A DNA stretch of 64,000 bases from Pelagibacteraceae bacterium AG-359-O02. GTDB lineage: Bacteria; Pseudomonadota; Alphaproteobacteria; Pelagibacterales; Pelagibacteraceae. A model generated the notes under the pieces. It was not told where the DNA came from, did no database searches, and was given only the letters and a program-made list of their open reading frames with translations. Below are positions 1 through 64,000 of this stretch, one piece after another. Where the stretch lies: positions 1-64,000 of the forward strand of contig QCEU01000002.1 in assembly GCA_003280485.1 (NCBI GenBank). The letters run 5' to 3'. The first letter of the stretch is position 1. Each line of letters opens with the position of its first letter. The position numbers and the translations under genes are program-made.

Positions 1-1
1 A

Positions 2-925
2 AAACGATACAATGCAAATATTGATGCTGAAAGAATTTTGATTATGCCAGGTGGTAAGCCTACAATGAGTTATGCAATTCAATGTTTTGGTGAACCAGGA
101 GCAGAAATAATTCATCCTACACCTGCCTTCCCAATTTATGAGTCAATGATAAATTATACTGGTTCAACACCAGTACCATACGATCTTACTGAAGACAAAG
201 ATCTTAAATTTGATCCAGATAAAATATTATCTTTAATTAATGATAAAACTAGATTGTTAATTTTAATAAACCCAAATAACCCAACGGGGAGTTTTGTTGA
301 AAAACCAGTGGTAGATTATTTTGCTAAAGAGTTAGAAAAACATCCTCATGTTACAATCTTAAGCGATGAAATCTATAGTAGACAAATTTTTGACTACAAA
401 GAAATGCCATCATTTTTTCATTATGAAAATTTAAGAGATAGATTAATTGTATTAGAAGGTTGGAGTAAAGCATATTCAATGACTGGATGGAGATTAGGTT
501 GGAGTTTTTGGCCGAAAGAACTAGTTGAGCATGTGAATAAATTATTAATCAACAGTGTATCTTGTGTAAATGCAGCAGCGCAATTTGCTGGTATAGCTGC
601 ATTGGATGGACCAGATGATTCAATTAAAGATATGTTAGATAAGTTTACTTTAAGAAGAAATTTAATTCATAAAGGTTTAAATGATTTACCAGGAATAGAA
701 TGCAGTCTTCCAGGTGGAGCTTTTTATGCATTTCCAAATGTAAAAGGTACTGGAATGACAGGTGCAGAATTTTGTAAAAAAGCAATGCATGAAGCAGGTG
801 TAGCAATTGTACCTGGAACAGCATTTGGACAAACTTGCCAAGACTACGTAAGATTTAGTTTTGCCGCATCTAGAGATAACATACAGCAGGCCTTAGAAAA
901 TATAGGCAAGATGCTTTCTAAATAG
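2..925 (+). CDS. PLP-dependent class I/II aminotransferase, 5' truncated by window edge
   Basis: Frame is open to the window start (KRYNANIDAERILIMPGGKPT...). Contains NPNNPTG, SDEIYS and GWSKAYSMTGWRLGW (PLP-Lys) motifs. Confidence 0.9.
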   Translation, partial: KRYNANIDAERILIMPGGKPTMSYAIQCFGEPGAEIIHPTPAFPIYESMINYTGSTPVPYDLTEDKDLKFDPDKILSLINDKTRLLILINPNNPTGSFVEKPVVDYFAKELEKHPHVTILSDEIYSRQIFDYKEMPSFFHYENLRDRLIVLEGWSKAYSMTGWRLGWSFWPKELVEHVNKLLINSVSCVNAAAQFAGIAALDGPDDSIKDMLDKFTLRRNLIHKGLNDLPGIECSLPGGAFYAFPNVKGTGMTGAEFCKKAMHEAGVAIVPGTAFGQTCQDYVRFSFAASRDNIQQALENIGKMLSK

Positions 926-962
926 GCTATATTTTTAAAAGATTTTTCTGTAATATTTACTT

Positions 963-2336
963 ATGAATGAGATTGTACAAACAGAATTGAAAAAAATATT
1001 TAATGGAAGATTTTCAACCTCAGAGTCCACTCGAGCAAATTATGCAAGAGGTGAAGATACGTATGATCCAATTCTTTCAAAAGCTGTAGTATTTCCAGAA
1101 ACAAATGAGGAAGTTTCTCAATTATTAAAACTATGTAACGAACACAAAATACCAGTAGTTCCATTTGGTACAGGCACTTCTTTAGAAGGTCACGTTGTGG
1201 GAAATCAAAACGGTATTACTATTTCTCTTGAAAAAATGAATAAGGTTTTAAGTGTCAATGCTGAGGACTTTGATTGTAGAGTTCAAGCAAATGTCACAAG
1301 AAAGCAATTAAATGAATATTTAAGAGAGGACGGAGTATTTTTTCCAATTGATCCAGGAGCAGATGCTGCTCTTGGTGGAATGGCAGCAACATCAGCTTCA
1401 GGGACAATGGCAGTTAAATATGGAACAATGAGAACTGTAATATCAGGTCTTACAGTTGTTCTTCCAAACGGAGATATTATTAAAACAGGAGCTAGAACAA
1501 AAAAAACTTCTGCTGGATATAATCTCACAAATTTATTTATAGGTTCAGAGGGAACACTTGGAATCATTACTGAAGTACAATTAAGATTATCACCCATACC
1601 TGAAAGCATTATGAGTGCAGTTTGTTATTTTCCAGATTTAGACTCTGCAGTTAAAGCATCTCAAGAAGTTATCCAATATGGTGTTCCGATTGCAAGAATT
1701 GAAATGCTTAATAAAGATCAAATGGAAATTAGTATTAAATATTCAAAATTAGATAACATAAAAGCTTCACCTACTCTATTTTTTGAATTTCATGGAAGTG
1801 AAGCATCAAATAATGAAAATATTGGAATTGTAGAAGAAATTTCAAAAAGTAATGGTGGAAGTGATTTTCAATGGGCATCTTCTCCCGAAGAGCAAAAAAA
1901 ATTATGGAAAGCAAGACATGATGTTTACTATTCTGTTAAAGCTTTGGGAAATGATATGAAAGTTTATTCTACAGACGTATGTGTGCCAATTTCAAGATTA
2001 GTTGAGTGTATTTCATGGGCAGAAAAAGAAGTTCAAAAACTGGGGCTAACTGCTCCAATGGTAGGTCATGTTGGTGATGGAAATTTTCATTCTATAGTTC
2101 TTTATGATCCAGATGACGAAGATAAACAAAAAAGAATAAGACAATATAGTGATGATTTAATAAATAAAGCACTTGAACTTGAAGGAACTATAACTGGAGA
2201 ACATGGTATAGGGCTTCAAAAAAAACATTACTTACTTAGAGAACATCCAGATAACGTACCTGTTATGAAATCTATTAAACGATCAATAGATGTAAATAAT
2301 ATAATGAATCCTGGTAAAATATTCGATTTAAATTAA
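963..2336 (+). CDS. FAD-binding oxidoreductase, D-lactate dehydrogenase / GlcD-like
   Basis: VVPFGTGTSLEGHV FAD-binding motif, GSEGTLGIITEV, C-terminal GTITGEHGIGLQKK and MNPGKIF. Confidence 0.88.
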   Translation: MNEIVQTELKKIFNGRFSTSESTRANYARGEDTYDPILSKAVVFPETNEEVSQLLKLCNEHKIPVVPFGTGTSLEGHVVGNQNGITISLEKMNKVLSVNAEDFDCRVQANVTRKQLNEYLREDGVFFPIDPGADAALGGMAATSASGTMAVKYGTMRTVISGLTVVLPNGDIIKTGARTKKTSAGYNLTNLFIGSEGTLGIITEVQLRLSPIPESIMSAVCYFPDLDSAVKASQEVIQYGVPIARIEMLNKDQMEISIKYSKLDNIKASPTLFFEFHGSEASNNENIGIVEEISKSNGGSDFQWASSPEEQKKLWKARHDVYYSVKALGNDMKVYSTDVCVPISRLVECISWAEKEVQKLGLTAPMVGHVGDGNFHSIVLYDPDDEDKQKRIRQYSDDLINKALELEGTITGEHGIGLQKKHYLLREHPDNVPVMKSIKRSIDVNNIMNPGKIFDLN

Positions 2337-2345
2337 TCTAACTTA

Positions 2346-3299
2346 ATGAAAAAAATATTGGTCACGAGAAGATTGCTAAGACCTTGTGAGGAAAAAGCAA
2401 AAGAGATTTTTGATGCAAATTTAAATCTTAACGATGAACTATATTCACAAAAAAAATTAATTGAAATGAGCGAAGGCTGTGATGGTATACTATCGGCTTT
2501 AACTGATAAGCTTGATGCTGATACAATCAATAAATTACCAGACTCTGTTAAAATACTTTCTAACTTTGCAGTTGGATTTGGAAATATTGATTTAGAAGCA
2601 GCAAAAATAAGGGGAATAGCTGTAACTAACACCCCAGATGTTTTAACTGATGCAACAGCAGAAATTGGAGTTCTTTTAATTCTTGGTGCTTGTAGAAGAG
2701 CTTCAGAGGGAATTGAAAGAGCTAGAGAAGGCGGATGGATTTGGTCAGCAGATTTATTAATTGGAAAACAATTAACAGGTACAAGGCTAGGTATATTAGG
2801 TATGGGAAGAATAGGACAAAAAATTGCAAAAGTTGCTAAATCCCTTGGAATGATAATTCATTATCATAACAGATCAAAACTTAGTGAGGAAAAAGAACAA
2901 GGTGCAATTTATCATGATAATTTAAAAGATCTTCTATCTGTATCAGATGTGTTATCTGTATGTTGTCCAGCATCAAAAGAGACAATTGATATGATTAATA
3001 AAGACACAATCGAATACCTACCAAAAGGCGCAGTGGTTACTAATGTTGCAAGAGGAGATATAATTGAAGATGAGGCAATGGTTGATGCACTGGATAGAAG
3101 AAAAGTTTATGCAGTTGGGTTAGATGTTTATAAAAATGAGCCAAACCTAAACAAAGGTTATTACAAACATAAAAGTGCGTTTATACTTCCTCATTTAGGC
3201 AGTGCTACAAAGGAAACTAGAACAGCTATGGCCAATCTAGCTATCGATAACTTGGATGAATACTTCAAAACTGGACACTGCAAAAACAAAGTTAACTAA
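2346..3299 (+). CDS. D-isomer-specific 2-hydroxyacid dehydrogenase (glyoxylate reductase-like)
   Basis: LGILGMGRIGQKIA Rossmann motif, NVARGDIIEDEAMVDAL, LPHLGSATKETR. Confidence 0.9.
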   Translation: MKKILVTRRLLRPCEEKAKEIFDANLNLNDELYSQKKLIEMSEGCDGILSALTDKLDADTINKLPDSVKILSNFAVGFGNIDLEAAKIRGIAVTNTPDVLTDATAEIGVLLILGACRRASEGIERAREGGWIWSADLLIGKQLTGTRLGILGMGRIGQKIAKVAKSLGMIIHYHNRSKLSEEKEQGAIYHDNLKDLLSVSDVLSVCCPASKETIDMINKDTIEYLPKGAVVTNVARGDIIEDEAMVDALDRRKVYAVGLDVYKNEPNLNKGYYKHKSAFILPHLGSATKETRTAMANLAIDNLDEYFKTGHCKNKVN

Positions 3300-3342
3300 C
3301 AATCTCAAGTTGTACTCTTTAATTCCTGTGACAAAAAAAAGG

Positions 3343-3365
3343 TATGTCATCTAGACATATTTTTT
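3343..3365 (+). terminator. Putative AT-rich rho-independent terminator after hydroxyacid dehydrogenase
   Basis: TATGTC (3343-3348) / GACATA (3354-3359) stem followed by a T run (3360-3365). The stem is weak. Confidence 0.4.
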
Positions 3366-3412
3366 GATTCAATCTACAATTTAAAAATAAATTTTTAATT
3401 GAGAGGAATAAA

Positions 3413-4474
3413 ATGAAAGCTCAGGTTTTGCACAAGTATGATCCAGAAATGAAAGAAGAAGTTTGGGTCACAGAACAAGAAATGCCAGATCCAAAATTAG
3501 AAAAATCATCAGATGTAATAGTAAAAATAGGTGCTGCAGGAGTTTGCAGAACAGATTTACATATTATTGAGGGTGTATGGAAACATATTCAAGATCCAGA
3601 TGGAGATTTACTTCCATGTGTTATGGGTCATGAAAATGCTGGTTGGATTGAGGAAGTCGGCAAAGATGTAACAAATTTTAAAAAAGGAGACCCAGTTATT
3701 CTTCATCCTTTAATATCAGGTACTGATGGCACTTGTCTAGATTGCAGAAGAGGTAATGATATGCATGCAGAGGCAGGAGCATTTCCAGGATTGAGTATGA
3801 AAGAAGGAGGTTATTCTGAATTACTAAAAACTAGTGTGAGAAATTTAATTAAAATTCCTAAAATTTTAACCCCAAAAGATGTAGCACCATTTTCAGATGC
3901 TGGACTTACAGCTTATAGAGTTGTTAAAAAAGCAACTAGGCTTTTATTGCCAGGAGATAGTTGTGTAGTTATTGGCGCTGGTGGTTTAGGTCATATTGCA
4001 ATTCAATGCCTGAGAGCAATGTGTGCTGCTCATATTATAATCGTTGAAAAATCCCAAAAAGCACTTGATCATGCAATGTCATTAGGTGGAGATCATGGAG
4101 TATTAATTGATGGTAATGAAGTAGAAAAAGTAAAAGAACTTACCAAAGGAAAGGGTGCTGAGGCTGTCATAGATTTTGTTGGTGAGAAAGGATCAACATC
4201 AATGGGTTTAAATATGACAAGACCTGGAGGTTACTTTTATATTGTAGGATATGGTGAAGAAATTAAAATTCTTGCAGTAGATGTGATTTTTACTGAGAGA
4301 AATATTATAGGAAATTTAGTAGGAACGTGGTCTGAATTATATGAACTAATGGAGTTGGCTGACAAGGGGTTGGTCAAACTTTCAATGGCTGAATATAGAT
4401 TAGACGATGCTAACAAAGCGCTACATGATCTTAATGATGGAAAAGTCAAAGGTCGTGCAGTGTTAGTTCCATAA
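3413..4474 (+). CDS. Zn-dependent alcohol dehydrogenase, NAD-dependent
   Basis: GAAGVCRTDLHIIEG, VMGHENAGWIEEVG, VVIGAGGLGHIAIQ; GAGAGGAA SD-like sequence upstream. Confidence 0.88.
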   Translation: MKAQVLHKYDPEMKEEVWVTEQEMPDPKLEKSSDVIVKIGAAGVCRTDLHIIEGVWKHIQDPDGDLLPCVMGHENAGWIEEVGKDVTNFKKGDPVILHPLISGTDGTCLDCRRGNDMHAEAGAFPGLSMKEGGYSELLKTSVRNLIKIPKILTPKDVAPFSDAGLTAYRVVKKATRLLLPGDSCVVIGAGGLGHIAIQCLRAMCAAHIIIVEKSQKALDHAMSLGGDHGVLIDGNEVEKVKELTKGKGAEAVIDFVGEKGSTSMGLNMTRPGGYFYIVGYGEEIKILAVDVIFTERNIIGNLVGTWSELYELMELADKGLVKLSMAEYRLDDANKALHDLNDGKVKGRAVLVP

Positions 4475-4491
4475 ATAACAAAAGAGAGGAA

Positions 4492-6033
4492 ATGAAGATG
4501 AAGACAATAAAAACTTGCGTAACTGCTCTTATATCAGCTTTGTTGGTATTCAGTCCTGTTGCGTATGCTGATAAGTGGAGTGATCAATTTCCACATATCA
4601 AAACTACTGGGGATATTCCCGGTGAGTGTTCTTACGAGTCAATGTCAAAAAAAGACTACTCTGGTAAAACACTAAAAATAAATACACATGCTGTGCCAGT
4701 TATGGGTGAGCCAACAGCTCTTCATGCTGAACAGTTTGCTAAGTTAACTGGAGCAAAAGTTGATGTAACTCACACACCAGCTGGAGATCTATATGCAAAA
4801 GCTATGGTTCCTTTCCAAGCAGGTCAAGCTCCATATGATATCGTATTTGGATTTTCTAATTTCATTAATGATTGGAGAAGATACTTAGAACCAGTTCCAA
4901 AAAAATATGTTGAAATGAAACAAATGCAGGACGTTACCCCATCGCACATTGGTGTAGCATCTTGGGATGGTGTTATGTATCAGTTTCCGGTTGATGGAGA
5001 CAGACATTATCTAAAATATAGAAAAGATGTAATTGATAATCCTGAGTACCAAAAACAATATAAGGAAGCTACTGGTAAAGAACTAAGAGTTCCACAAACT
5101 TGGAAAGAGTATGGAGAAATGGCAGCTTACTTTAATAATTGGGACTGGGATGGAGATGGAGAGAAAGAATACGGATCTGCTGAAGTGATGAAAAAAGACG
5201 ATCTAATGTATGCTGCTTTCTATTCAAGATCTGCTGCTTACTCAAAAAATCCTAAAACACCAGGTGGTTTTTTCTTTGATCTAGAAACAATGACTCCACT
5301 TATTAATAATCCAGGATTTGTTGAAGCTTTAACTGACTGGGTTGCTGCTACCAAATACGTTCCACCAGGAGGAATTAACTTCGGTCTAGGTGATGAAATT
5401 GGATCATTTGGTGGTGGACAAACTTTATTTAGTTTTTCATGGGATGATGCATTTGTTGCAGCTATGCAACCTGACAGCCCAATTAACAATAAAGTTGGTG
5501 CTGCACAATTACCAGGTGCTATGAAAGTTTGGAATAGAAAATCTAATTCTTGGGATGAAGGTTTTAACCAAGCTCCTTTCTTCGTATGGGGATGGGCAGT
5601 TGGTGTAGCTAAGAAAAGTAAAGAGAAAGAAATGGCATTTGACTATTTGTGTTTCTTTGCTAACGAGGCAAATCACCAAGCTGATATAGGAATTGGTAGA
5701 TTTGGAGTAAACCCATTTAGAAATGACGATTTTAAAGCTGAAGTTTGGACGCAGATCGGTTGGGATAAAGATATTGCTGAGTCTTATGTAGATACTCTTG
5801 CAAAAATGGAAGAAAGTAAAAATAGAGTTTTTCCATTAAGAGTTCCAGGCACATTTGAGTTTAATGCTGCACTAGCAACTGCTGCTGCAAAAGCTTTAGC
5901 CGGACAATTATCACCACAAGCTGCTTTAGATGAAGCTGCTAAACAGTGGAATGATATACTTAATAGAGTAGGAAAAGATAACGTAAGAAAAGCTTACTCT
6001 GTTGGTGTAGCAATGGAAGATAATAAGCTTTAA
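4492..6033 (+). CDS. ABC transporter extracellular solute-binding protein (family 1; sugar/polyol/glycerol type)
   Basis: Signal peptide (...LISALLVFSPVAYA), family 1 SBP-like sequence, followed by two permeases and two ATPases. Confidence 0.85.
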   Translation: MKMKTIKTCVTALISALLVFSPVAYADKWSDQFPHIKTTGDIPGECSYESMSKKDYSGKTLKINTHAVPVMGEPTALHAEQFAKLTGAKVDVTHTPAGDLYAKAMVPFQAGQAPYDIVFGFSNFINDWRRYLEPVPKKYVEMKQMQDVTPSHIGVASWDGVMYQFPVDGDRHYLKYRKDVIDNPEYQKQYKEATGKELRVPQTWKEYGEMAAYFNNWDWDGDGEKEYGSAEVMKKDDLMYAAFYSRSAAYSKNPKTPGGFFFDLETMTPLINNPGFVEALTDWVAATKYVPPGGINFGLGDEIGSFGGGQTLFSFSWDDAFVAAMQPDSPINNKVGAAQLPGAMKVWNRKSNSWDEGFNQAPFFVWGWAVGVAKKSKEKEMAFDYLCFFANEANHQADIGIGRFGVNPFRNDDFKAEVWTQIGWDKDIAESYVDTLAKMEESKNRVFPLRVPGTFEFNAALATAAAKALAGQLSPQAALDEAAKQWNDILNRVGKDNVRKAYSVGVAMEDNKL

Positions 6034-6042
6034 AAATACTTA

Positions 6043-6069
6043 TTGTGGCCGTCAACTCGACGGCCACAA
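6043..6069 (+). promoter_or_regulatory. Intercistronic perfect hairpin between SBP and permease genes
   Basis: TTGTGGCCGTC (6043-6053) - AACTC loop - GACGGCCACAA (6059-6069); 11 bp perfect stem with no downstream T tract. Confidence 0.8.
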
Positions 6070-6096
6070 ATTAAATAAATCCAAAAAACTATATTT

Positions 6097-6963
6097 ATGA
6101 ATTTTAAGCACAAGTTTGTTTTTTTATTTCCAGGTTTATTTGTGCTAATAGGAATACTTATATTTCCTATCATTTTTACAATAAGATTAAGTTTGTCGGG
6201 ATGGAATAGTTATACGCCTGAAATGAATTTTATTGGGATAACAAACTATATAAGACTATTTACAGATGACCCAAGATTTTGGGAATCTTTTTTTAGATTA
6301 AGTTTTTTATCCGTAACAACAGTTATACTTCAATATGTAATAGGTTTTGCATTAGCTCTTATGGTTTGGAGAGAAATAAAATTTAAAAGGTTTTTTAGAG
6401 TAATTTTCTTGATTCCAATGATGACTACGCCAGTTATTATGACAGTAATTTGGAGAACTTTTTTCCATGAGTCTCTAGGGCCAGTAAATGACCTTTTAGG
6501 AAATATAGGGGTTAAACCCATTTTATGGCTTAGTGATCCAGTTATAGCTAAGTTTACTGTAATTATCGTTGAAGTATGGCAATGGACGCCATTTATGTTT
6601 TTATTACTACTTGCTGGACTATTATCTCTTCCAAAGGAACCTTTTTTAGCTGCTGCAATTGACGGAGCAAGTCCTTTTAGAAAGTTTGTTTATGTTACAT
6701 TTCCATTAATGGCACCTATTTCAATTGGTGCAATTATCATAAGATTAATTGAGGCCTCAAAAATAATGGATACTGTTTTTGTTTTGACATCTGGAGGACC
6801 TGGAACCGCAACAGAAACTTCAAGTTTTTATATTTATATTAAAGGATTGAGAGAGTTTCAAATGGGTTATGCTGCAACTCTATCTTTCACTTATTTAGTT
6901 ATAATGATCATAAGTCTTACGATCATAGCAAAAGTTTTAACAAAATTAATGATTAAGGAATAA
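6097..6963 (+). CDS. ABC sugar/polyol transporter permease
   Basis: Multiple TM segments; EAA-loop motif AAAIDGASPFRKFVYVTFPLM. Confidence 0.88.
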   Translation: MNFKHKFVFLFPGLFVLIGILIFPIIFTIRLSLSGWNSYTPEMNFIGITNYIRLFTDDPRFWESFFRLSFLSVTTVILQYVIGFALALMVWREIKFKRFFRVIFLIPMMTTPVIMTVIWRTFFHESLGPVNDLLGNIGVKPILWLSDPVIAKFTVIIVEVWQWTPFMFLLLLAGLLSLPKEPFLAAAIDGASPFRKFVYVTFPLMAPISIGAIIIRLIEASKIMDTVFVLTSGGPGTATETSSFYIYIKGLREFQMGYAATLSFTYLVIMIISLTIIAKVLTKLMIKE

Positions 6964-7811
6964 TGCATAAACTTTATACATTTTTAAAATATACATTTAT
7001 TACATTGTGGACTGTATTTATTGTTGCACCTTTTTTGTGGGCTATTTCTACATCTTTTAAAGATTTTCAATCTGTAAATAGTAAGGTTACTTATATTCCA
7101 TGGTTAGATTTTGAACCAACTTTAGAAGGATGGCGTGTATTAGTTAAATCGCCAGCGAGAGGAGGAGTTGATATCGTTGAACCGTACTTTAATAGTATTT
7201 TTGTTACATGCACTGCTAGTTTAATTAGTATTATCCTAGGAACACTTGCTGCATATGCTCTCTCAAGATTTACTTTTAAAGCAGGATTCGTCAGAAATAA
7301 TGATATTACGTTCTTCTTTATATCTCAAAGAATTATGCCACCAATTGTTTTATCGATTCCTTTCTTTATATTTTTAAGTACTATTGGATTATTAGATAGC
7401 TTACTTGGTTTAGTAGTAGTTTACATTGTGTTGCTAATGCCTATTGCTGTTTGGATAATGGTCGACTTTTTTAACAGGGTACCAAAAGAGTTAGATGAGA
7501 CTGCATTGATTGATGGATGTAACCCCTATCAGGCATTTTATAAAGTTGTTCTTCCAAACTCAATTCCAGGATTAATTGTTGCCGGGATGTTTTGTATTAT
7601 ATTTGGTTGGATAGACTTTTTCTTTGCTTTTATTTTAACATTTACCGAAGTGCAGTTGCTACCGGTAAAAGTTGTAGCATTAAACTCATCAATTACTCCA
7701 TGGTGGAGTTTGTCAGCCTCAGCATTAATTTCAGTTGCACCTTTGATCATTGTTGCTTTTGTTGTTGAGAGATATTTATCTAAAGGGAATTTATCTGGAG
7801 CATTAAAATAA
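6963..7811 (+). CDS. ABC sugar/polyol transporter permease
   Basis: TM segments and EAA-like ETALIDGCNPYQAFYKVVLPNSIPG; ATG overlaps upstream stop. Confidence 0.88.
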   Translation: MHKLYTFLKYTFITLWTVFIVAPFLWAISTSFKDFQSVNSKVTYIPWLDFEPTLEGWRVLVKSPARGGVDIVEPYFNSIFVTCTASLISIILGTLAAYALSRFTFKAGFVRNNDITFFFISQRIMPPIVLSIPFFIFLSTIGLLDSLLGLVVVYIVLLMPIAVWIMVDFFNRVPKELDETALIDGCNPYQAFYKVVLPNSIPGLIVAGMFCIIFGWIDFFFAFILTFTEVQLLPVKVVALNSSITPWWSLSASALISVAPLIIVAFVVERYLSKGNLSGALK

Positions 7812-8890
7812 TGAATTTAATCGGAAAAAATATTACATACAAACCAGATAACCAGTTCCACTTGAATGATGTATCATTCGATTTCAAAAAAGGAAATCTT
7901 TACACTATTTTAGGGAGAACTTTATCTGGAAAAACGACATTTTTAAAAACAATTGCAGGCTTGCTTAACCCAGATGCTGGAGAATTATTTTTTGAGGACA
8001 AAGATTTTAGCAAAATTCCTGTTTGGGAAAGAAATGTGGCAATGGTTTATCAACAATTTATTAATTACCCTCATCTTAATGTTTATGAGAACATAATTTT
8101 TCCGCTTAAACAAAGAAAACTAAGCGAAGAGCAAATTAAAATGGATGTAGAAGATGCACTTAAGACTGTAGGATTAGTTGGTTTTGAAAATCGTAAAATT
8201 CAAGAATTATCAGGTGGTCAACAGCAAAGAGTAGCCTTAGCCAGGTCTCTTGCAAAGAAGGCAAAGATACTTCTTCTCGATGAACCATTGGTTAATCTTG
8301 ATTATAAGCTAAGAGAGCAATTAAGAGAGGAATTTAAAAGAATATTCTCTGCAGGCCTGTCTCAAGATACAATTTTAATATACTCAACAACTGATCCTCA
8401 GGAAGTAATGGAGTTAAATGGTGAAGTAATAGTATTACACGAGGGTAAAGTTTTACAAAAAGGAGATGCTAAAGAAATATTTGAAAATCCAAAGAACCTT
8501 AGAGTAGCAGAGATCTCAAACGACCCGCCAATGAATATTTTAACAGGTATTAAAAGTTCAGATAAGTTAACCTTCGAAAATATTTCAATAAATCTGCCAG
8601 CATATTTAAAAGATTTAAAGAGTCAAAATTATTATTTCGGAATTAGAGCTTCAGAAATAAAACTTGATAAGGAAGGAGAAGAGTTTGAAATAGAACTTGC
8701 AGAAATAAGTGGTTCAGAAACTTTACTTCATTTAAAAAAAGGAAACTCAAAAGTTATAGCTTTAATTGAAGAAGTTATGAATTTCAAAATTCACGAGAAA
8801 GTAAAAGTGAAATTCAATGAAAATAAATTCTATGTATTCAATAATAATGAAGAATTAGTTTCTTCACCCTATGGAGTTAATAATGGCTAA
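7811..8890 (+). CDS. ABC transporter ATP-binding protein, GlpS-like (non-canonical Walker A and H-loop)
   Basis: LGRTLSGKTT, YQQFINYPHLNVYENI, LSGGQQQRVALARSL, LLLDEPLVNLD; H-loop region reads IYSTTDPQE (no His). Confidence 0.87.
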   Translation: MNLIGKNITYKPDNQFHLNDVSFDFKKGNLYTILGRTLSGKTTFLKTIAGLLNPDAGELFFEDKDFSKIPVWERNVAMVYQQFINYPHLNVYENIIFPLKQRKLSEEQIKMDVEDALKTVGLVGFENRKIQELSGGQQQRVALARSLAKKAKILLLDEPLVNLDYKLREQLREEFKRIFSAGLSQDTILIYSTTDPQEVMELNGEVIVLHEGKVLQKGDAKEIFENPKNLRVAEISNDPPMNILTGIKSSDKLTFENISINLPAYLKDLKSQNYYFGIRASEIKLDKEGEEFEIELAEISGSETLLHLKKGNSKVIALIEEVMNFKIHEKVKVKFNENKFYVFNNNEELVSSPYGVNNG

Positions 8891-9956
8891 AATAGATTTA
8901 TCAAATATATCTCACACCTATAATCCTAGTGATCCCAATCCAACATATGCGCTTAATCCATTTTCTATGACTTGGGAAAATGGAAAGAGATATGCAATTT
9001 TAGGACCATCAGGATGTGGAAAAACAACAATGTTAAATATAGTGTCAGGACTGGTTAAACCATCTAAAGGAAAAATTTTATTTGACGAAAATGATGTAAC
9101 TAATCTTATAACAGAGGAGAGAAATATAGCTCAAGTTTTCCAATTTCCGGTTATTTATAATACTATGACTGTTTATGACAACCTAGCTTTTCCATTAAAG
9201 TGTAGAGATTTTTCAAAAGAAAAAATAGAGGAAAGAGTTAAATCAGTTTCAGACACCCTTAGACTTTCGTCTTTCTTAAATTTACCAGCAAGAAAGCTCA
9301 CAGCAGATCAAAAACAACTTATTTCACTTGGAAGGGGACTGGTAAGAGAAGATGTTGCTGGTGTATTAATGGATGAACCCTTAACCGTAATTGACCCTGA
9401 CTTAAAATTTAGACTTAGGAGAAACTTAAAAGAAATTAATGAACAATATAAAACCACTTTAGTCTACGTCACTCATGATCAAAATGAAGCTATGACATTT
9501 GCTGATAATATTATTGTTATGGACCAGGGAGAAATAGTTCAAGTGGGACTTCCAAAAGATCTTTTTGAGAGACCAAAAACAACATTTGTAGGTTATTTTA
9601 TCGGATCTCCAGCCATGAATATTTTTGAAAGCGAGGTGTCCTCCGATTATTCAGTAAAAATTAATAACATTGAAATTAAAACAAACTCTAACCTCTCAAA
9701 AATAAAAGATAAAAATGTAAAGCTCGGAATAAGGTCAGAGTTTATAAATGTTGCTGAAAAAGAGGGACAAAATACAATTAAAGCATTACTCACAAGAGTA
9801 GAAGATTTTGGAAATTTTAAATTATTGACAGCAAATATGGGTGATTTTGTAATCAAATCCAAAGTAAACAGAGAGATGCCAATTTCACATGGAGATATCA
9901 ATCTTTATATCCCACCTGAAAAATGCTGTGTTTATATTAATGAAAAGCTGATTTAA
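8871..9956 (+). CDS. ABC transporter ATP-binding protein, GlpT-like (degenerate signature motif)
   Basis: GPSGCGKTT, AQVFQFPVIYNTMTVYDNLAFPL, LTADQKQLISLGRGL in place of LSGGQ, VLMDEPLTVIDPDL, YVTHDQNEA. Overlaps the upstream gene. The start may instead be the ATG at 8883 (MAKIDLSN). Confidence 0.87.
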   Translation: MELIMAKIDLSNISHTYNPSDPNPTYALNPFSMTWENGKRYAILGPSGCGKTTMLNIVSGLVKPSKGKILFDENDVTNLITEERNIAQVFQFPVIYNTMTVYDNLAFPLKCRDFSKEKIEERVKSVSDTLRLSSFLNLPARKLTADQKQLISLGRGLVREDVAGVLMDEPLTVIDPDLKFRLRRNLKEINEQYKTTLVYVTHDQNEAMTFADNIIVMDQGEIVQVGLPKDLFERPKTTFVGYFIGSPAMNIFESEVSSDYSVKINNIEIKTNSNLSKIKDKNVKLGIRSEFINVAEKEGQNTIKALLTRVEDFGNFKLLTANMGDFVIKSKVNREMPISHGDINLYIPPEKCCVYINEKLI

Positions 9957-9998
9957 TACAATCTAAGATTGTATTTAGTAGATTAGTACTAAATTTTT
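9955..9998 (+). terminator. Tandem AT-rich hairpins between ABC and TRAP operons; second is terminator-like
   Basis: AATACAATC-TAA-GATTGTATT (9955-9975) and TTTAGTA-GATTAG-TACTAAA (9974-9993) followed by TTTTT. Confidence 0.5.
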
Positions 9999-10063
9999 AA
10001 AATGACTCTAAGTTACATTTATGTTTAATTGTCGAGAGTTAATTAACTATAGAGGAGAAATAA

Positions 10064-11194
10064 ATGATTAAAGACAAAAAGTTGAAAGGTAAAAAATTAC
10101 CTTCAAGACGTAAGTTCTTTAAAGCTGCTGCTGCAACTGGTGTTGCTGCTGTAGCTGCATCATCTTTAGCTGCTCCAGCTGTTGCTGCTGAAAGAATAGA
10201 AGCATCAATGGTTGCTACTTGGGGAAGAGATTTTCCAGGTCTTGGAACAGGAGCTCAAAGATTTGCACAAAGAATTGCAGATATAAGTGATGGTAGAATT
10301 CAAGTTACTTACTATGCAGCAAATGAAAGAGTTAAAGCATTTGACTCTTTTGATGAAGTTGCATCTGGTAACTCACAAATGTACCATGCTGCTGACTACT
10401 ACTGGGTGAAGAAAGATCCAGCTTGGGGTTACTTTACAGCGGTACCATTTGGTTTTACTTACACTGAAATGAATGCATGGATTAGATTTGCAGGTGGTCA
10501 ACAGTTATGGGATGAACTAGCTGACAAATTTGGTCTTAAAAACTTTATGTGTGGAAGCACAGGAGTTCAAATGGGTGGATGGTTTAATAAAAAGATTAGA
10601 AGCCCTAATGACTTCAAAGGTTTAAAAATGCGTATGCCTGGTTTAGGTGGACAAGTAATTGGTAAACTTGGAGGATCTCCAGTTTCATTACCTGGTGGAC
10701 AAATTTACGAAAACCTTGTGTCTGGTGCAATTGATGCAACAGAATGGGTAGGTCCATGGAATGATGAAGCTATGAAATTCCAAGAAGCTGCTAAATACTA
10801 CTACTATCCTGGTATGCACGAGCCTGGATCAATGTTAGCATGTGGAACAAACAAGTCTTGGTTCACAAGCTTAAACAAATCAGATCAGTTATTGATTGAA
10901 GCTGCTGCCGCGATGGAAAATGACGTTATGATGTCAGAGTACAACGCTAAAAATGGTGCTGCTTTAGCAAGATTGATCAATGATCATGGTGTTAAACTAG
11001 AGAAGTTTAGCGACAAGGTTTATGATGGCTTTGCTGGTGCAGCTAATGAAGTGTTTGAAGAAACAAGAGCTAGCAGTGGCCTTGCTGAAAGAGTTCACTC
11101 GAGCTTCTTAAAAGCAAGAAAAGACATTGGATCTTGGACTAACTTGTCAGATTCACCTTACATTTCGCAAAGAAACAGAGCTTTAGGAATGTAA
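10064..11194 (+). CDS. TRAP transporter substrate-binding protein (DctP family), Tat-like signal
   Basis: N-terminal SRRKFFKAAAATGVAAVAASSLAAPAVAA; LKMRMPGLGGQVIGKLGGSPVSLPGGQIYENLVSGAIDATEWVGPW typical of TRAP SBPs. Confidence 0.9.
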   Translation: MIKDKKLKGKKLPSRRKFFKAAAATGVAAVAASSLAAPAVAAERIEASMVATWGRDFPGLGTGAQRFAQRIADISDGRIQVTYYAANERVKAFDSFDEVASGNSQMYHAADYYWVKKDPAWGYFTAVPFGFTYTEMNAWIRFAGGQQLWDELADKFGLKNFMCGSTGVQMGGWFNKKIRSPNDFKGLKMRMPGLGGQVIGKLGGSPVSLPGGQIYENLVSGAIDATEWVGPWNDEAMKFQEAAKYYYYPGMHEPGSMLACGTNKSWFTSLNKSDQLLIEAAAAMENDVMMSEYNAKNGAALARLINDHGVKLEKFSDKVYDGFAGAANEVFEETRASSGLAERVHSSFLKARKDIGSWTNLSDSPYISQRNRALGM

Positions 11195-11215
11195 TTGAGC
11201 TTAATTTAATAATTT

Positions 11216-11242
11216 AAAGGGCCCTTTTTGGGCCCTTTTTTT
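11216..11242 (+). terminator. Rho-independent terminator between TRAP SBP and permease genes
   Basis: AAAGGGCCC (11216-11224) - TTTTT - GGGCCCTTT (11230-11238), continuing into a T run. Confidence 0.85.
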
Positions 11243-11284
11243 TATTTTAAAATTAAGTATTACTTTTAAAAAATTTAAAATCAT

Positions 11285-12331
11285 ATGGGTCCAGAAAATA
11301 GTAAATTGTCTACTTATTTAAGAGTTTTAAGCTACTCAGTCTTAGCATTTACTCTAGCATTTTTAATTAATAACTTATTTACAGTTTGGGGTGGTTGGCC
11401 AGGCATTAAAAAAGTTTTTTCTCATTATGATTTGTTTGGTTATAAGCAAAAGTCTTTAGAGGCTTCTGATTTAACTTACGGTTATATTCAAATTATAATA
11501 TATGTAGTTTGTATTCTCTCAGTTGTTTTTTATGTTTTTAAGACATACTCACAAACTTTAGTTGACGATTCAAAAATATTATCAAAATTTTCAGCATATT
11601 TAATTAGAGGATCTTTTTGGGCTGTATTTTTAGTTGGTTTAGCTGATTTCATAATTTCATTTATGGTTGTTGAAAGATTGTGGGAAGCTATATTTAGTCC
11701 TGAGGTAAAAGCTTTCATGGTTAAAGCTCCAGAAAGAATAACTTATATACATTTTCCAATAATATTAGTTTCATTTATAATAGGTTACTTTACAAAATCT
11801 GTTGGTTTTATATGGCTTGCAGTATTGGTAGTCCTAAGTGAATTTGTAATTGTTTTATCTAGATTTGTTTTCTCTTATGAACAAGCTTTTCAAGGAGATT
11901 TAGTTAGATTTTGGTATGCAGCTTTATATTTATTTGCAAGTGCTTATGCTTTAATTCACGAAGGTCATGTTAGAGTTGACGTACTTTATTCATCTTTTAG
12001 TGAGAAAAAAAAGGCTTGGACTAATATGGTTGGTTCAGCATTATTAGGTGTCCCTCTTTGTTTAATAGTTTTATTTTTAGGTTTAAATGGTAAAGCAAGT
12101 ATTATTAATGGACCTGTAGTTGCTTTCGAAGTCACACAACAAGGTTCTAATGGATTATACCTTCTTTATTTGATGGCAGTTTATTTAGCAGTTTTTGCCG
12201 TCACAATGCTATTACAATTTACTAGCTATTTTATGTCTAGTAGCCATAAAATTATTTTTAATAATATTGAAGATCAAACTCAATCAGACAATCCAGATCA
12301 AGTCAGATTAGAAAAAGTCGAAAGTAATTAA
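11285..12331 (+). CDS. TRAP transporter small permease (DctQ family), enlarged
   Basis: Multiple TM segments; FWYAALYLFASAYALIHEGHVRVDVLYSSFSEKKKAW is DctQ-like; between SBP and DctM. Confidence 0.82.
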   Translation: MGPENSKLSTYLRVLSYSVLAFTLAFLINNLFTVWGGWPGIKKVFSHYDLFGYKQKSLEASDLTYGYIQIIIYVVCILSVVFYVFKTYSQTLVDDSKILSKFSAYLIRGSFWAVFLVGLADFIISFMVVERLWEAIFSPEVKAFMVKAPERITYIHFPIILVSFIIGYFTKSVGFIWLAVLVVLSEFVIVLSRFVFSYEQAFQGDLVRFWYAALYLFASAYALIHEGHVRVDVLYSSFSEKKKAWTNMVGSALLGVPLCLIVLFLGLNGKASIINGPVVAFEVTQQGSNGLYLLYLMAVYLAVFAVTMLLQFTSYFMSSSHKIIFNNIEDQTQSDNPDQVRLEKVESN

Positions 12332-14982
12332 TGGAATTATTATTTTTAGCTATTCTGGTTTTAATTATGATTGCGGCACTTGCTTCAGGTTATCCAGTGG
12401 CTTTTGCTCTTCCTGGTTCAGCAATAATTTCCATCGGTTTAGCTGCATTTTTTGGAGCAATATTTGAGGGAGACTCAAGTGCTTATTTCACAGTTGATGG
12501 ACCTATAGAATGGTTAGTAGCTGGAATTACTAACTTTAGAAGTAACTATTGGGATGTTGAAACAGATACTTTAATTGCAATTCCTTTGTTCATTTTTATG
12601 GGGATAATGCTTCAGAAATCTAAAATAGCTGAGGACTTACTAATTACTATGGGTCAACTATTTGGTCCTATTCCCGGTGGATTGGGTATATCGGTAATTT
12701 TTGTAGGAGCCTTACTTGCTGCAACTACAGGAATAGTTGGTGCTACCGTTATCGCAATGGGACTAATTTCTTTACCAACAATGTTGAATAATAATTATGA
12801 CCGTAAACTTGCGAGTGGTATTGTTTGTTCATCTGGAACTCTTGGACAGATAATTCCTCCTTCAATTGTTTTAATTATTATTGCTGACCAATTAGCTAGT
12901 GCCTCAGATGTTGCTAATAATATTAGACAAAATGATTACAAAGCTATCACAGGTGAATTTAATATGCCTGGTGAGTTTAGAGTTGGATCATCTAGTGCTG
13001 GAGATATGTTCTTGGGCGCTTTGTTACCAGGACTAGTTCTAGTAGCATTATATATGATATATGTCTTCATTTATGCAAGAATTAAAAAGGGAGTTGCACC
13101 CCCTGTTCCATTTAAAGGAACTTTTGATTTTAAATTTTGGTTGAGAGTTATAGTTATTATCATCCCTCCTCTTGCACTTATATTTGCTGTATTAGGATCA
13201 ATATTAATGGGTATTGCAACTGTTAACCAAGCTGGTTCTATTGGAGCAATTGGCGCAACTTTAATGGCTGGATATAGGTTGTTTGAAGGTAAGAAAAGTG
13301 CATTTTATCCTTTAATACTAATTATAGGATCAATAATACCTATTACTTTTCTTGCTTCAACTTATGAGCTCAATGTAAAAAATTTAGAAGAAAGAGATTT
13401 GGGTGCAATCTACATTACAGCATTTTTTGTAATTATACTTGTTTATGGAATAGCATGGAGCTTCTGGAGAAGTTATAAAACAGATAATGTACTAAAAGAA
13501 GTTGTTACAGAAACTTGTATTACCACTTCAATGGTTTTCATAATTCTATTAGGTGCTGCAATGCTTACATCAGGATTTAGAGCATTTGGTGGAGAAGAGT
13601 TGGTAAGAGATTTTCTTCAAGATCTGCCTGGAGGTTTCTGGACACAGTTTATTGTTGTTATGGTTGTAATTTTTCTTCTAGGCTTCTTTTTAGATTTTAT
13701 AGAAATAGCTGTTGTGGTAGTTCCGATTATTGCACCAATATTACTTGCAGAAACTGGAGCGAATGTTACAGCAGTATGGCTAGGAGTAATGATAGGTGTA
13801 AATCTACAGACATCATTCTTAACCCCTCCATTTGGGTTTGCTTTATTTTATTTAAAAGGAGTAGCTCCAAAAATAATTCAGACATTGGATATATGGAAAG
13901 GTGTTGTGCCTTTCATAATGCTACAGCTAATTGGCCTTGGTATTGTAGGTTTTTATCCAAGTCTTGTTAATTATCTGCCTAACAGAGTTTATTTAACCTC
14001 TAATGTTGCCCCACCTCCAATGAACCCTAAACTTCAATACTGTTTGCAAGAGTACAAATTTGCAAACTTTGAAACTAACGGAGATCAAATTAAAACTAGT
14101 ATTAATGAATTTGATGATATCATTTTAGCAAATTTACCCGCAGATAAATTAAGTTACTTCCAACGTCATGTTGATAATTCTAAATACTCTTTTGAATTGG
14201 TAGATGAAGTTAAGAGTGCTCAGTCAATCTATGATGACTATGCGGTTGATTATAGAGATTTACATTTTAAAACAAGAAAAAAACAGAAGAAAATTATAAA
14301 ATTAAATAAAAAGATAGATAAGTTTAAAGCTGAAATAAGAAATCTAGATGATGAGGATGTATCAGATAAAAATAAAATTTTGCAAAAAATTGAAAATGTC
14401 AAGCTAGAGATAGAAGAAATTCAAAATACAATCCCTCAGGAGTGGAAAGCTAAAAATGATGAGTTTAATAAAATTAATAAAGCAAAAAATTTAGCTGTAA
14501 AAAAATATAAAAAGACTGTGGATAATGCATATGAAGATTTATTATTAATTAAGGAATTTATAAATGATGGTGAAAAATTTGAAGAATTAAGTCAAGATAT
14601 GAAACTTCTTAAGTCAAAAATAGATAATAGAGGTTATATTGATGCAATAGAATTTATTGATAATATTTTTGAAAAAGTTGGAGAAATTTCAGGATCAGAT
14701 GAATTTGCTGATAAGCTAGATTATTTAATTACCCTTATGGATGAAGATGAAGTTGATTTTGAAAAACTTCAAAGTTCAGCAAATGATACTTATGATTTAT
14801 TCCAGCAAGAGATTGACTGGAGAAAAAATTTTAAGAAAAAACACATGGATAAAATAACTGCTCATGATAAAGTTATTAGTGAAACTATTGGATTACGTCT
14901 GCAATCAAAACTTACAAAAGAGCAAGCGATTTATGTCTCAAGATGTAATTCAATACATAGAGACATTTCTCTAAACTTTTAA
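12331..14982 (+). CDS. TRAP transporter large permease (DctM family) with long charged C-terminal extension
   Basis: DctM features (LFIFMGIMLQKSKIAEDLL, GTLGQIIPPSIVLIIIADQL, NLQTSFLTPPFGFALFYLKGVAP) followed by about 326 aa of charged, helical-looking sequence. Confidence 0.88.
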   Translation: MELLFLAILVLIMIAALASGYPVAFALPGSAIISIGLAAFFGAIFEGDSSAYFTVDGPIEWLVAGITNFRSNYWDVETDTLIAIPLFIFMGIMLQKSKIAEDLLITMGQLFGPIPGGLGISVIFVGALLAATTGIVGATVIAMGLISLPTMLNNNYDRKLASGIVCSSGTLGQIIPPSIVLIIIADQLASASDVANNIRQNDYKAITGEFNMPGEFRVGSSSAGDMFLGALLPGLVLVALYMIYVFIYARIKKGVAPPVPFKGTFDFKFWLRVIVIIIPPLALIFAVLGSILMGIATVNQAGSIGAIGATLMAGYRLFEGKKSAFYPLILIIGSIIPITFLASTYELNVKNLEERDLGAIYITAFFVIILVYGIAWSFWRSYKTDNVLKEVVTETCITTSMVFIILLGAAMLTSGFRAFGGEELVRDFLQDLPGGFWTQFIVVMVVIFLLGFFLDFIEIAVVVVPIIAPILLAETGANVTAVWLGVMIGVNLQTSFLTPPFGFALFYLKGVAPKIIQTLDIWKGVVPFIMLQLIGLGIVGFYPSLVNYLPNRVYLTSNVAPPPMNPKLQYCLQEYKFANFETNGDQIKTSINEFDDIILANLPADKLSYFQRHVDNSKYSFELVDEVKSAQSIYDDYAVDYRDLHFKTRKKQKKIIKLNKKIDKFKAEIRNLDDEDVSDKNKILQKIENVKLEIEEIQNTIPQEWKAKNDEFNKINKAKNLAVKKYKKTVDNAYEDLLLIKEFINDGEKFEELSQDMKLLKSKIDNRGYIDAIEFIDNIFEKVGEISGSDEFADKLDYLITLMDEDEVDFEKLQSSANDTYDLFQQEIDWRKNFKKKHMDKITAHDKVISETIGLRLQSKLTKEQAIYVSRCNSIHRDISLNF

Positions 14983-15999
14983 TTAATTCGTAATCTGATC
15001 AATTATTTTCGATCTTTTATATAATCCTAAGCCTTCAGCTTTTTGTTTTAACTTGTTATATTCAGACTTTAAGTTTTCAGTATTTACATTAATTTTATTT
15101 CCAATTTCAATTATTGATCCAATAATTGGATCAATTTCTAAGGGACGTTTTGCATATAAATCTTGAGTAGTTGATGGTTTATGGCCTTTTATTGAAATTG
15201 CTGCCTTAATTCTATGATCTATCGAAACATTAAATTTAACTCCAATTTTTTCTCCAACTGACTGACATTCTTCCATCAATTTTTTCACTATATTCAATAG
15301 TTCTGGGTCGTTACCAATTTCATCTAAAGATTTATCGTGTAGTGCACTTATAATATTAAACGAGCAATTACCCCAGAGCTTTATCCATATTTCATCTCTT
15401 AGATTACTTTTTTGTGGAGCTTTTAAACCGCCTGCAATTAATAAGTCTGCAATAATTTTAAGTCTTTCTGATTTTGACCCATCTGGTTCGCCTAATGTAA
15501 ATCTTTCACCTCCATTGTGTTTAATAACACCAGGTTCAGTAATTTCAGCTGCTGGATAAACCACACATCCAAGAGCTCTTGAAGGCCTCAAAGAATTCCA
15601 AATTTTACCATCGGGATCAACACTTTCTATGTGTTTCTCATCTAAGTTTGTCCCCGTGTTAGCTTTATGAAAATACCACCATGGTAAACCATTCACAGCT
15701 GATATTATAGTTGTATTTTCTCCAATTAAGCTTTGAAGAGACTCAACTATATTAGAAATTGCATGAGCTTTTACTGAAATAAAAATATAATCTTGAATTC
15801 CAAGTTCTTTGGGATCATCTGTTACTTTTAATTTAAAGTTTTCTGTTTTATCTTTTTTAATTAATGTTAAACCATTTTCCTCAATAGCTTTTTTGTGTGG
15901 ACCTCTAGCTATAAGTGATAAATCAATATTATTTTTACTTAAACATGCAGCTAAATATCCACCAATTGATCCTGCACCAAATATACAAACTTTTATCAT
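14983..15999 (-). CDS. 2-dehydropantoate 2-reductase family (ApbA/PanE-like)
   Basis: MIKVCIFGAGSIGGYLAACLSKN Rossmann start; NNLRDEIWIKLWGNCSFN-type domain. Confidence 0.82.
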   Translation of the reverse strand: MIKVCIFGAGSIGGYLAACLSKNNIDLSLIARGPHKKAIEENGLTLIKKDKTENFKLKVTDDPKELGIQDYIFISVKAHAISNIVESLQSLIGENTTIISAVNGLPWWYFHKANTGTNLDEKHIESVDPDGKIWNSLRPSRALGCVVYPAAEITEPGVIKHNGGERFTLGEPDGSKSERLKIIADLLIAGGLKAPQKSNLRDEIWIKLWGNCSFNIISALHDKSLDEIGNDPELLNIVKKLMEECQSVGEKIGVKFNVSIDHRIKAAISIKGHKPSTTQDLYAKRPLEIDPIIGSIIEIGNKINVNTENLKSEYNKLKQKAEGLGLYKRSKIIDQITN

Positions 16000-17507
16000 T
16001 AATTATTTAAACCAAATTTTTTTGCTAAAACATTTCTTTGTAATTTTCCTGTTGCTCCTTTTGGAATTTCTTCAACAAAAAAAATTTTTTTTGGTATTTT
16101 AAACTTAGCAAGTTTTTCTTTTGCATATTCTAAAACATCATTTTCTGAACATATCTCACCACTTTTTATTATAATTGCACTAGCAATATTTTCTCCAAGC
16201 ATTTTGTCTTCATACCCAAAACAAACTGCTTGATCTATTAATGGATGGTCCATTAATACATTATCAACTTCTAATGGAGATATTTTTTCTCCACCTTTAT
16301 TAATTATTTCTTTCAATCTTCCTGAAATCTTTAAATAACCCTCATTATCGAAATAACCTTGATCGCCAGTTCTAAACCAACCATTGGTAAAACTTGTTTT
16401 GTTTGCTTCTTCATTATTATCGTATCCAAGAGTTACATTTTCACCTTTTATACACACTTCTCCTTCATCACCTTGTTTTAGCACTTCACCATTTTCATTC
16501 ATAACACATACCTCTGGACCTGCTGGAAGGCCTACAAATCCTGCTTTTTGTTGCTTAGGTGGTAATGGATTAGAAGTCATTTGATGTGTGGCTTCTGTCA
16601 TACCGTATGCTTCAATTACTGGACAACTAAAAACATCATTTAAATCATTAAATACTGCTGGTGGTAAAGATGCAGATGATGACCTAATTAATCTTAGTTC
16701 TAACCCCTTAGCAATTTCTAAATTTTTATGTGCTCTTAACAAAATAGTTTGATGCATTGTGGGTACTCCAGAGTACCAAGTTATTTTTTCTGATTTAGCT
16801 ATATCTAAAAACTTGATAGCATTAAAACCATTTGATGCACATACAGATGCACCAGCTTTCATAGATGAAGCTAAAATAGCTATTAGACCATGTATATGAA
16901 AAAGTGGCATAATATTAAGACAATGGTCATTTTCTGAAAGATTTAAACTTTTAGAAATATTTTCTGCTGAAGAAAAAATATTTTTATTTGTTAAAGGAAC
17001 AATCTTTGGTCTGGATGTAGTACCAGAAGTGTGTAGCACTAATGCTTCATCATTTTCATTGGGTAAAGAATATTCACTTTCTTTTTCGTAAATATTAAAT
17101 ATTCCTGAAGGTCCATCCTTTTCAGGATTAATTTCACATAATTCTATTTTTAATTTTTTTGCTACATCTACAACTGGATTCTCAGAATTTTTCTCAACCA
17201 AAACAATTTTTGGATTTAAATCTTTTAAATAAAATTCATACTCCTCAGATTTATATGATGGATTTAAAGGGGCAGCAGACATATAGCTTGAAATAGCCAA
17301 AAAACTCGAAGCCATGTACGGTCCATTTGGTAAAACTATCGCTGCTCTATCTTTGTTTGATAATCCATTTCCAGCCAGTTGTTTAGATATTTTATTAATA
17401 AATAATTTTAAATCTTTGTAACTTAGTTTTGTACTGATTTCAGAGGTTAGAGCAATATTTTCATCATTCACATTTTCAAAAATGTTTCTAACAATTCTTT
17501 TTGACAT
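15999..17507 (-). CDS. AMP-dependent acyl-CoA synthetase/ligase
   Basis: LHTSGTTSRPKIVPLT, AYGMTEATHQM, GWFRTGDQGYFDNEGYLKISGRLKEIINKGGEKISP, C-terminal PKGATGKLQR. Confidence 0.9.
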   Translation of the reverse strand: MSKRIVRNIFENVNDENIALTSEISTKLSYKDLKLFINKISKQLAGNGLSNKDRAAIVLPNGPYMASSFLAISSYMSAAPLNPSYKSEEYEFYLKDLNPKIVLVEKNSENPVVDVAKKLKIELCEINPEKDGPSGIFNIYEKESEYSLPNENDEALVLHTSGTTSRPKIVPLTNKNIFSSAENISKSLNLSENDHCLNIMPLFHIHGLIAILASSMKAGASVCASNGFNAIKFLDIAKSEKITWYSGVPTMHQTILLRAHKNLEIAKGLELRLIRSSSASLPPAVFNDLNDVFSCPVIEAYGMTEATHQMTSNPLPPKQQKAGFVGLPAGPEVCVMNENGEVLKQGDEGEVCIKGENVTLGYDNNEEANKTSFTNGWFRTGDQGYFDNEGYLKISGRLKEIINKGGEKISPLEVDNVLMDHPLIDQAVCFGYEDKMLGENIASAIIIKSGEICSENDVLEYAKEKLAKFKIPKKIFFVEEIPKGATGKLQRNVLAKKFGLNN

Positions 17508-17510
17508 TAT

Positions 17511-19094
17511 TTAGTACCCTTTTGCGTAACCGTCTTTTCTAGGGTCAGATCCTCCTAAAAGGTCCCCTTCTGATCGATTTATTTTAATAGCTTGACCTCC
17601 ACCATGAGTACCATCAATATACTCAACATTATGACCGATTTCTCTCAATTCACTAAAAATTTGATTATCGACTGATTTTTCAAGCTTATAAATATTGTTA
17701 AAATGAAAAGCTCTAGGAAAACTTAAAGCCTTTTGAGGACCCATACCGTAATCAATCATATTATTTAAAACATGCACCTGTCCTACTGGTTGATATTGTC
17801 CTCCCATAACTCCATAACTCAAAGTTGTGTTGTTATCTTTGTCAATGACCATACCTGGAATAATAGTGTGTAATGGTCTTTTTAAGCCCTCAATACAGTT
17901 TGGATGTCCATGCTCTACTCTGAAATTTGTACCCCTATTATGTAAAAGTATTCCACTTTTATTTGTAGTAATACCTGATCCAAATACATAACAAACTGAA
18001 TTAATGATGGACACACTATTTAAGTCTTTATCTACAACTGTTAGATAAATAGTTTCTGGATGAGCTGGAATATTTAAGTCACCAACATCACTGCATGAAT
18101 TGAGATTAATTTTATTAAAAATATTCTCAATATTTTTATCACTTAAAATTTCATCTAAATCAAAATTTACAAAATTTGGATCGCCTAAACTTGTTTCTTT
18201 AACTTTATAAGCTTGTTTTGTAACTTCGGCTTCAAGATGAAATCTTTCTGTACTGTTGAATTTATAGTTTTGAATATTTAGTTTTTCCAACAATTTCATC
18301 ATAATCAAAACAGTTACGCCAGGTCCATTTGGAGGACATTGATGAATAAAATCACCCTTATAAATAGATTTTATTGTTTCTGATCTTATTGTGTTCTGTT
18401 TAGAAAAATCCTCAAAAGTATGCACACCTCCTAATTCATTTAAACTATCAATTATATCTTTTGCAGTTTCACCTTCATAAAATTCTTTACTTCCATTTTT
18501 ACTAATTGCCTCTAATGTTTCTCCTAATGGAATATTCTTCATTAGTTCATTTTCTTGATAAGTACGACCTTCTTTCAAAAAAATTTTTTTAGAATTTTCA
18601 TTTCCATTAATTTTATTTATACTATTAAGCCAAGCATTTGACACTACTTTAGAAATCTTGTGACCGTTTTTTGCAATCTCTATTGCGCCTGTAAATAATT
18701 GTTCAAAATCTAATTTTCCAAATTCTTTATGAATGGTTTCCCAAGCATGAACTGCACCAGGAATCGTTACTGAATGAGGACTTGTTAATCCAATTTTATC
18801 TATATTTTTTTCCTTGAAGAAATCATAACTTAATTTCTCTGGTGCTAACCCAGATCCATTAAAAGATACTGCATCCTTATTATTCATTTTGACAATTGCA
18901 AAACAGTCTCCACCAATACTTGTTGCATTAGGCTCAACTACAGATAAAACAATTGAAGCTGCTATAGAAGCATCTACTGCATTTCCACCCATTTTTAGTA
19001 TTTTTAAGGCCTCTTCGGTCGCTAATGGATGAGAAGTTGCAGCCATAGCATTTGATGAGCGTGCATCTTTATCTTTTGTTGATTGATTATTCAT
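17511..19094 (-). CDS. Gamma-glutamyltransferase family protein
   Basis: ATSHPLATEEALKILKMGGNAVDASIA, TTIYLTVVDKD-type autoprocessing region, GGQYQPVGQVHVLNNMIDYGM. Confidence 0.88.
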   Translation of the reverse strand: MNNQSTKDKDARSSNAMAATSHPLATEEALKILKMGGNAVDASIAASIVLSVVEPNATSIGGDCFAIVKMNNKDAVSFNGSGLAPEKLSYDFFKEKNIDKIGLTSPHSVTIPGAVHAWETIHKEFGKLDFEQLFTGAIEIAKNGHKISKVVSNAWLNSINKINGNENSKKIFLKEGRTYQENELMKNIPLGETLEAISKNGSKEFYEGETAKDIIDSLNELGGVHTFEDFSKQNTIRSETIKSIYKGDFIHQCPPNGPGVTVLIMMKLLEKLNIQNYKFNSTERFHLEAEVTKQAYKVKETSLGDPNFVNFDLDEILSDKNIENIFNKINLNSCSDVGDLNIPAHPETIYLTVVDKDLNSVSIINSVCYVFGSGITTNKSGILLHNRGTNFRVEHGHPNCIEGLKRPLHTIIPGMVIDKDNNTTLSYGVMGGQYQPVGQVHVLNNMIDYGMGPQKALSFPRAFHFNNIYKLEKSVDNQIFSELREIGHNVEYIDGTHGGGQAIKINRSEGDLLGGSDPRKDGYAKGY

Positions 19095-19123
19095 AGTACA
19101 GATTAAATCTCAAAAATTTATAA

Positions 19124-20335
19124 ATGATTACTAAAGTAAATAAAAGCATTATCATATTCTGTATTTTTGCCTTTGGTTTTTTATTATCAAATCTTGTTAG
19201 ATCTATTACTGCAACATTAACGCCAGTCCTGACATATGAATTCGATTTAACAGCAGGGAATTTAGGACTGTTAGCAGGAGGCTATTTTATTGGCTTTTCA
19301 ATTATGCAAGTCCCAATAGGACTACTACTTGATAAATTCGGACCAAAAAAGGTTGTTGGGTATTTTTTGATAATTGCATTGGTAGGAACCGTATCATTTG
19401 CATTAGCAAAAAGTTTTTCTGGGTTGCTTATTTCAAGAATATTTATTGGGATCGGCGTGAGCGCTTGTATGATGGGACCTCTAACAGGATACAGAGTTTG
19501 GTTTGCTGAAAAATATCAACAGCGCGCTAATTCATGGATGTTAATGGTGGCAAATATAGGTTTTGTATCATCTACTTTACCAGTACAGATTTTATTACCA
19601 TATATAGGATGGAGATGGATTTTCATTTTAATAGCTATACTTATTTTAATAAGTATTATTTTAATTTTCTTATTCACTCCAAATTGGGAACAGAAAGAAA
19701 ACTTCACTATAGATGAGGAAAAAAAAGGTTTAGCTCAAATTTGGAAGAATAAGTTCTTTATCAGCATGGTACCATTAGCATTTATTAATTATGGTGGTAT
19801 ACAGGCAATCCAAACGCTTTGGGCCGGTCCTTGGATGCTAAATGTTACAGGTTATTCTCCATTTCAAAGTGCTACAGGCTTGTTTTGGATCAATGTAACT
19901 ATGTTAGCATCATACTTTTTATGGGGATATATTCTCCCCAAACTCTCAGATTATGGAATAAGTAGTGTTAAACTTATTAAATTTGGACTTCCAATTAGTT
20001 ACTTTGTTTTTTTTCTAATAATCTTCTTTGGTCCTAAAGCTGGAGCTTTTTTATTTGCAATATACATTATGACTTCAATTGTAATTTCTCTAACTCAACC
20101 AGCAATAGCTTTAAACTTTTCACAAAATTTAGCAGGCAAGTCACTTACTTCATATAATGTATTCATTCATTCAGGAACATTCTTTATGCAATGGGGTATT
20201 GGATTATTTATAGACTTATTTAATTTTAAAGGATTTGATATTTTAAGTAGTTATAGAATTTCTTTTTCAATTTTTTTAATTCTTTGTATATTAAGTTATA
20301 TTTTTTTCATTTATCTAAACAGAAATAATGATTAA
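19124..20335 (+). CDS. Major facilitator superfamily transporter
   Basis: About 12 TM segments; MFS motif A-like PIGLLLDKFGPKKVV. Confidence 0.87.
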   Translation: MITKVNKSIIIFCIFAFGFLLSNLVRSITATLTPVLTYEFDLTAGNLGLLAGGYFIGFSIMQVPIGLLLDKFGPKKVVGYFLIIALVGTVSFALAKSFSGLLISRIFIGIGVSACMMGPLTGYRVWFAEKYQQRANSWMLMVANIGFVSSTLPVQILLPYIGWRWIFILIAILILISIILIFLFTPNWEQKENFTIDEEKKGLAQIWKNKFFISMVPLAFINYGGIQAIQTLWAGPWMLNVTGYSPFQSATGLFWINVTMLASYFLWGYILPKLSDYGISSVKLIKFGLPISYFVFFLIIFFGPKAGAFLFAIYIMTSIVISLTQPAIALNFSQNLAGKSLTSYNVFIHSGTFFMQWGIGLFIDLFNFKGFDILSSYRISFSIFLILCILSYIFFIYLNRNND

Positions 20336-21137
20336 TAAAAAAATGATACTAACAAATATATTATTATTAATATTAATAATTTATACGTTTATTTGTATTT
20401 TTATTTTTTTTTATCAAAGAAATCTTCTGTACCATCCAAGTGAAAATAATTATTTAGACGAAGGACCTTTAAATCATAAAATTGAAAAGGTACTTATTAA
20501 CTCTGAAAGTAGTTTGGTTGGATGGTACTTTCAAAAAAAGGAAAATTATAAGACTATATTACTTTTTCATGGCAATGCTGGAAAACTTGATAACCGTATT
20601 TATAAGTTAAATGAATTCTCAAAAATGAATGTTAACTATTTGATATTTGCTTACAGGGGGTTTAGTGGAAATGATGGAAAACCATCAGAAATAGGCCTTT
20701 ATGAAGATGCTTTGGCAGCAAAGAAATGGCTAAATTCTAAGAAAATTGAAGATAAAAATATAATCTTGTACGGAGAGTCTTTGGGTACAGCAATTGCATT
20801 AAATCTAGCACAAGATTATTCTTTTAGTGGTGTGATATTAGAGTCACCGTTCACATCTATGGAAACACTAGCAAAAATTTCTTATCCATATTTACCAGTT
20901 AAATATTTGTTAAAAGATAAATACAATTCGATTAGCAAATTGAATAAAAATACATCTCCAATTCTTGTAATGCATGGGATGAAAGATAAAATTGTGCCAT
21001 TTAAAATGGGAAAAGAAATTTATGATAAATTTAATGGAAAAAAATCAAGTTTTTTTGTTGAAAATGATGATCATATGATGGATTTTAACGAAAATCTCAT
21101 AAACTCAATTGAGTTATTTATTACAGAATTAAATTAA
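20328..21137 (+). CDS. Alpha/beta hydrolase with N-terminal membrane anchor
   Basis: LFHGNAGKLDNR, ILYGESLGTAIA nucleophile elbow, MHGMKDKIVPF, C-terminal His region (DDHMMDF). Confidence 0.87.
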   Translation: MINKKMILTNILLLILIIYTFICIFIFFYQRNLLYHPSENNYLDEGPLNHKIEKVLINSESSLVGWYFQKKENYKTILLFHGNAGKLDNRIYKLNEFSKMNVNYLIFAYRGFSGNDGKPSEIGLYEDALAAKKWLNSKKIEDKNIILYGESLGTAIALNLAQDYSFSGVILESPFTSMETLAKISYPYLPVKYLLKDKYNSISKLNKNTSPILVMHGMKDKIVPFKMGKEIYDKFNGKKSSFFVENDDHMMDFNENLINSIELFITELN

Positions 21138-21186
21138 GACACAATTCAAACAAATATTAAGCAACTTTATATTTTTAAAGTCATAT

Positions 21187-21747
21187 ATGGTAAGAATTTT
21201 ATCTATTTTAATTGTAATTTTTTTTTCAAATTTTTCTTATGCTGAAATTAGCAACGAAACTAGGAATAAATATTTTTATGTTGGTAAAATGAAATCATAT
21301 AATAGTCAATTTACATTATATTTCAAAACAAGAGACAAAGCCATTTTAGCTAGAGGAGAAGATGCAAACTATATTAATGATTATCCACAAGATCTATATA
21401 TTTATAATCATAATTCAAAAGAGGATTTTCCTTTACTAACATATGAATGGTTTCCTAAAAAAGTTAAAAAACTTGTAAAAAATTATACCTATCCAGTTTT
21501 TCCTGAGGACTTTGCATATTATTTAATGAAAGATAATAATACTTTAATTTTAGTAAGTGGTAAAAAAAATTTTCATCAAAATCTAGAATATAATATTCAG
21601 TCTAAAAAATTAAAAAATTTCGAGAATGACGGGAAACTAAATTTCATTATTTCAAGTTATGCAAAAGTTTGTGGATATGAAACAAATAAGAATAATTTTG
21701 AATGTTCTATTGAAAAACCTTTAATTTCTAAAAATCTAATTAATTAA
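21187..21747 (+). CDS. Hypothetical secreted protein
   Basis: Signal peptide MVRILSILIVIFFSNFSYA; 186-aa ORF with no family I recognise. Confidence 0.7.
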   Translation: MVRILSILIVIFFSNFSYAEISNETRNKYFYVGKMKSYNSQFTLYFKTRDKAILARGEDANYINDYPQDLYIYNHNSKEDFPLLTYEWFPKKVKKLVKNYTYPVFPEDFAYYLMKDNNTLILVSGKKNFHQNLEYNIQSKKLKNFENDGKLNFIISSYAKVCGYETNKNNFECSIEKPLISKNLIN

Positions 21748-22657
21748 ATTGAGTAAATGCATCTGCAAATTGTTCAGCATTGAAAATTTGTAAATCGTCT
21801 TCTTTTTCTCCAAGTCCAAGGCCTAAAATTGGAACCTTATATTTTTTTGAAATTGCAATTAGCACTCCTCCTTTTGCTGTCCCATCAAGTTTTGTCATAA
21901 TTAAACCGGTAATTTTTATAATTTTATCAAATTCTTCAAGTTGATTTATTATATTTTGCCCGGAGGTTGCATCTAGAACTAAAACAACATCATGAGGTGC
22001 ACTTTCATCTGTTTTTTTTATAACATTTGCAATTTTTTTGAATTCATCCATTAAATTTTTCTTATTTTGCAATCTGCCAGCGGTATCAATTAGTACCCGT
22101 TTAATATTGTTGTTTTTTGCATGTTCTATCGCTTTGTAAGCTACTGAAGCAGGGTCAGACCCTGGATTTGATTTGATAATTGACGCTCCAATCTTATCAG
22201 ACCAAGACTCTAATTGCTCTATTGCTGCTGCCCTAAAGGTATCACAAGCAGAAAATATAACTTCTGAGCCGTTATCTTTAAATATTTTACCAATTTTACC
22301 GATAGTGGTCGTCTTACCTACCCCATTTACACCAGAAATTAATGTTACGTTTAAATTTTCTTTATTTTCAAAAAAATCTTTTTTTTCTAAGGGTACCATT
22401 AACTCTAAAATATATTCTTTTAAAATAGCATTTATTTCCTCAACCGCATTTTTCTTAGGATCAATTTTTTTTTGAGAGATAATATTTTTTATTTCAGCTG
22501 AAGCGTCAATGCCAACGTCAGAACTAATCAAAAATTCCTCTATTTTGTTTAATGTCTCATCATCAATTTCTTTTTTTACTATTATATCTCTAAGTCCTGA
22601 GGAAATACTATCAGCACTTTTTTTAAAGCCCAATTTAAACTTTTCGAAAATACCCAT
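21740..22657 (-). CDS. ftsY: Signal recognition particle receptor FtsY
   Basis: SGVNGVGKTTTIGKIG, SACDTFRAAAIEQLESW, DTAGRLQNKKNLMDE, TKLDGTAKGGVLIAI. Confidence 0.95.
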   Translation of the reverse strand: MGIFEKFKLGFKKSADSISSGLRDIIVKKEIDDETLNKIEEFLISSDVGIDASAEIKNIISQKKIDPKKNAVEEINAILKEYILELMVPLEKKDFFENKENLNVTLISGVNGVGKTTTIGKIGKIFKDNGSEVIFSACDTFRAAAIEQLESWSDKIGASIIKSNPGSDPASVAYKAIEHAKNNNIKRVLIDTAGRLQNKKNLMDEFKKIANVIKKTDESAPHDVVLVLDATSGQNIINQLEEFDKIIKITGLIMTKLDGTAKGGVLIAISKKYKVPILGLGLGEKEDDLQIFNAEQFADAFTQFN

Positions 22658-23481
22658 TAAATATTTATATCTATTTCTTTGATACTAGATACAGGTCCTT
22701 TCATATGAATTTGTTGACTTTCATCAATAGAAATTATTAATTTTCCTAAACTGAATTCAATTTCAGTTCTAGAATTTTCTAATTTTTCTAAATTTGCAGC
22801 TACTGCTGTTGCACATGCAGCAGTTCCACATGCTTTTGTTAAACCTGCACCTCTTTCCCAAACTTTAATTTTATAATGATTTTCATTTAATTTTTGAGCA
22901 AGGGTGAAATTACATTTTTCCGGAAAAAATTCATGATTTTCGATCTCAGGTCCAATTTTTTCTAAATTGAAATTTTCTACATCATTTACAAAAAAAATAG
23001 CATGAGGATTACCTACGTTAATAGCTATACCGCCACTCACTGCTTGGTTATTGTTATCTTCTATAATTATTCCTAAATTTTTAGTGTCTAGTTTTTTAGA
23101 TAAAGGAATTTCATTCCAATTAGTTTTTGGTATACCAATTGTTGTTTCAACTTGACCATCATCAAGTAACTTTGAATTTAACTGTTTTGATGCTACTTGA
23201 ACGCTTATATTTTTTGTATTTTTTTCTTTTGATAATAAAAAGGCTACACATCTTGTACCGTTTCCACATGCGTCAGCTGCCGAACCATCAGAATTATAAA
23301 ACTCTAGATCAGCATCAGCATTATCACTGTTGTTAATATAGACTAGTTGGTCACAACCAATAAAGTTTCGATCACAAATTTTAATAATTTGATCCTTGTT
23401 TAATTCGACAGTATTTGACCTATTATCAATAATTACAAAATCATTTCCAAGACCATCCATTTTAAAAGCTTTAAATTCCAT
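22657..23481 (-). CDS. dapF: Diaminopimelate epimerase
   Basis: FKMDGLGNDFVIID, DACGNGTRCVA, GLTKACGTAACATAVAA. Confidence 0.95.
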   Translation of the reverse strand: MEFKAFKMDGLGNDFVIIDNRSNTVELNKDQIIKICDRNFIGCDQLVYINNSDNADADLEFYNSDGSAADACGNGTRCVAFLLSKEKNTKNISVQVASKQLNSKLLDDGQVETTIGIPKTNWNEIPLSKKLDTKNLGIIIEDNNNQAVSGGIAINVGNPHAIFFVNDVENFNLEKIGPEIENHEFFPEKCNFTLAQKLNENHYKIKVWERGAGLTKACGTAACATAVAANLEKLENSRTEIEFSLGKLIISIDESQQIHMKGPVSSIKEIDINI

Positions 23482-23537
23482 ATACTTCAGTATTTAACTT
23501 ATTTATTGACATTTTGAACCTCTATTATAGTTTATCG

Positions 23538-23641
23538 CCGTTTCCGCAAAATACAGCAATTTGCGGTGTCTTTGGTAACAAAGAGATCGACACCAGTCAG
23601 CGAGAGTTCGCCCACTGGTGCGATACTTGCTGGATGTGATT
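23538..23641 (+). ncRNA. Candidate structured RNA / cis-regulatory leader 5' of ffh
   Basis: CCGCAAA(23544-23550)/TTTGCGG(23560-23566); TCTTTG(23569-23574)-GTAA-CAAAGA(23579-23584), GNRA loop; CACCAGT(23591-23597)/ACTGGTG(23614-23620) enclosing GCGA/TCGC. Looks GC-richer than flanks and lies just 5' of the canonical ffh ATG. Confidence 0.7.
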
Positions 23642-25000
23642 ATGTTTGAAAATTTAACAAATAAATTTGAAGAAATATTTTCTTCTTTAAAAAAGGCGCC
23701 TTCGCTTGATGAAAAGCAAGTAGATGAGGGTTTAAGAGAGATTAGGCTTGCTCTTTTAGAAGCGGATGTATCTTTAGAAGTTGTAAAAGAATTTATAAAT
23801 AGAGTGAAACCCAAAGCTCTTGGTCAAGAGATCATTAGGTCTACTTCACCAGGACAGATGGTAGTTAAAGTTGTTAACGATGAGTTAATTTCTTTCTTAG
23901 GGGATAAAAATTCTGATATTGAATTAAATGCAGTACCTCCTGTTCCAGTGATGTTAGTTGGGTTACAGGGTTCAGGAAAGACTACAACTACAGCTAAGTT
24001 AGCAAGATTTTTAGAGGCTAACAAAAAGAAAAAAGTTATGATGGCTAGTCTAGACGTTTACAGACCTGCTGCACAAGAGCAACTAAGACTTTTGGGTGAG
24101 CAAAATAATATAATAACGCTTCCAGTTATCAAAGATCAACTTCCTGCAGATATTTGTAGAAGAGCGATTAGTGCTGCTAATCTTAATGGAGCAGATGTAA
24201 TTCTATTTGATACAGCCGGAAGAACTCAGATTGATTTACAAATGATGAGTGAGATTAAACAAATTGAAAGTATTATAAATCCGTCAGAGACAATTCTTGT
24301 CGCAGATTCTTTGACTGGCCAAGTAGCAGCTAATGTAGCTAAAGAATTTAAAAGTACTGTTAATCTGACAGGTATTATTCTTACAAGATCAGATGGTGAT
24401 GGAAGAGGTGGAGCAGCATTAAGTATGAAATATGTTGCAGATGTTCCAATTAAATTTTTAGGAGTTGGTGAAAAGATAGAAAATTTTGAAGTTTTTCACC
24501 CAGACAGAATTGCCAATAGAATTTTAGGTATGGGAGATATTGTTTCCCTTGTTGAAAAGGCTGCAGAAGATCTAGATGAAGAAAAATTAAAAAAAACAGA
24601 GGAAAAATTAAAAAAAGGTCAGTTCTCGTTAGAGGATTATCTTACTCAGCTAAGACAAATGAAAAAAATGGGTGGTATTGAAGGTATAATGTCTTTTTTG
24701 CCTGGTGTTTCAAAAGTTAAATCTCAAATGGATCAAGCTGGAGTGGATGAAAAAATAATTACTCAAAACGAGGCGGTAATATTATCTATGACTAAAAAAG
24801 AGCGTGAAAACCCTAAGATTATAGATGGTTCTAGAAAAAAAAGAATTGCTAATGGCTCAGGAACAGACGTAGCCACTATCAATAAATTGCTTAAGCAATT
24901 TAAGATGATGTCAGAAATGATGAAAAAAATGTCTAAAGGAAATACAAAAGGGATGATGGATAAAGGCATACCACCAGAACTTTTTAATCAATTAAAATAA
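23642..25000 (+). CDS. ffh: Signal recognition particle protein Ffh
   Basis: MFENLTNKFEEIFSSLKK start, GLQGSGKTTTTAKLA, DTAGRTQIDLQMM, Met-rich C-terminal M domain. The track start 23618 adds 8 non-canonical residues that overlap the RNA element. Confidence 0.95.
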   Translation: MFENLTNKFEEIFSSLKKAPSLDEKQVDEGLREIRLALLEADVSLEVVKEFINRVKPKALGQEIIRSTSPGQMVVKVVNDELISFLGDKNSDIELNAVPPVPVMLVGLQGSGKTTTTAKLARFLEANKKKKVMMASLDVYRPAAQEQLRLLGEQNNIITLPVIKDQLPADICRRAISAANLNGADVILFDTAGRTQIDLQMMSEIKQIESIINPSETILVADSLTGQVAANVAKEFKSTVNLTGIILTRSDGDGRGGAALSMKYVADVPIKFLGVGEKIENFEVFHPDRIANRILGMGDIVSLVEKAAEDLDEEKLKKTEEKLKKGQFSLEDYLTQLRQMKKMGGIEGIMSFLPGVSKVKSQMDQAGVDEKIITQNEAVILSMTKKERENPKIIDGSRKKRIANGSGTDVATINKLLKQFKMMSEMMKKMSKGNTKGMMDKGIPPELFNQLK

Positions 25001-25012
25001 ATAGGAGAACAA

Positions 25013-25441
25013 ATGTTAAAGATGCGTTTATCAATGGGAGGAACTAAGAAGAGACCAGTTTATAAGATAGTGGTTGCAGATAGTAGATTTCCAAGGGATG
25101 GAAGGTTTATAGAAAAATTAGGTTTTTTTAATCCTCTAATTCCAAGAGAAAAAAAAGAAAGAATGGGATTAGATGTTGAGAGAGTTAAGTATTGGCTGGG
25201 TCAAGGGGCACAACCAACAACTAGAGTTGCAAGGTTATTAGGAGAAAATGAGATTATGCCTATGCCAGCAAAAGGTAATAATCCTCAAAAAGCAATTCCA
25301 AAAAAAGATAGAAAAAAAACTGATGAGGGTGGCGAAGCTAAAGCAGATGCTCCTAAAACAGAAGCTCCAAAAGAGGAAGCTAAAACAGAAGCTCCAAAAG
25401 AGGAAGCTAAAACAGAAGCTCCGAAGGAAGAAGCTAAATAG
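25013..25441 (+). CDS. rpsP: 30S ribosomal protein S16 with repetitive C-terminal tail
   Basis: [38 protein letters not shown]; tail of (TEAPKEEAK)x3. Confidence 0.95.
25358..25438 (+). repeat. 27-bp in-frame tandem repeat x3 encoding TEAPKEEAK in rpsP
   Basis: Units 25358-25384, 25385-25411, 25412-25438 read directly; nearly identical. Confidence 0.95.
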
Positions 25442-25445
25442 AATA

Positions 25446-26129
25446 ATGTTTTTGTCTAGAGTATTTACGTTGTATCCTGAATATTTTCCTGGTTATTTGA
25501 GTAAAGGCCTTTTTGGAAAGTCAAAAGGAAAAGAATGGGATTTAGAAACAGTAAACATAAGAGATTATGCTTTAGATAAACATAAAACTGTTGACGACAC
25601 TCCTTATGGTGGAGGAAATGGAATGATTATGAAAGCAGATGTTTTGGCAAATTCATTAGATGCAAATATTAAGGCTAAAGAAAAAACCCTCTATTTAAGT
25701 CCAAGAGGAAAAGTATTTAATTCCAAACTTGCAAGAGAATTTTCGAATGAAAAAACAATCAATTTAATTTGTGGACACTTCGAAGGAGTAGATGAGAGAA
25801 TACTAGAAAGTAGAGATATTGAAGAGATTAGCATTGGTGACTTTATACTGTCAGGGGGTGAAGTTGCTGCATTTGTTGTAACAGACTCTATTTTAAGATT
25901 TATTCCAGGAATTCTGGGTAATATTAATTCCTCAAAAGACGAGAGTTTTGAGAATGGCCTTCTTGAATATCCGCAATTCACAAAACCTCAAGTTTGGGAG
26001 GAAAAAAAGGTCCCAAATGTGCTAATTTCAGGTGATCACGCCAAAATTAAAGACTGGCGTTTATCTCAATCTGAGGCTATAACACGCGACCGAAGACCAG
26101 ACTTGTGGCAAAAATATAAGAAAAATTAA
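25446..26129 (+). CDS. trmD: tRNA (guanine-N1)-methyltransferase TrmD
   Basis: [55 protein letters not shown]. Start trimmed from track start 25248, which reads through rpsP out of frame. Confidence 0.94.
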
Positions 26130-26130
26130 A

Positions 26131-26700
26131 ATGAAAAATATTGAAGAAATAAACAGATCAAATTTAAACAAGATTATTTCTGAGAGAAAACATCCTGATT
26201 TTTTCCCCGGAGACATCGTTAAAGTTGGGGTTAGGATAACAGAGGGTAAAAGAGACAGAATTCAATATTTTGAAGGTGTATGTATCGCAAAAAAGAGTAG
26301 AGACATCAATTCATCTTTTACTGTTAGAAAAATTTCTTTTGGTGAGGGAGTAGAAAGAACTTTTGCATTATACAGCCCAATTGTAGATACAATAAAAGTT
26401 GTAAGATCAGGAAAAGTAAGAAGAGCAAAATTATACTATCTAAGAGATAGAACTGGTAAATCTGCTAGAATAGCTGAAAAAATTAAGAAGACGATTGGTA
26501 TTGATTTAGAAACTAAAATTAATGAAGTTACTGAGGAAAACGTAATGCCTTCAACTGATCCTCAAACAGAAGCTTCAAAAGAAGAAGTTAAAGCAGAAGC
26601 TCCAAAAGAAGAAGTTAAAGCTGAAGCTACAAAAGAAGAAGTTAAAGTAGAGCCTGTAAAAACAGAAGAACCGAAAGAAAATCAAGAACAGAAAAAATAA
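26131..26700 (+). CDS. rplS: 50S ribosomal protein L19 with repetitive C-terminal tail
   Basis: [57 protein letters not shown]; tail [27 protein letters not shown]. Confidence 0.95.
26566..26646 (+). repeat. 27-bp-period in-frame repeat x3 in the rplS tail
   Basis: Units 26566-26592, 26593-26619, 26620-26646; each resembles the rpsP unit. Confidence 0.9.
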
Positions 26701-26711
26701 TTTTTTTCTAA

Positions 26712-28115
26712 ATGCCTTTTACAACTTACGATAAAATTTGGAACGATCATCTAGTTGATGAACAACCTGATGGTACATCACTTTTGTTTGTAGATAGACA
26801 TTTGATTCATGAAGTTACAAGCCCTCAAGCATTTGAAGGCTTAAGAAATTCAAACAGAAAAGTAAGACACCCTAAACTAACTCTTGCTGTTGCAGATCAC
26901 AACGTTCCAACAACTGACAGGTCAAAAGGTATCGCAGATGAAGACTCGAGAATTCAAGTTGAAACTTTGAACAAAAACTGTAAGGAATTTGGAGTAGAGA
27001 TTTTTGGAATGGATGATAAAAGACAAGGCATTGTCCATATCATAGGGCCTGAACAAGGTTTTACACAGCCTGGAAATATTATTGTTTGTGGTGATAGTCA
27101 TACCGCAACTCATGGAGCATTTGGAGCTTTAGCTTTTGGTATTGGAACTTCAGAAGTAGAACACGTTTTAGCAACACAAACTTTAGTTCAAAAAAAATCA
27201 AAAAACTTTAGAATTAGCGTAAATGGTTCATTACCTATTGGCGTAACATCAAAGGATGTCATCTTGCAGATAATTGGAAAAATAGGAACAGCTGGTGGTA
27301 CTGGTTATGTGATTGAGTATGCCGGTAACCTTATATCTAATCTAAGTGTTGAACAAAGAATGACGATTTGCAACATGACGATTGAAGGTGGGGCAAGAGC
27401 AGGATTAATTCAACCAGATGAAAAGATTTTCCAATATTTAAAAGGTAAACCAATGTCACCAAAAGGAGAAAACTGGGAAAAAGCTTTAGAATATTGGCAT
27501 ACATTAAAATCTGATAAGGATGCAAACTTTGATAAAGAATTAACGTTAGATGGATCTCAAATTAAGCCAATGGTAACTTGGGGAACATCTCCCCAGGATG
27601 TGGTTGAAATAGACGGTAAAGTTCCCAATCCTGAAAGTGAAACTGACCCAGATAGAAAAAATTCAATTAACAGATCATTAAATTATATGGGATTAAAACC
27701 AAATACGAATATTCAAGATATTAAGATTGATAAAGTTTTTATAGGAAGCTGCACTAACGGGAGAATAGAAGATATAAGAGAGGCAGCTAAAATATTAAAA
27801 GATAAAAAAGTTGCATCACATGTACATGCAATGATTGTTCCAGGTTCTGGTTTAGTTAAAGAACAAGCAGAGCAAGAGGGTCTGGATAAAATATTTTTAG
27901 AATCAGGCTTTGAATGGAGAGAGCCAGGCTGTTCAATGTGTCTAGCAATGAATGCGGATAAGCTTAAACCTGAAGAAAGATGTGCATCTACCTCTAATAG
28001 AAATTTTGAGGGTAGACAGGGAAGAGGTGGTAGAACACATTTAGTTAGTCCAGCAATGGCTGCAGCAGCTGCAATTTCTGGAAACTTAGATGATGTTAGA
28101 AAATACCAAAATTAA
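26712..28115 (+). CDS. leuC: 3-isopropylmalate dehydratase large subunit
   Basis: [57 protein letters not shown]. Confidence 0.96.
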
Positions 28116-28721
28116 ATGAATAAATTTATCTCAATAAAAAGTATTCCAGCTTATCTACCTATCGTCAATATAGATACAGACATGATAATTCCTAAACAGT
28201 TTTTAAAAACCATAAAAAGAACTGGACTTGGAAAAAATTTATTTTTTGAAATGAGATATGATCAAAGTGGTAAAGAGATAGATGACTTTATTTTAAATAA
28301 TAGTCCGTATAATAATTCTAAAATTTTAATTGCAGGAAAGAATTTTGGATGTGGCTCTTCTAGAGAACATGCTCCTTGGGCTTTAATGGATTTTGGAATA
28401 ACTTGTGTAATTAGTTCAAGTTATGCAGATATATTTTATAATAACTGTTTTAAGAATGGGATTCTCCCAATTACAATTTCAGAGAATCAAATCAAAGAAA
28501 TTTCAGAGTACTCGAATAGAAAAGAGGAAATTTCTGTAAATTTGCCTGAGCAAACAATAAGTTTTGGTAATAAAGAAATAAAATTTGAAATAGATCAATT
28601 TAAGAAAAAATGTCTAATAGAGGGATTAGATGATATTGCGTTATCTCTAGAAAAATCTGAAAAAATAGTTTCATACGAAAATAAAATTAAAGAGGCAAAA
28701 CCTTGGATATTTAATGATTAA
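28116..28721 (+). CDS. leuD: 3-isopropylmalate dehydratase small subunit
   Basis: [40 protein letters not shown]. Confidence 0.96.
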
Positions 28722-29819
28722 AATTAAAAAAAGAAAAATTTTATTATTACCAGGAGATGGTATCGGACCAGAGGTAATTGCTGAGGTCAAAAAAATAATC
28801 GAATGGTTTAACTCAAATAAATCCTTGGATTTTGAAATTGACCAAGATTTGGTTGGTGGTGCTGCTTATGACAAACATGGAACCCCAATAACTGATGAAG
28901 CATTTTATAAGGCACAAGAAAGTGCTGCAGTAATACAGGTGCTGTTGGTGGACCAAAATGGGATAATATTGATTTTTCAAAAAAACCAGAGAGAGCTCTA
29001 TTAAAATTAAGAAAAGAATTAAAATTATTTGCAAATTTGAGACCTGCAATTTGTTTTAAACAACTCGTTGATGCCTCAAGTTTAAAGCCTGAATTTGTTT
29101 CTAATTTAGATATTCTTTTTGTTAGGGAATTAACGGGTGGGATTTACTTTGGTGAACCTAGAGGGATAAAACCAATTGATAATGGTGAAAGAAAAGGAAT
29201 TAATACTCATGTCTATACTACTAGTGAAATCGAGAGAGTAGCCCGTGTTGCATTTGATCTAGCCAGAAAAAGGAATAATAAAGTTACTTCCTGTGAAAAG
29301 TCGAATGTCATGGAGGCAGGTCAATTATGGAAAGAAGAAGTGCAAGCAATTCATGAAAAAGAATATAGTGTTGTAGAATTAAAACATATGCTAGCAGATA
29401 ACTGTGCAATGCAGTTAGTTAGAAATCCTAAACAATTTGATGTGATAGTAACAGATAATCTTTTTGGCGACATGTTATCAGATGAAGCTGCAATGTTGAC
29501 TGGTTCTCTAGGGCTCTTGCCATCTGCGTCCCTTGGAGCCAAAGATAAAAACGGTAATATGAGATCTTTATATGAGCCAGTTCATGGATCAGCACCCGAT
29601 ATAGCAGGTCAAGGTATTGCTAATCCAATAGCAACAATACTGAGTTTTGCAATGGCTTTAAGATATTCTTTAGATCTAGATAAAGAGGCAGATAGTTTAG
29701 AAAAAGCTGTTCAAGGTGTGCTTGATGAGGGTCTTAGAACTAAAGACATTATTTCTAAGGGAATGAAAGAAGTATCAACATCAGTGATGGGAGATGCGAT
29801 AATTTCAAAATTGCAATAA
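28714..29819 (+). CDS. leuB: 3-isopropylmalate dehydrogenase, interrupted by a 1-nt frameshift
   Basis: 28714-29004 frame gives [18 protein letters not shown]; 29037-29819 frame gives the remainder. Adding one base between 28936 and 28937 (ATA C[T]A GGT) restores [11 protein letters not shown]; (1106+1) is divisible by 3. Confidence 0.92.
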
Positions 29820-29845
29820 TTAAACATTTATTCTAAAGTATACTT

Positions 29846-31609
29846 ATGCCAACTTACAACGCACCAGTAGATGATATGATGTTTCTCTTTGATAAATTGA
29901 GGAACAATAAAAAATATAATGAAATTGAAAAATATAAAGAAGTTAATACAGAATTAGTTAAAGATATTTTAGAAGAAGCAGCAAAAATTACTCAAAACTT
30001 AATCTTACCTCTTGCAAAAAGTGGAGATGAAACTCCAGCTGTTTTAGAAAATGGCGTGGTTAGAACACCGCCAGGATATAAGGAAGCTTATCAAAAATTT
30101 ATAGAAGATGGATGGATTTCCTTATCTTGTGATCCGAAATATGGTGGTCAGGGAATGCCTAAAACAGTAAGCACTTTCTTTGATGAGATGTTATCATCTG
30201 CAAGTTTATCTTTTAAACTTTACAGTGAATTGACTATAGGAGCATATAACTGTTTGTTAAGGCATGCTGATGATGAAATAAAAAATACTTATTTACCTAA
30301 AATGGTTGAGGGTAAATGGAGCGGCACAATGTGTTTAACAGAACCAGTATGCGGAACAGACTTAGGTCTTCTAAAAACTAAAGCAGTAGATCAAAATGAT
30401 GGAACTTACAAAATTAGTGGTCAAAAAATTTTTATTACTTCAGGTGATCAAGATTTAACAGAAAATATTATTCATTTAGTATTAGCTCGATCAACAGACT
30501 CACCAGCAGGAACAAAAGGTATCAGTTTATTTTTAGTTCCAAAATTCGTTTTAAATAAAGATGGATCAGTTGGGCCAAGAAACGGAGTTTCAACAGGATC
30601 AATAGAAAACAAAATGGGCATTAAGGGATCTGCAACATGTGTATTAAATTTTGATGATGCTGTTGGTTATATGATTGGACCAAAAAACAAAGGCCTTAAC
30701 TCTATGTTCACAATGATGAATTTGGAGAGAATTATTGTTGGGATTCAAGGGTTAGGTATTTCTGAAATTGCATACCAAAATTCCCTTACTTACGCCAAAG
30801 AAAGAAAACAAGGTAAGGCATTTAATTCAAAATCAAATAATGGTGCAGATTTTATTATTGATCACGTTGATATTAGACGGTCACTTTTGAGTATGAAGTC
30901 TATGATAGAGGGACAAAGAGCCTTGAGTTTCTGGCTGTCTCAACAAATTGAAGTTAGCTTAAATCATTCTGATGAAAAAATAAAACAAGAAGCATCAGAT
31001 CTTGTTTCATTAATGACTCCAGTTGTTAAATCGCTTTTCACAGATAATGCAATGGAAATAACAAGTGAAGCAATGCAAATTCATGGAGGATACGGATTTA
31101 CTAAAGATCAAGGTATTGAACAATTCTACAGAGACAATAGAATTACACCTATTTATGAGGGAACAAATTCAGTTCAGGCTGCTGACTTAGTCTTCAGAAA
31201 ATTAATCAATAAAAATGGTGATATTATTGAAAACTATCTAAATTTGGTTAAAGACGAGATTAAAATTACTGACAAAAGAGCCGAGCCTTTTGTAAAACAA
31301 CTTAACTATCATCTTGATATTTTGTCAAAATTTACTGATTGGATGAAGGAAAAAATAAAAAATTCTCCAGAAGATGCAAGTGGAGCATGTAACGATTATT
31401 TAAAAGTTCTTGGTTTAGTTGCAACCGGACATGCTTGGTTAAAAGTTCTAGAAGTTTCCTTCAAAGAATATGAGAGTAATAAAGATTTTTATGATGACAA
31501 AATCCAAACTGCCAACTTTTTCTTTAATAGAGTACTTCCTAGGATAGAAAGCAGTTATATTACTGCAACTACTGGAAGTAATTATATTATGAATTACAAA
31601 TTTAATTAG
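29846..31609 (+). CDS. Acyl-CoA dehydrogenase, DmdC-like (methylmercaptopropionyl-CoA dehydrogenase candidate)
   Basis: MCLTEPVCGTDLG, KISGQKIFITSGD, IHGGYGFTKDQGIEQFYRDNRITPIYEGTN; long (587 aa) form; next to dmdA. Confidence 0.85.
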   Translation: MPTYNAPVDDMMFLFDKLRNNKKYNEIEKYKEVNTELVKDILEEAAKITQNLILPLAKSGDETPAVLENGVVRTPPGYKEAYQKFIEDGWISLSCDPKYGGQGMPKTVSTFFDEMLSSASLSFKLYSELTIGAYNCLLRHADDEIKNTYLPKMVEGKWSGTMCLTEPVCGTDLGLLKTKAVDQNDGTYKISGQKIFITSGDQDLTENIIHLVLARSTDSPAGTKGISLFLVPKFVLNKDGSVGPRNGVSTGSIENKMGIKGSATCVLNFDDAVGYMIGPKNKGLNSMFTMMNLERIIVGIQGLGISEIAYQNSLTYAKERKQGKAFNSKSNNGADFIIDHVDIRRSLLSMKSMIEGQRALSFWLSQQIEVSLNHSDEKIKQEASDLVSLMTPVVKSLFTDNAMEITSEAMQIHGGYGFTKDQGIEQFYRDNRITPIYEGTNSVQAADLVFRKLINKNGDIIENYLNLVKDEIKITDKRAEPFVKQLNYHLDILSKFTDWMKEKIKNSPEDASGACNDYLKVLGLVATGHAWLKVLEVSFKEYESNKDFYDDKIQTANFFFNRVLPRIESSYITATTGSNYIMNYKFN

Positions 31610-31610
31610 A

Positions 31611-33239
31611 ATGAACCCTTATGAAACAAATTTGGATAAAAACGAAGCCAATTATGTTCCATTAACCCCTTTATCATTTCTAGAAAGAGCAAAAGATATT
31701 TATCCAAACTACGAAGCAGTAGTTTATGAAAGTAGGAAATACACTTGGAGTGAAGTTTACAAAAGATGTATTAAGTTTGCTAGTGCATTAGATAAATTGG
31801 GAATTAAAACAGGTGATACGGTATCTGTCTTGGCTTTTAACACACCTGAAATATTTGAAGCGCATTATTCCATTCCTATGGTTGGAGCAGTTATAAATGC
31901 CATTAATACAAGACTAGACTCAAAAACAATTAGTTATATTTTAAATCACAGTGATGCGAAGGTGCTAATTGTAGATAGACAATTTCATGATGTAGTAAAA
32001 AAAGCTTTAGAAGAAGTTAATTCAAAAATTACTATAATTGATATAGATGATAAAGATGCAAAGCTAACCGACTCAAAAAATATAGGATCTTTGGAATATG
32101 AGGAGTTTTTAAATTCTGGAGATGAAAATTTTAAATGGAAAATGCCAAAAGATGAGTGGCAAGCTATAGCATTAGGTTATACTTCTGGAACAACTGGTAA
32201 TCCAAAAGGAGTTGTTTATCATCATAGAGGATCATATTTAATGGCAACAGGAAGTGCAGTTGCATGGAATATGCCTAATCAGTTAAATTTTTTATACACA
32301 GTACCAATGTTTCATTGTAATGGCTGGTGTTATCCTTGGACAATGTCAATGATTCATGGTCGAGTAATTTGTCTGAGAAATATTGATGTAAAAAAGATAT
32401 TTGAATTAATTGATAAATATGAAGTTACTCATTTTGGTGGAGCACCAATAGTTTTAAACATGTTAGCTAATGCACCTGAGGATCAGCAAAAGGAATTAAA
32501 AAGGAAGGTATATGTATTAACAGCAGGTGCTCCTCCTCCTAGTATAATTTTTGAAAAAATGCAAAAATTAGGCTTTGAAGTAATGCATGTATATGGTCTT
32601 ACAGAAACCTATGGTCATATTTTGCAGTGTGCATGGAATCAAGAATGGGATGAATTAGATCAAAATAACCAAAACGAAATAAGAGCAAGACAAGGCGTAA
32701 GGTATCCCAATACAGAAGGCGTCATTGTAATGGACCCTGAAACCATGAAGCCAGTTCCTCATGATGGAAAAACAATGGGTGAAATTATGATTAGAGGAAA
32801 TGTGGTGATGAAGGGTTATTTTAAAGATAAAGAAGCGACAGAAAAATCAATGGATGGAGGATGGTTTCATTCTGGCGACTTAGCTGTAACTCATCCAAGT
32901 GGTTACATAAAAATACAAGACCGATCAAAAGATATTATAATTTCAGGAGGAGAAAATATTTCATCTATCGAAATTGAAAATACGATTTCAAAACATCCTG
33001 CTGTATCACTGGCAGCTGTTGTAGCAAAACCAGATGAAAAATGGGGTGAAACACCTTGTGCTTTTGTTGAATTAATCGAAGGAAAATCAAGTTCAGAGGA
33101 AGAAATTATTAAATTTTGTCGAGAAACTCTTGCTGGATTTAAACTTCCTAAGAAGGTTGTGTTTACTCCGCTACCAAAGACATCCACTGGAAAGATTCAA
33201 AAGTTTGAACTGAGAAAACAAGCTAAGGAATTAAACTAA
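31611..33239 (+). CDS. Acyl-CoA synthetase, DmdB-like (MMPA-CoA ligase candidate)
   Basis: LGYTSGTTGNPKGVVYHHRGSYLM, VYGLTETYGH, GWFHSGDLAVTHPSGYIKIQDRSKDIIISGGENISS, KTSTGKIQK. Confidence 0.85.
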   Translation: MNPYETNLDKNEANYVPLTPLSFLERAKDIYPNYEAVVYESRKYTWSEVYKRCIKFASALDKLGIKTGDTVSVLAFNTPEIFEAHYSIPMVGAVINAINTRLDSKTISYILNHSDAKVLIVDRQFHDVVKKALEEVNSKITIIDIDDKDAKLTDSKNIGSLEYEEFLNSGDENFKWKMPKDEWQAIALGYTSGTTGNPKGVVYHHRGSYLMATGSAVAWNMPNQLNFLYTVPMFHCNGWCYPWTMSMIHGRVICLRNIDVKKIFELIDKYEVTHFGGAPIVLNMLANAPEDQQKELKRKVYVLTAGAPPPSIIFEKMQKLGFEVMHVYGLTETYGHILQCAWNQEWDELDQNNQNEIRARQGVRYPNTEGVIVMDPETMKPVPHDGKTMGEIMIRGNVVMKGYFKDKEATEKSMDGGWFHSGDLAVTHPSGYIKIQDRSKDIIISGGENISSIEIENTISKHPAVSLAAVVAKPDEKWGETPCAFVELIEGKSSSEEEIIKFCRETLAGFKLPKKVVFTPLPKTSTGKIQKFELRKQAKELN

Positions 33240-33290
33240 TATAGTTTCTTTACAAAAATCAAATAAGATGGCAGTAATGCTCAAAAAAAA

Positions 33291-34400
33291 ATGAAAACTT
33301 TTTTAATAGCAAAATCAAGAAGGCTTAGAGGTACACCGTACACCTCTAGAATTGAAAAACAAGGTGTAACTGCTTATACTATATATAATCATATGTTGCT
33401 GCCAGCAGCATTTGGTTCTGTAGAAGATGCTTATCATCACTTGAAAGAGCATGTTCAGATTTGGGATGTTGCCGCTGAAAGACAAGTTGAAATTTCTGGA
33501 AAAGACTCAGCAAAATTGGTTCAATTGATGACTTGCAGAGATTTATCAAAATCCAAAGATGGAAGATGTTATTACTGCCCAATCATTGATGACAATGCAG
33601 GTTTAATTAATGATCCTGTAGTTCTAAGATTAAATGAAAATAGGTGGTGGGTCTCTTTAGCTGACTCAGATGTAATTCTATTTGCCAAAGGATTAGCGAT
33701 TGGAAACAAATTTGATGTAAAAATTTCTGAACCTGATGTTGATATAATGGCAGTTCAAGGACCAAAATCATTTCAATTAATGGAAAAAGTTTTTGGAGAA
33801 AAAATTGTAAATTTAAAATTTTTTGGTTTTGATTATTTTGAATTTGGTGGCGATAAACACCTTATTGCAAAGTCTGGATGGTCTAAACAAGGTGGCTATG
33901 AAATTTATATGGAACACAACGAGTCAGGTTTAAAACTATACGATCATCTTTTTGAAATTGGAAAGGAATTCAATATTAGACCAGGTGGACCAAACCTTAT
34001 CGAACGTATTGAGAGTGGTTTACTTTCCCATGGTAACGATATGGACAATGGAGATAATCCATATGAGTGTGGTTTTGACAAGTATGTAAATATAGATAGT
34101 GATGTTGATTTCTTAGGTAAAGAAAAACTAAAAAAAATTAAAGCTGAAGGAATTAAAAAAAAACTTATGGGAGTAAAAATTGATGCCAAGGAAATAAGTG
34201 TTAATGGCTCAATGGATCTAGTAGATGAAGATAATAATGTAATTGGAGAATTAAGATCTGGTTGTTACAATCCAACTTTTAAACAAGTCATTGGGATTGC
34301 AATGATTAACAAACCACACTTTCAGACTTCGAAATCCTTTAAAATCAATATAAATGGCTCTGATTTTCATGGAAAAGTTTGTGATTTACCTTTCATTTAG
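33291..34400 (+). CDS. dmdA: Dimethylsulfoniopropionate demethylase DmdA (GcvT-family)
   Basis: [72 protein letters not shown]; matches my recollection of SAR11 DmdA. Confidence 0.88.
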
Positions 34401-34419
34401 TATAAAACTTTAAAATATC

Positions 34420-35430
34420 ATGAATATAGCAATAGTAGGAGCGACAGGAAACGTAGGTCGAAAATTAATAGAAGTTTTGGAAAAAAAAAACTTTCCAATA
34501 ACAGAGGCGTACTTAGTTGCGTCTCCAAATAGTGAAGGAAAAAAAATTAATTTTTTAGGAAAAGAGCATACTGTTAGTAATTTAGAACAATTTGATTTCT
34601 CAAAAGTAAAAATTGCTTTTTTTGCAGCTGGTTCTTCAATTGCTGAAAAATGGGCACCGATCGCAGCAGAAAAAACAATTGTAATAGATAATTCAAAATT
34701 CTTTAGAAAAGATCCAGAAATTCCTTTAATTGTTCCAGAGGTAAATTCCAAAGAATTACCTAAATTTAAAAATAAGAATATTATAGCAAATGCCAATTGT
34801 TCAGTAATACCAATAGTTGTAGCTCTCAAACCATTACATGATTTGTATAATGTAAAAAGAATAGTTGCATCAACTTATCAATCTGTATCAGGAGCAGGCA
34901 AGGCAGGAATGGATGAACTTATATCCCAAACTAAAGAAGTCTTGGAAAATAAAGATGTTGAGTCAAAAAATTTTACTAAGCAAATTGCTTTTAATGCTAT
35001 ACCACATATCGATAGTTTTCTTGAAAATGGAAGCACAAAAGAAGAGCAAAAAAATCATGATGAGGTAAAAAAAATTTTAGATAGTAAAATTAATATAACA
35101 TCTACTTGTGTAAGAATCCCTGTTCTTGTTTCTCACTCCATAAGTGTGAATGTTGAATTTAACAAAAAACATGACTTAGAAGAAATAAGAAATGTCTTAT
35201 CATCATCACCAGGATGCAAGGTAGTTGATGAGCAAAAAGATGGAGGATACATTACGCCTGTTGAAGCTGAAGACAAATTTGAAACATTCATATCAAGAAT
35301 TCGTGAGGACTCTTCTCAACCAAATTCAATTAATTTGTGGGTTGTGTCTGATAACTTATTAAAAGGTGCTGCACTTAATGCAGTTGAAATTGCTGAGGCT
35401 TTAGTAGAAAAAGATTTTTATGGAAAATAA
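34420..35430 (+). CDS. asd: Aspartate-semialdehyde dehydrogenase
   Basis: MNIAIVGATGNVGRKLIEVLE; NANCSVIPIVVALKPLHD; STYQSVSGAGKAGMDEL. Confidence 0.94.
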   Translation: MNIAIVGATGNVGRKLIEVLEKKNFPITEAYLVASPNSEGKKINFLGKEHTVSNLEQFDFSKVKIAFFAAGSSIAEKWAPIAAEKTIVIDNSKFFRKDPEIPLIVPEVNSKELPKFKNKNIIANANCSVIPIVVALKPLHDLYNVKRIVASTYQSVSGAGKAGMDELISQTKEVLENKDVESKNFTKQIAFNAIPHIDSFLENGSTKEEQKNHDEVKKILDSKINITSTCVRIPVLVSHSISVNVEFNKKHDLEEIRNVLSSSPGCKVVDEQKDGGYITPVEAEDKFETFISRIREDSSQPNSINLWVVSDNLLKGAALNAVEIAEALVEKDFYGK

Positions 35431-35803
35431 AAATCCAATATCGCCACATATACAAATTTATAATTGGCACATTTCCTCACTGGTTTCAATTTCACACAGA
35501 ATAACTGGTATAATAAACTTTTTCACTATAACTTTAATAGGTATATGGATAGCCTCTTTATTATTGGGTGAACAGAGTTATCAGAATATTAATTTGTTCT
35601 TATCATCTTTTTTAGGCAAATTTTTTTGTCTTGGAATTATTTGGTCTTTTTCATTTCAAATGCTTAGTGAAATAAGACATTTGTTTATGGATTTAGGTTA
35701 TGGTTTTGAGCAAAAAACTACAAAAATAACAGGATTAATTGTGCTAATCGGATCATTTCCACTTACTGTAATAATCTTTATTATTGGAAGAGTTTTAATT
35801 TAA
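35420..35803 (+). CDS. sdhC: Succinate dehydrogenase cytochrome b556 subunit
   Basis: SPHIQIYNWHISSLVSISHRITG; heme-ligand region IRHLFMDLGYGF. Confidence 0.92.
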   Translation: MENKNPISPHIQIYNWHISSLVSISHRITGIINFFTITLIGIWIASLLLGEQSYQNINLFLSSFLGKFFCLGIIWSFSFQMLSEIRHLFMDLGYGFEQKTTKITGLIVLIGSFPLTVIIFIIGRVLI

Positions 35804-36126
35804 TGGGATCAGTTACAAAAAAATGGTTGTTCTTAAAAGTAAGTTCAGCAATATTAGTGCCATTAATGCTATGGTTTGCGATTAATCTAGCTTCTATTTA
35901 CGACAAAGGCTTTGAACAGGTATTACTGTTTGTGTCTTCTCAACCTTCAAAGTTTTTGTTAAGTCTTTTTTTGATTTTTGCATATTTTTTCTCTGCACTA
36001 AGTATTAGTGAGGTTTTTGAGGACTATATCGAAGATCAAAAAATCAAAAATGCCGCAAATAAATCTTTAAATATCTTTGCTATAGTATTTCCATTATTAA
36101 TCATTATCTTAATATTTAGTTTATAG
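35803..36126 (+). CDS. sdhD: Succinate dehydrogenase hydrophobic membrane anchor subunit
   Basis: Three TM segments, position between sdhC and sdhA. Confidence 0.85.
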
Positions 36127-36128
36127 TT

Positions 36129-37904
36129 ATGAGTGCATACAAAATTATTGATCATGAATATGATGTTGTTGTTCTAGGTGCAGGTGGTTCTGGGCTAAGA
36201 GCAGCTGTAGGATTAAGTGAAGCGGGATTAAAAACTGCATGTGTCTCTAAAGTGTTCCCAACCAGAAGCCACACCTCCGCAGCACAAGGTGGTATTTCAG
36301 CAGCACTTGGAAATATGGGTGAAGATGATTGGAGATGGCATATGTACGACACTGTTAAAGGTGCTGATTGGTTAGGAGACCAGGACTCTATAGAATATTT
36401 ATGTAAGGAAGCGCCAGCTGCTGTTCTAGAATTAGAAAAGTATGGAGTTCCATTTAGCAGAACAGATGATGGCAAAATTTATCAAAGACCTTTTGGTGGC
36501 ATGACAAAAAACTATGGAAATGAGACTGTGCAAAGAACTTGTGCAGCAGCAGATAGAACTGGACATGCAATACTTCACACATTGTATGGACAAGCTTTAA
36601 AACATAATACCGAATTTTTTATAGAATACTTCGCACTAGATTTAATAATGAAAGATGGAGCATGCAAAGGTATAATTGCTTGGAACCTTAATGACGGAAC
36701 AATTCACAGATTTAAGTCCCATACAACAATTATAGCAACAGGTGGTTATGGAAAAGTGTATTACTCAGCTACTTCAGCTCATACGTGCACTGGAGATGGA
36801 AATGCTATGGCTTTAAGAGCTGGATTACCATTACAAGATATGGAATTTGTACAATTTCATCCAACAGGTATTTATGGTCATGGAACATTAATTTCAGAGG
36901 GTGTAAGAGGAGAAGGTGGTTATCTAGTAAATTCAAAAGGAGAAAGATTTATGGAGCGTTATGCTCCTAAAGCAAAAGATTTAGCATCTAGAGATGTCGT
37001 GAGTAGATCAATTGCAGTAGAAATTAATGAAGGCAGAGGTATAGGAAAAGAACAAGATCACGTTCATCTTCATATTGATCATTTGGACCCAAAAGTTATA
37101 GATGAGAGGCTTCCAGGAATATCAGAAGCATCTAAATTATTTGCAAACGTTGATGTAACCAAGGAGCCTATACCAGTAGTACCCACAGTGCATTATAATA
37201 TGGGTGGAATACCAACAAATTATAAAGCAGAGGTTCTTACATTAAATGGATCTGAAAAAACTGTACCCGGGTTAATGGCTATTGGCGAAGCAGCATGTGT
37301 TTCTGTTCACGGTGCAAATAGATTAGGTTCAAATTCATTAATAGATTTAGTAGTTTTTGGAAGAGCTGCAGCGAAAAGAGCAGCAGAGTTAGTAAAACCC
37401 GGAATGAAGCATGAAGAAATTGATAAAAATGAAACGGATAGATGTTTAGATAGATTTGATAAATTAAGAAACTCAGAAGGTTCAAATCCAACATCTGAAC
37501 TAAGACTTTCAATGCAAAAAACGATGCAATCAAAATGTGCTGTATTTAGAACTGAGAAAACATTAAAGGAGGGCGTTGATGAAATTAGAAAACCTTATGA
37601 TGGAATGGACTCTCTTTCTGTAAAAGATAAGTCATTAATCTTTAATACAGATTTAGTTGAAACACTAGAATTTGACAACTTAATAAGACAAGCAATAACT
37701 ACAATGGACTCTGCTTATCATAGAAAAGAAAGCAGAGGAGCTCATGCAAGAGAAGATTTTCCAAAGAGAGATGACGAAAATTATATGCAACACACTCTGT
37801 CTTGGTGTAATGGTTCAAAAACTAAAATTAATTACAGACCTGTTCATAGATCTACACTTACAAATGATGTACAATATTTTCCTCCACAGGAAAGAGTATA
37901 TTAA
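36129..37904 (+). CDS. sdhA: Succinate dehydrogenase flavoprotein subunit
   Basis: [74 protein letters not shown]. Confidence 0.97.
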
Positions 37905-38674
37905 TGGTTCAATTAAATTTACCTGCAAACTCAAAGGTAGAAAAAGGGCAATATTATAAAGATAAAACAGGTTCAAAAAATATTAGAAAAATAAATATTT
38001 ATAGATGGGATCCATCTAAAAATGAAAATCCAAGACTTGATACCTATGAAGTTGATATGGATAATTGTTCATCTAAAGTCCTTGATGTTTTAAACAAAAT
38101 AAAAAATGAAATAGATCCCTCTATAGCTTACAGAAGATCTTGTGCCCATGGAGTTTGTGGATCTTGTGCAATGAATATGAATGGAAAAAATGGTTTAGCA
38201 TGCACGAAGTCCCATACTGAACTGGATGGAGATATTGATATTTATCCTTTACCACATCTAAAAGTCTTAAAAGATTTAATCGGTGATTTAAGTACATTGT
38301 ATAAACAATATGAGTCCGTTGAACCTTGGTTAAAAACATCAAAGGTAAATGATAAAGAAAATATTCAATCTAAAGATGACAGAGCAAAATTAGATGGATT
38401 GTATGAATGTATAATGTGTGCATGTTGTTCAACATCTTGCCCAAGTTATTGGTGGAACGGTGAAAAATATTTAGGTCCTGCAGTTTTACTTCAAGCTTAC
38501 AGATGGATAATTGATAGTAGAGACGAGGACAGAAAAGAAAGACTAAAAAAGGTTGCTGACGAACTTAAGCTTTATAGATGTCATACTATCTTGAATTGTA
38601 CAAATGCTTGTCCCAAGGGCTTAAATCCTGCAAAAGCTATTGCGGAGATAAAGAAAATGCTTGCAACAGCTTAA
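37904..38674 (+). CDS. sdhB: Succinate dehydrogenase iron-sulfur subunit
   Basis: [53 protein letters not shown]. Confidence 0.97.
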
Positions 38675-38698
38675 TTACTTAATTAAATAATTTCAATC

Positions 38699-41159
<2,461 letters not shown>

Positions 41160-42320
41160 ATGAATATCCACGAGCACCAGGCAAAAGAAATACTTAAAAA
41201 GTATGGCGCGGTTGTACCCGAAGGCGTTTATGCTCTTAATGTAAATGAATTAATTGAAAAAGTAAAAAATCTCAACGCCGATAAGTATGTATTAAAGGCT
41301 CAAATTCATGCAGGAGGTAGAGGAAAGGCTGGAGGAGTAAAAATTGTTGATAATATTTCTCTTTTGGAAGAGGAAGCGAAAAAATTGTTTGGTAAAACAT
41401 TAGTTACTCATCAAACTGGACCCTCAGGAAGAGAAGTGAAAAGATTGTATGTTGAAAATGCATCAGAAATAGAAAAAGAATTCTATCTGTCTTGTCTTGT
41501 TGACAGAGCATCAGCGAAAATTGCATTTATTTCCAGTGATCAGGGTGGAATGAATATTGAGGAAGTTGCTGTAAAATCACCAGAGAAAATAATCACTACT
41601 AAAGTAGATTTTAATGAAAGTATTTCAGAGGAAGACTGTAACAAAATTATTAAAATTTTTGATTTAGATAAAGATGCAAGTAAACAAGCAATCAATTTAA
41701 TAAAATCAATTTATAAAATGTTCATTGATACAGATGCAAATTTAGTAGAGATAAATCCTCTCATTTTAACCAAAAAAAACAAAATTGTATGTTTGGATGC
41801 AAAGATGACTTTTGATGAAAATGCATTATTTAAACATCCAGAAATTCAAAAACTTAGAGACTTTAATGAAGAAGAAGAAACTGAAATTGAAGCAAGCAAA
41901 TATGATCTTGCATACATTAAATTGGACGGAAATATAGGATGTATGGTAAATGGTGCTGGATTAGCAATGGCTACTATGGATATTATTAAATTATATGGAG
42001 AAGAGCCTGCAAATTTTTTAGATGTAGGTGGTGGTGCCTCTAAAGAAAAAGTTTCAGCAGCATTTAAAATTATCTTATCTGACAAAAATGTAAAAGGAAT
42101 ACTAATAAATATTTTTGGAGGAATAATGCGATGTGACGTACTCGCACAAGGTGTTGTAGATGCAGCAAAAGAAATTAAAATTAAAGTTCCTTTAGTAGTG
42201 AGACTAGCAGGTACAAATTTCAAAGAGGGAAAAGAAATTTTAGATAATTCAGGATTAGAGATTATTTCTGCAAATGATTTATCCGATGCAGCAAAAAAAA
42301 TTGTTGAGGCAATTAAATAA
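41160..42320 (+). CDS. sucC: Succinate-CoA ligase beta subunit
   Basis: [48 protein letters not shown]. Confidence 0.97.
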
Positions 42321-43195
42321 TGTCAGTTTTAATTAACAAGGACACAAAAGTAATTTGTCAAGGTTTCACTGGCGCTCATGGAACTTTTCATTCTGAACAA
42401 TCTATTAAGTACGGAACTAACTTGGTTGGTGGAGTTACTCCTAAAAAAGGAGGTCAAATTCATTTGGAAAGACCAGTATTTAATACTGTTAAAGAAGCTA
42501 AAGATCAGACAGGTGCAAATGCAACAATGATTTATGTTCCTGCAAAGTTTGCAGCTTCAGCAATTATAGAGGCAATAGATTCATCTATAGAATTGATTGT
42601 ATGTATAAGTGAGGGAATTCCAGTTTTAGACATGCTTAAAGTAAAAAAAAGACTTTTTAACTCTAAATCGAGACTTATTGGTCCCAACTGTCCAGGTATA
42701 ATAACTCCTGATGAATGTAAAATTGGAATAATGCCTGGAAATATTCATAAAAAAGGAACAGTAGGAATTGTTTCTAGGTCAGGAACATTAACTTACGAGG
42801 CTGTAGCCCAAACCTCAGAAAATGGCCTCGGTCAATCTACATGTATAGGAATAGGTGGAGATCCAATACATGGTACAAATTTTATTGATTGTCTAGATCT
42901 GTTTTTAAATGATGAAAAAACTGAGTCTATAGTAATGATTGGTGAGATCGGAGGGACTGCTGAAGAAGAAGCTGCTGAATTTATAAAAAATCATAAGATA
43001 AAAAAACCAATGGTTGGATTTGTAGCTGGAATTACAGCACCACCTGGCAGACGAATGGGTCATGCTGGTGCAATAATATCAGGGGGAAAAGGTAACGCTG
43101 ATGAAAAAATTAAAATTATGGAAAAATCTGGTATTACAATGGCAAAATCACCATCTGAAATTGGAATAACTCTATTGAATAAATTGTCTAATTGA
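42320..43195 (+). CDS. sucD: Succinate-CoA ligase alpha subunit
   Basis: [58 protein letters not shown]. Confidence 0.97.
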
Positions 43196-43228
43196 TAACA
43201 CCTTATTCGTGTATAGTTATATTTAAAA

Positions 43229-46123
43229 ATGTCATCATCTAAAAATTTAGAATACAAAAAAACTTCATTCCTTAATAAATCAAATAGTGCATTTATAGAA
43301 CAAATGTATGTGAAGTATGTAAATAATGATCCAAATTTACCTGAGAGTTGGAAAAAATATTTTATAGATATTGGTGATGATATTAATTCAATTGTTAAAG
43401 AGGTTAATGGACCATCTTGGAGTCCAAGTAAAAATAAAATTGATGAGAGTAAAATACTTGAAAATGAAATTGAGATTCTAGAAAGTCAAAATAAAGAAAT
43501 AGATCAAAACGATATAGTTGCAAGTAACAGTAATTCTATTAAAGCAGTCTCTTTGATTAGAGCTTATAGACAGCGTGGTCATTTATTATCTAAAGTTGAT
43601 CCATTAGAAATGAGAGAAAGTGAGTATCTTGACGAACTACATCCTGAAAATTATGGATTTAAAAAAGATGATTATAGTAAAAAAATTTACTTAGATGGTG
43701 TCTTAAATAAAGAATATTCTAACATAAAAGAAATTCTCTCCGTATTAAGAAAAATTTATTGTGGAAATATTGGTTACGAATATATGCATATTTCAAATCC
43801 AACAGAGAGAAAATGGTTTCGTGATAGAGTTGAAAAAGATGAAAATGCATTGAAATTTACAGAAAATGGTAAAAGTGCAATTTTAAACAAATTAATACAA
43901 GCTGAGGGATTTGAGAAATTTTTGCATACTAAATATGTGGGATCAAAAAGATTTGGTCTTGATGGTGGTGAAAGTTTGATACCTGCGTTAGAGCAAATAA
44001 TAAAAATTGGCGGTCAGTCAAATATTAAAGAAGTTAAAATTGGAATGTCTCACAGAGGAAGACTAAATGTTTTAGCTAACGTTTTGCAAAAATCTTATAA
44101 AAGAATATTTAATGAATTTGCTGGTGAATTAAATAATACTGATGAAGACAGTGCTGGCGATGTGAAATATCATTTGGGAGCTTCATCTGATAGAGAATTT
44201 GACGGAAATTCTGTTCATGTAAGTCTAACAGATAATCCTTCGCATTTGGAAGCAGTTAATCCAGTAGTATTGGGTCAGACTAGAGCCAAACAATTTTTTC
44301 ATAAAGATACTGAGAGAAACAAAGTAATTCCGATTTTAATTCATGGTGATGCTGCTTTTGCAGGACAAGGTGTTGTTGCTGAATGTTTTGCAATGTCGGG
44401 TTTACCTGGACACAATACAGGTGGAACTATTCATATAATAGTTAATAATCAAATAGGATTTACAACAAGTCCAAGGTTTGCAAGATCTTCACCTCACCCA
44501 TCAGATATTGCAAAAATGGTTGATGCCCCTATCATCCATGTTAATGGAGATGACCCAGAAGCTGTTGTTTATGGCTCAAGAATTGCAACTGAATTTAGAT
44601 TAAAGTTTAATAGAGATGTAGTCATCGACTTAGTTTGTTACAGACGATTTGGACATAATGAGGGAGATGAGCCATCATTCACTCAACCATTGATGTATAA
44701 AAAAATTAGATCACATCAATCAACAGCAAATATATATGGATCTAAGCTTATTAATGAAAATTTAATATCTAAAGAAGGTTTAAATGATCAAATAAAAAAA
44801 TTTAAAGATCTTTTAAATGATCAATTTAAGACAGCTAAAGATTATAATCCTAAAATTGAATGGTTTGAGGGAGCATGGTCCAGCTATAAACCTAAAAAGG
44901 GGAAAGATAAAAGAGGAATTACTGGAGCAGATGAAAAAATACTTAAAAATATTTCAAATAAAATAAATGTCGTTCCATCCGAAATAAGTATTCACAAAAC
45001 TATTAGCAAAATCTTGCAAACTAGAAAAAAATCTGTCGATGATGGTTTAAATATTGACTGGTCTACTGCTGAATCATTAGCTTTTGGTTCATTATTAGAT
45101 GAAGGTTTTCCAGTTCGATTTGTAGGACAGGACTCTGGTAGAGGTACTTTTAGTCAGAGACATTCAGTTTTAAGAGATCAGATGGATAACTCTAGATATA
45201 TTCCGTTAAATAATATTTCAAAAAACCAAAAAAAATTTGAAATAGTAGATAGTTTTTTATCTGAACTTGCAGTTTTAGGATTTGAATATGGGTATAGTTT
45301 AGTAGAACCAAATACTCTTACTATTTGGGAAGCTCAATTTGGTGATTTTGCCAATGGTGCACAAGTTATAATTGATCAATTTATCTCTTCAGGTGAAAGA
45401 AAATGGCAAAGAGCTTCAGGTTTAGTCATGTTATTACCTCACGGCTATGAAGGTCAAGGACCAGAACATTCATCAGCTAGACTTGAAAGATTTCTACAAT
45501 TGTGTGCAAATGATAATCTTCAAGTTATGAATTGTACAACGCCAGCAAATTATTTTCACGCTTTACGTAGACAAATACATCGTGATTTTAGAAAACCACT
45601 TGTAATTATGACACCTAAATCTTTGTTAAGAAATAAGTTTTGTATATCAACCATTGATGATTTTGGTAAGCAAACATCATTTCACAGAATAATGTGGGAT
45701 CATGCATTAAGTGATCAATCAAAAAATTTTATTAAATTAAAAAAATCTAGTGAAATTAAAAAAGTTATAATCTGTTCAGGAAAAGTATACTTCGATCTTT
45801 TAAATGCTAGAGAAAAGCTAAAAAGAGATGATGTGGTAATGTTTAGAATAGAACAACTTTATCCTTTTCCAGTTAAAAGTTTAGTAAAAGAACTTAAACC
45901 ATACGCTAAAAATGCTAATTTCTATTGGTGTCAAGAAGAGCCAAAAAATATGGGTGCATGGTTTTCAGTGAGAGATTATATACAATGGACATTGGATACC
46001 ATTAAAGCTAAAAATAACAAAGTTTCTTATATTGGAAGAAGTCCTGATGCATCACCAGCCACTGGATATGCTAAAAGGCATCAACTTGAGCAACAAGAAA
46101 TTATAAATGAAGTATTTAATTAA
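43229..46123 (+). CDS. sucA: 2-oxoglutarate dehydrogenase E1 component
   Basis: [20 protein letters not shown]-type [34 protein letters not shown]. Confidence 0.97.
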
Positions 46124-47445
46124 TGAGTGAAAAAATTTTAGTACCTACTTTAGGTGAAAGTATTACAGAAGCAACAGTTTCTAAATGGTTGAAAAAAGAA
46201 GGTGAAACAGTTCAGGCGGATGAAGCAATAGTTGAACTGGAAACTGATAAAGTAAATTTAGAAGTTCCTTCCCCTATTAGTGGGACATTATCAGAGATTA
46301 GTTTTAGAGATGGAGATACAGTTGAAGTTGGAGCTGTTTTGGGCTCAATTTCTGAGGGGAATGTTGATATTAAAAATGAACCCGAAAGCAAAAAACAACT
46401 TGAGGATAATGAAGAGAAAGAATTTAAAGATCAGAAAAGCAATGTAATTAATTTAGATATAGAAAAAAAACCTCAAACTAAGTTAGAAGAACCATTAGTA
46501 TTAACTGAAGATAAATCAATGGAGCTATTAGAGGAAGAGCCTTTACTTTTAACTGAAGAAGTAGAAACAGAGGAAACCTCACAACAACCAATTATTCTTT
46601 CACCTGCAGTTAGAAAAATGGTTGCAGAAAAAAACATCAACCTAGATAATGTAAAGGGAACAGGTAAAGCAGGAAGAATTTTAAAAGGTGATCTAATTAC
46701 TATGATGGGAGCCAACCCACAACCCAACCAAAGAAGAATTCAATACGGTGAAGAAGAAAGAATTAAAATGACCCGTTTAAGACAAACAATTGCAAAAAGA
46801 TTAAAACAAGCTCAAGAAAATGCAGCAATGTTAACTACTTTTAACGAGGTAGATATGTCTGGGATTATGGCAATGAGAAAAGATAACCAAGAAGATTTCA
46901 AAAGCAGATACGGAATAAAGCTCGGTCTAATGTCATTTTTTATTAAAGCTTGTGTCGTTGGACTAAAATTATTTCCAGCAATTAACGCTGAGATTGAAGA
47001 TCAAGACATAATTTATAAGAATTATTATAATATTAGTTTCGCTGTTGGAACTGAAAGGGGTTTAGTAGTTCCAGTGCTTAGAAATGCAGATGAGATGTCA
47101 TTTGCTGAAATAGAAAAAGAAATAAAAAAATTATCTGAAAAAGCAAATACAGGTAGTTTAACAATTGAGGACTTGCAAGGAGGTACATTTACAATTAGCA
47201 ATGGAGGTGTATATGGTTCCATGCTTTCAACACCAATATTGAACCCTCCTCAATCAGGTGTATTAGGTATGCATAACATTGTTGAAAGACCAGTAAATGA
47301 TAATGGTGATATAAAAATAAAACCAATAATGTACTTGGCCTTGTCATATGATCATAGAATTATTGATGGAAAGGAATCCGTGTCGTTCTTAAAAACTGTT
47401 AAAGAAAATTTAGAAGACCCTAGAAGATTATTTTTAAATATTTAA
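46123..47445 (+). CDS. sucB: Dihydrolipoyl succinyltransferase (2-oxoglutarate dehydrogenase E2)
   Basis: [14 protein letters not shown] lipoyl site; E3-binding [46 protein letters not shown]. Confidence 0.97.
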
Positions 47446-48839
47446 TGGCTGAAAAATTTGATGTCACTGTAATTGGAGGAGGACCTGCAGGATATGTATG
47501 TGCAATTAGATTATCTCAATTAGGCTTAAAAACTGCATGTATAGAGTCTAGAGGATCTTTGGGAGGCACTTGCCTTAATATAGGGTGTATTCCTTCTAAA
47601 AGTCTTTTAAATATGTCAGAAAGTTTTCATAGAGCAAAGAACTTCTCAAATATTGGTATTGAAACTGGAGAAATTAAGCTAAATCTTGAAAAAATGATGA
47701 GTAATAAAGACAGCTCGGTTGCAACACTTACAAAAGGAGTGGAGTTCTTATTTAAAAAAAATAAGGTCACTTATATTAAAGGGTTTGGATCTTTTAACGA
47801 AAAAAACGAAATTTTAGTCAAAAATGGTAAATCAGAAATAAAAATTAAAACTGATAAAACCATAATAAGTACTGGATCAGAGCCTTTATCTCTTCCAGGA
47901 ATAGATTTTGATGAAAAAATAATTCTTTCATCAACAGGAGCTCTTAACATTTCAAAACTTCCAAAAAAAATGGTTGTTGTTGGAGGTGGGTATATTGGAT
48001 TAGAGATGGGTTCTGTGTGGTCAAGACTAGGAACTGAGGTTCATGTTATAGAATATTTAGACCACATAACACCAGGACTTGATAAAGAAATTTCAAATGA
48101 ATTTATGAAAATATTAAAAAAACAGGGTATTCAATTTGAATTAAATACTAAAGTTGAAAAAATTGCTAAAAATGATCAAGGAGTAATAATAGAAACCTCT
48201 AATAAAGATGCAAAAAATAAAATTGAAGCTGATGTAGTTTTAATTTCTGTTGGAAGAAAACCTTACACTGATAAATTAAATTTAGAAAAAATTGGTGTAA
48301 ATCTCGATAAAAAAGGAAAAATTATAGTTAATAAAAATTTTGAGACTAATGTTAAAAATGTTTATGCGATAGGAGATGTCATAGATGGTCCAATGTTGGC
48401 TCATAAAGCTGAGGAGGAAGGAATAGCAGTAGCAGAGTTAATTGCTGGACAGTCTGGTCATGTAAATTATGATATTATACCTGGAGTAATTTATACTTCA
48501 CCCGAGGTAGCCTATGTTGGTAAAAATGAGGAAGAATTAAAAGAAAAAAAAGTAAACTACAAAGTAGGTAAATTTCCATTTATGGCAAACTCAAGAGCTA
48601 AAGCAATAAATGAGCCAGAGGGATTCGTTAAAATATTAGCTGAAAGTAAAACAGACAGAGTGTTGGGAGTACATATAATCGGACCTCATGCTGGAGAAAT
48701 GATTGCAGAAATGTCCGTAGCAATGGAATTTGGCGCTAGTTCCGAAGATATTGCAAGAACATGTCATGCTCATCCTACTTTTTCAGAAGCGATAAAAGAA
48801 GCTGCTTTATCTGTAGATAAAAGACAAATTCACTCTTAA
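47445..48839 (+). CDS. lpdA: Dihydrolipoyl dehydrogenase
   Basis: GGTCLNIGCIPSKSLL; VVGGGYIGLEMGSVW; YAIGDVIDGPMLAHKAEEEG; HAHPTFSEA. Confidence 0.96.
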   Translation: MAEKFDVTVIGGGPAGYVCAIRLSQLGLKTACIESRGSLGGTCLNIGCIPSKSLLNMSESFHRAKNFSNIGIETGEIKLNLEKMMSNKDSSVATLTKGVEFLFKKNKVTYIKGFGSFNEKNEILVKNGKSEIKIKTDKTIISTGSEPLSLPGIDFDEKIILSSTGALNISKLPKKMVVVGGGYIGLEMGSVWSRLGTEVHVIEYLDHITPGLDKEISNEFMKILKKQGIQFELNTKVEKIAKNDQGVIIETSNKDAKNKIEADVVLISVGRKPYTDKLNLEKIGVNLDKKGKIIVNKNFETNVKNVYAIGDVIDGPMLAHKAEEEGIAVAELIAGQSGHVNYDIIPGVIYTSPEVAYVGKNEEELKEKKVNYKVGKFPFMANSRAKAINEPEGFVKILAESKTDRVLGVHIIGPHAGEMIAEMSVAMEFGASSEDIARTCHAHPTFSEAIKEAALSVDKRQIHS

Positions 48840-48858
48840 TATATTTCATAATTTATTT

Positions 48859-50823
48859 ATGAAATATCCTGTCCTAATACCTAATATATTTAACTTCCCT
48901 TTTACATATGAAAGTGACTTGGATCTTAAAGTTGGAGATTATGTTTATGTTCCCTTTGGAAAATCAAAAATAACAGGAGTTGTATGGAATGAATTTGAAA
49001 AAAAAAATAAAAAAAATAAAAAAAATTTCCAGATAAAAAAAATTCTTAAAAAAATAGAAATTGAACCACTTAAAAAAGAAATTATTACTTTTTTGAATTG
49101 GTTTTCGGAATACAACTTAGTGCCAAAAGGAATGTGTTTAAAACTACATTTACTTAGTGGAGAAGCAATCACTAATTATGAAGACGAAAATTATCTACCC
49201 TATAATAGCCAAAAGTTTGTAAATAAGTTTACCCTGTCTTCAGATCAAAGAGAAATATTTGAGGAAATGTCAAAAAAAAATAATAAATTTAGAGTCCATC
49301 TTTTACAAGGGACTACAGGTTCAGGAAAAACAATTGTTTATTTTAAGCATATAAAACAATTTTTAGAAAAAGGGCATCAAGCGATGATTTTACTACCTGA
49401 AATTGGTTTAACTGCAGAATTTGAAAATAAATTTAAAGAATTTTTCGGTTTCAGTGCTGCAGTATGGCACTCTGGAATAACACCTAAAAAAAAGAAAATT
49501 ATTTGGAGTGGAGTATCATCAGGAAAAATTAATGTAATTATTGGTGCTCGTTCCTCATTATTTTTACCATTTAAAAATCTTGGAATTATAATTGTAGACG
49601 AAGAGCACGATCAATCATTCAAACAAGATGAAGGAGTAATTTACAATGCAAGAGACATGGCAATTGCGAGGGCTAATTTTGAAAATATCCCTATCAATCT
49701 TGTTACTGCTGTACCCTCAATAGAAACATATGCAAATATTAAGAAAAAAAAATATTCTGTATCACGTTTAACTAAAAGATATAAAGATGCAAATTTACCT
49801 TCATATGAAATAATAGACTTAAATAAAAATAAGTTAGATAAACAATTATGGATTGCCAATGAAACTTTGGAAAAGGTAAATAATCACTTAAAAAAAAATG
49901 ACCAAGTATTATTTTTTATTAATAGAAGAGGTTTTGCTCCATATGCTCTTTGTAAAAGATGTTTAAATGTTTACTCTTGTCCAAATTGTTCAATAAATTT
50001 AGTATATCACAAACATAAAAATAAATTACTTTGTCATTATTGTGGTTTTCAATCTCAGTTAAGTAGAAATTGCAATAAAGGTGAGGTATGTGATTTTGTT
50101 TTTAGTGGTCCTGGAGTTGAGCGAATTTCTGAAGAGGTTAAACTTAAATTCCCAAATAAAAAAATATCAATTTTTTCAAGTGATACCATGAATAAAAAAT
50201 CTTCTAAAAAAAAACTAGAAGATATAGTTAAAGGAAAAATTGATATACTTATTGGAACACAATTAATTTCTAAAGGTTTTCATTTTCCAAAATTAAACTG
50301 CATTGTTATTTTAGATATTGATCTTAATTCAAATGGACACGATTTAAGAACTGCAGAAAAAAACCTACAACTCTATCACCAATTATCTGGACGTGCTGGA
50401 AGAACTGGTAAACCAGCTAAAGTATATTTTCAAACATATAACTCAAACCAAAGTATTATAAATCAAATAACAAATCCTGATCCTTTTATTTTTTTAGAAA
50501 ATGAATTGAAATTAAGAGAGAAAAATAATCTACCACCTTATGAAAGATTTGTTTCATTAATACTCACCTCTTCAAATGAAAGAAGTTTAGAAAAAGAATC
50601 AATGCACATAAAAAAAATGTTATCAGAATCCTTAAACGACAAAATTTTGGGACCTGTTAATGCACCTATATATCGAGTTAGACGAAAGTATAGGCAGAGA
50701 CTTTTGATAAGATCTAAAAAGGGTTCTAATATTCAAAAAAGATTGAGTGAAATCTTAATTACATACAAATTACCTAAAGAAATAAAACTAACAGTTGATG
50801 TTGACCCAATAACCTTTAATTAA
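48859..50823 (+). CDS. priA: Primosomal protein N' (replication restart helicase PriA)
   Basis: QGTTGSGKT Walker A; VDEEHDQSFKQ; zinc-binding cysteines CKRCLNVYSCPNC...CHYCG; LIGTQLISKGFHFP. Confidence 0.95.
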   Translation: MKYPVLIPNIFNFPFTYESDLDLKVGDYVYVPFGKSKITGVVWNEFEKKNKKNKKNFQIKKILKKIEIEPLKKEIITFLNWFSEYNLVPKGMCLKLHLLSGEAITNYEDENYLPYNSQKFVNKFTLSSDQREIFEEMSKKNNKFRVHLLQGTTGSGKTIVYFKHIKQFLEKGHQAMILLPEIGLTAEFENKFKEFFGFSAAVWHSGITPKKKKIIWSGVSSGKINVIIGARSSLFLPFKNLGIIIVDEEHDQSFKQDEGVIYNARDMAIARANFENIPINLVTAVPSIETYANIKKKKYSVSRLTKRYKDANLPSYEIIDLNKNKLDKQLWIANETLEKVNNHLKKNDQVLFFINRRGFAPYALCKRCLNVYSCPNCSINLVYHKHKNKLLCHYCGFQSQLSRNCNKGEVCDFVFSGPGVERISEEVKLKFPNKKISIFSSDTMNKKSSKKKLEDIVKGKIDILIGTQLISKGFHFPKLNCIVILDIDLNSNGHDLRTAEKNLQLYHQLSGRAGRTGKPAKVYFQTYNSNQSIINQITNPDPFIFLENELKLREKNNLPPYERFVSLILTSSNERSLEKESMHIKKMLSESLNDKILGPVNAPIYRVRRKYRQRLLIRSKKGSNIQKRLSEILITYKLPKEIKLTVDVDPITFN

Positions 50824-50922
50824 TTGACAAATTTTGTACTATTTAGTCAATCTGTTACTTGAAGACACCAAACTCATATGCTACTTAATCCAAAAAAAAT
50901 CTTCTAAAATAAAGAGTTAAAA

Positions 50923-51480
50923 TTGAGCAAAAATAACAGTTTTTCAGCAACTACAGCAAGCAGGTATTCTTTAGCACTATATGAACTGGCTAATGAAAAT
51001 AATTCAATAGATGAGGTTGAAAAACAATCAATATCTTTTTTAAGATTAATAGATGAAAGCAAAGATTTTAGTTCATTAATAAAAGATCCAACTAACTCTG
51101 TAAATGAACTTCAGGATGTAATTAACAAAATTGCCGAAAATTATAAATTAAACTCTTTAATGTCAAAATTTTTAGGTTTTCTAATATCTAAAAGAAGATT
51201 TTTTTATGTAAGAACAATTCTTCAAGATTTTATAGACACTTGTTCGAAAAAAAGAGGAGAAGTAAAAGCTGAACTAATTTCCTCTAAAGAATTATCAGGA
51301 GAACAAGTAAATAAAATAAAAGACGAACTATCTCAAAATTTTAACGCAAAAATAAAATTAGACTATAAATATGACAAAAGTTTAATTGGAGGTTTAGTAA
51401 TACAAGTTGGCAGTATTATGGTAGACACCTCTATTAAAAATAAATTACAACAAATCGAAAATACAATGATAGAGGCTTAA
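50923..51480 (+). CDS. atpH: ATP synthase F1 delta subunit (TTG start)
   Basis: ASRYSLALYELANE; FLISKRRFFYVRTILQDF; GGLVIQVGSIMVDTSIKNKLQQI. Confidence 0.95.
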   Translation: MSKNNSFSATTASRYSLALYELANENNSIDEVEKQSISFLRLIDESKDFSSLIKDPTNSVNELQDVINKIAENYKLNSLMSKFLGFLISKRRFFYVRTILQDFIDTCSKKRGEVKAELISSKELSGEQVNKIKDELSQNFNAKIKLDYKYDKSLIGGLVIQVGSIMVDTSIKNKLQQIENTMIEA

Positions 51481-53016
51481 ATGGAAATAAATCCTTCAGA
51501 AGTAACACAAATATTAAAAGAACAAATTAAAAAGTTTGGAGATAAAGCTGAGGTTACAGAGGTTGGTCAAGTTTTATCAGTAGGTGATGGTATAGCAAGA
51601 ATATATGGATTAGATAATGTTCAAGCTGGAGAAATGGTAGAATTTTCTGACGGCTCGAAAGGAATGGCATTAAACCTAGAGAGTGAAAATGTAGGTGTAG
51701 TAATTTTTGGTGATGATAGAGCAGTAAAAGAAGGTGATACTGTAAAAAGAACTGGTGCAATTGTTGATACACCAGTTGGGAAAGAATTGCTTGGTAGAGT
51801 AGTTGATGGTTTAGGAAACCCAATTGATGGAAAAGGTGCGTTAGATAAAAGTTTAAAAAGAAGTAGGGTTGAGGTTAAAGCTCCTGGTATAATTCCACGT
51901 AAATCTGTAAGTGAACCAATGCAGACTGGTCTTAAATCAATTGATAGTCTAGTTCCAATTGGAAGAGGACAAAGAGAATTAATTATTGGTGACAGACAAA
52001 CAGGCAAAACAGCAGTTGCAATTGATGCTATAATAAACCAGAAAAAAATTAACGAGTCAGGTGATGAGAAGAAAAAATTATATTGTATTTATGTGGCCGT
52101 AGGTCAAAAGAGATCTACAGTTAGACAGATTGAAAAAACACTAGAAGAAGCTGGTGCGATGGAATATACAACAATAGTTGCAGCAACTGCATCAGATGCA
52201 GCACCTTTACAATTTTTAGCCCCTTATACTGGATGCACTATGGGTGAGTATTTTAGAGATAATGGGATGCATGCCTTGATTATATATGATGATTTATCAA
52301 AACAAGCTGTAGCATATAGACAAATGTCACTTCTATTAAGAAGACCTCCCGGAAGAGAAGCATATCCTGGAGATGTGTTTTACTTACATAGTAGATTACT
52401 TGAAAGAGCTGCAAAATTAAGTGATGAGCATGGTGGAGGATCATTAACCGCTCTTCCAATAATCGAAACCCAAGGTGGTGATGTCTCTGCATTTATACCA
52501 ACAAATGTTATTTCAATTACTGATGGTCAAATATTTCTTGAAACAGAACTTTTTAACCAAGGTATAAGACCTGCCATAAATGTTGGATTATCCGTATCAA
52601 GAGTTGGATCATCTGCTCAAACTAAAGCGATGAAGAAAGTTTCAGGGTCCATGAAATTGGAGCTCGCGCAATATCGTGAAATGGCTGCGTTTGCACAATT
52701 TGGTTCAGACCTTGATGCGTCTACTCAGAAATTACTTAACAGAGGATCAAAGTTAACTGAACTTTTAAAGCAAAATCAATATTCTCCCATGACAGTTGCA
52801 GAACAAGTCATTTCTGTATTTTGTGGAGTTAGAGGGCATCTTGATGATATTGAACAAAAGGATATTTCAAGTTTTGAGAGTAAAATTATTGAAAAATGTA
52901 AATCTGAAAAGCCAGACATTATTGAGTCAATAACAGCTTCAGGAAAACTTGAAGATGATAAAGAAAAAGAATTGAATGAAATTATTTTACAACTTAAGAA
53001 AGATTTTAACTCATAA
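51481..53016 (+). CDS. atpA: ATP synthase F1 alpha subunit
   Basis: [47 protein letters not shown]. Confidence 0.98.
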
Positions 53017-53022
53017 AAAATA

Positions 53023-55319
<2,297 letters not shown>

Positions 55320-55320
<1 letters not shown>

Positions 55321-55712
55321 TGAGTGAAGAATATTCTGTAGAAATAGTAAACCCTGAAAAATCATTTTTATCAAAAAATGATGTCACCGAGGTAGTTGTC
55401 CCTGCATTTGAAGGTGAGATAGGGATTTTAAAAGACCATATTTCTATTATTTCTTTTTTAAAACCAGGAATAATTAAAATATTTTCAAAGTCTGGCGAGG
55501 AAAGTTTTTATGTAAATGATGGAATAATTGAATTTAAAGATAATAATCTTTCTATACTTACAAGTCTTATTTTAAATTTAAAAGACATTGATAAAGAAAA
55601 AATTTCAGAAATTCAGAAATCTGCAGAGGAAGAACTTAATAAGTCTGATATAAATGATCAGGAAAAATATTTGCTTGATCAAAAACTTGAAGTATTAAAA
55701 TCAATTAACTAA
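55320..55712 (+). CDS. atpC: ATP synthase F1 epsilon subunit
   Basis: Follows atpD; VEIVNPEKSFLSKNDVTEVVVPAFEGEIGILKDHISIISFLKPGII. Confidence 0.93.
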
Positions 55713-56182
55713 AATTTTTTTTACTTCTTCTTGAATTTTTTCGTATACATGTAGTTTAAATTCTACCACAAGTTCAGTAATTTTATCTGGATCTACCCAT
55801 CTCCATTCAAGAAATTCTGGATGTTTTGTATTAATATTAATTTCTTTTTCTTCACCATTAAATCTCATTATATACCATTGTTGTTTTTTGACCTTTAAAC
55901 TTACCTTTCCAAATAATTCCTAATAATTCATTTGGTAAGTGGTAGGTAAGTAAGCCATCAATTTTTTTAATTAAACTTACTGATTTAATACTAGTTTCTT
56001 CTTTTAATTCTCTAATTGCAGCCTCATAAAAGTCTTCACCCTTATCAACCCCACCTTGCGGCATTTGCCAAAAGTTTTTTTTATTATCTATTCTTTTTTG
56101 CAACAAAAATTTTATTTTCTTTATTTAAAACAACTATCCCAACACCACTTCTAAGTGGTAAATTTTTATATTTCTCTTTCAT
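55701..56182 (-). pseudogene. rppH: RNA pyrophosphohydrolase RppH (Nudix) with two apparent +1 frameshifts
   Basis: Reading through three frames gives MKEKYKNLPLRSGVGIVVLNKENKIFVAK|RIDNKKNFWQMPQGGVDKGEDFYEAAIRELKEETSI...KGQK|QQWYIMRFNGEE...KILVN. Both breaks are at A6 tracts (plus-strand T6 56094-56099 and 55884-55889); (482-2) is divisible by 3. Confidence 0.88.
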
Positions 56183-56183
56183 T

Positions 56184-57329
56184 TTAGCCGTTTAAAAGCT
56201 CTAGAGCGAATTGAAGTTGATTGTCTGTATCAGTATTAAACCTAAAGTCATCAGATCCTTCAGCTACCTCAATATCAGGCGAGACACCTATTTCTGATAT
56301 AGATTTTCCTGATGGAAGATAATATTTAGATACAGTCAATCTTATTGCACCTTTATTTTTTAGAGGAATGATTGATTGTACAGAGCCTTTACCATAGCTA
56401 TTTTCTCCAATTATTATTGCTCTTTTGTGATCCTTTAGCGCCCCTGCTACAATTTCAGATGCAGATGCTGAACCATAATTTATTAGTACAACAATTGTAT
56501 CTCCATCTAATATATCACCTTTTCTTGCAAAGAATTTTCTACTTTCATATTTTCTTTTACTTTTTGTTGAAACAATTTCTCCACTATCTATAAAAAAATC
56601 TGTAATTTTAATTGCCTGAGAAAGTAGTCCACCAGGATTATTTCTTAAATCTAAAATATAATTTTTAACATTTTCATTTTTTTTAAACTCTTTAATTTTG
56701 TCCCTAATTTGACCACTGCTGTTTTCATTAAAAGAAGTAAGTCTTAAGTAACCAGTTTGATTACCTAATATCTCAGATTTTACTGATGAAACTTTAATTT
56801 TTTCTCTAGTAATATTAAAAACTAATGCCTTTCGTTCACCCCTTCTTCTAACAGTTATTTCAATATCTGATCCAACAGGACCCCTCATTATGTCAACTGC
56901 TTCACTTAAAGATTTACCTTGAACCTGAATATCATTAATTCTTACTATATAATCACCAGCTTTAACTCCTGCTTCAGCCGCAGGTGAATCGTCCATAGGT
57001 GTTATTACCTTTATTACTCCAGCTTCCATACTTACTTCAATTCCTAGTCCTCCAAATTCTCCACTAGTTTCTGTTTGCATACTTTGATAAGAGTCTGGTG
57101 ACATATAAGCAGAATAAGGATCTAAGGATTGAAGAACACCATTGATTGCAGCATCCATTGCATCACTTTGGTTTACCTCATCAACAAATTCTTTATTAAT
57201 TTTATCTAAGACTTCTGAAAAAACATCTATTTTTTTATAAATATCATTCTCTTCTGATACGGCAACAATACTAGTTACAAAAAAATAAATAAATAATGAT
57301 AAAAAATATGTTTTAAGTTTTTTCATCAT
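56184..57329 (-). CDS. ctpA: S41 family carboxy-terminal processing protease
   Basis: PDZ GLGIEVSMEAGVIKVITPMDDSPAAEAGVKAGD; NYGSASASEIVAGALKDHKRA; GENSYGKGSVQ. Confidence 0.92.
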   Translation of the reverse strand: MMKKLKTYFLSLFIYFFVTSIVAVSEENDIYKKIDVFSEVLDKINKEFVDEVNQSDAMDAAINGVLQSLDPYSAYMSPDSYQSMQTETSGEFGGLGIEVSMEAGVIKVITPMDDSPAAEAGVKAGDYIVRINDIQVQGKSLSEAVDIMRGPVGSDIEITVRRRGERKALVFNITREKIKVSSVKSEILGNQTGYLRLTSFNENSSGQIRDKIKEFKKNENVKNYILDLRNNPGGLLSQAIKITDFFIDSGEIVSTKSKRKYESRKFFARKGDILDGDTIVVLINYGSASASEIVAGALKDHKRAIIIGENSYGKGSVQSIIPLKNKGAIRLTVSKYYLPSGKSISEIGVSPDIEVAEGSDDFRFNTDTDNQLQFALELLNG

Positions 57330-57676
57330 ATAATTACTTTTTCTTTAGGAATCAATTCAGACCATATTTTTTCTAATTCATAAAATTTTCTTTTTTCAGG
57401 ATTGAAAATATGAATAATAAGATCAATTCCATCTACAAGTTTCCAATCACTACTTTCTCTTCCTTCAATTTTACAATTGCTAACACCATTTTTTTTTAAG
57501 TATTCATATACTTGCTCTGATAAAGCTTGGATATGTCTTGAAGACGTCCCGCTAGCGATTATCATTTGATCCGCTATTGATGATTTTCCATCTAAATCTA
57601 TTGAAACAATATCTAGGGCTTTATTTGCATCTAAGAGATTGACCACATCTTTGTGAAGAGTAGAGATTTTGTCCAT
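57326..57676 (-). CDS. rsfS: Ribosome silencing factor
   Basis: MIIASGTSSRHIQALSEQV; EGRESSDWKLVDGIDLIIHIFNPEKRKFYELEKIW. Confidence 0.93.
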   Translation of the reverse strand: MDKISTLHKDVVNLLDANKALDIVSIDLDGKSSIADQMIIASGTSSRHIQALSEQVYEYLKKNGVSNCKIEGRESSDWKLVDGIDLIIHIFNPEKRKFYELEKIWSELIPKEKVII

Positions 57677-57693
57677 TAATTATTAAAAGAGTA

Positions 57694-58239
57694 TCAAATT
57701 TTTCTTAATTTAGAAGATGAAATATTGACCTTATTAAATTTTATAAATTTTAAGCTTTTCTTACTATATTTTTTAAAGCTTCTAGAAGTTAATGATTTAG
57801 CCTTATATCTGTCTCTATCAAATACTAGAATGTTACAAATAGATGAAATTAAATCAGAGTTTTTCCATTTATGAAAATTAATCAAACTATCTGCTCCCAT
57901 TATAAAATAAATATCAGTGTTTTTATTATTTTTTTTTATATGCTTTATAAGGTCAATTGTTCTATTTGATTTAATTTTATCCTCAAAATATTTTACTTTT
58001 ATAAATAGATTTTTTTTAGAAATTTTTTTTGCAAAATTAATTCTTTTATTTAAACTTAAACTACTTTTTCCTTTAAATGGATTTTTTTTGGTTACTGCCC
58101 AAATAATTTTATCAATATCAAATCTTTTTTTTGCCTCTTTAGAGATACTTAAATGTCCTTTATGTGCTGGATCAAAAGTGCCTCCAAGAATACCAATTTT
58201 TTTTTTATTTCCTTGTTTGTCCAGATCCATATATCTCAT
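57694..58239 (-). CDS. nadD: Nicotinate-nucleotide adenylyltransferase
   Basis: IGILGGTFDPAHKGHLSISKEA; IMGADSLINFHKW; ISSSKLRK. Confidence 0.92.
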   Translation of the reverse strand: MRYMDLDKQGNKKKIGILGGTFDPAHKGHLSISKEAKKRFDIDKIIWAVTKKNPFKGKSSLSLNKRINFAKKISKKNLFIKVKYFEDKIKSNRTIDLIKHIKKNNKNTDIYFIMGADSLINFHKWKNSDLISSICNILVFDRDRYKAKSLTSRSFKKYSKKSLKFIKFNKVNISSSKLRKI

Positions 58240-59448
58240 ATTTATAACTAACTAGCTGGTTTAGTCCAACAGGACCTCTTGGTGGAAGTTTATTTGTTGA
58301 AATTCCAACCTCACCACCAAAACCAAATTCTCCTCCATCAGCATACTGTGTTGAAGAATTATGAATAGCGATCGAACTTTTAATATTTTTTATAAAAAAT
58401 TTTGCAGAAATTTTATTATTTGTAATTATCGCATCAGTATGCATTGTTCCGTATTTATTAATATGATTTACTGCATCATTAATATTGTTTACTAATTTTA
58501 CAGATATTTTTGCAGATAAATGTTCCTTCGACCATGTTTTATTATTTGCTAATTTTGAATTCCCATTAAACAATTTAGAAATTTTTCTATCAGCATAAAT
58601 ATAGCAACCTCTTTCAGTGAGTTCATTTAATATCTCATTTACATTTTTAGATTTATTTTTATGTATTAAGAGTGTCTCAGTAGCTCCACAAATGCTAGTA
58701 TTGCGCAACTTAGCATTGATTAATATTTTTTTTGCCATTGAAAGATTAGCATCTTTATCAATATATGTATGACACATACCTTCAAGGTGACCAATTACAG
58801 GAACAGAGGATAAATCTTGAACTTTTTTTACAAGATTTTTTCCACCCCTTGGAATAATAACATCTATATATTTTGACATTTTTGACAGCATATAGTCGAC
58901 TAGTTTTCTATTTTTATTCTCTATAAACTGAACAAAATTCTTATTTATTTTATTTTTTTCTAAAGATTTTCTAAAAAGATCAGCTAAAATTTTATTACTA
59001 AAGTAAGCCTCTGACCCTCCTCTTAATATTACGCAGTTCCCAGATTTAAAACAAAGTGTGGACACATCCGAAGTAACATTTGGTCTACTTTCATAAATTA
59101 CACCAATAATACCAATTGGAATTGATACTTTCTTAAGTTTTAAGCCGTTTGGTCTTTTCCAGGTTTCTATATCAACATCTACTGGATCCTTAAATTTTGA
59201 AATAGTTTTAATTGACTTAATAATTGAGCTTATTTTGTCATTATTAAGAGCCAGTCTTTTAATTAAATTCTCTTTAAGTTTTTTAGATTTGGCAATTTTA
59301 ATATCTTTTGCGTTTTCGACCAAAATTTTGTTTTGGTTTTTTAAAATAAGTTGAATGTAATAATTTAATACTTTATTTTTTCTTTTATTACTTATTTTGT
59401 TTTGAAAAGCAATTTTTGCATTTAAACCAATTTTTTCTAAAGTTTTAC

Positions 59449-59452
<4 letters not shown>
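58205..59452 (-). CDS. proA: Gamma-glutamyl phosphate reductase
   Basis: VSIPIGIIGVIYESRPNVTSDVSTLCFKSGNCVILRGGSEA; FGFGGEVGISTNKLPPRGPVGLNQLVSYKYEIYGSGQTR. Confidence 0.95.
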
Positions 59453-61544
<2,092 letters not shown>

Positions 61545-61559
61545 TTAATTAGCTGTCTA

Positions 61560-61814
61560 CTAATTAGGCTTTACTGATACGTAAGTTCTGTCTGATTTGC
61601 TTTTTTTAAAAACAACTTTTCCTTTAACAACAGAAAAAATTGAATGGTCTTTACCCATCCCAACATTTTCTCCAGGAAAAATTTTAGTGCCTCTTTGTCT
61701 TACAATAATATTTCCAGGTATTACTAATTCACCACCATATTTTTTTACACCTAGTCTACGGCCTGCACTATCCCTTCCGTTTCTCGACGATCCACCTGCT
61801 TTTTTTGTTGCCAT
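61560..61814 (-). CDS. rpmA: 50S ribosomal protein L27
   Basis: [45 protein letters not shown]. Confidence 0.98.
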
Positions 61815-61825
61815 AAATTACCTAT

Positions 61826-62236
61826 TTATTTTGAAGCCTCAGTTTTTTCTTTTTTAGCTTCTTTAACTACAACTTCCTTTTTTTTCATCTTTTCAGCCTC
61901 TGATAAAACTTTACCATCTTTTGAAAAAATTTTGTTAATTCTTATTAGTGAATACTGTTGTCTGTGTCCGTTTTTACGTCTTGAATTTTTTCTTCTTCTT
62001 TTTTTAAAAATTAGAACAGTTCTTTCTTTGCCATTTTTTAATAGTTCAGCTTCAACTTTCGCACCATCTACAGTTGGTGCACCTAATTCAATGCTCTTAT
62101 CATCTCCATAAGCTAAAATTTCATTAAATTCCACTTTAGTGGCTGGATTTGACTCAGCTAATTTTTCTATTTTAATTATTTCACCAGCTGAGACTTTGTA
62201 CTGTTTTCCACCTGTTTGTATAACTGCGTATGACAT
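61826..62236 (-). CDS. rplU: 50S ribosomal protein L21
   Basis: MSYAVIQTGGKQYKVSAGEIIKIEKL; FKKRRRKNSRRKNGHRQQYSLIRI. Confidence 0.97.
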   Translation of the reverse strand: MSYAVIQTGGKQYKVSAGEIIKIEKLAESNPATKVEFNEILAYGDDKSIELGAPTVDGAKVEAELLKNGKERTVLIFKKRRRKNSRRKNGHRQQYSLIRINKIFSKDGKVLSEAEKMKKKEVVVKEAKKEKTEASK

Positions 62237-62263
62237 TAACGACCCTAATTTTTAATTATCAGC

Positions 62264-62291
62264 AATATAGTCAGGGCCTTATTTTAGTCAA
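62264..62291 (-). promoter_or_regulatory. Sigma70-like promoter upstream of rplU-rpmA
   Basis: Minus strand TTGACT (62291-62286) - 16 nt - TATATT (62269-62264), about 28 bp upstream of the rplU ATG. Confidence 0.55.
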
Positions 62292-62301
62292 GCTGAATAA
62301 C

Positions 62302-63021
62302 CTAGAAATTATCCTTTAAATCTCTCAATTTTGAGAAGTTTTCAACATTTTTTGATCTTAAAAAAATATTAGTTTGTAGCTCTTCTTCAAGTGTCGATGG
62401 AATAGTTGGCTGGCCTTTGGCCAGACGATTTTTTATAAACTCAATTTTCGAAATTAAAGCTTTATTTTCTGGATCGTGTTTTAGGCAAAAATCTGAATTT
62501 TTTAATGTATATTCATGTCCACAATAAATTTCTGTCTCAATTGGTAAATTCTTTAACAACTGCAAAGAATTAAACATCTGTTCATGAGTGCCCTCAAACA
62601 CTCTTCCACAACCTAATGAAAATAATGTATCTCCAGAAAATAATGCATTTTCATTAAAAAAATAGAAACATATATGGCCTGAAGTATGCCCTGGAATATG
62701 AAAAACTTTTGCTTCAAATATACCGTCTTTCCAAGTTTCATCATTTTTTAAAGATATATCTATTTCAGGTATTCTATGTTTATCCTTATTAAAACCTATA
62801 ACCTTAGCATTATATAATTGCTTGAGCTCTTTATTGCCTCCAACGTGATCATAATGATGGTGAGTATTCATTATGAATCTTAATTTTAGATTAAGACTTT
62901 CAATCTTATTTATAATAGGCTCTGCTTCACTAGGATCAATTACAATGGTAGACTTTGTTAACTCATCAATTAATAAATATGAAAAATTATCTTCTAAACA
63001 TTTTACAATTTCTATTTTCAT
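62302..63021 (-). CDS. gloB: Hydroxyacylglutathione hydrolase (glyoxalase II)
   Basis: MNTHHHYDHVGGNKEL; FHIPGHTSGHICFYF; FSGDTLFSLGCGRVFEGTHEQMFNSLQ; YCGHEYTLKN. Confidence 0.94.
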   Translation of the reverse strand: MKIEIVKCLEDNFSYLLIDELTKSTIVIDPSEAEPIINKIESLNLKLRFIMNTHHHYDHVGGNKELKQLYNAKVIGFNKDKHRIPEIDISLKNDETWKDGIFEAKVFHIPGHTSGHICFYFFNENALFSGDTLFSLGCGRVFEGTHEQMFNSLQLLKNLPIETEIYCGHEYTLKNSDFCLKHDPENKALISKIEFIKNRLAKGQPTIPSTLEEELQTNIFLRSKNVENFSKLRDLKDNF

Positions 63022-63022
63022 T

Positions 63023-63619
63023 TTACTTTTCTAACAAAAAAATACCTAATTCAGATATTAGGTTTTTATATTTTAAATTTGAAGTTGTAATATTTGAAAT
63101 TTTCTCTCCATTTAAAGAAATTGATTTATAAATATTGACTCTTTTGTTGTTACAAAAATTAAAAAAGTCTTGAATTGTACACATATGAAGGTTGGGAGTA
63201 TTATACCATTGATAAGGTAAATATTTTGTAACTGGCATTTCTCCTTTTAATAGCAAATCTAATCTAACTTTCCAATGTCCAAAATTTGGAATTGTAACAA
63301 TTACCTTTTTTCCTACTCGTAATAAATTTTCAATAACATTTTCTGGGCTCATAAATGCTTGAAGAGTTTGACTTAATATTACGTAATCAAATGATAAATC
63401 TGGAAATTGCTTTAAATCATTCTCTGCGTTACCTTCAATAACAGCTAAACCTTTAGATAAACATTTTTTTACTTTTTCTTTAGAAATTTCAAGTCCTCTA
63501 ACATCTACCACTTTATTTTTTGATAGATATTCCATCAAAATTCCATCACCACATCCAACGTCCAAGACTCTTGATTTTTCCTCAATAAACTTAGAAATAA
63601 CTTTAAATTCTTCTTTCAT
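63023..63619 (-). CDS. metW: Methionine biosynthesis methyltransferase-fold protein MetW
   Basis: [24 protein letters not shown]-like [70 protein letters not shown]. Confidence 0.93.
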
Positions 63620-64000
63620 TAATATTAGAATAAGTTGTATTTAAATAATTTTTAATAGTGCTTAAAAAATCTGGTACGTCTAACAAAAAGGAATCGTGAC
63701 CTTTGTCAGTTTTAATTTCTACAAAACCAACATCAGCACCAATTGCATTAAGCGCTATTACAATATCTTTATTCTCAGAGGTTGGGTATAACCAATCAGA
63801 AGTAAAGGAAATGACGAAAAATTTTGTTTTGGTATCTTTAAATGCTTTGGAAAGGTTTCCTCCAAATTGTTTAGTTAAATCAAAATAATCCATCGCTCTG
63901 GTGATATACAAATAACTATTTGCATCGAATCTATCTACAAATACAGAACCTTGATATCTCAGATAACTCTCAATTTGAAAGTCAGCATCAAATCCAAATT
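63603..64000 (-). CDS. metX: Homoserine O-acyltransferase MetX, 5' part beyond window
   Basis: Frame open to window end ([41 protein letters not shown]); [21 protein letters not shown]; overlaps metW. Confidence 0.92.

Follow-up and report, generated by a model that had tools for sequence, protein, structure and literature searches.

Ribosomal-protein leaders are RNA elements bound by a protein that is encoded in the unit under their control. A leader responding to S16 has been proposed in Flavobacteria, which belong to another phylum than the bacteria considered here (Eckert and Weinberg 2020, PMC7247131). For the trmD operon, no form of regulation is known, according to a 2024 review (PMC10931766). 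The ffh motif was described by Meyer et al. in 2009 from Pelagibacter, Rhodobacterales, Sphingomonadales and Rhizobiales; these authors guessed that it regulates ffh in cis, saw no resemblance to the portion of 4.5S RNA that binds Ffh, and cited the detection of transcripts of the region in metatranscriptomes, while rpsP and S16 go unmentioned in their account (PMC2704228). A transcript detected in Mesorhizobium has been annotated as RF01793, the Rfam family of this motif (PMC5596092).

An RF01793 hairpin within a larger element upstream of ffh

The sequence analysed here, which we call the window, is a stretch of 64,000 nucleotides from the Pelagibacteraceae bacterium AG-359-O02 (contig QCEU01000002.1). 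An initial annotation, made from its letters alone, had singled out a structured RNA candidate directly 5' of ffh and raised the possibility of an 'ffh'-type motif catalogued from SAR11-related screens. This was correct, since the cmscan search that it had suggested matched positions 23576-23628 to Rfam RF01793 ('ffh') at 58.7 bits, above the gathering score of 35 (E = 1.3e-8), and no other Rfam family matched in the element region. The 104-nt segment is indeed visibly GC-richer than its surroundings, with 49% G+C compared to 31.6% for the window, and 0.11% of 104-nt windows are equally rich. Its folding energy over 23535-23660 is -37.4 kcal/mol (z = -2.38; equally low in 3 of 200 shuffles), and the assignment of the ffh start codon to the ATG at 23642 is in line with relatives.

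The three hairpins described earlier, as well as the alternative pairing GGTGTC/GACACC, are all present in the ffh leader within 23544-23620. HP1 (23544-23566; all features given here are on the forward strand) pairs CCGCAAA (23544-23550) with UUUGCGG (23560-23566). HP2 is longer than first described, extending over 23564-23589 as CGGU.G.UCUUUG-GUAA-CAAAGA.G.AUCG, with one G.G mismatch outside the inner TCTTTG-GTAA-CAAAGA (23569-23584). HP3 (23591-23620), which is the RF01793 hairpin, has seven outer pairs between CACCAGT (23591-23597) and ACTGGTG (23614-23620), followed inward by a C23598.C23613 mismatch, an A23599.C23612 pair, an inner GCGA/UCGC stem and a GAGU loop; its inner 'bulge' consists of the one C.C mismatch and the one A.C wobble-type pair. 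Behind HP3 lies a conserved single-stranded tail (23621-23633), which reads CGAUACUUGCUGG here and in SAR11 abuts a GGA ~9 nt before the ATG. The whole element (23564-23633) scores 69.4 bits with R2, a covariance model of HP2, HP3 and the tail that we built from 17 sequences, although this score is self-included because the window is one of the 17.

A perfect TTGACA is present at 23506-23511, ~30 nt before HP1. No -10 box follows it at a spacing of 16-18 nt, and a sigma-70 scan returned no site at the expected place.

Conservation of the hairpins and the tail

RF01793 matches were obtained from 50 of 61 close relatives and from 112 of 389 genomes of the class, and their surroundings were aligned. 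Compensatory changes proved abundant in the covariation test that the initial annotation had proposed. In HP3, 93.8% of cells are paired and both-sided changes occur at 10 of 12 pairs; the C.C mismatch is near-invariant (90 of 91 unique cores), and the position next to it is A.C in 54 cores, a standard pair (C-G, G-U, U-A or G-C) in 25 and A.A in 8. HP2 shows both-sided changes at all 8 modelled pairs, with 91.9% of cells paired across 93 sequences. Over the whole structure, 93.1% of cells are paired compared to 72.9% in shuffles and 32-43% when the structure is slid, and its covariation was reached in none of 500 shuffles. The motif itself is not new: with its bulged hairpin, its two conserved cytosines and its covarying stem, HP3 belongs to the catalogued family RF01793.

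Since the 93-sequence alignment had been fitted to the structure, we assessed HP2 in an independent fold test on 80 representatives, in which the HP2 region gave a mean z of -1.83 relative to shuffles and p<=0.05 in 36 of the 80. The real element is larger than the Rfam model, as HP2, directly upstream, belongs to it; of its two arms, the 3' one ('GAUCG') is treated as unpaired by Rfam, and the 5' one is not covered by the Rfam model. The published reading of RF01793 and its Rfam boundaries look wrong or incomplete. The initial annotation had named a lack of compensatory substitutions across SAR11, or of a transcript covering the element, as what would speak against it; neither is the case, because compensatory changes are abundant and metatranscriptome detection is cited in PMC2704228.

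The tail follows HP3 at a fixed distance, with the class consensus C-R-N6-G-N-UU-(G/U)-G among the 80 representatives (T at +10 in 86% and at +11 in 89%; G at +12/+13 in 54/68%). At one locus (L150), two copies of the tail sequence TGCAATAGTATGTAGGCA are present, the first behind HP3 and the second immediately upstream of the ffh ribosome site. The first 10 nt after HP3 contain 4.7 T on average compared to 2.6 further down, which, like the variable distance between the motif and the start codon, would suit a leader that acts independently of any protein, either as a structured 5' end for mRNA stability or processing or as a transcription pause or attenuator for the whole operon. We nevertheless consider a protein-independent leader unlikely, since the near-invariant C.C and the fixed tail resemble a recognition site, no terminator-like site (a G+C-rich hairpin followed by a U-run) occurs in 23400-23760 of the window, and the T-rich tail is found only in some relatives, with several Rhodobacterales-type members carrying A-runs in place of T-runs.

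HP1 is conserved in SAR11 and in Rhodobacterales-type loci, the latter being defined by likeness to named Rhodobacterales loci, and it is not general in the class. Within these two groups, HP1 can form in 21 of 35 non-redundant loci compared to 5.65 expected in shuffles, and both-sided changes are seen at pair 3 (G-C/A-U) and pair 4 (C-G/G-C) among sequences selected for pairing. The last three bases of HP1 are the first three of HP2 (CGG, 23564-23566), and this overlap is conserved in both groups; since both hairpins use the same CGG, HP1 and HP2 are mutually exclusive when complete. The earlier suggestion of mutually exclusive pairings stands for this competition, but the pairing that it had named does not, because GGTGTC/GACACC is not conserved in the class: 87% of its cells are paired in SAR11-type rows and 53% elsewhere, compared to 92% for HP2, and we rejected it as a conserved switch. 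A conformational switch through the HP1/HP2 overlap is possible. We also rejected a long-range pairing of the HP1 loop with the tail (CAGCAA/UUGCUG), as inspection by eye indicated that relatives such as L013 and L024 do not share the loop sequence.

R2 recovered 73 of 80 named rpsP loci, with a single weak off-target match (E 0.87). At E<=0.01 it gave matches in 193 of 389 Alphaproteobacteria, compared to 112 of 389 at E<=0.001 for RF01793, although these thresholds are unequal and R2 E-values are rough, with ten among the listed best scores falling between 0.001 and 0.01. With the corrected, larger model, about half of the sampled Alphaproteobacteria thus prove to have the element. The added matches are genuine, since all 32 loci matched by R2 alone precede ffh and 31 of them have rpsP, the exception being a contig end. 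All 72 matches in a phylum-wide sample fell within Alphaproteobacteria. At three loci labelled Rhodobiaceae or OCS116 cluster (L207, L229 and L230), ffh is followed by rpsP and no motif is detected at E<=1, which reflects either independent losses or very divergent forms.

Genes behind the motif and a lineage without ffh

In the window, the element precedes four genes on the same strand. The first gene of the unit is ffh (23642-25000), encoding the SRP54 protein and recognised by its open reading frame, its translation and a PF02978 match. It is followed by rpsP (25013-25441), assigned to ribosomal protein S16 by translation and linkage; trmD (25446-26129), assigned to the tRNA m1G37 methyltransferase by translation and gene order; and rplS (26131-26700), assigned to ribosomal protein L19 by translation and a PF01245 match at 26158-26481. 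By gene order, no rimM lies between rpsP and trmD in the window; rimM is missing from the SAR11 unit.

Across 55 motif loci sampled outside the family f36 (described below), Ffh is encoded behind the motif in 55, S16 in 54, TrmD in 52 and L19 in 48, and in these loci as well as the 32 found by R2 alone, the motif is always located 5' of the same operon and on the same strand. This constancy bears on the suggestion, made in the initial annotation and in line with the Rfam label 'sRNA', that an independent small RNA is made from the leader. The metatranscriptome transcripts cited in PMC2704228 and the Mesorhizobium transcript annotated as RF01793 (PMC5596092) would fit such an RNA, but a constant place before one operon and the lack of an intrinsic terminator in the window argue against it, and having found no specific support for an independent small RNA we regard it as highly improbable.

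The HP3-to-start-codon distance ranges from about 9 to 283 nt. The longest spacing among the fetched class loci is seen in L034 (1554-1836), where ~280 nt, apparently with a small open reading frame, separate the motif from ffh.

Three genomes keep the motif with a shortened unit. Aquabacter cavernae (L217) and Sphingomonas Leaf17 (L244) have the order motif-ffh-rpsP-rimM followed by genes on the opposite strand, and S. yantingensis (L245) has neither trmD nor rplS within 6 kb and, on the other strand, an S1-domain gene. In all three, neither trmD nor rplS occurs within about 6 kb after rpsP, and rplS is elsewhere in the genome. L217 also matches RF01793 (52.4 bits), while L244 and L245 match R2 only (32.1 bits). 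These loci are relevant to whether the element could be a ribosomal-protein leader with L19, the product of the last gene of the unit, as its ligand rather than S16. Leaders of the L19 type have been described in Firmicutes as well as Flavobacteria (PMC7247131), and rplS is downstream in 48 of the 55 loci; however, the motif is retained in Aquabacter and the two Sphingomonas with rplS outside the unit, and cmscan revealed no likeness to other Rfam families, which makes L19 an improbable ligand.

A second deviation is found in f36, a family of small-genome marine Alphaproteobacteria represented by single-cell genomes labelled PS1 clade, OCS116 cluster or Hyphomicrobiales (loci L155-L173, L191-L194 and L196). 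The motif occurs in 14 of 18 f36 genomes, and all 14 copies lie directly before rpsP, with ffh absent there; some f36 units also lack rimM, loci such as L173 having no room for it. Protein searches found Ffh in 0 of 15 f36 genomes, PF02978 was found in 0 of 11 (compared to 14 of 14 control genomes), an SRP54-type GTPase scored above the cut-off in 0 of 10, with one weak partial match, and SRP RNA was detected in 0 of 10. Since no confident SRP54-type GTPase was found in f36, FtsY is not detected there either. Although the drafts are 55-97% complete, the absence of three SRP parts from ten genomes, several of which are at least 95% complete, is hard to blame on gaps. From these searches, f36 appears to be without Ffh, FtsY and SRP RNA altogether, which would be unusual for free-living bacteria.

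A lineage without detectable SRP is a natural test of the purpose of the leader. Meyer et al. guessed at control of ffh, and the initial annotation likewise considered an ffh leader regulator; an SRP-linked leader would adjust ffh expression to what it senses, be it Ffh, SRP RNA or the load of signal peptides. While Ffh is an RNA-binding protein and in almost all genomes the motif is followed first by ffh, an element of this kind would occur only with ffh or SRP genes, whereas f36 keeps an intact motif without detectable Ffh, FtsY or SRP RNA and all 14 of its loci are without ffh. In addition, another gene lies between the motif and ffh in L199 (1134-2010, a glutathione S-transferase) and L204 (3263-4089), and the SRP helix-8 core is absent from the element. 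SRP-linked regulation is largely refuted by f36, and we consider it very improbable.

S16 as candidate ligand and comparison with known leaders

The element is a conserved structured RNA located 5' of a ribosomal-protein unit across a clade, and the motif-bearing units examined from f36, SAR11, Aquabacter and Sphingomonas intersect in rpsP only. Since the ligands of such leaders are encoded in their own unit and rpsP alone is always present, S16 is the likely ligand. Counting against an S16 leader, rpsP can be 2-3 kb behind ffh in Rhodobacterales, where the motif stays with ffh. In addition, f36 is a single lineage and a single evolutionary event, in which ffh was lost and the leader stayed beside the next gene; a neutral remnant is therefore conceivable, although both the hairpin and the core remain intact in 14 genomes. 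A separate oddity is L343 (G231 contig 222), in which only the first 137 residues of Ffh are encoded behind the motif and no S16 occurs within 10 kb, possibly due to an assembly break.

We propose, with a probability of about 0.58, that the element serves the (ffh-)rpsP-trmD-rplS operon as an autoregulatory leader whose ligand is S16; it would thus probably switch the production of a ribosomal protein rather than protein export. S16 in excess of free 16S rRNA would bind HP3 at its C.C/A.C site, with HP2 and the conserved tail supporting this binding, and bound S16 would lower expression of the operon at the translational or transcriptional level; ffh would usually be carried along as the first gene. 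Because the HP3-to-start distance varies so widely, control cannot act through direct masking of the ribosome site at all loci, although such masking is possible in SAR11, where the tail abuts the GGA.

S16 is bound at 16S h17 as part of its site on 16S rRNA (PMC5591316). No likeness of the element to the S16 site (h15/h17) was found in Alphaproteobacteria; a UCAGCG/CGCNNA likeness, present in E. coli h17, was discarded because it is absent from the 16S rRNA of Ruegeria, Rhizobium, Sphingobium, Azospirillum and Methylobacterium. Likeness to the 16S site is not a requirement for a leader.

A more far-reaching version, which we hold to be doubtful as a whole, would make RF01793 an S16-responsive leader through which SRP and ribosome genes are jointly controlled as a single operon throughout the Alphaproteobacteria. 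In SAR11 and Rhodobacterales, the switch would then be a conserved exchange of strands between HP1 and HP2, and one streamlined marine lineage would have shed the entire SRP system but kept the leader for its original purpose. With the S16 proposal, a motif that has carried the name of an SRP gene since it was catalogued in 2009 gains a testable new assignment; if the proposal is true, S16 gains a regulatory RNA in Alphaproteobacteria and the trmD operon a regulation.

Compared to described systems, the element shares with 4.5S SRP RNA (RF00169) only an SRP-related neighbourhood. RF00169 has no match in the window, and the SRP RNA of this genome has its own gene elsewhere (G000:C4:37323-37418, 42.1 bits), consistent with the initial description of a structured leader rather than 4.5S RNA. 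The L19 leaders of Firmicutes and Flavobacteria are alike in leading a ribosomal-protein gene that is also present in this operon, but they differ in that our region matches RF01793 alone in Rfam and that the motif is retained where rplS is unlinked. The motif of Meyer et al. (PMC2704228) is the same RNA, with the same HP3, place before ffh and sequence core; whereas their model is one bulged hairpin, the element described here also comprises a covarying HP2 and a conserved tail, joined by HP1 in some lineages, and we propose that it acts on the rpsP operon instead of ffh. The Flavobacteria S16 leader belongs to another phylum and is compared here by position and ligand; like the element in f36, it lies directly 5' of rpsP and has S16 as its proposed ligand (PMC7247131).
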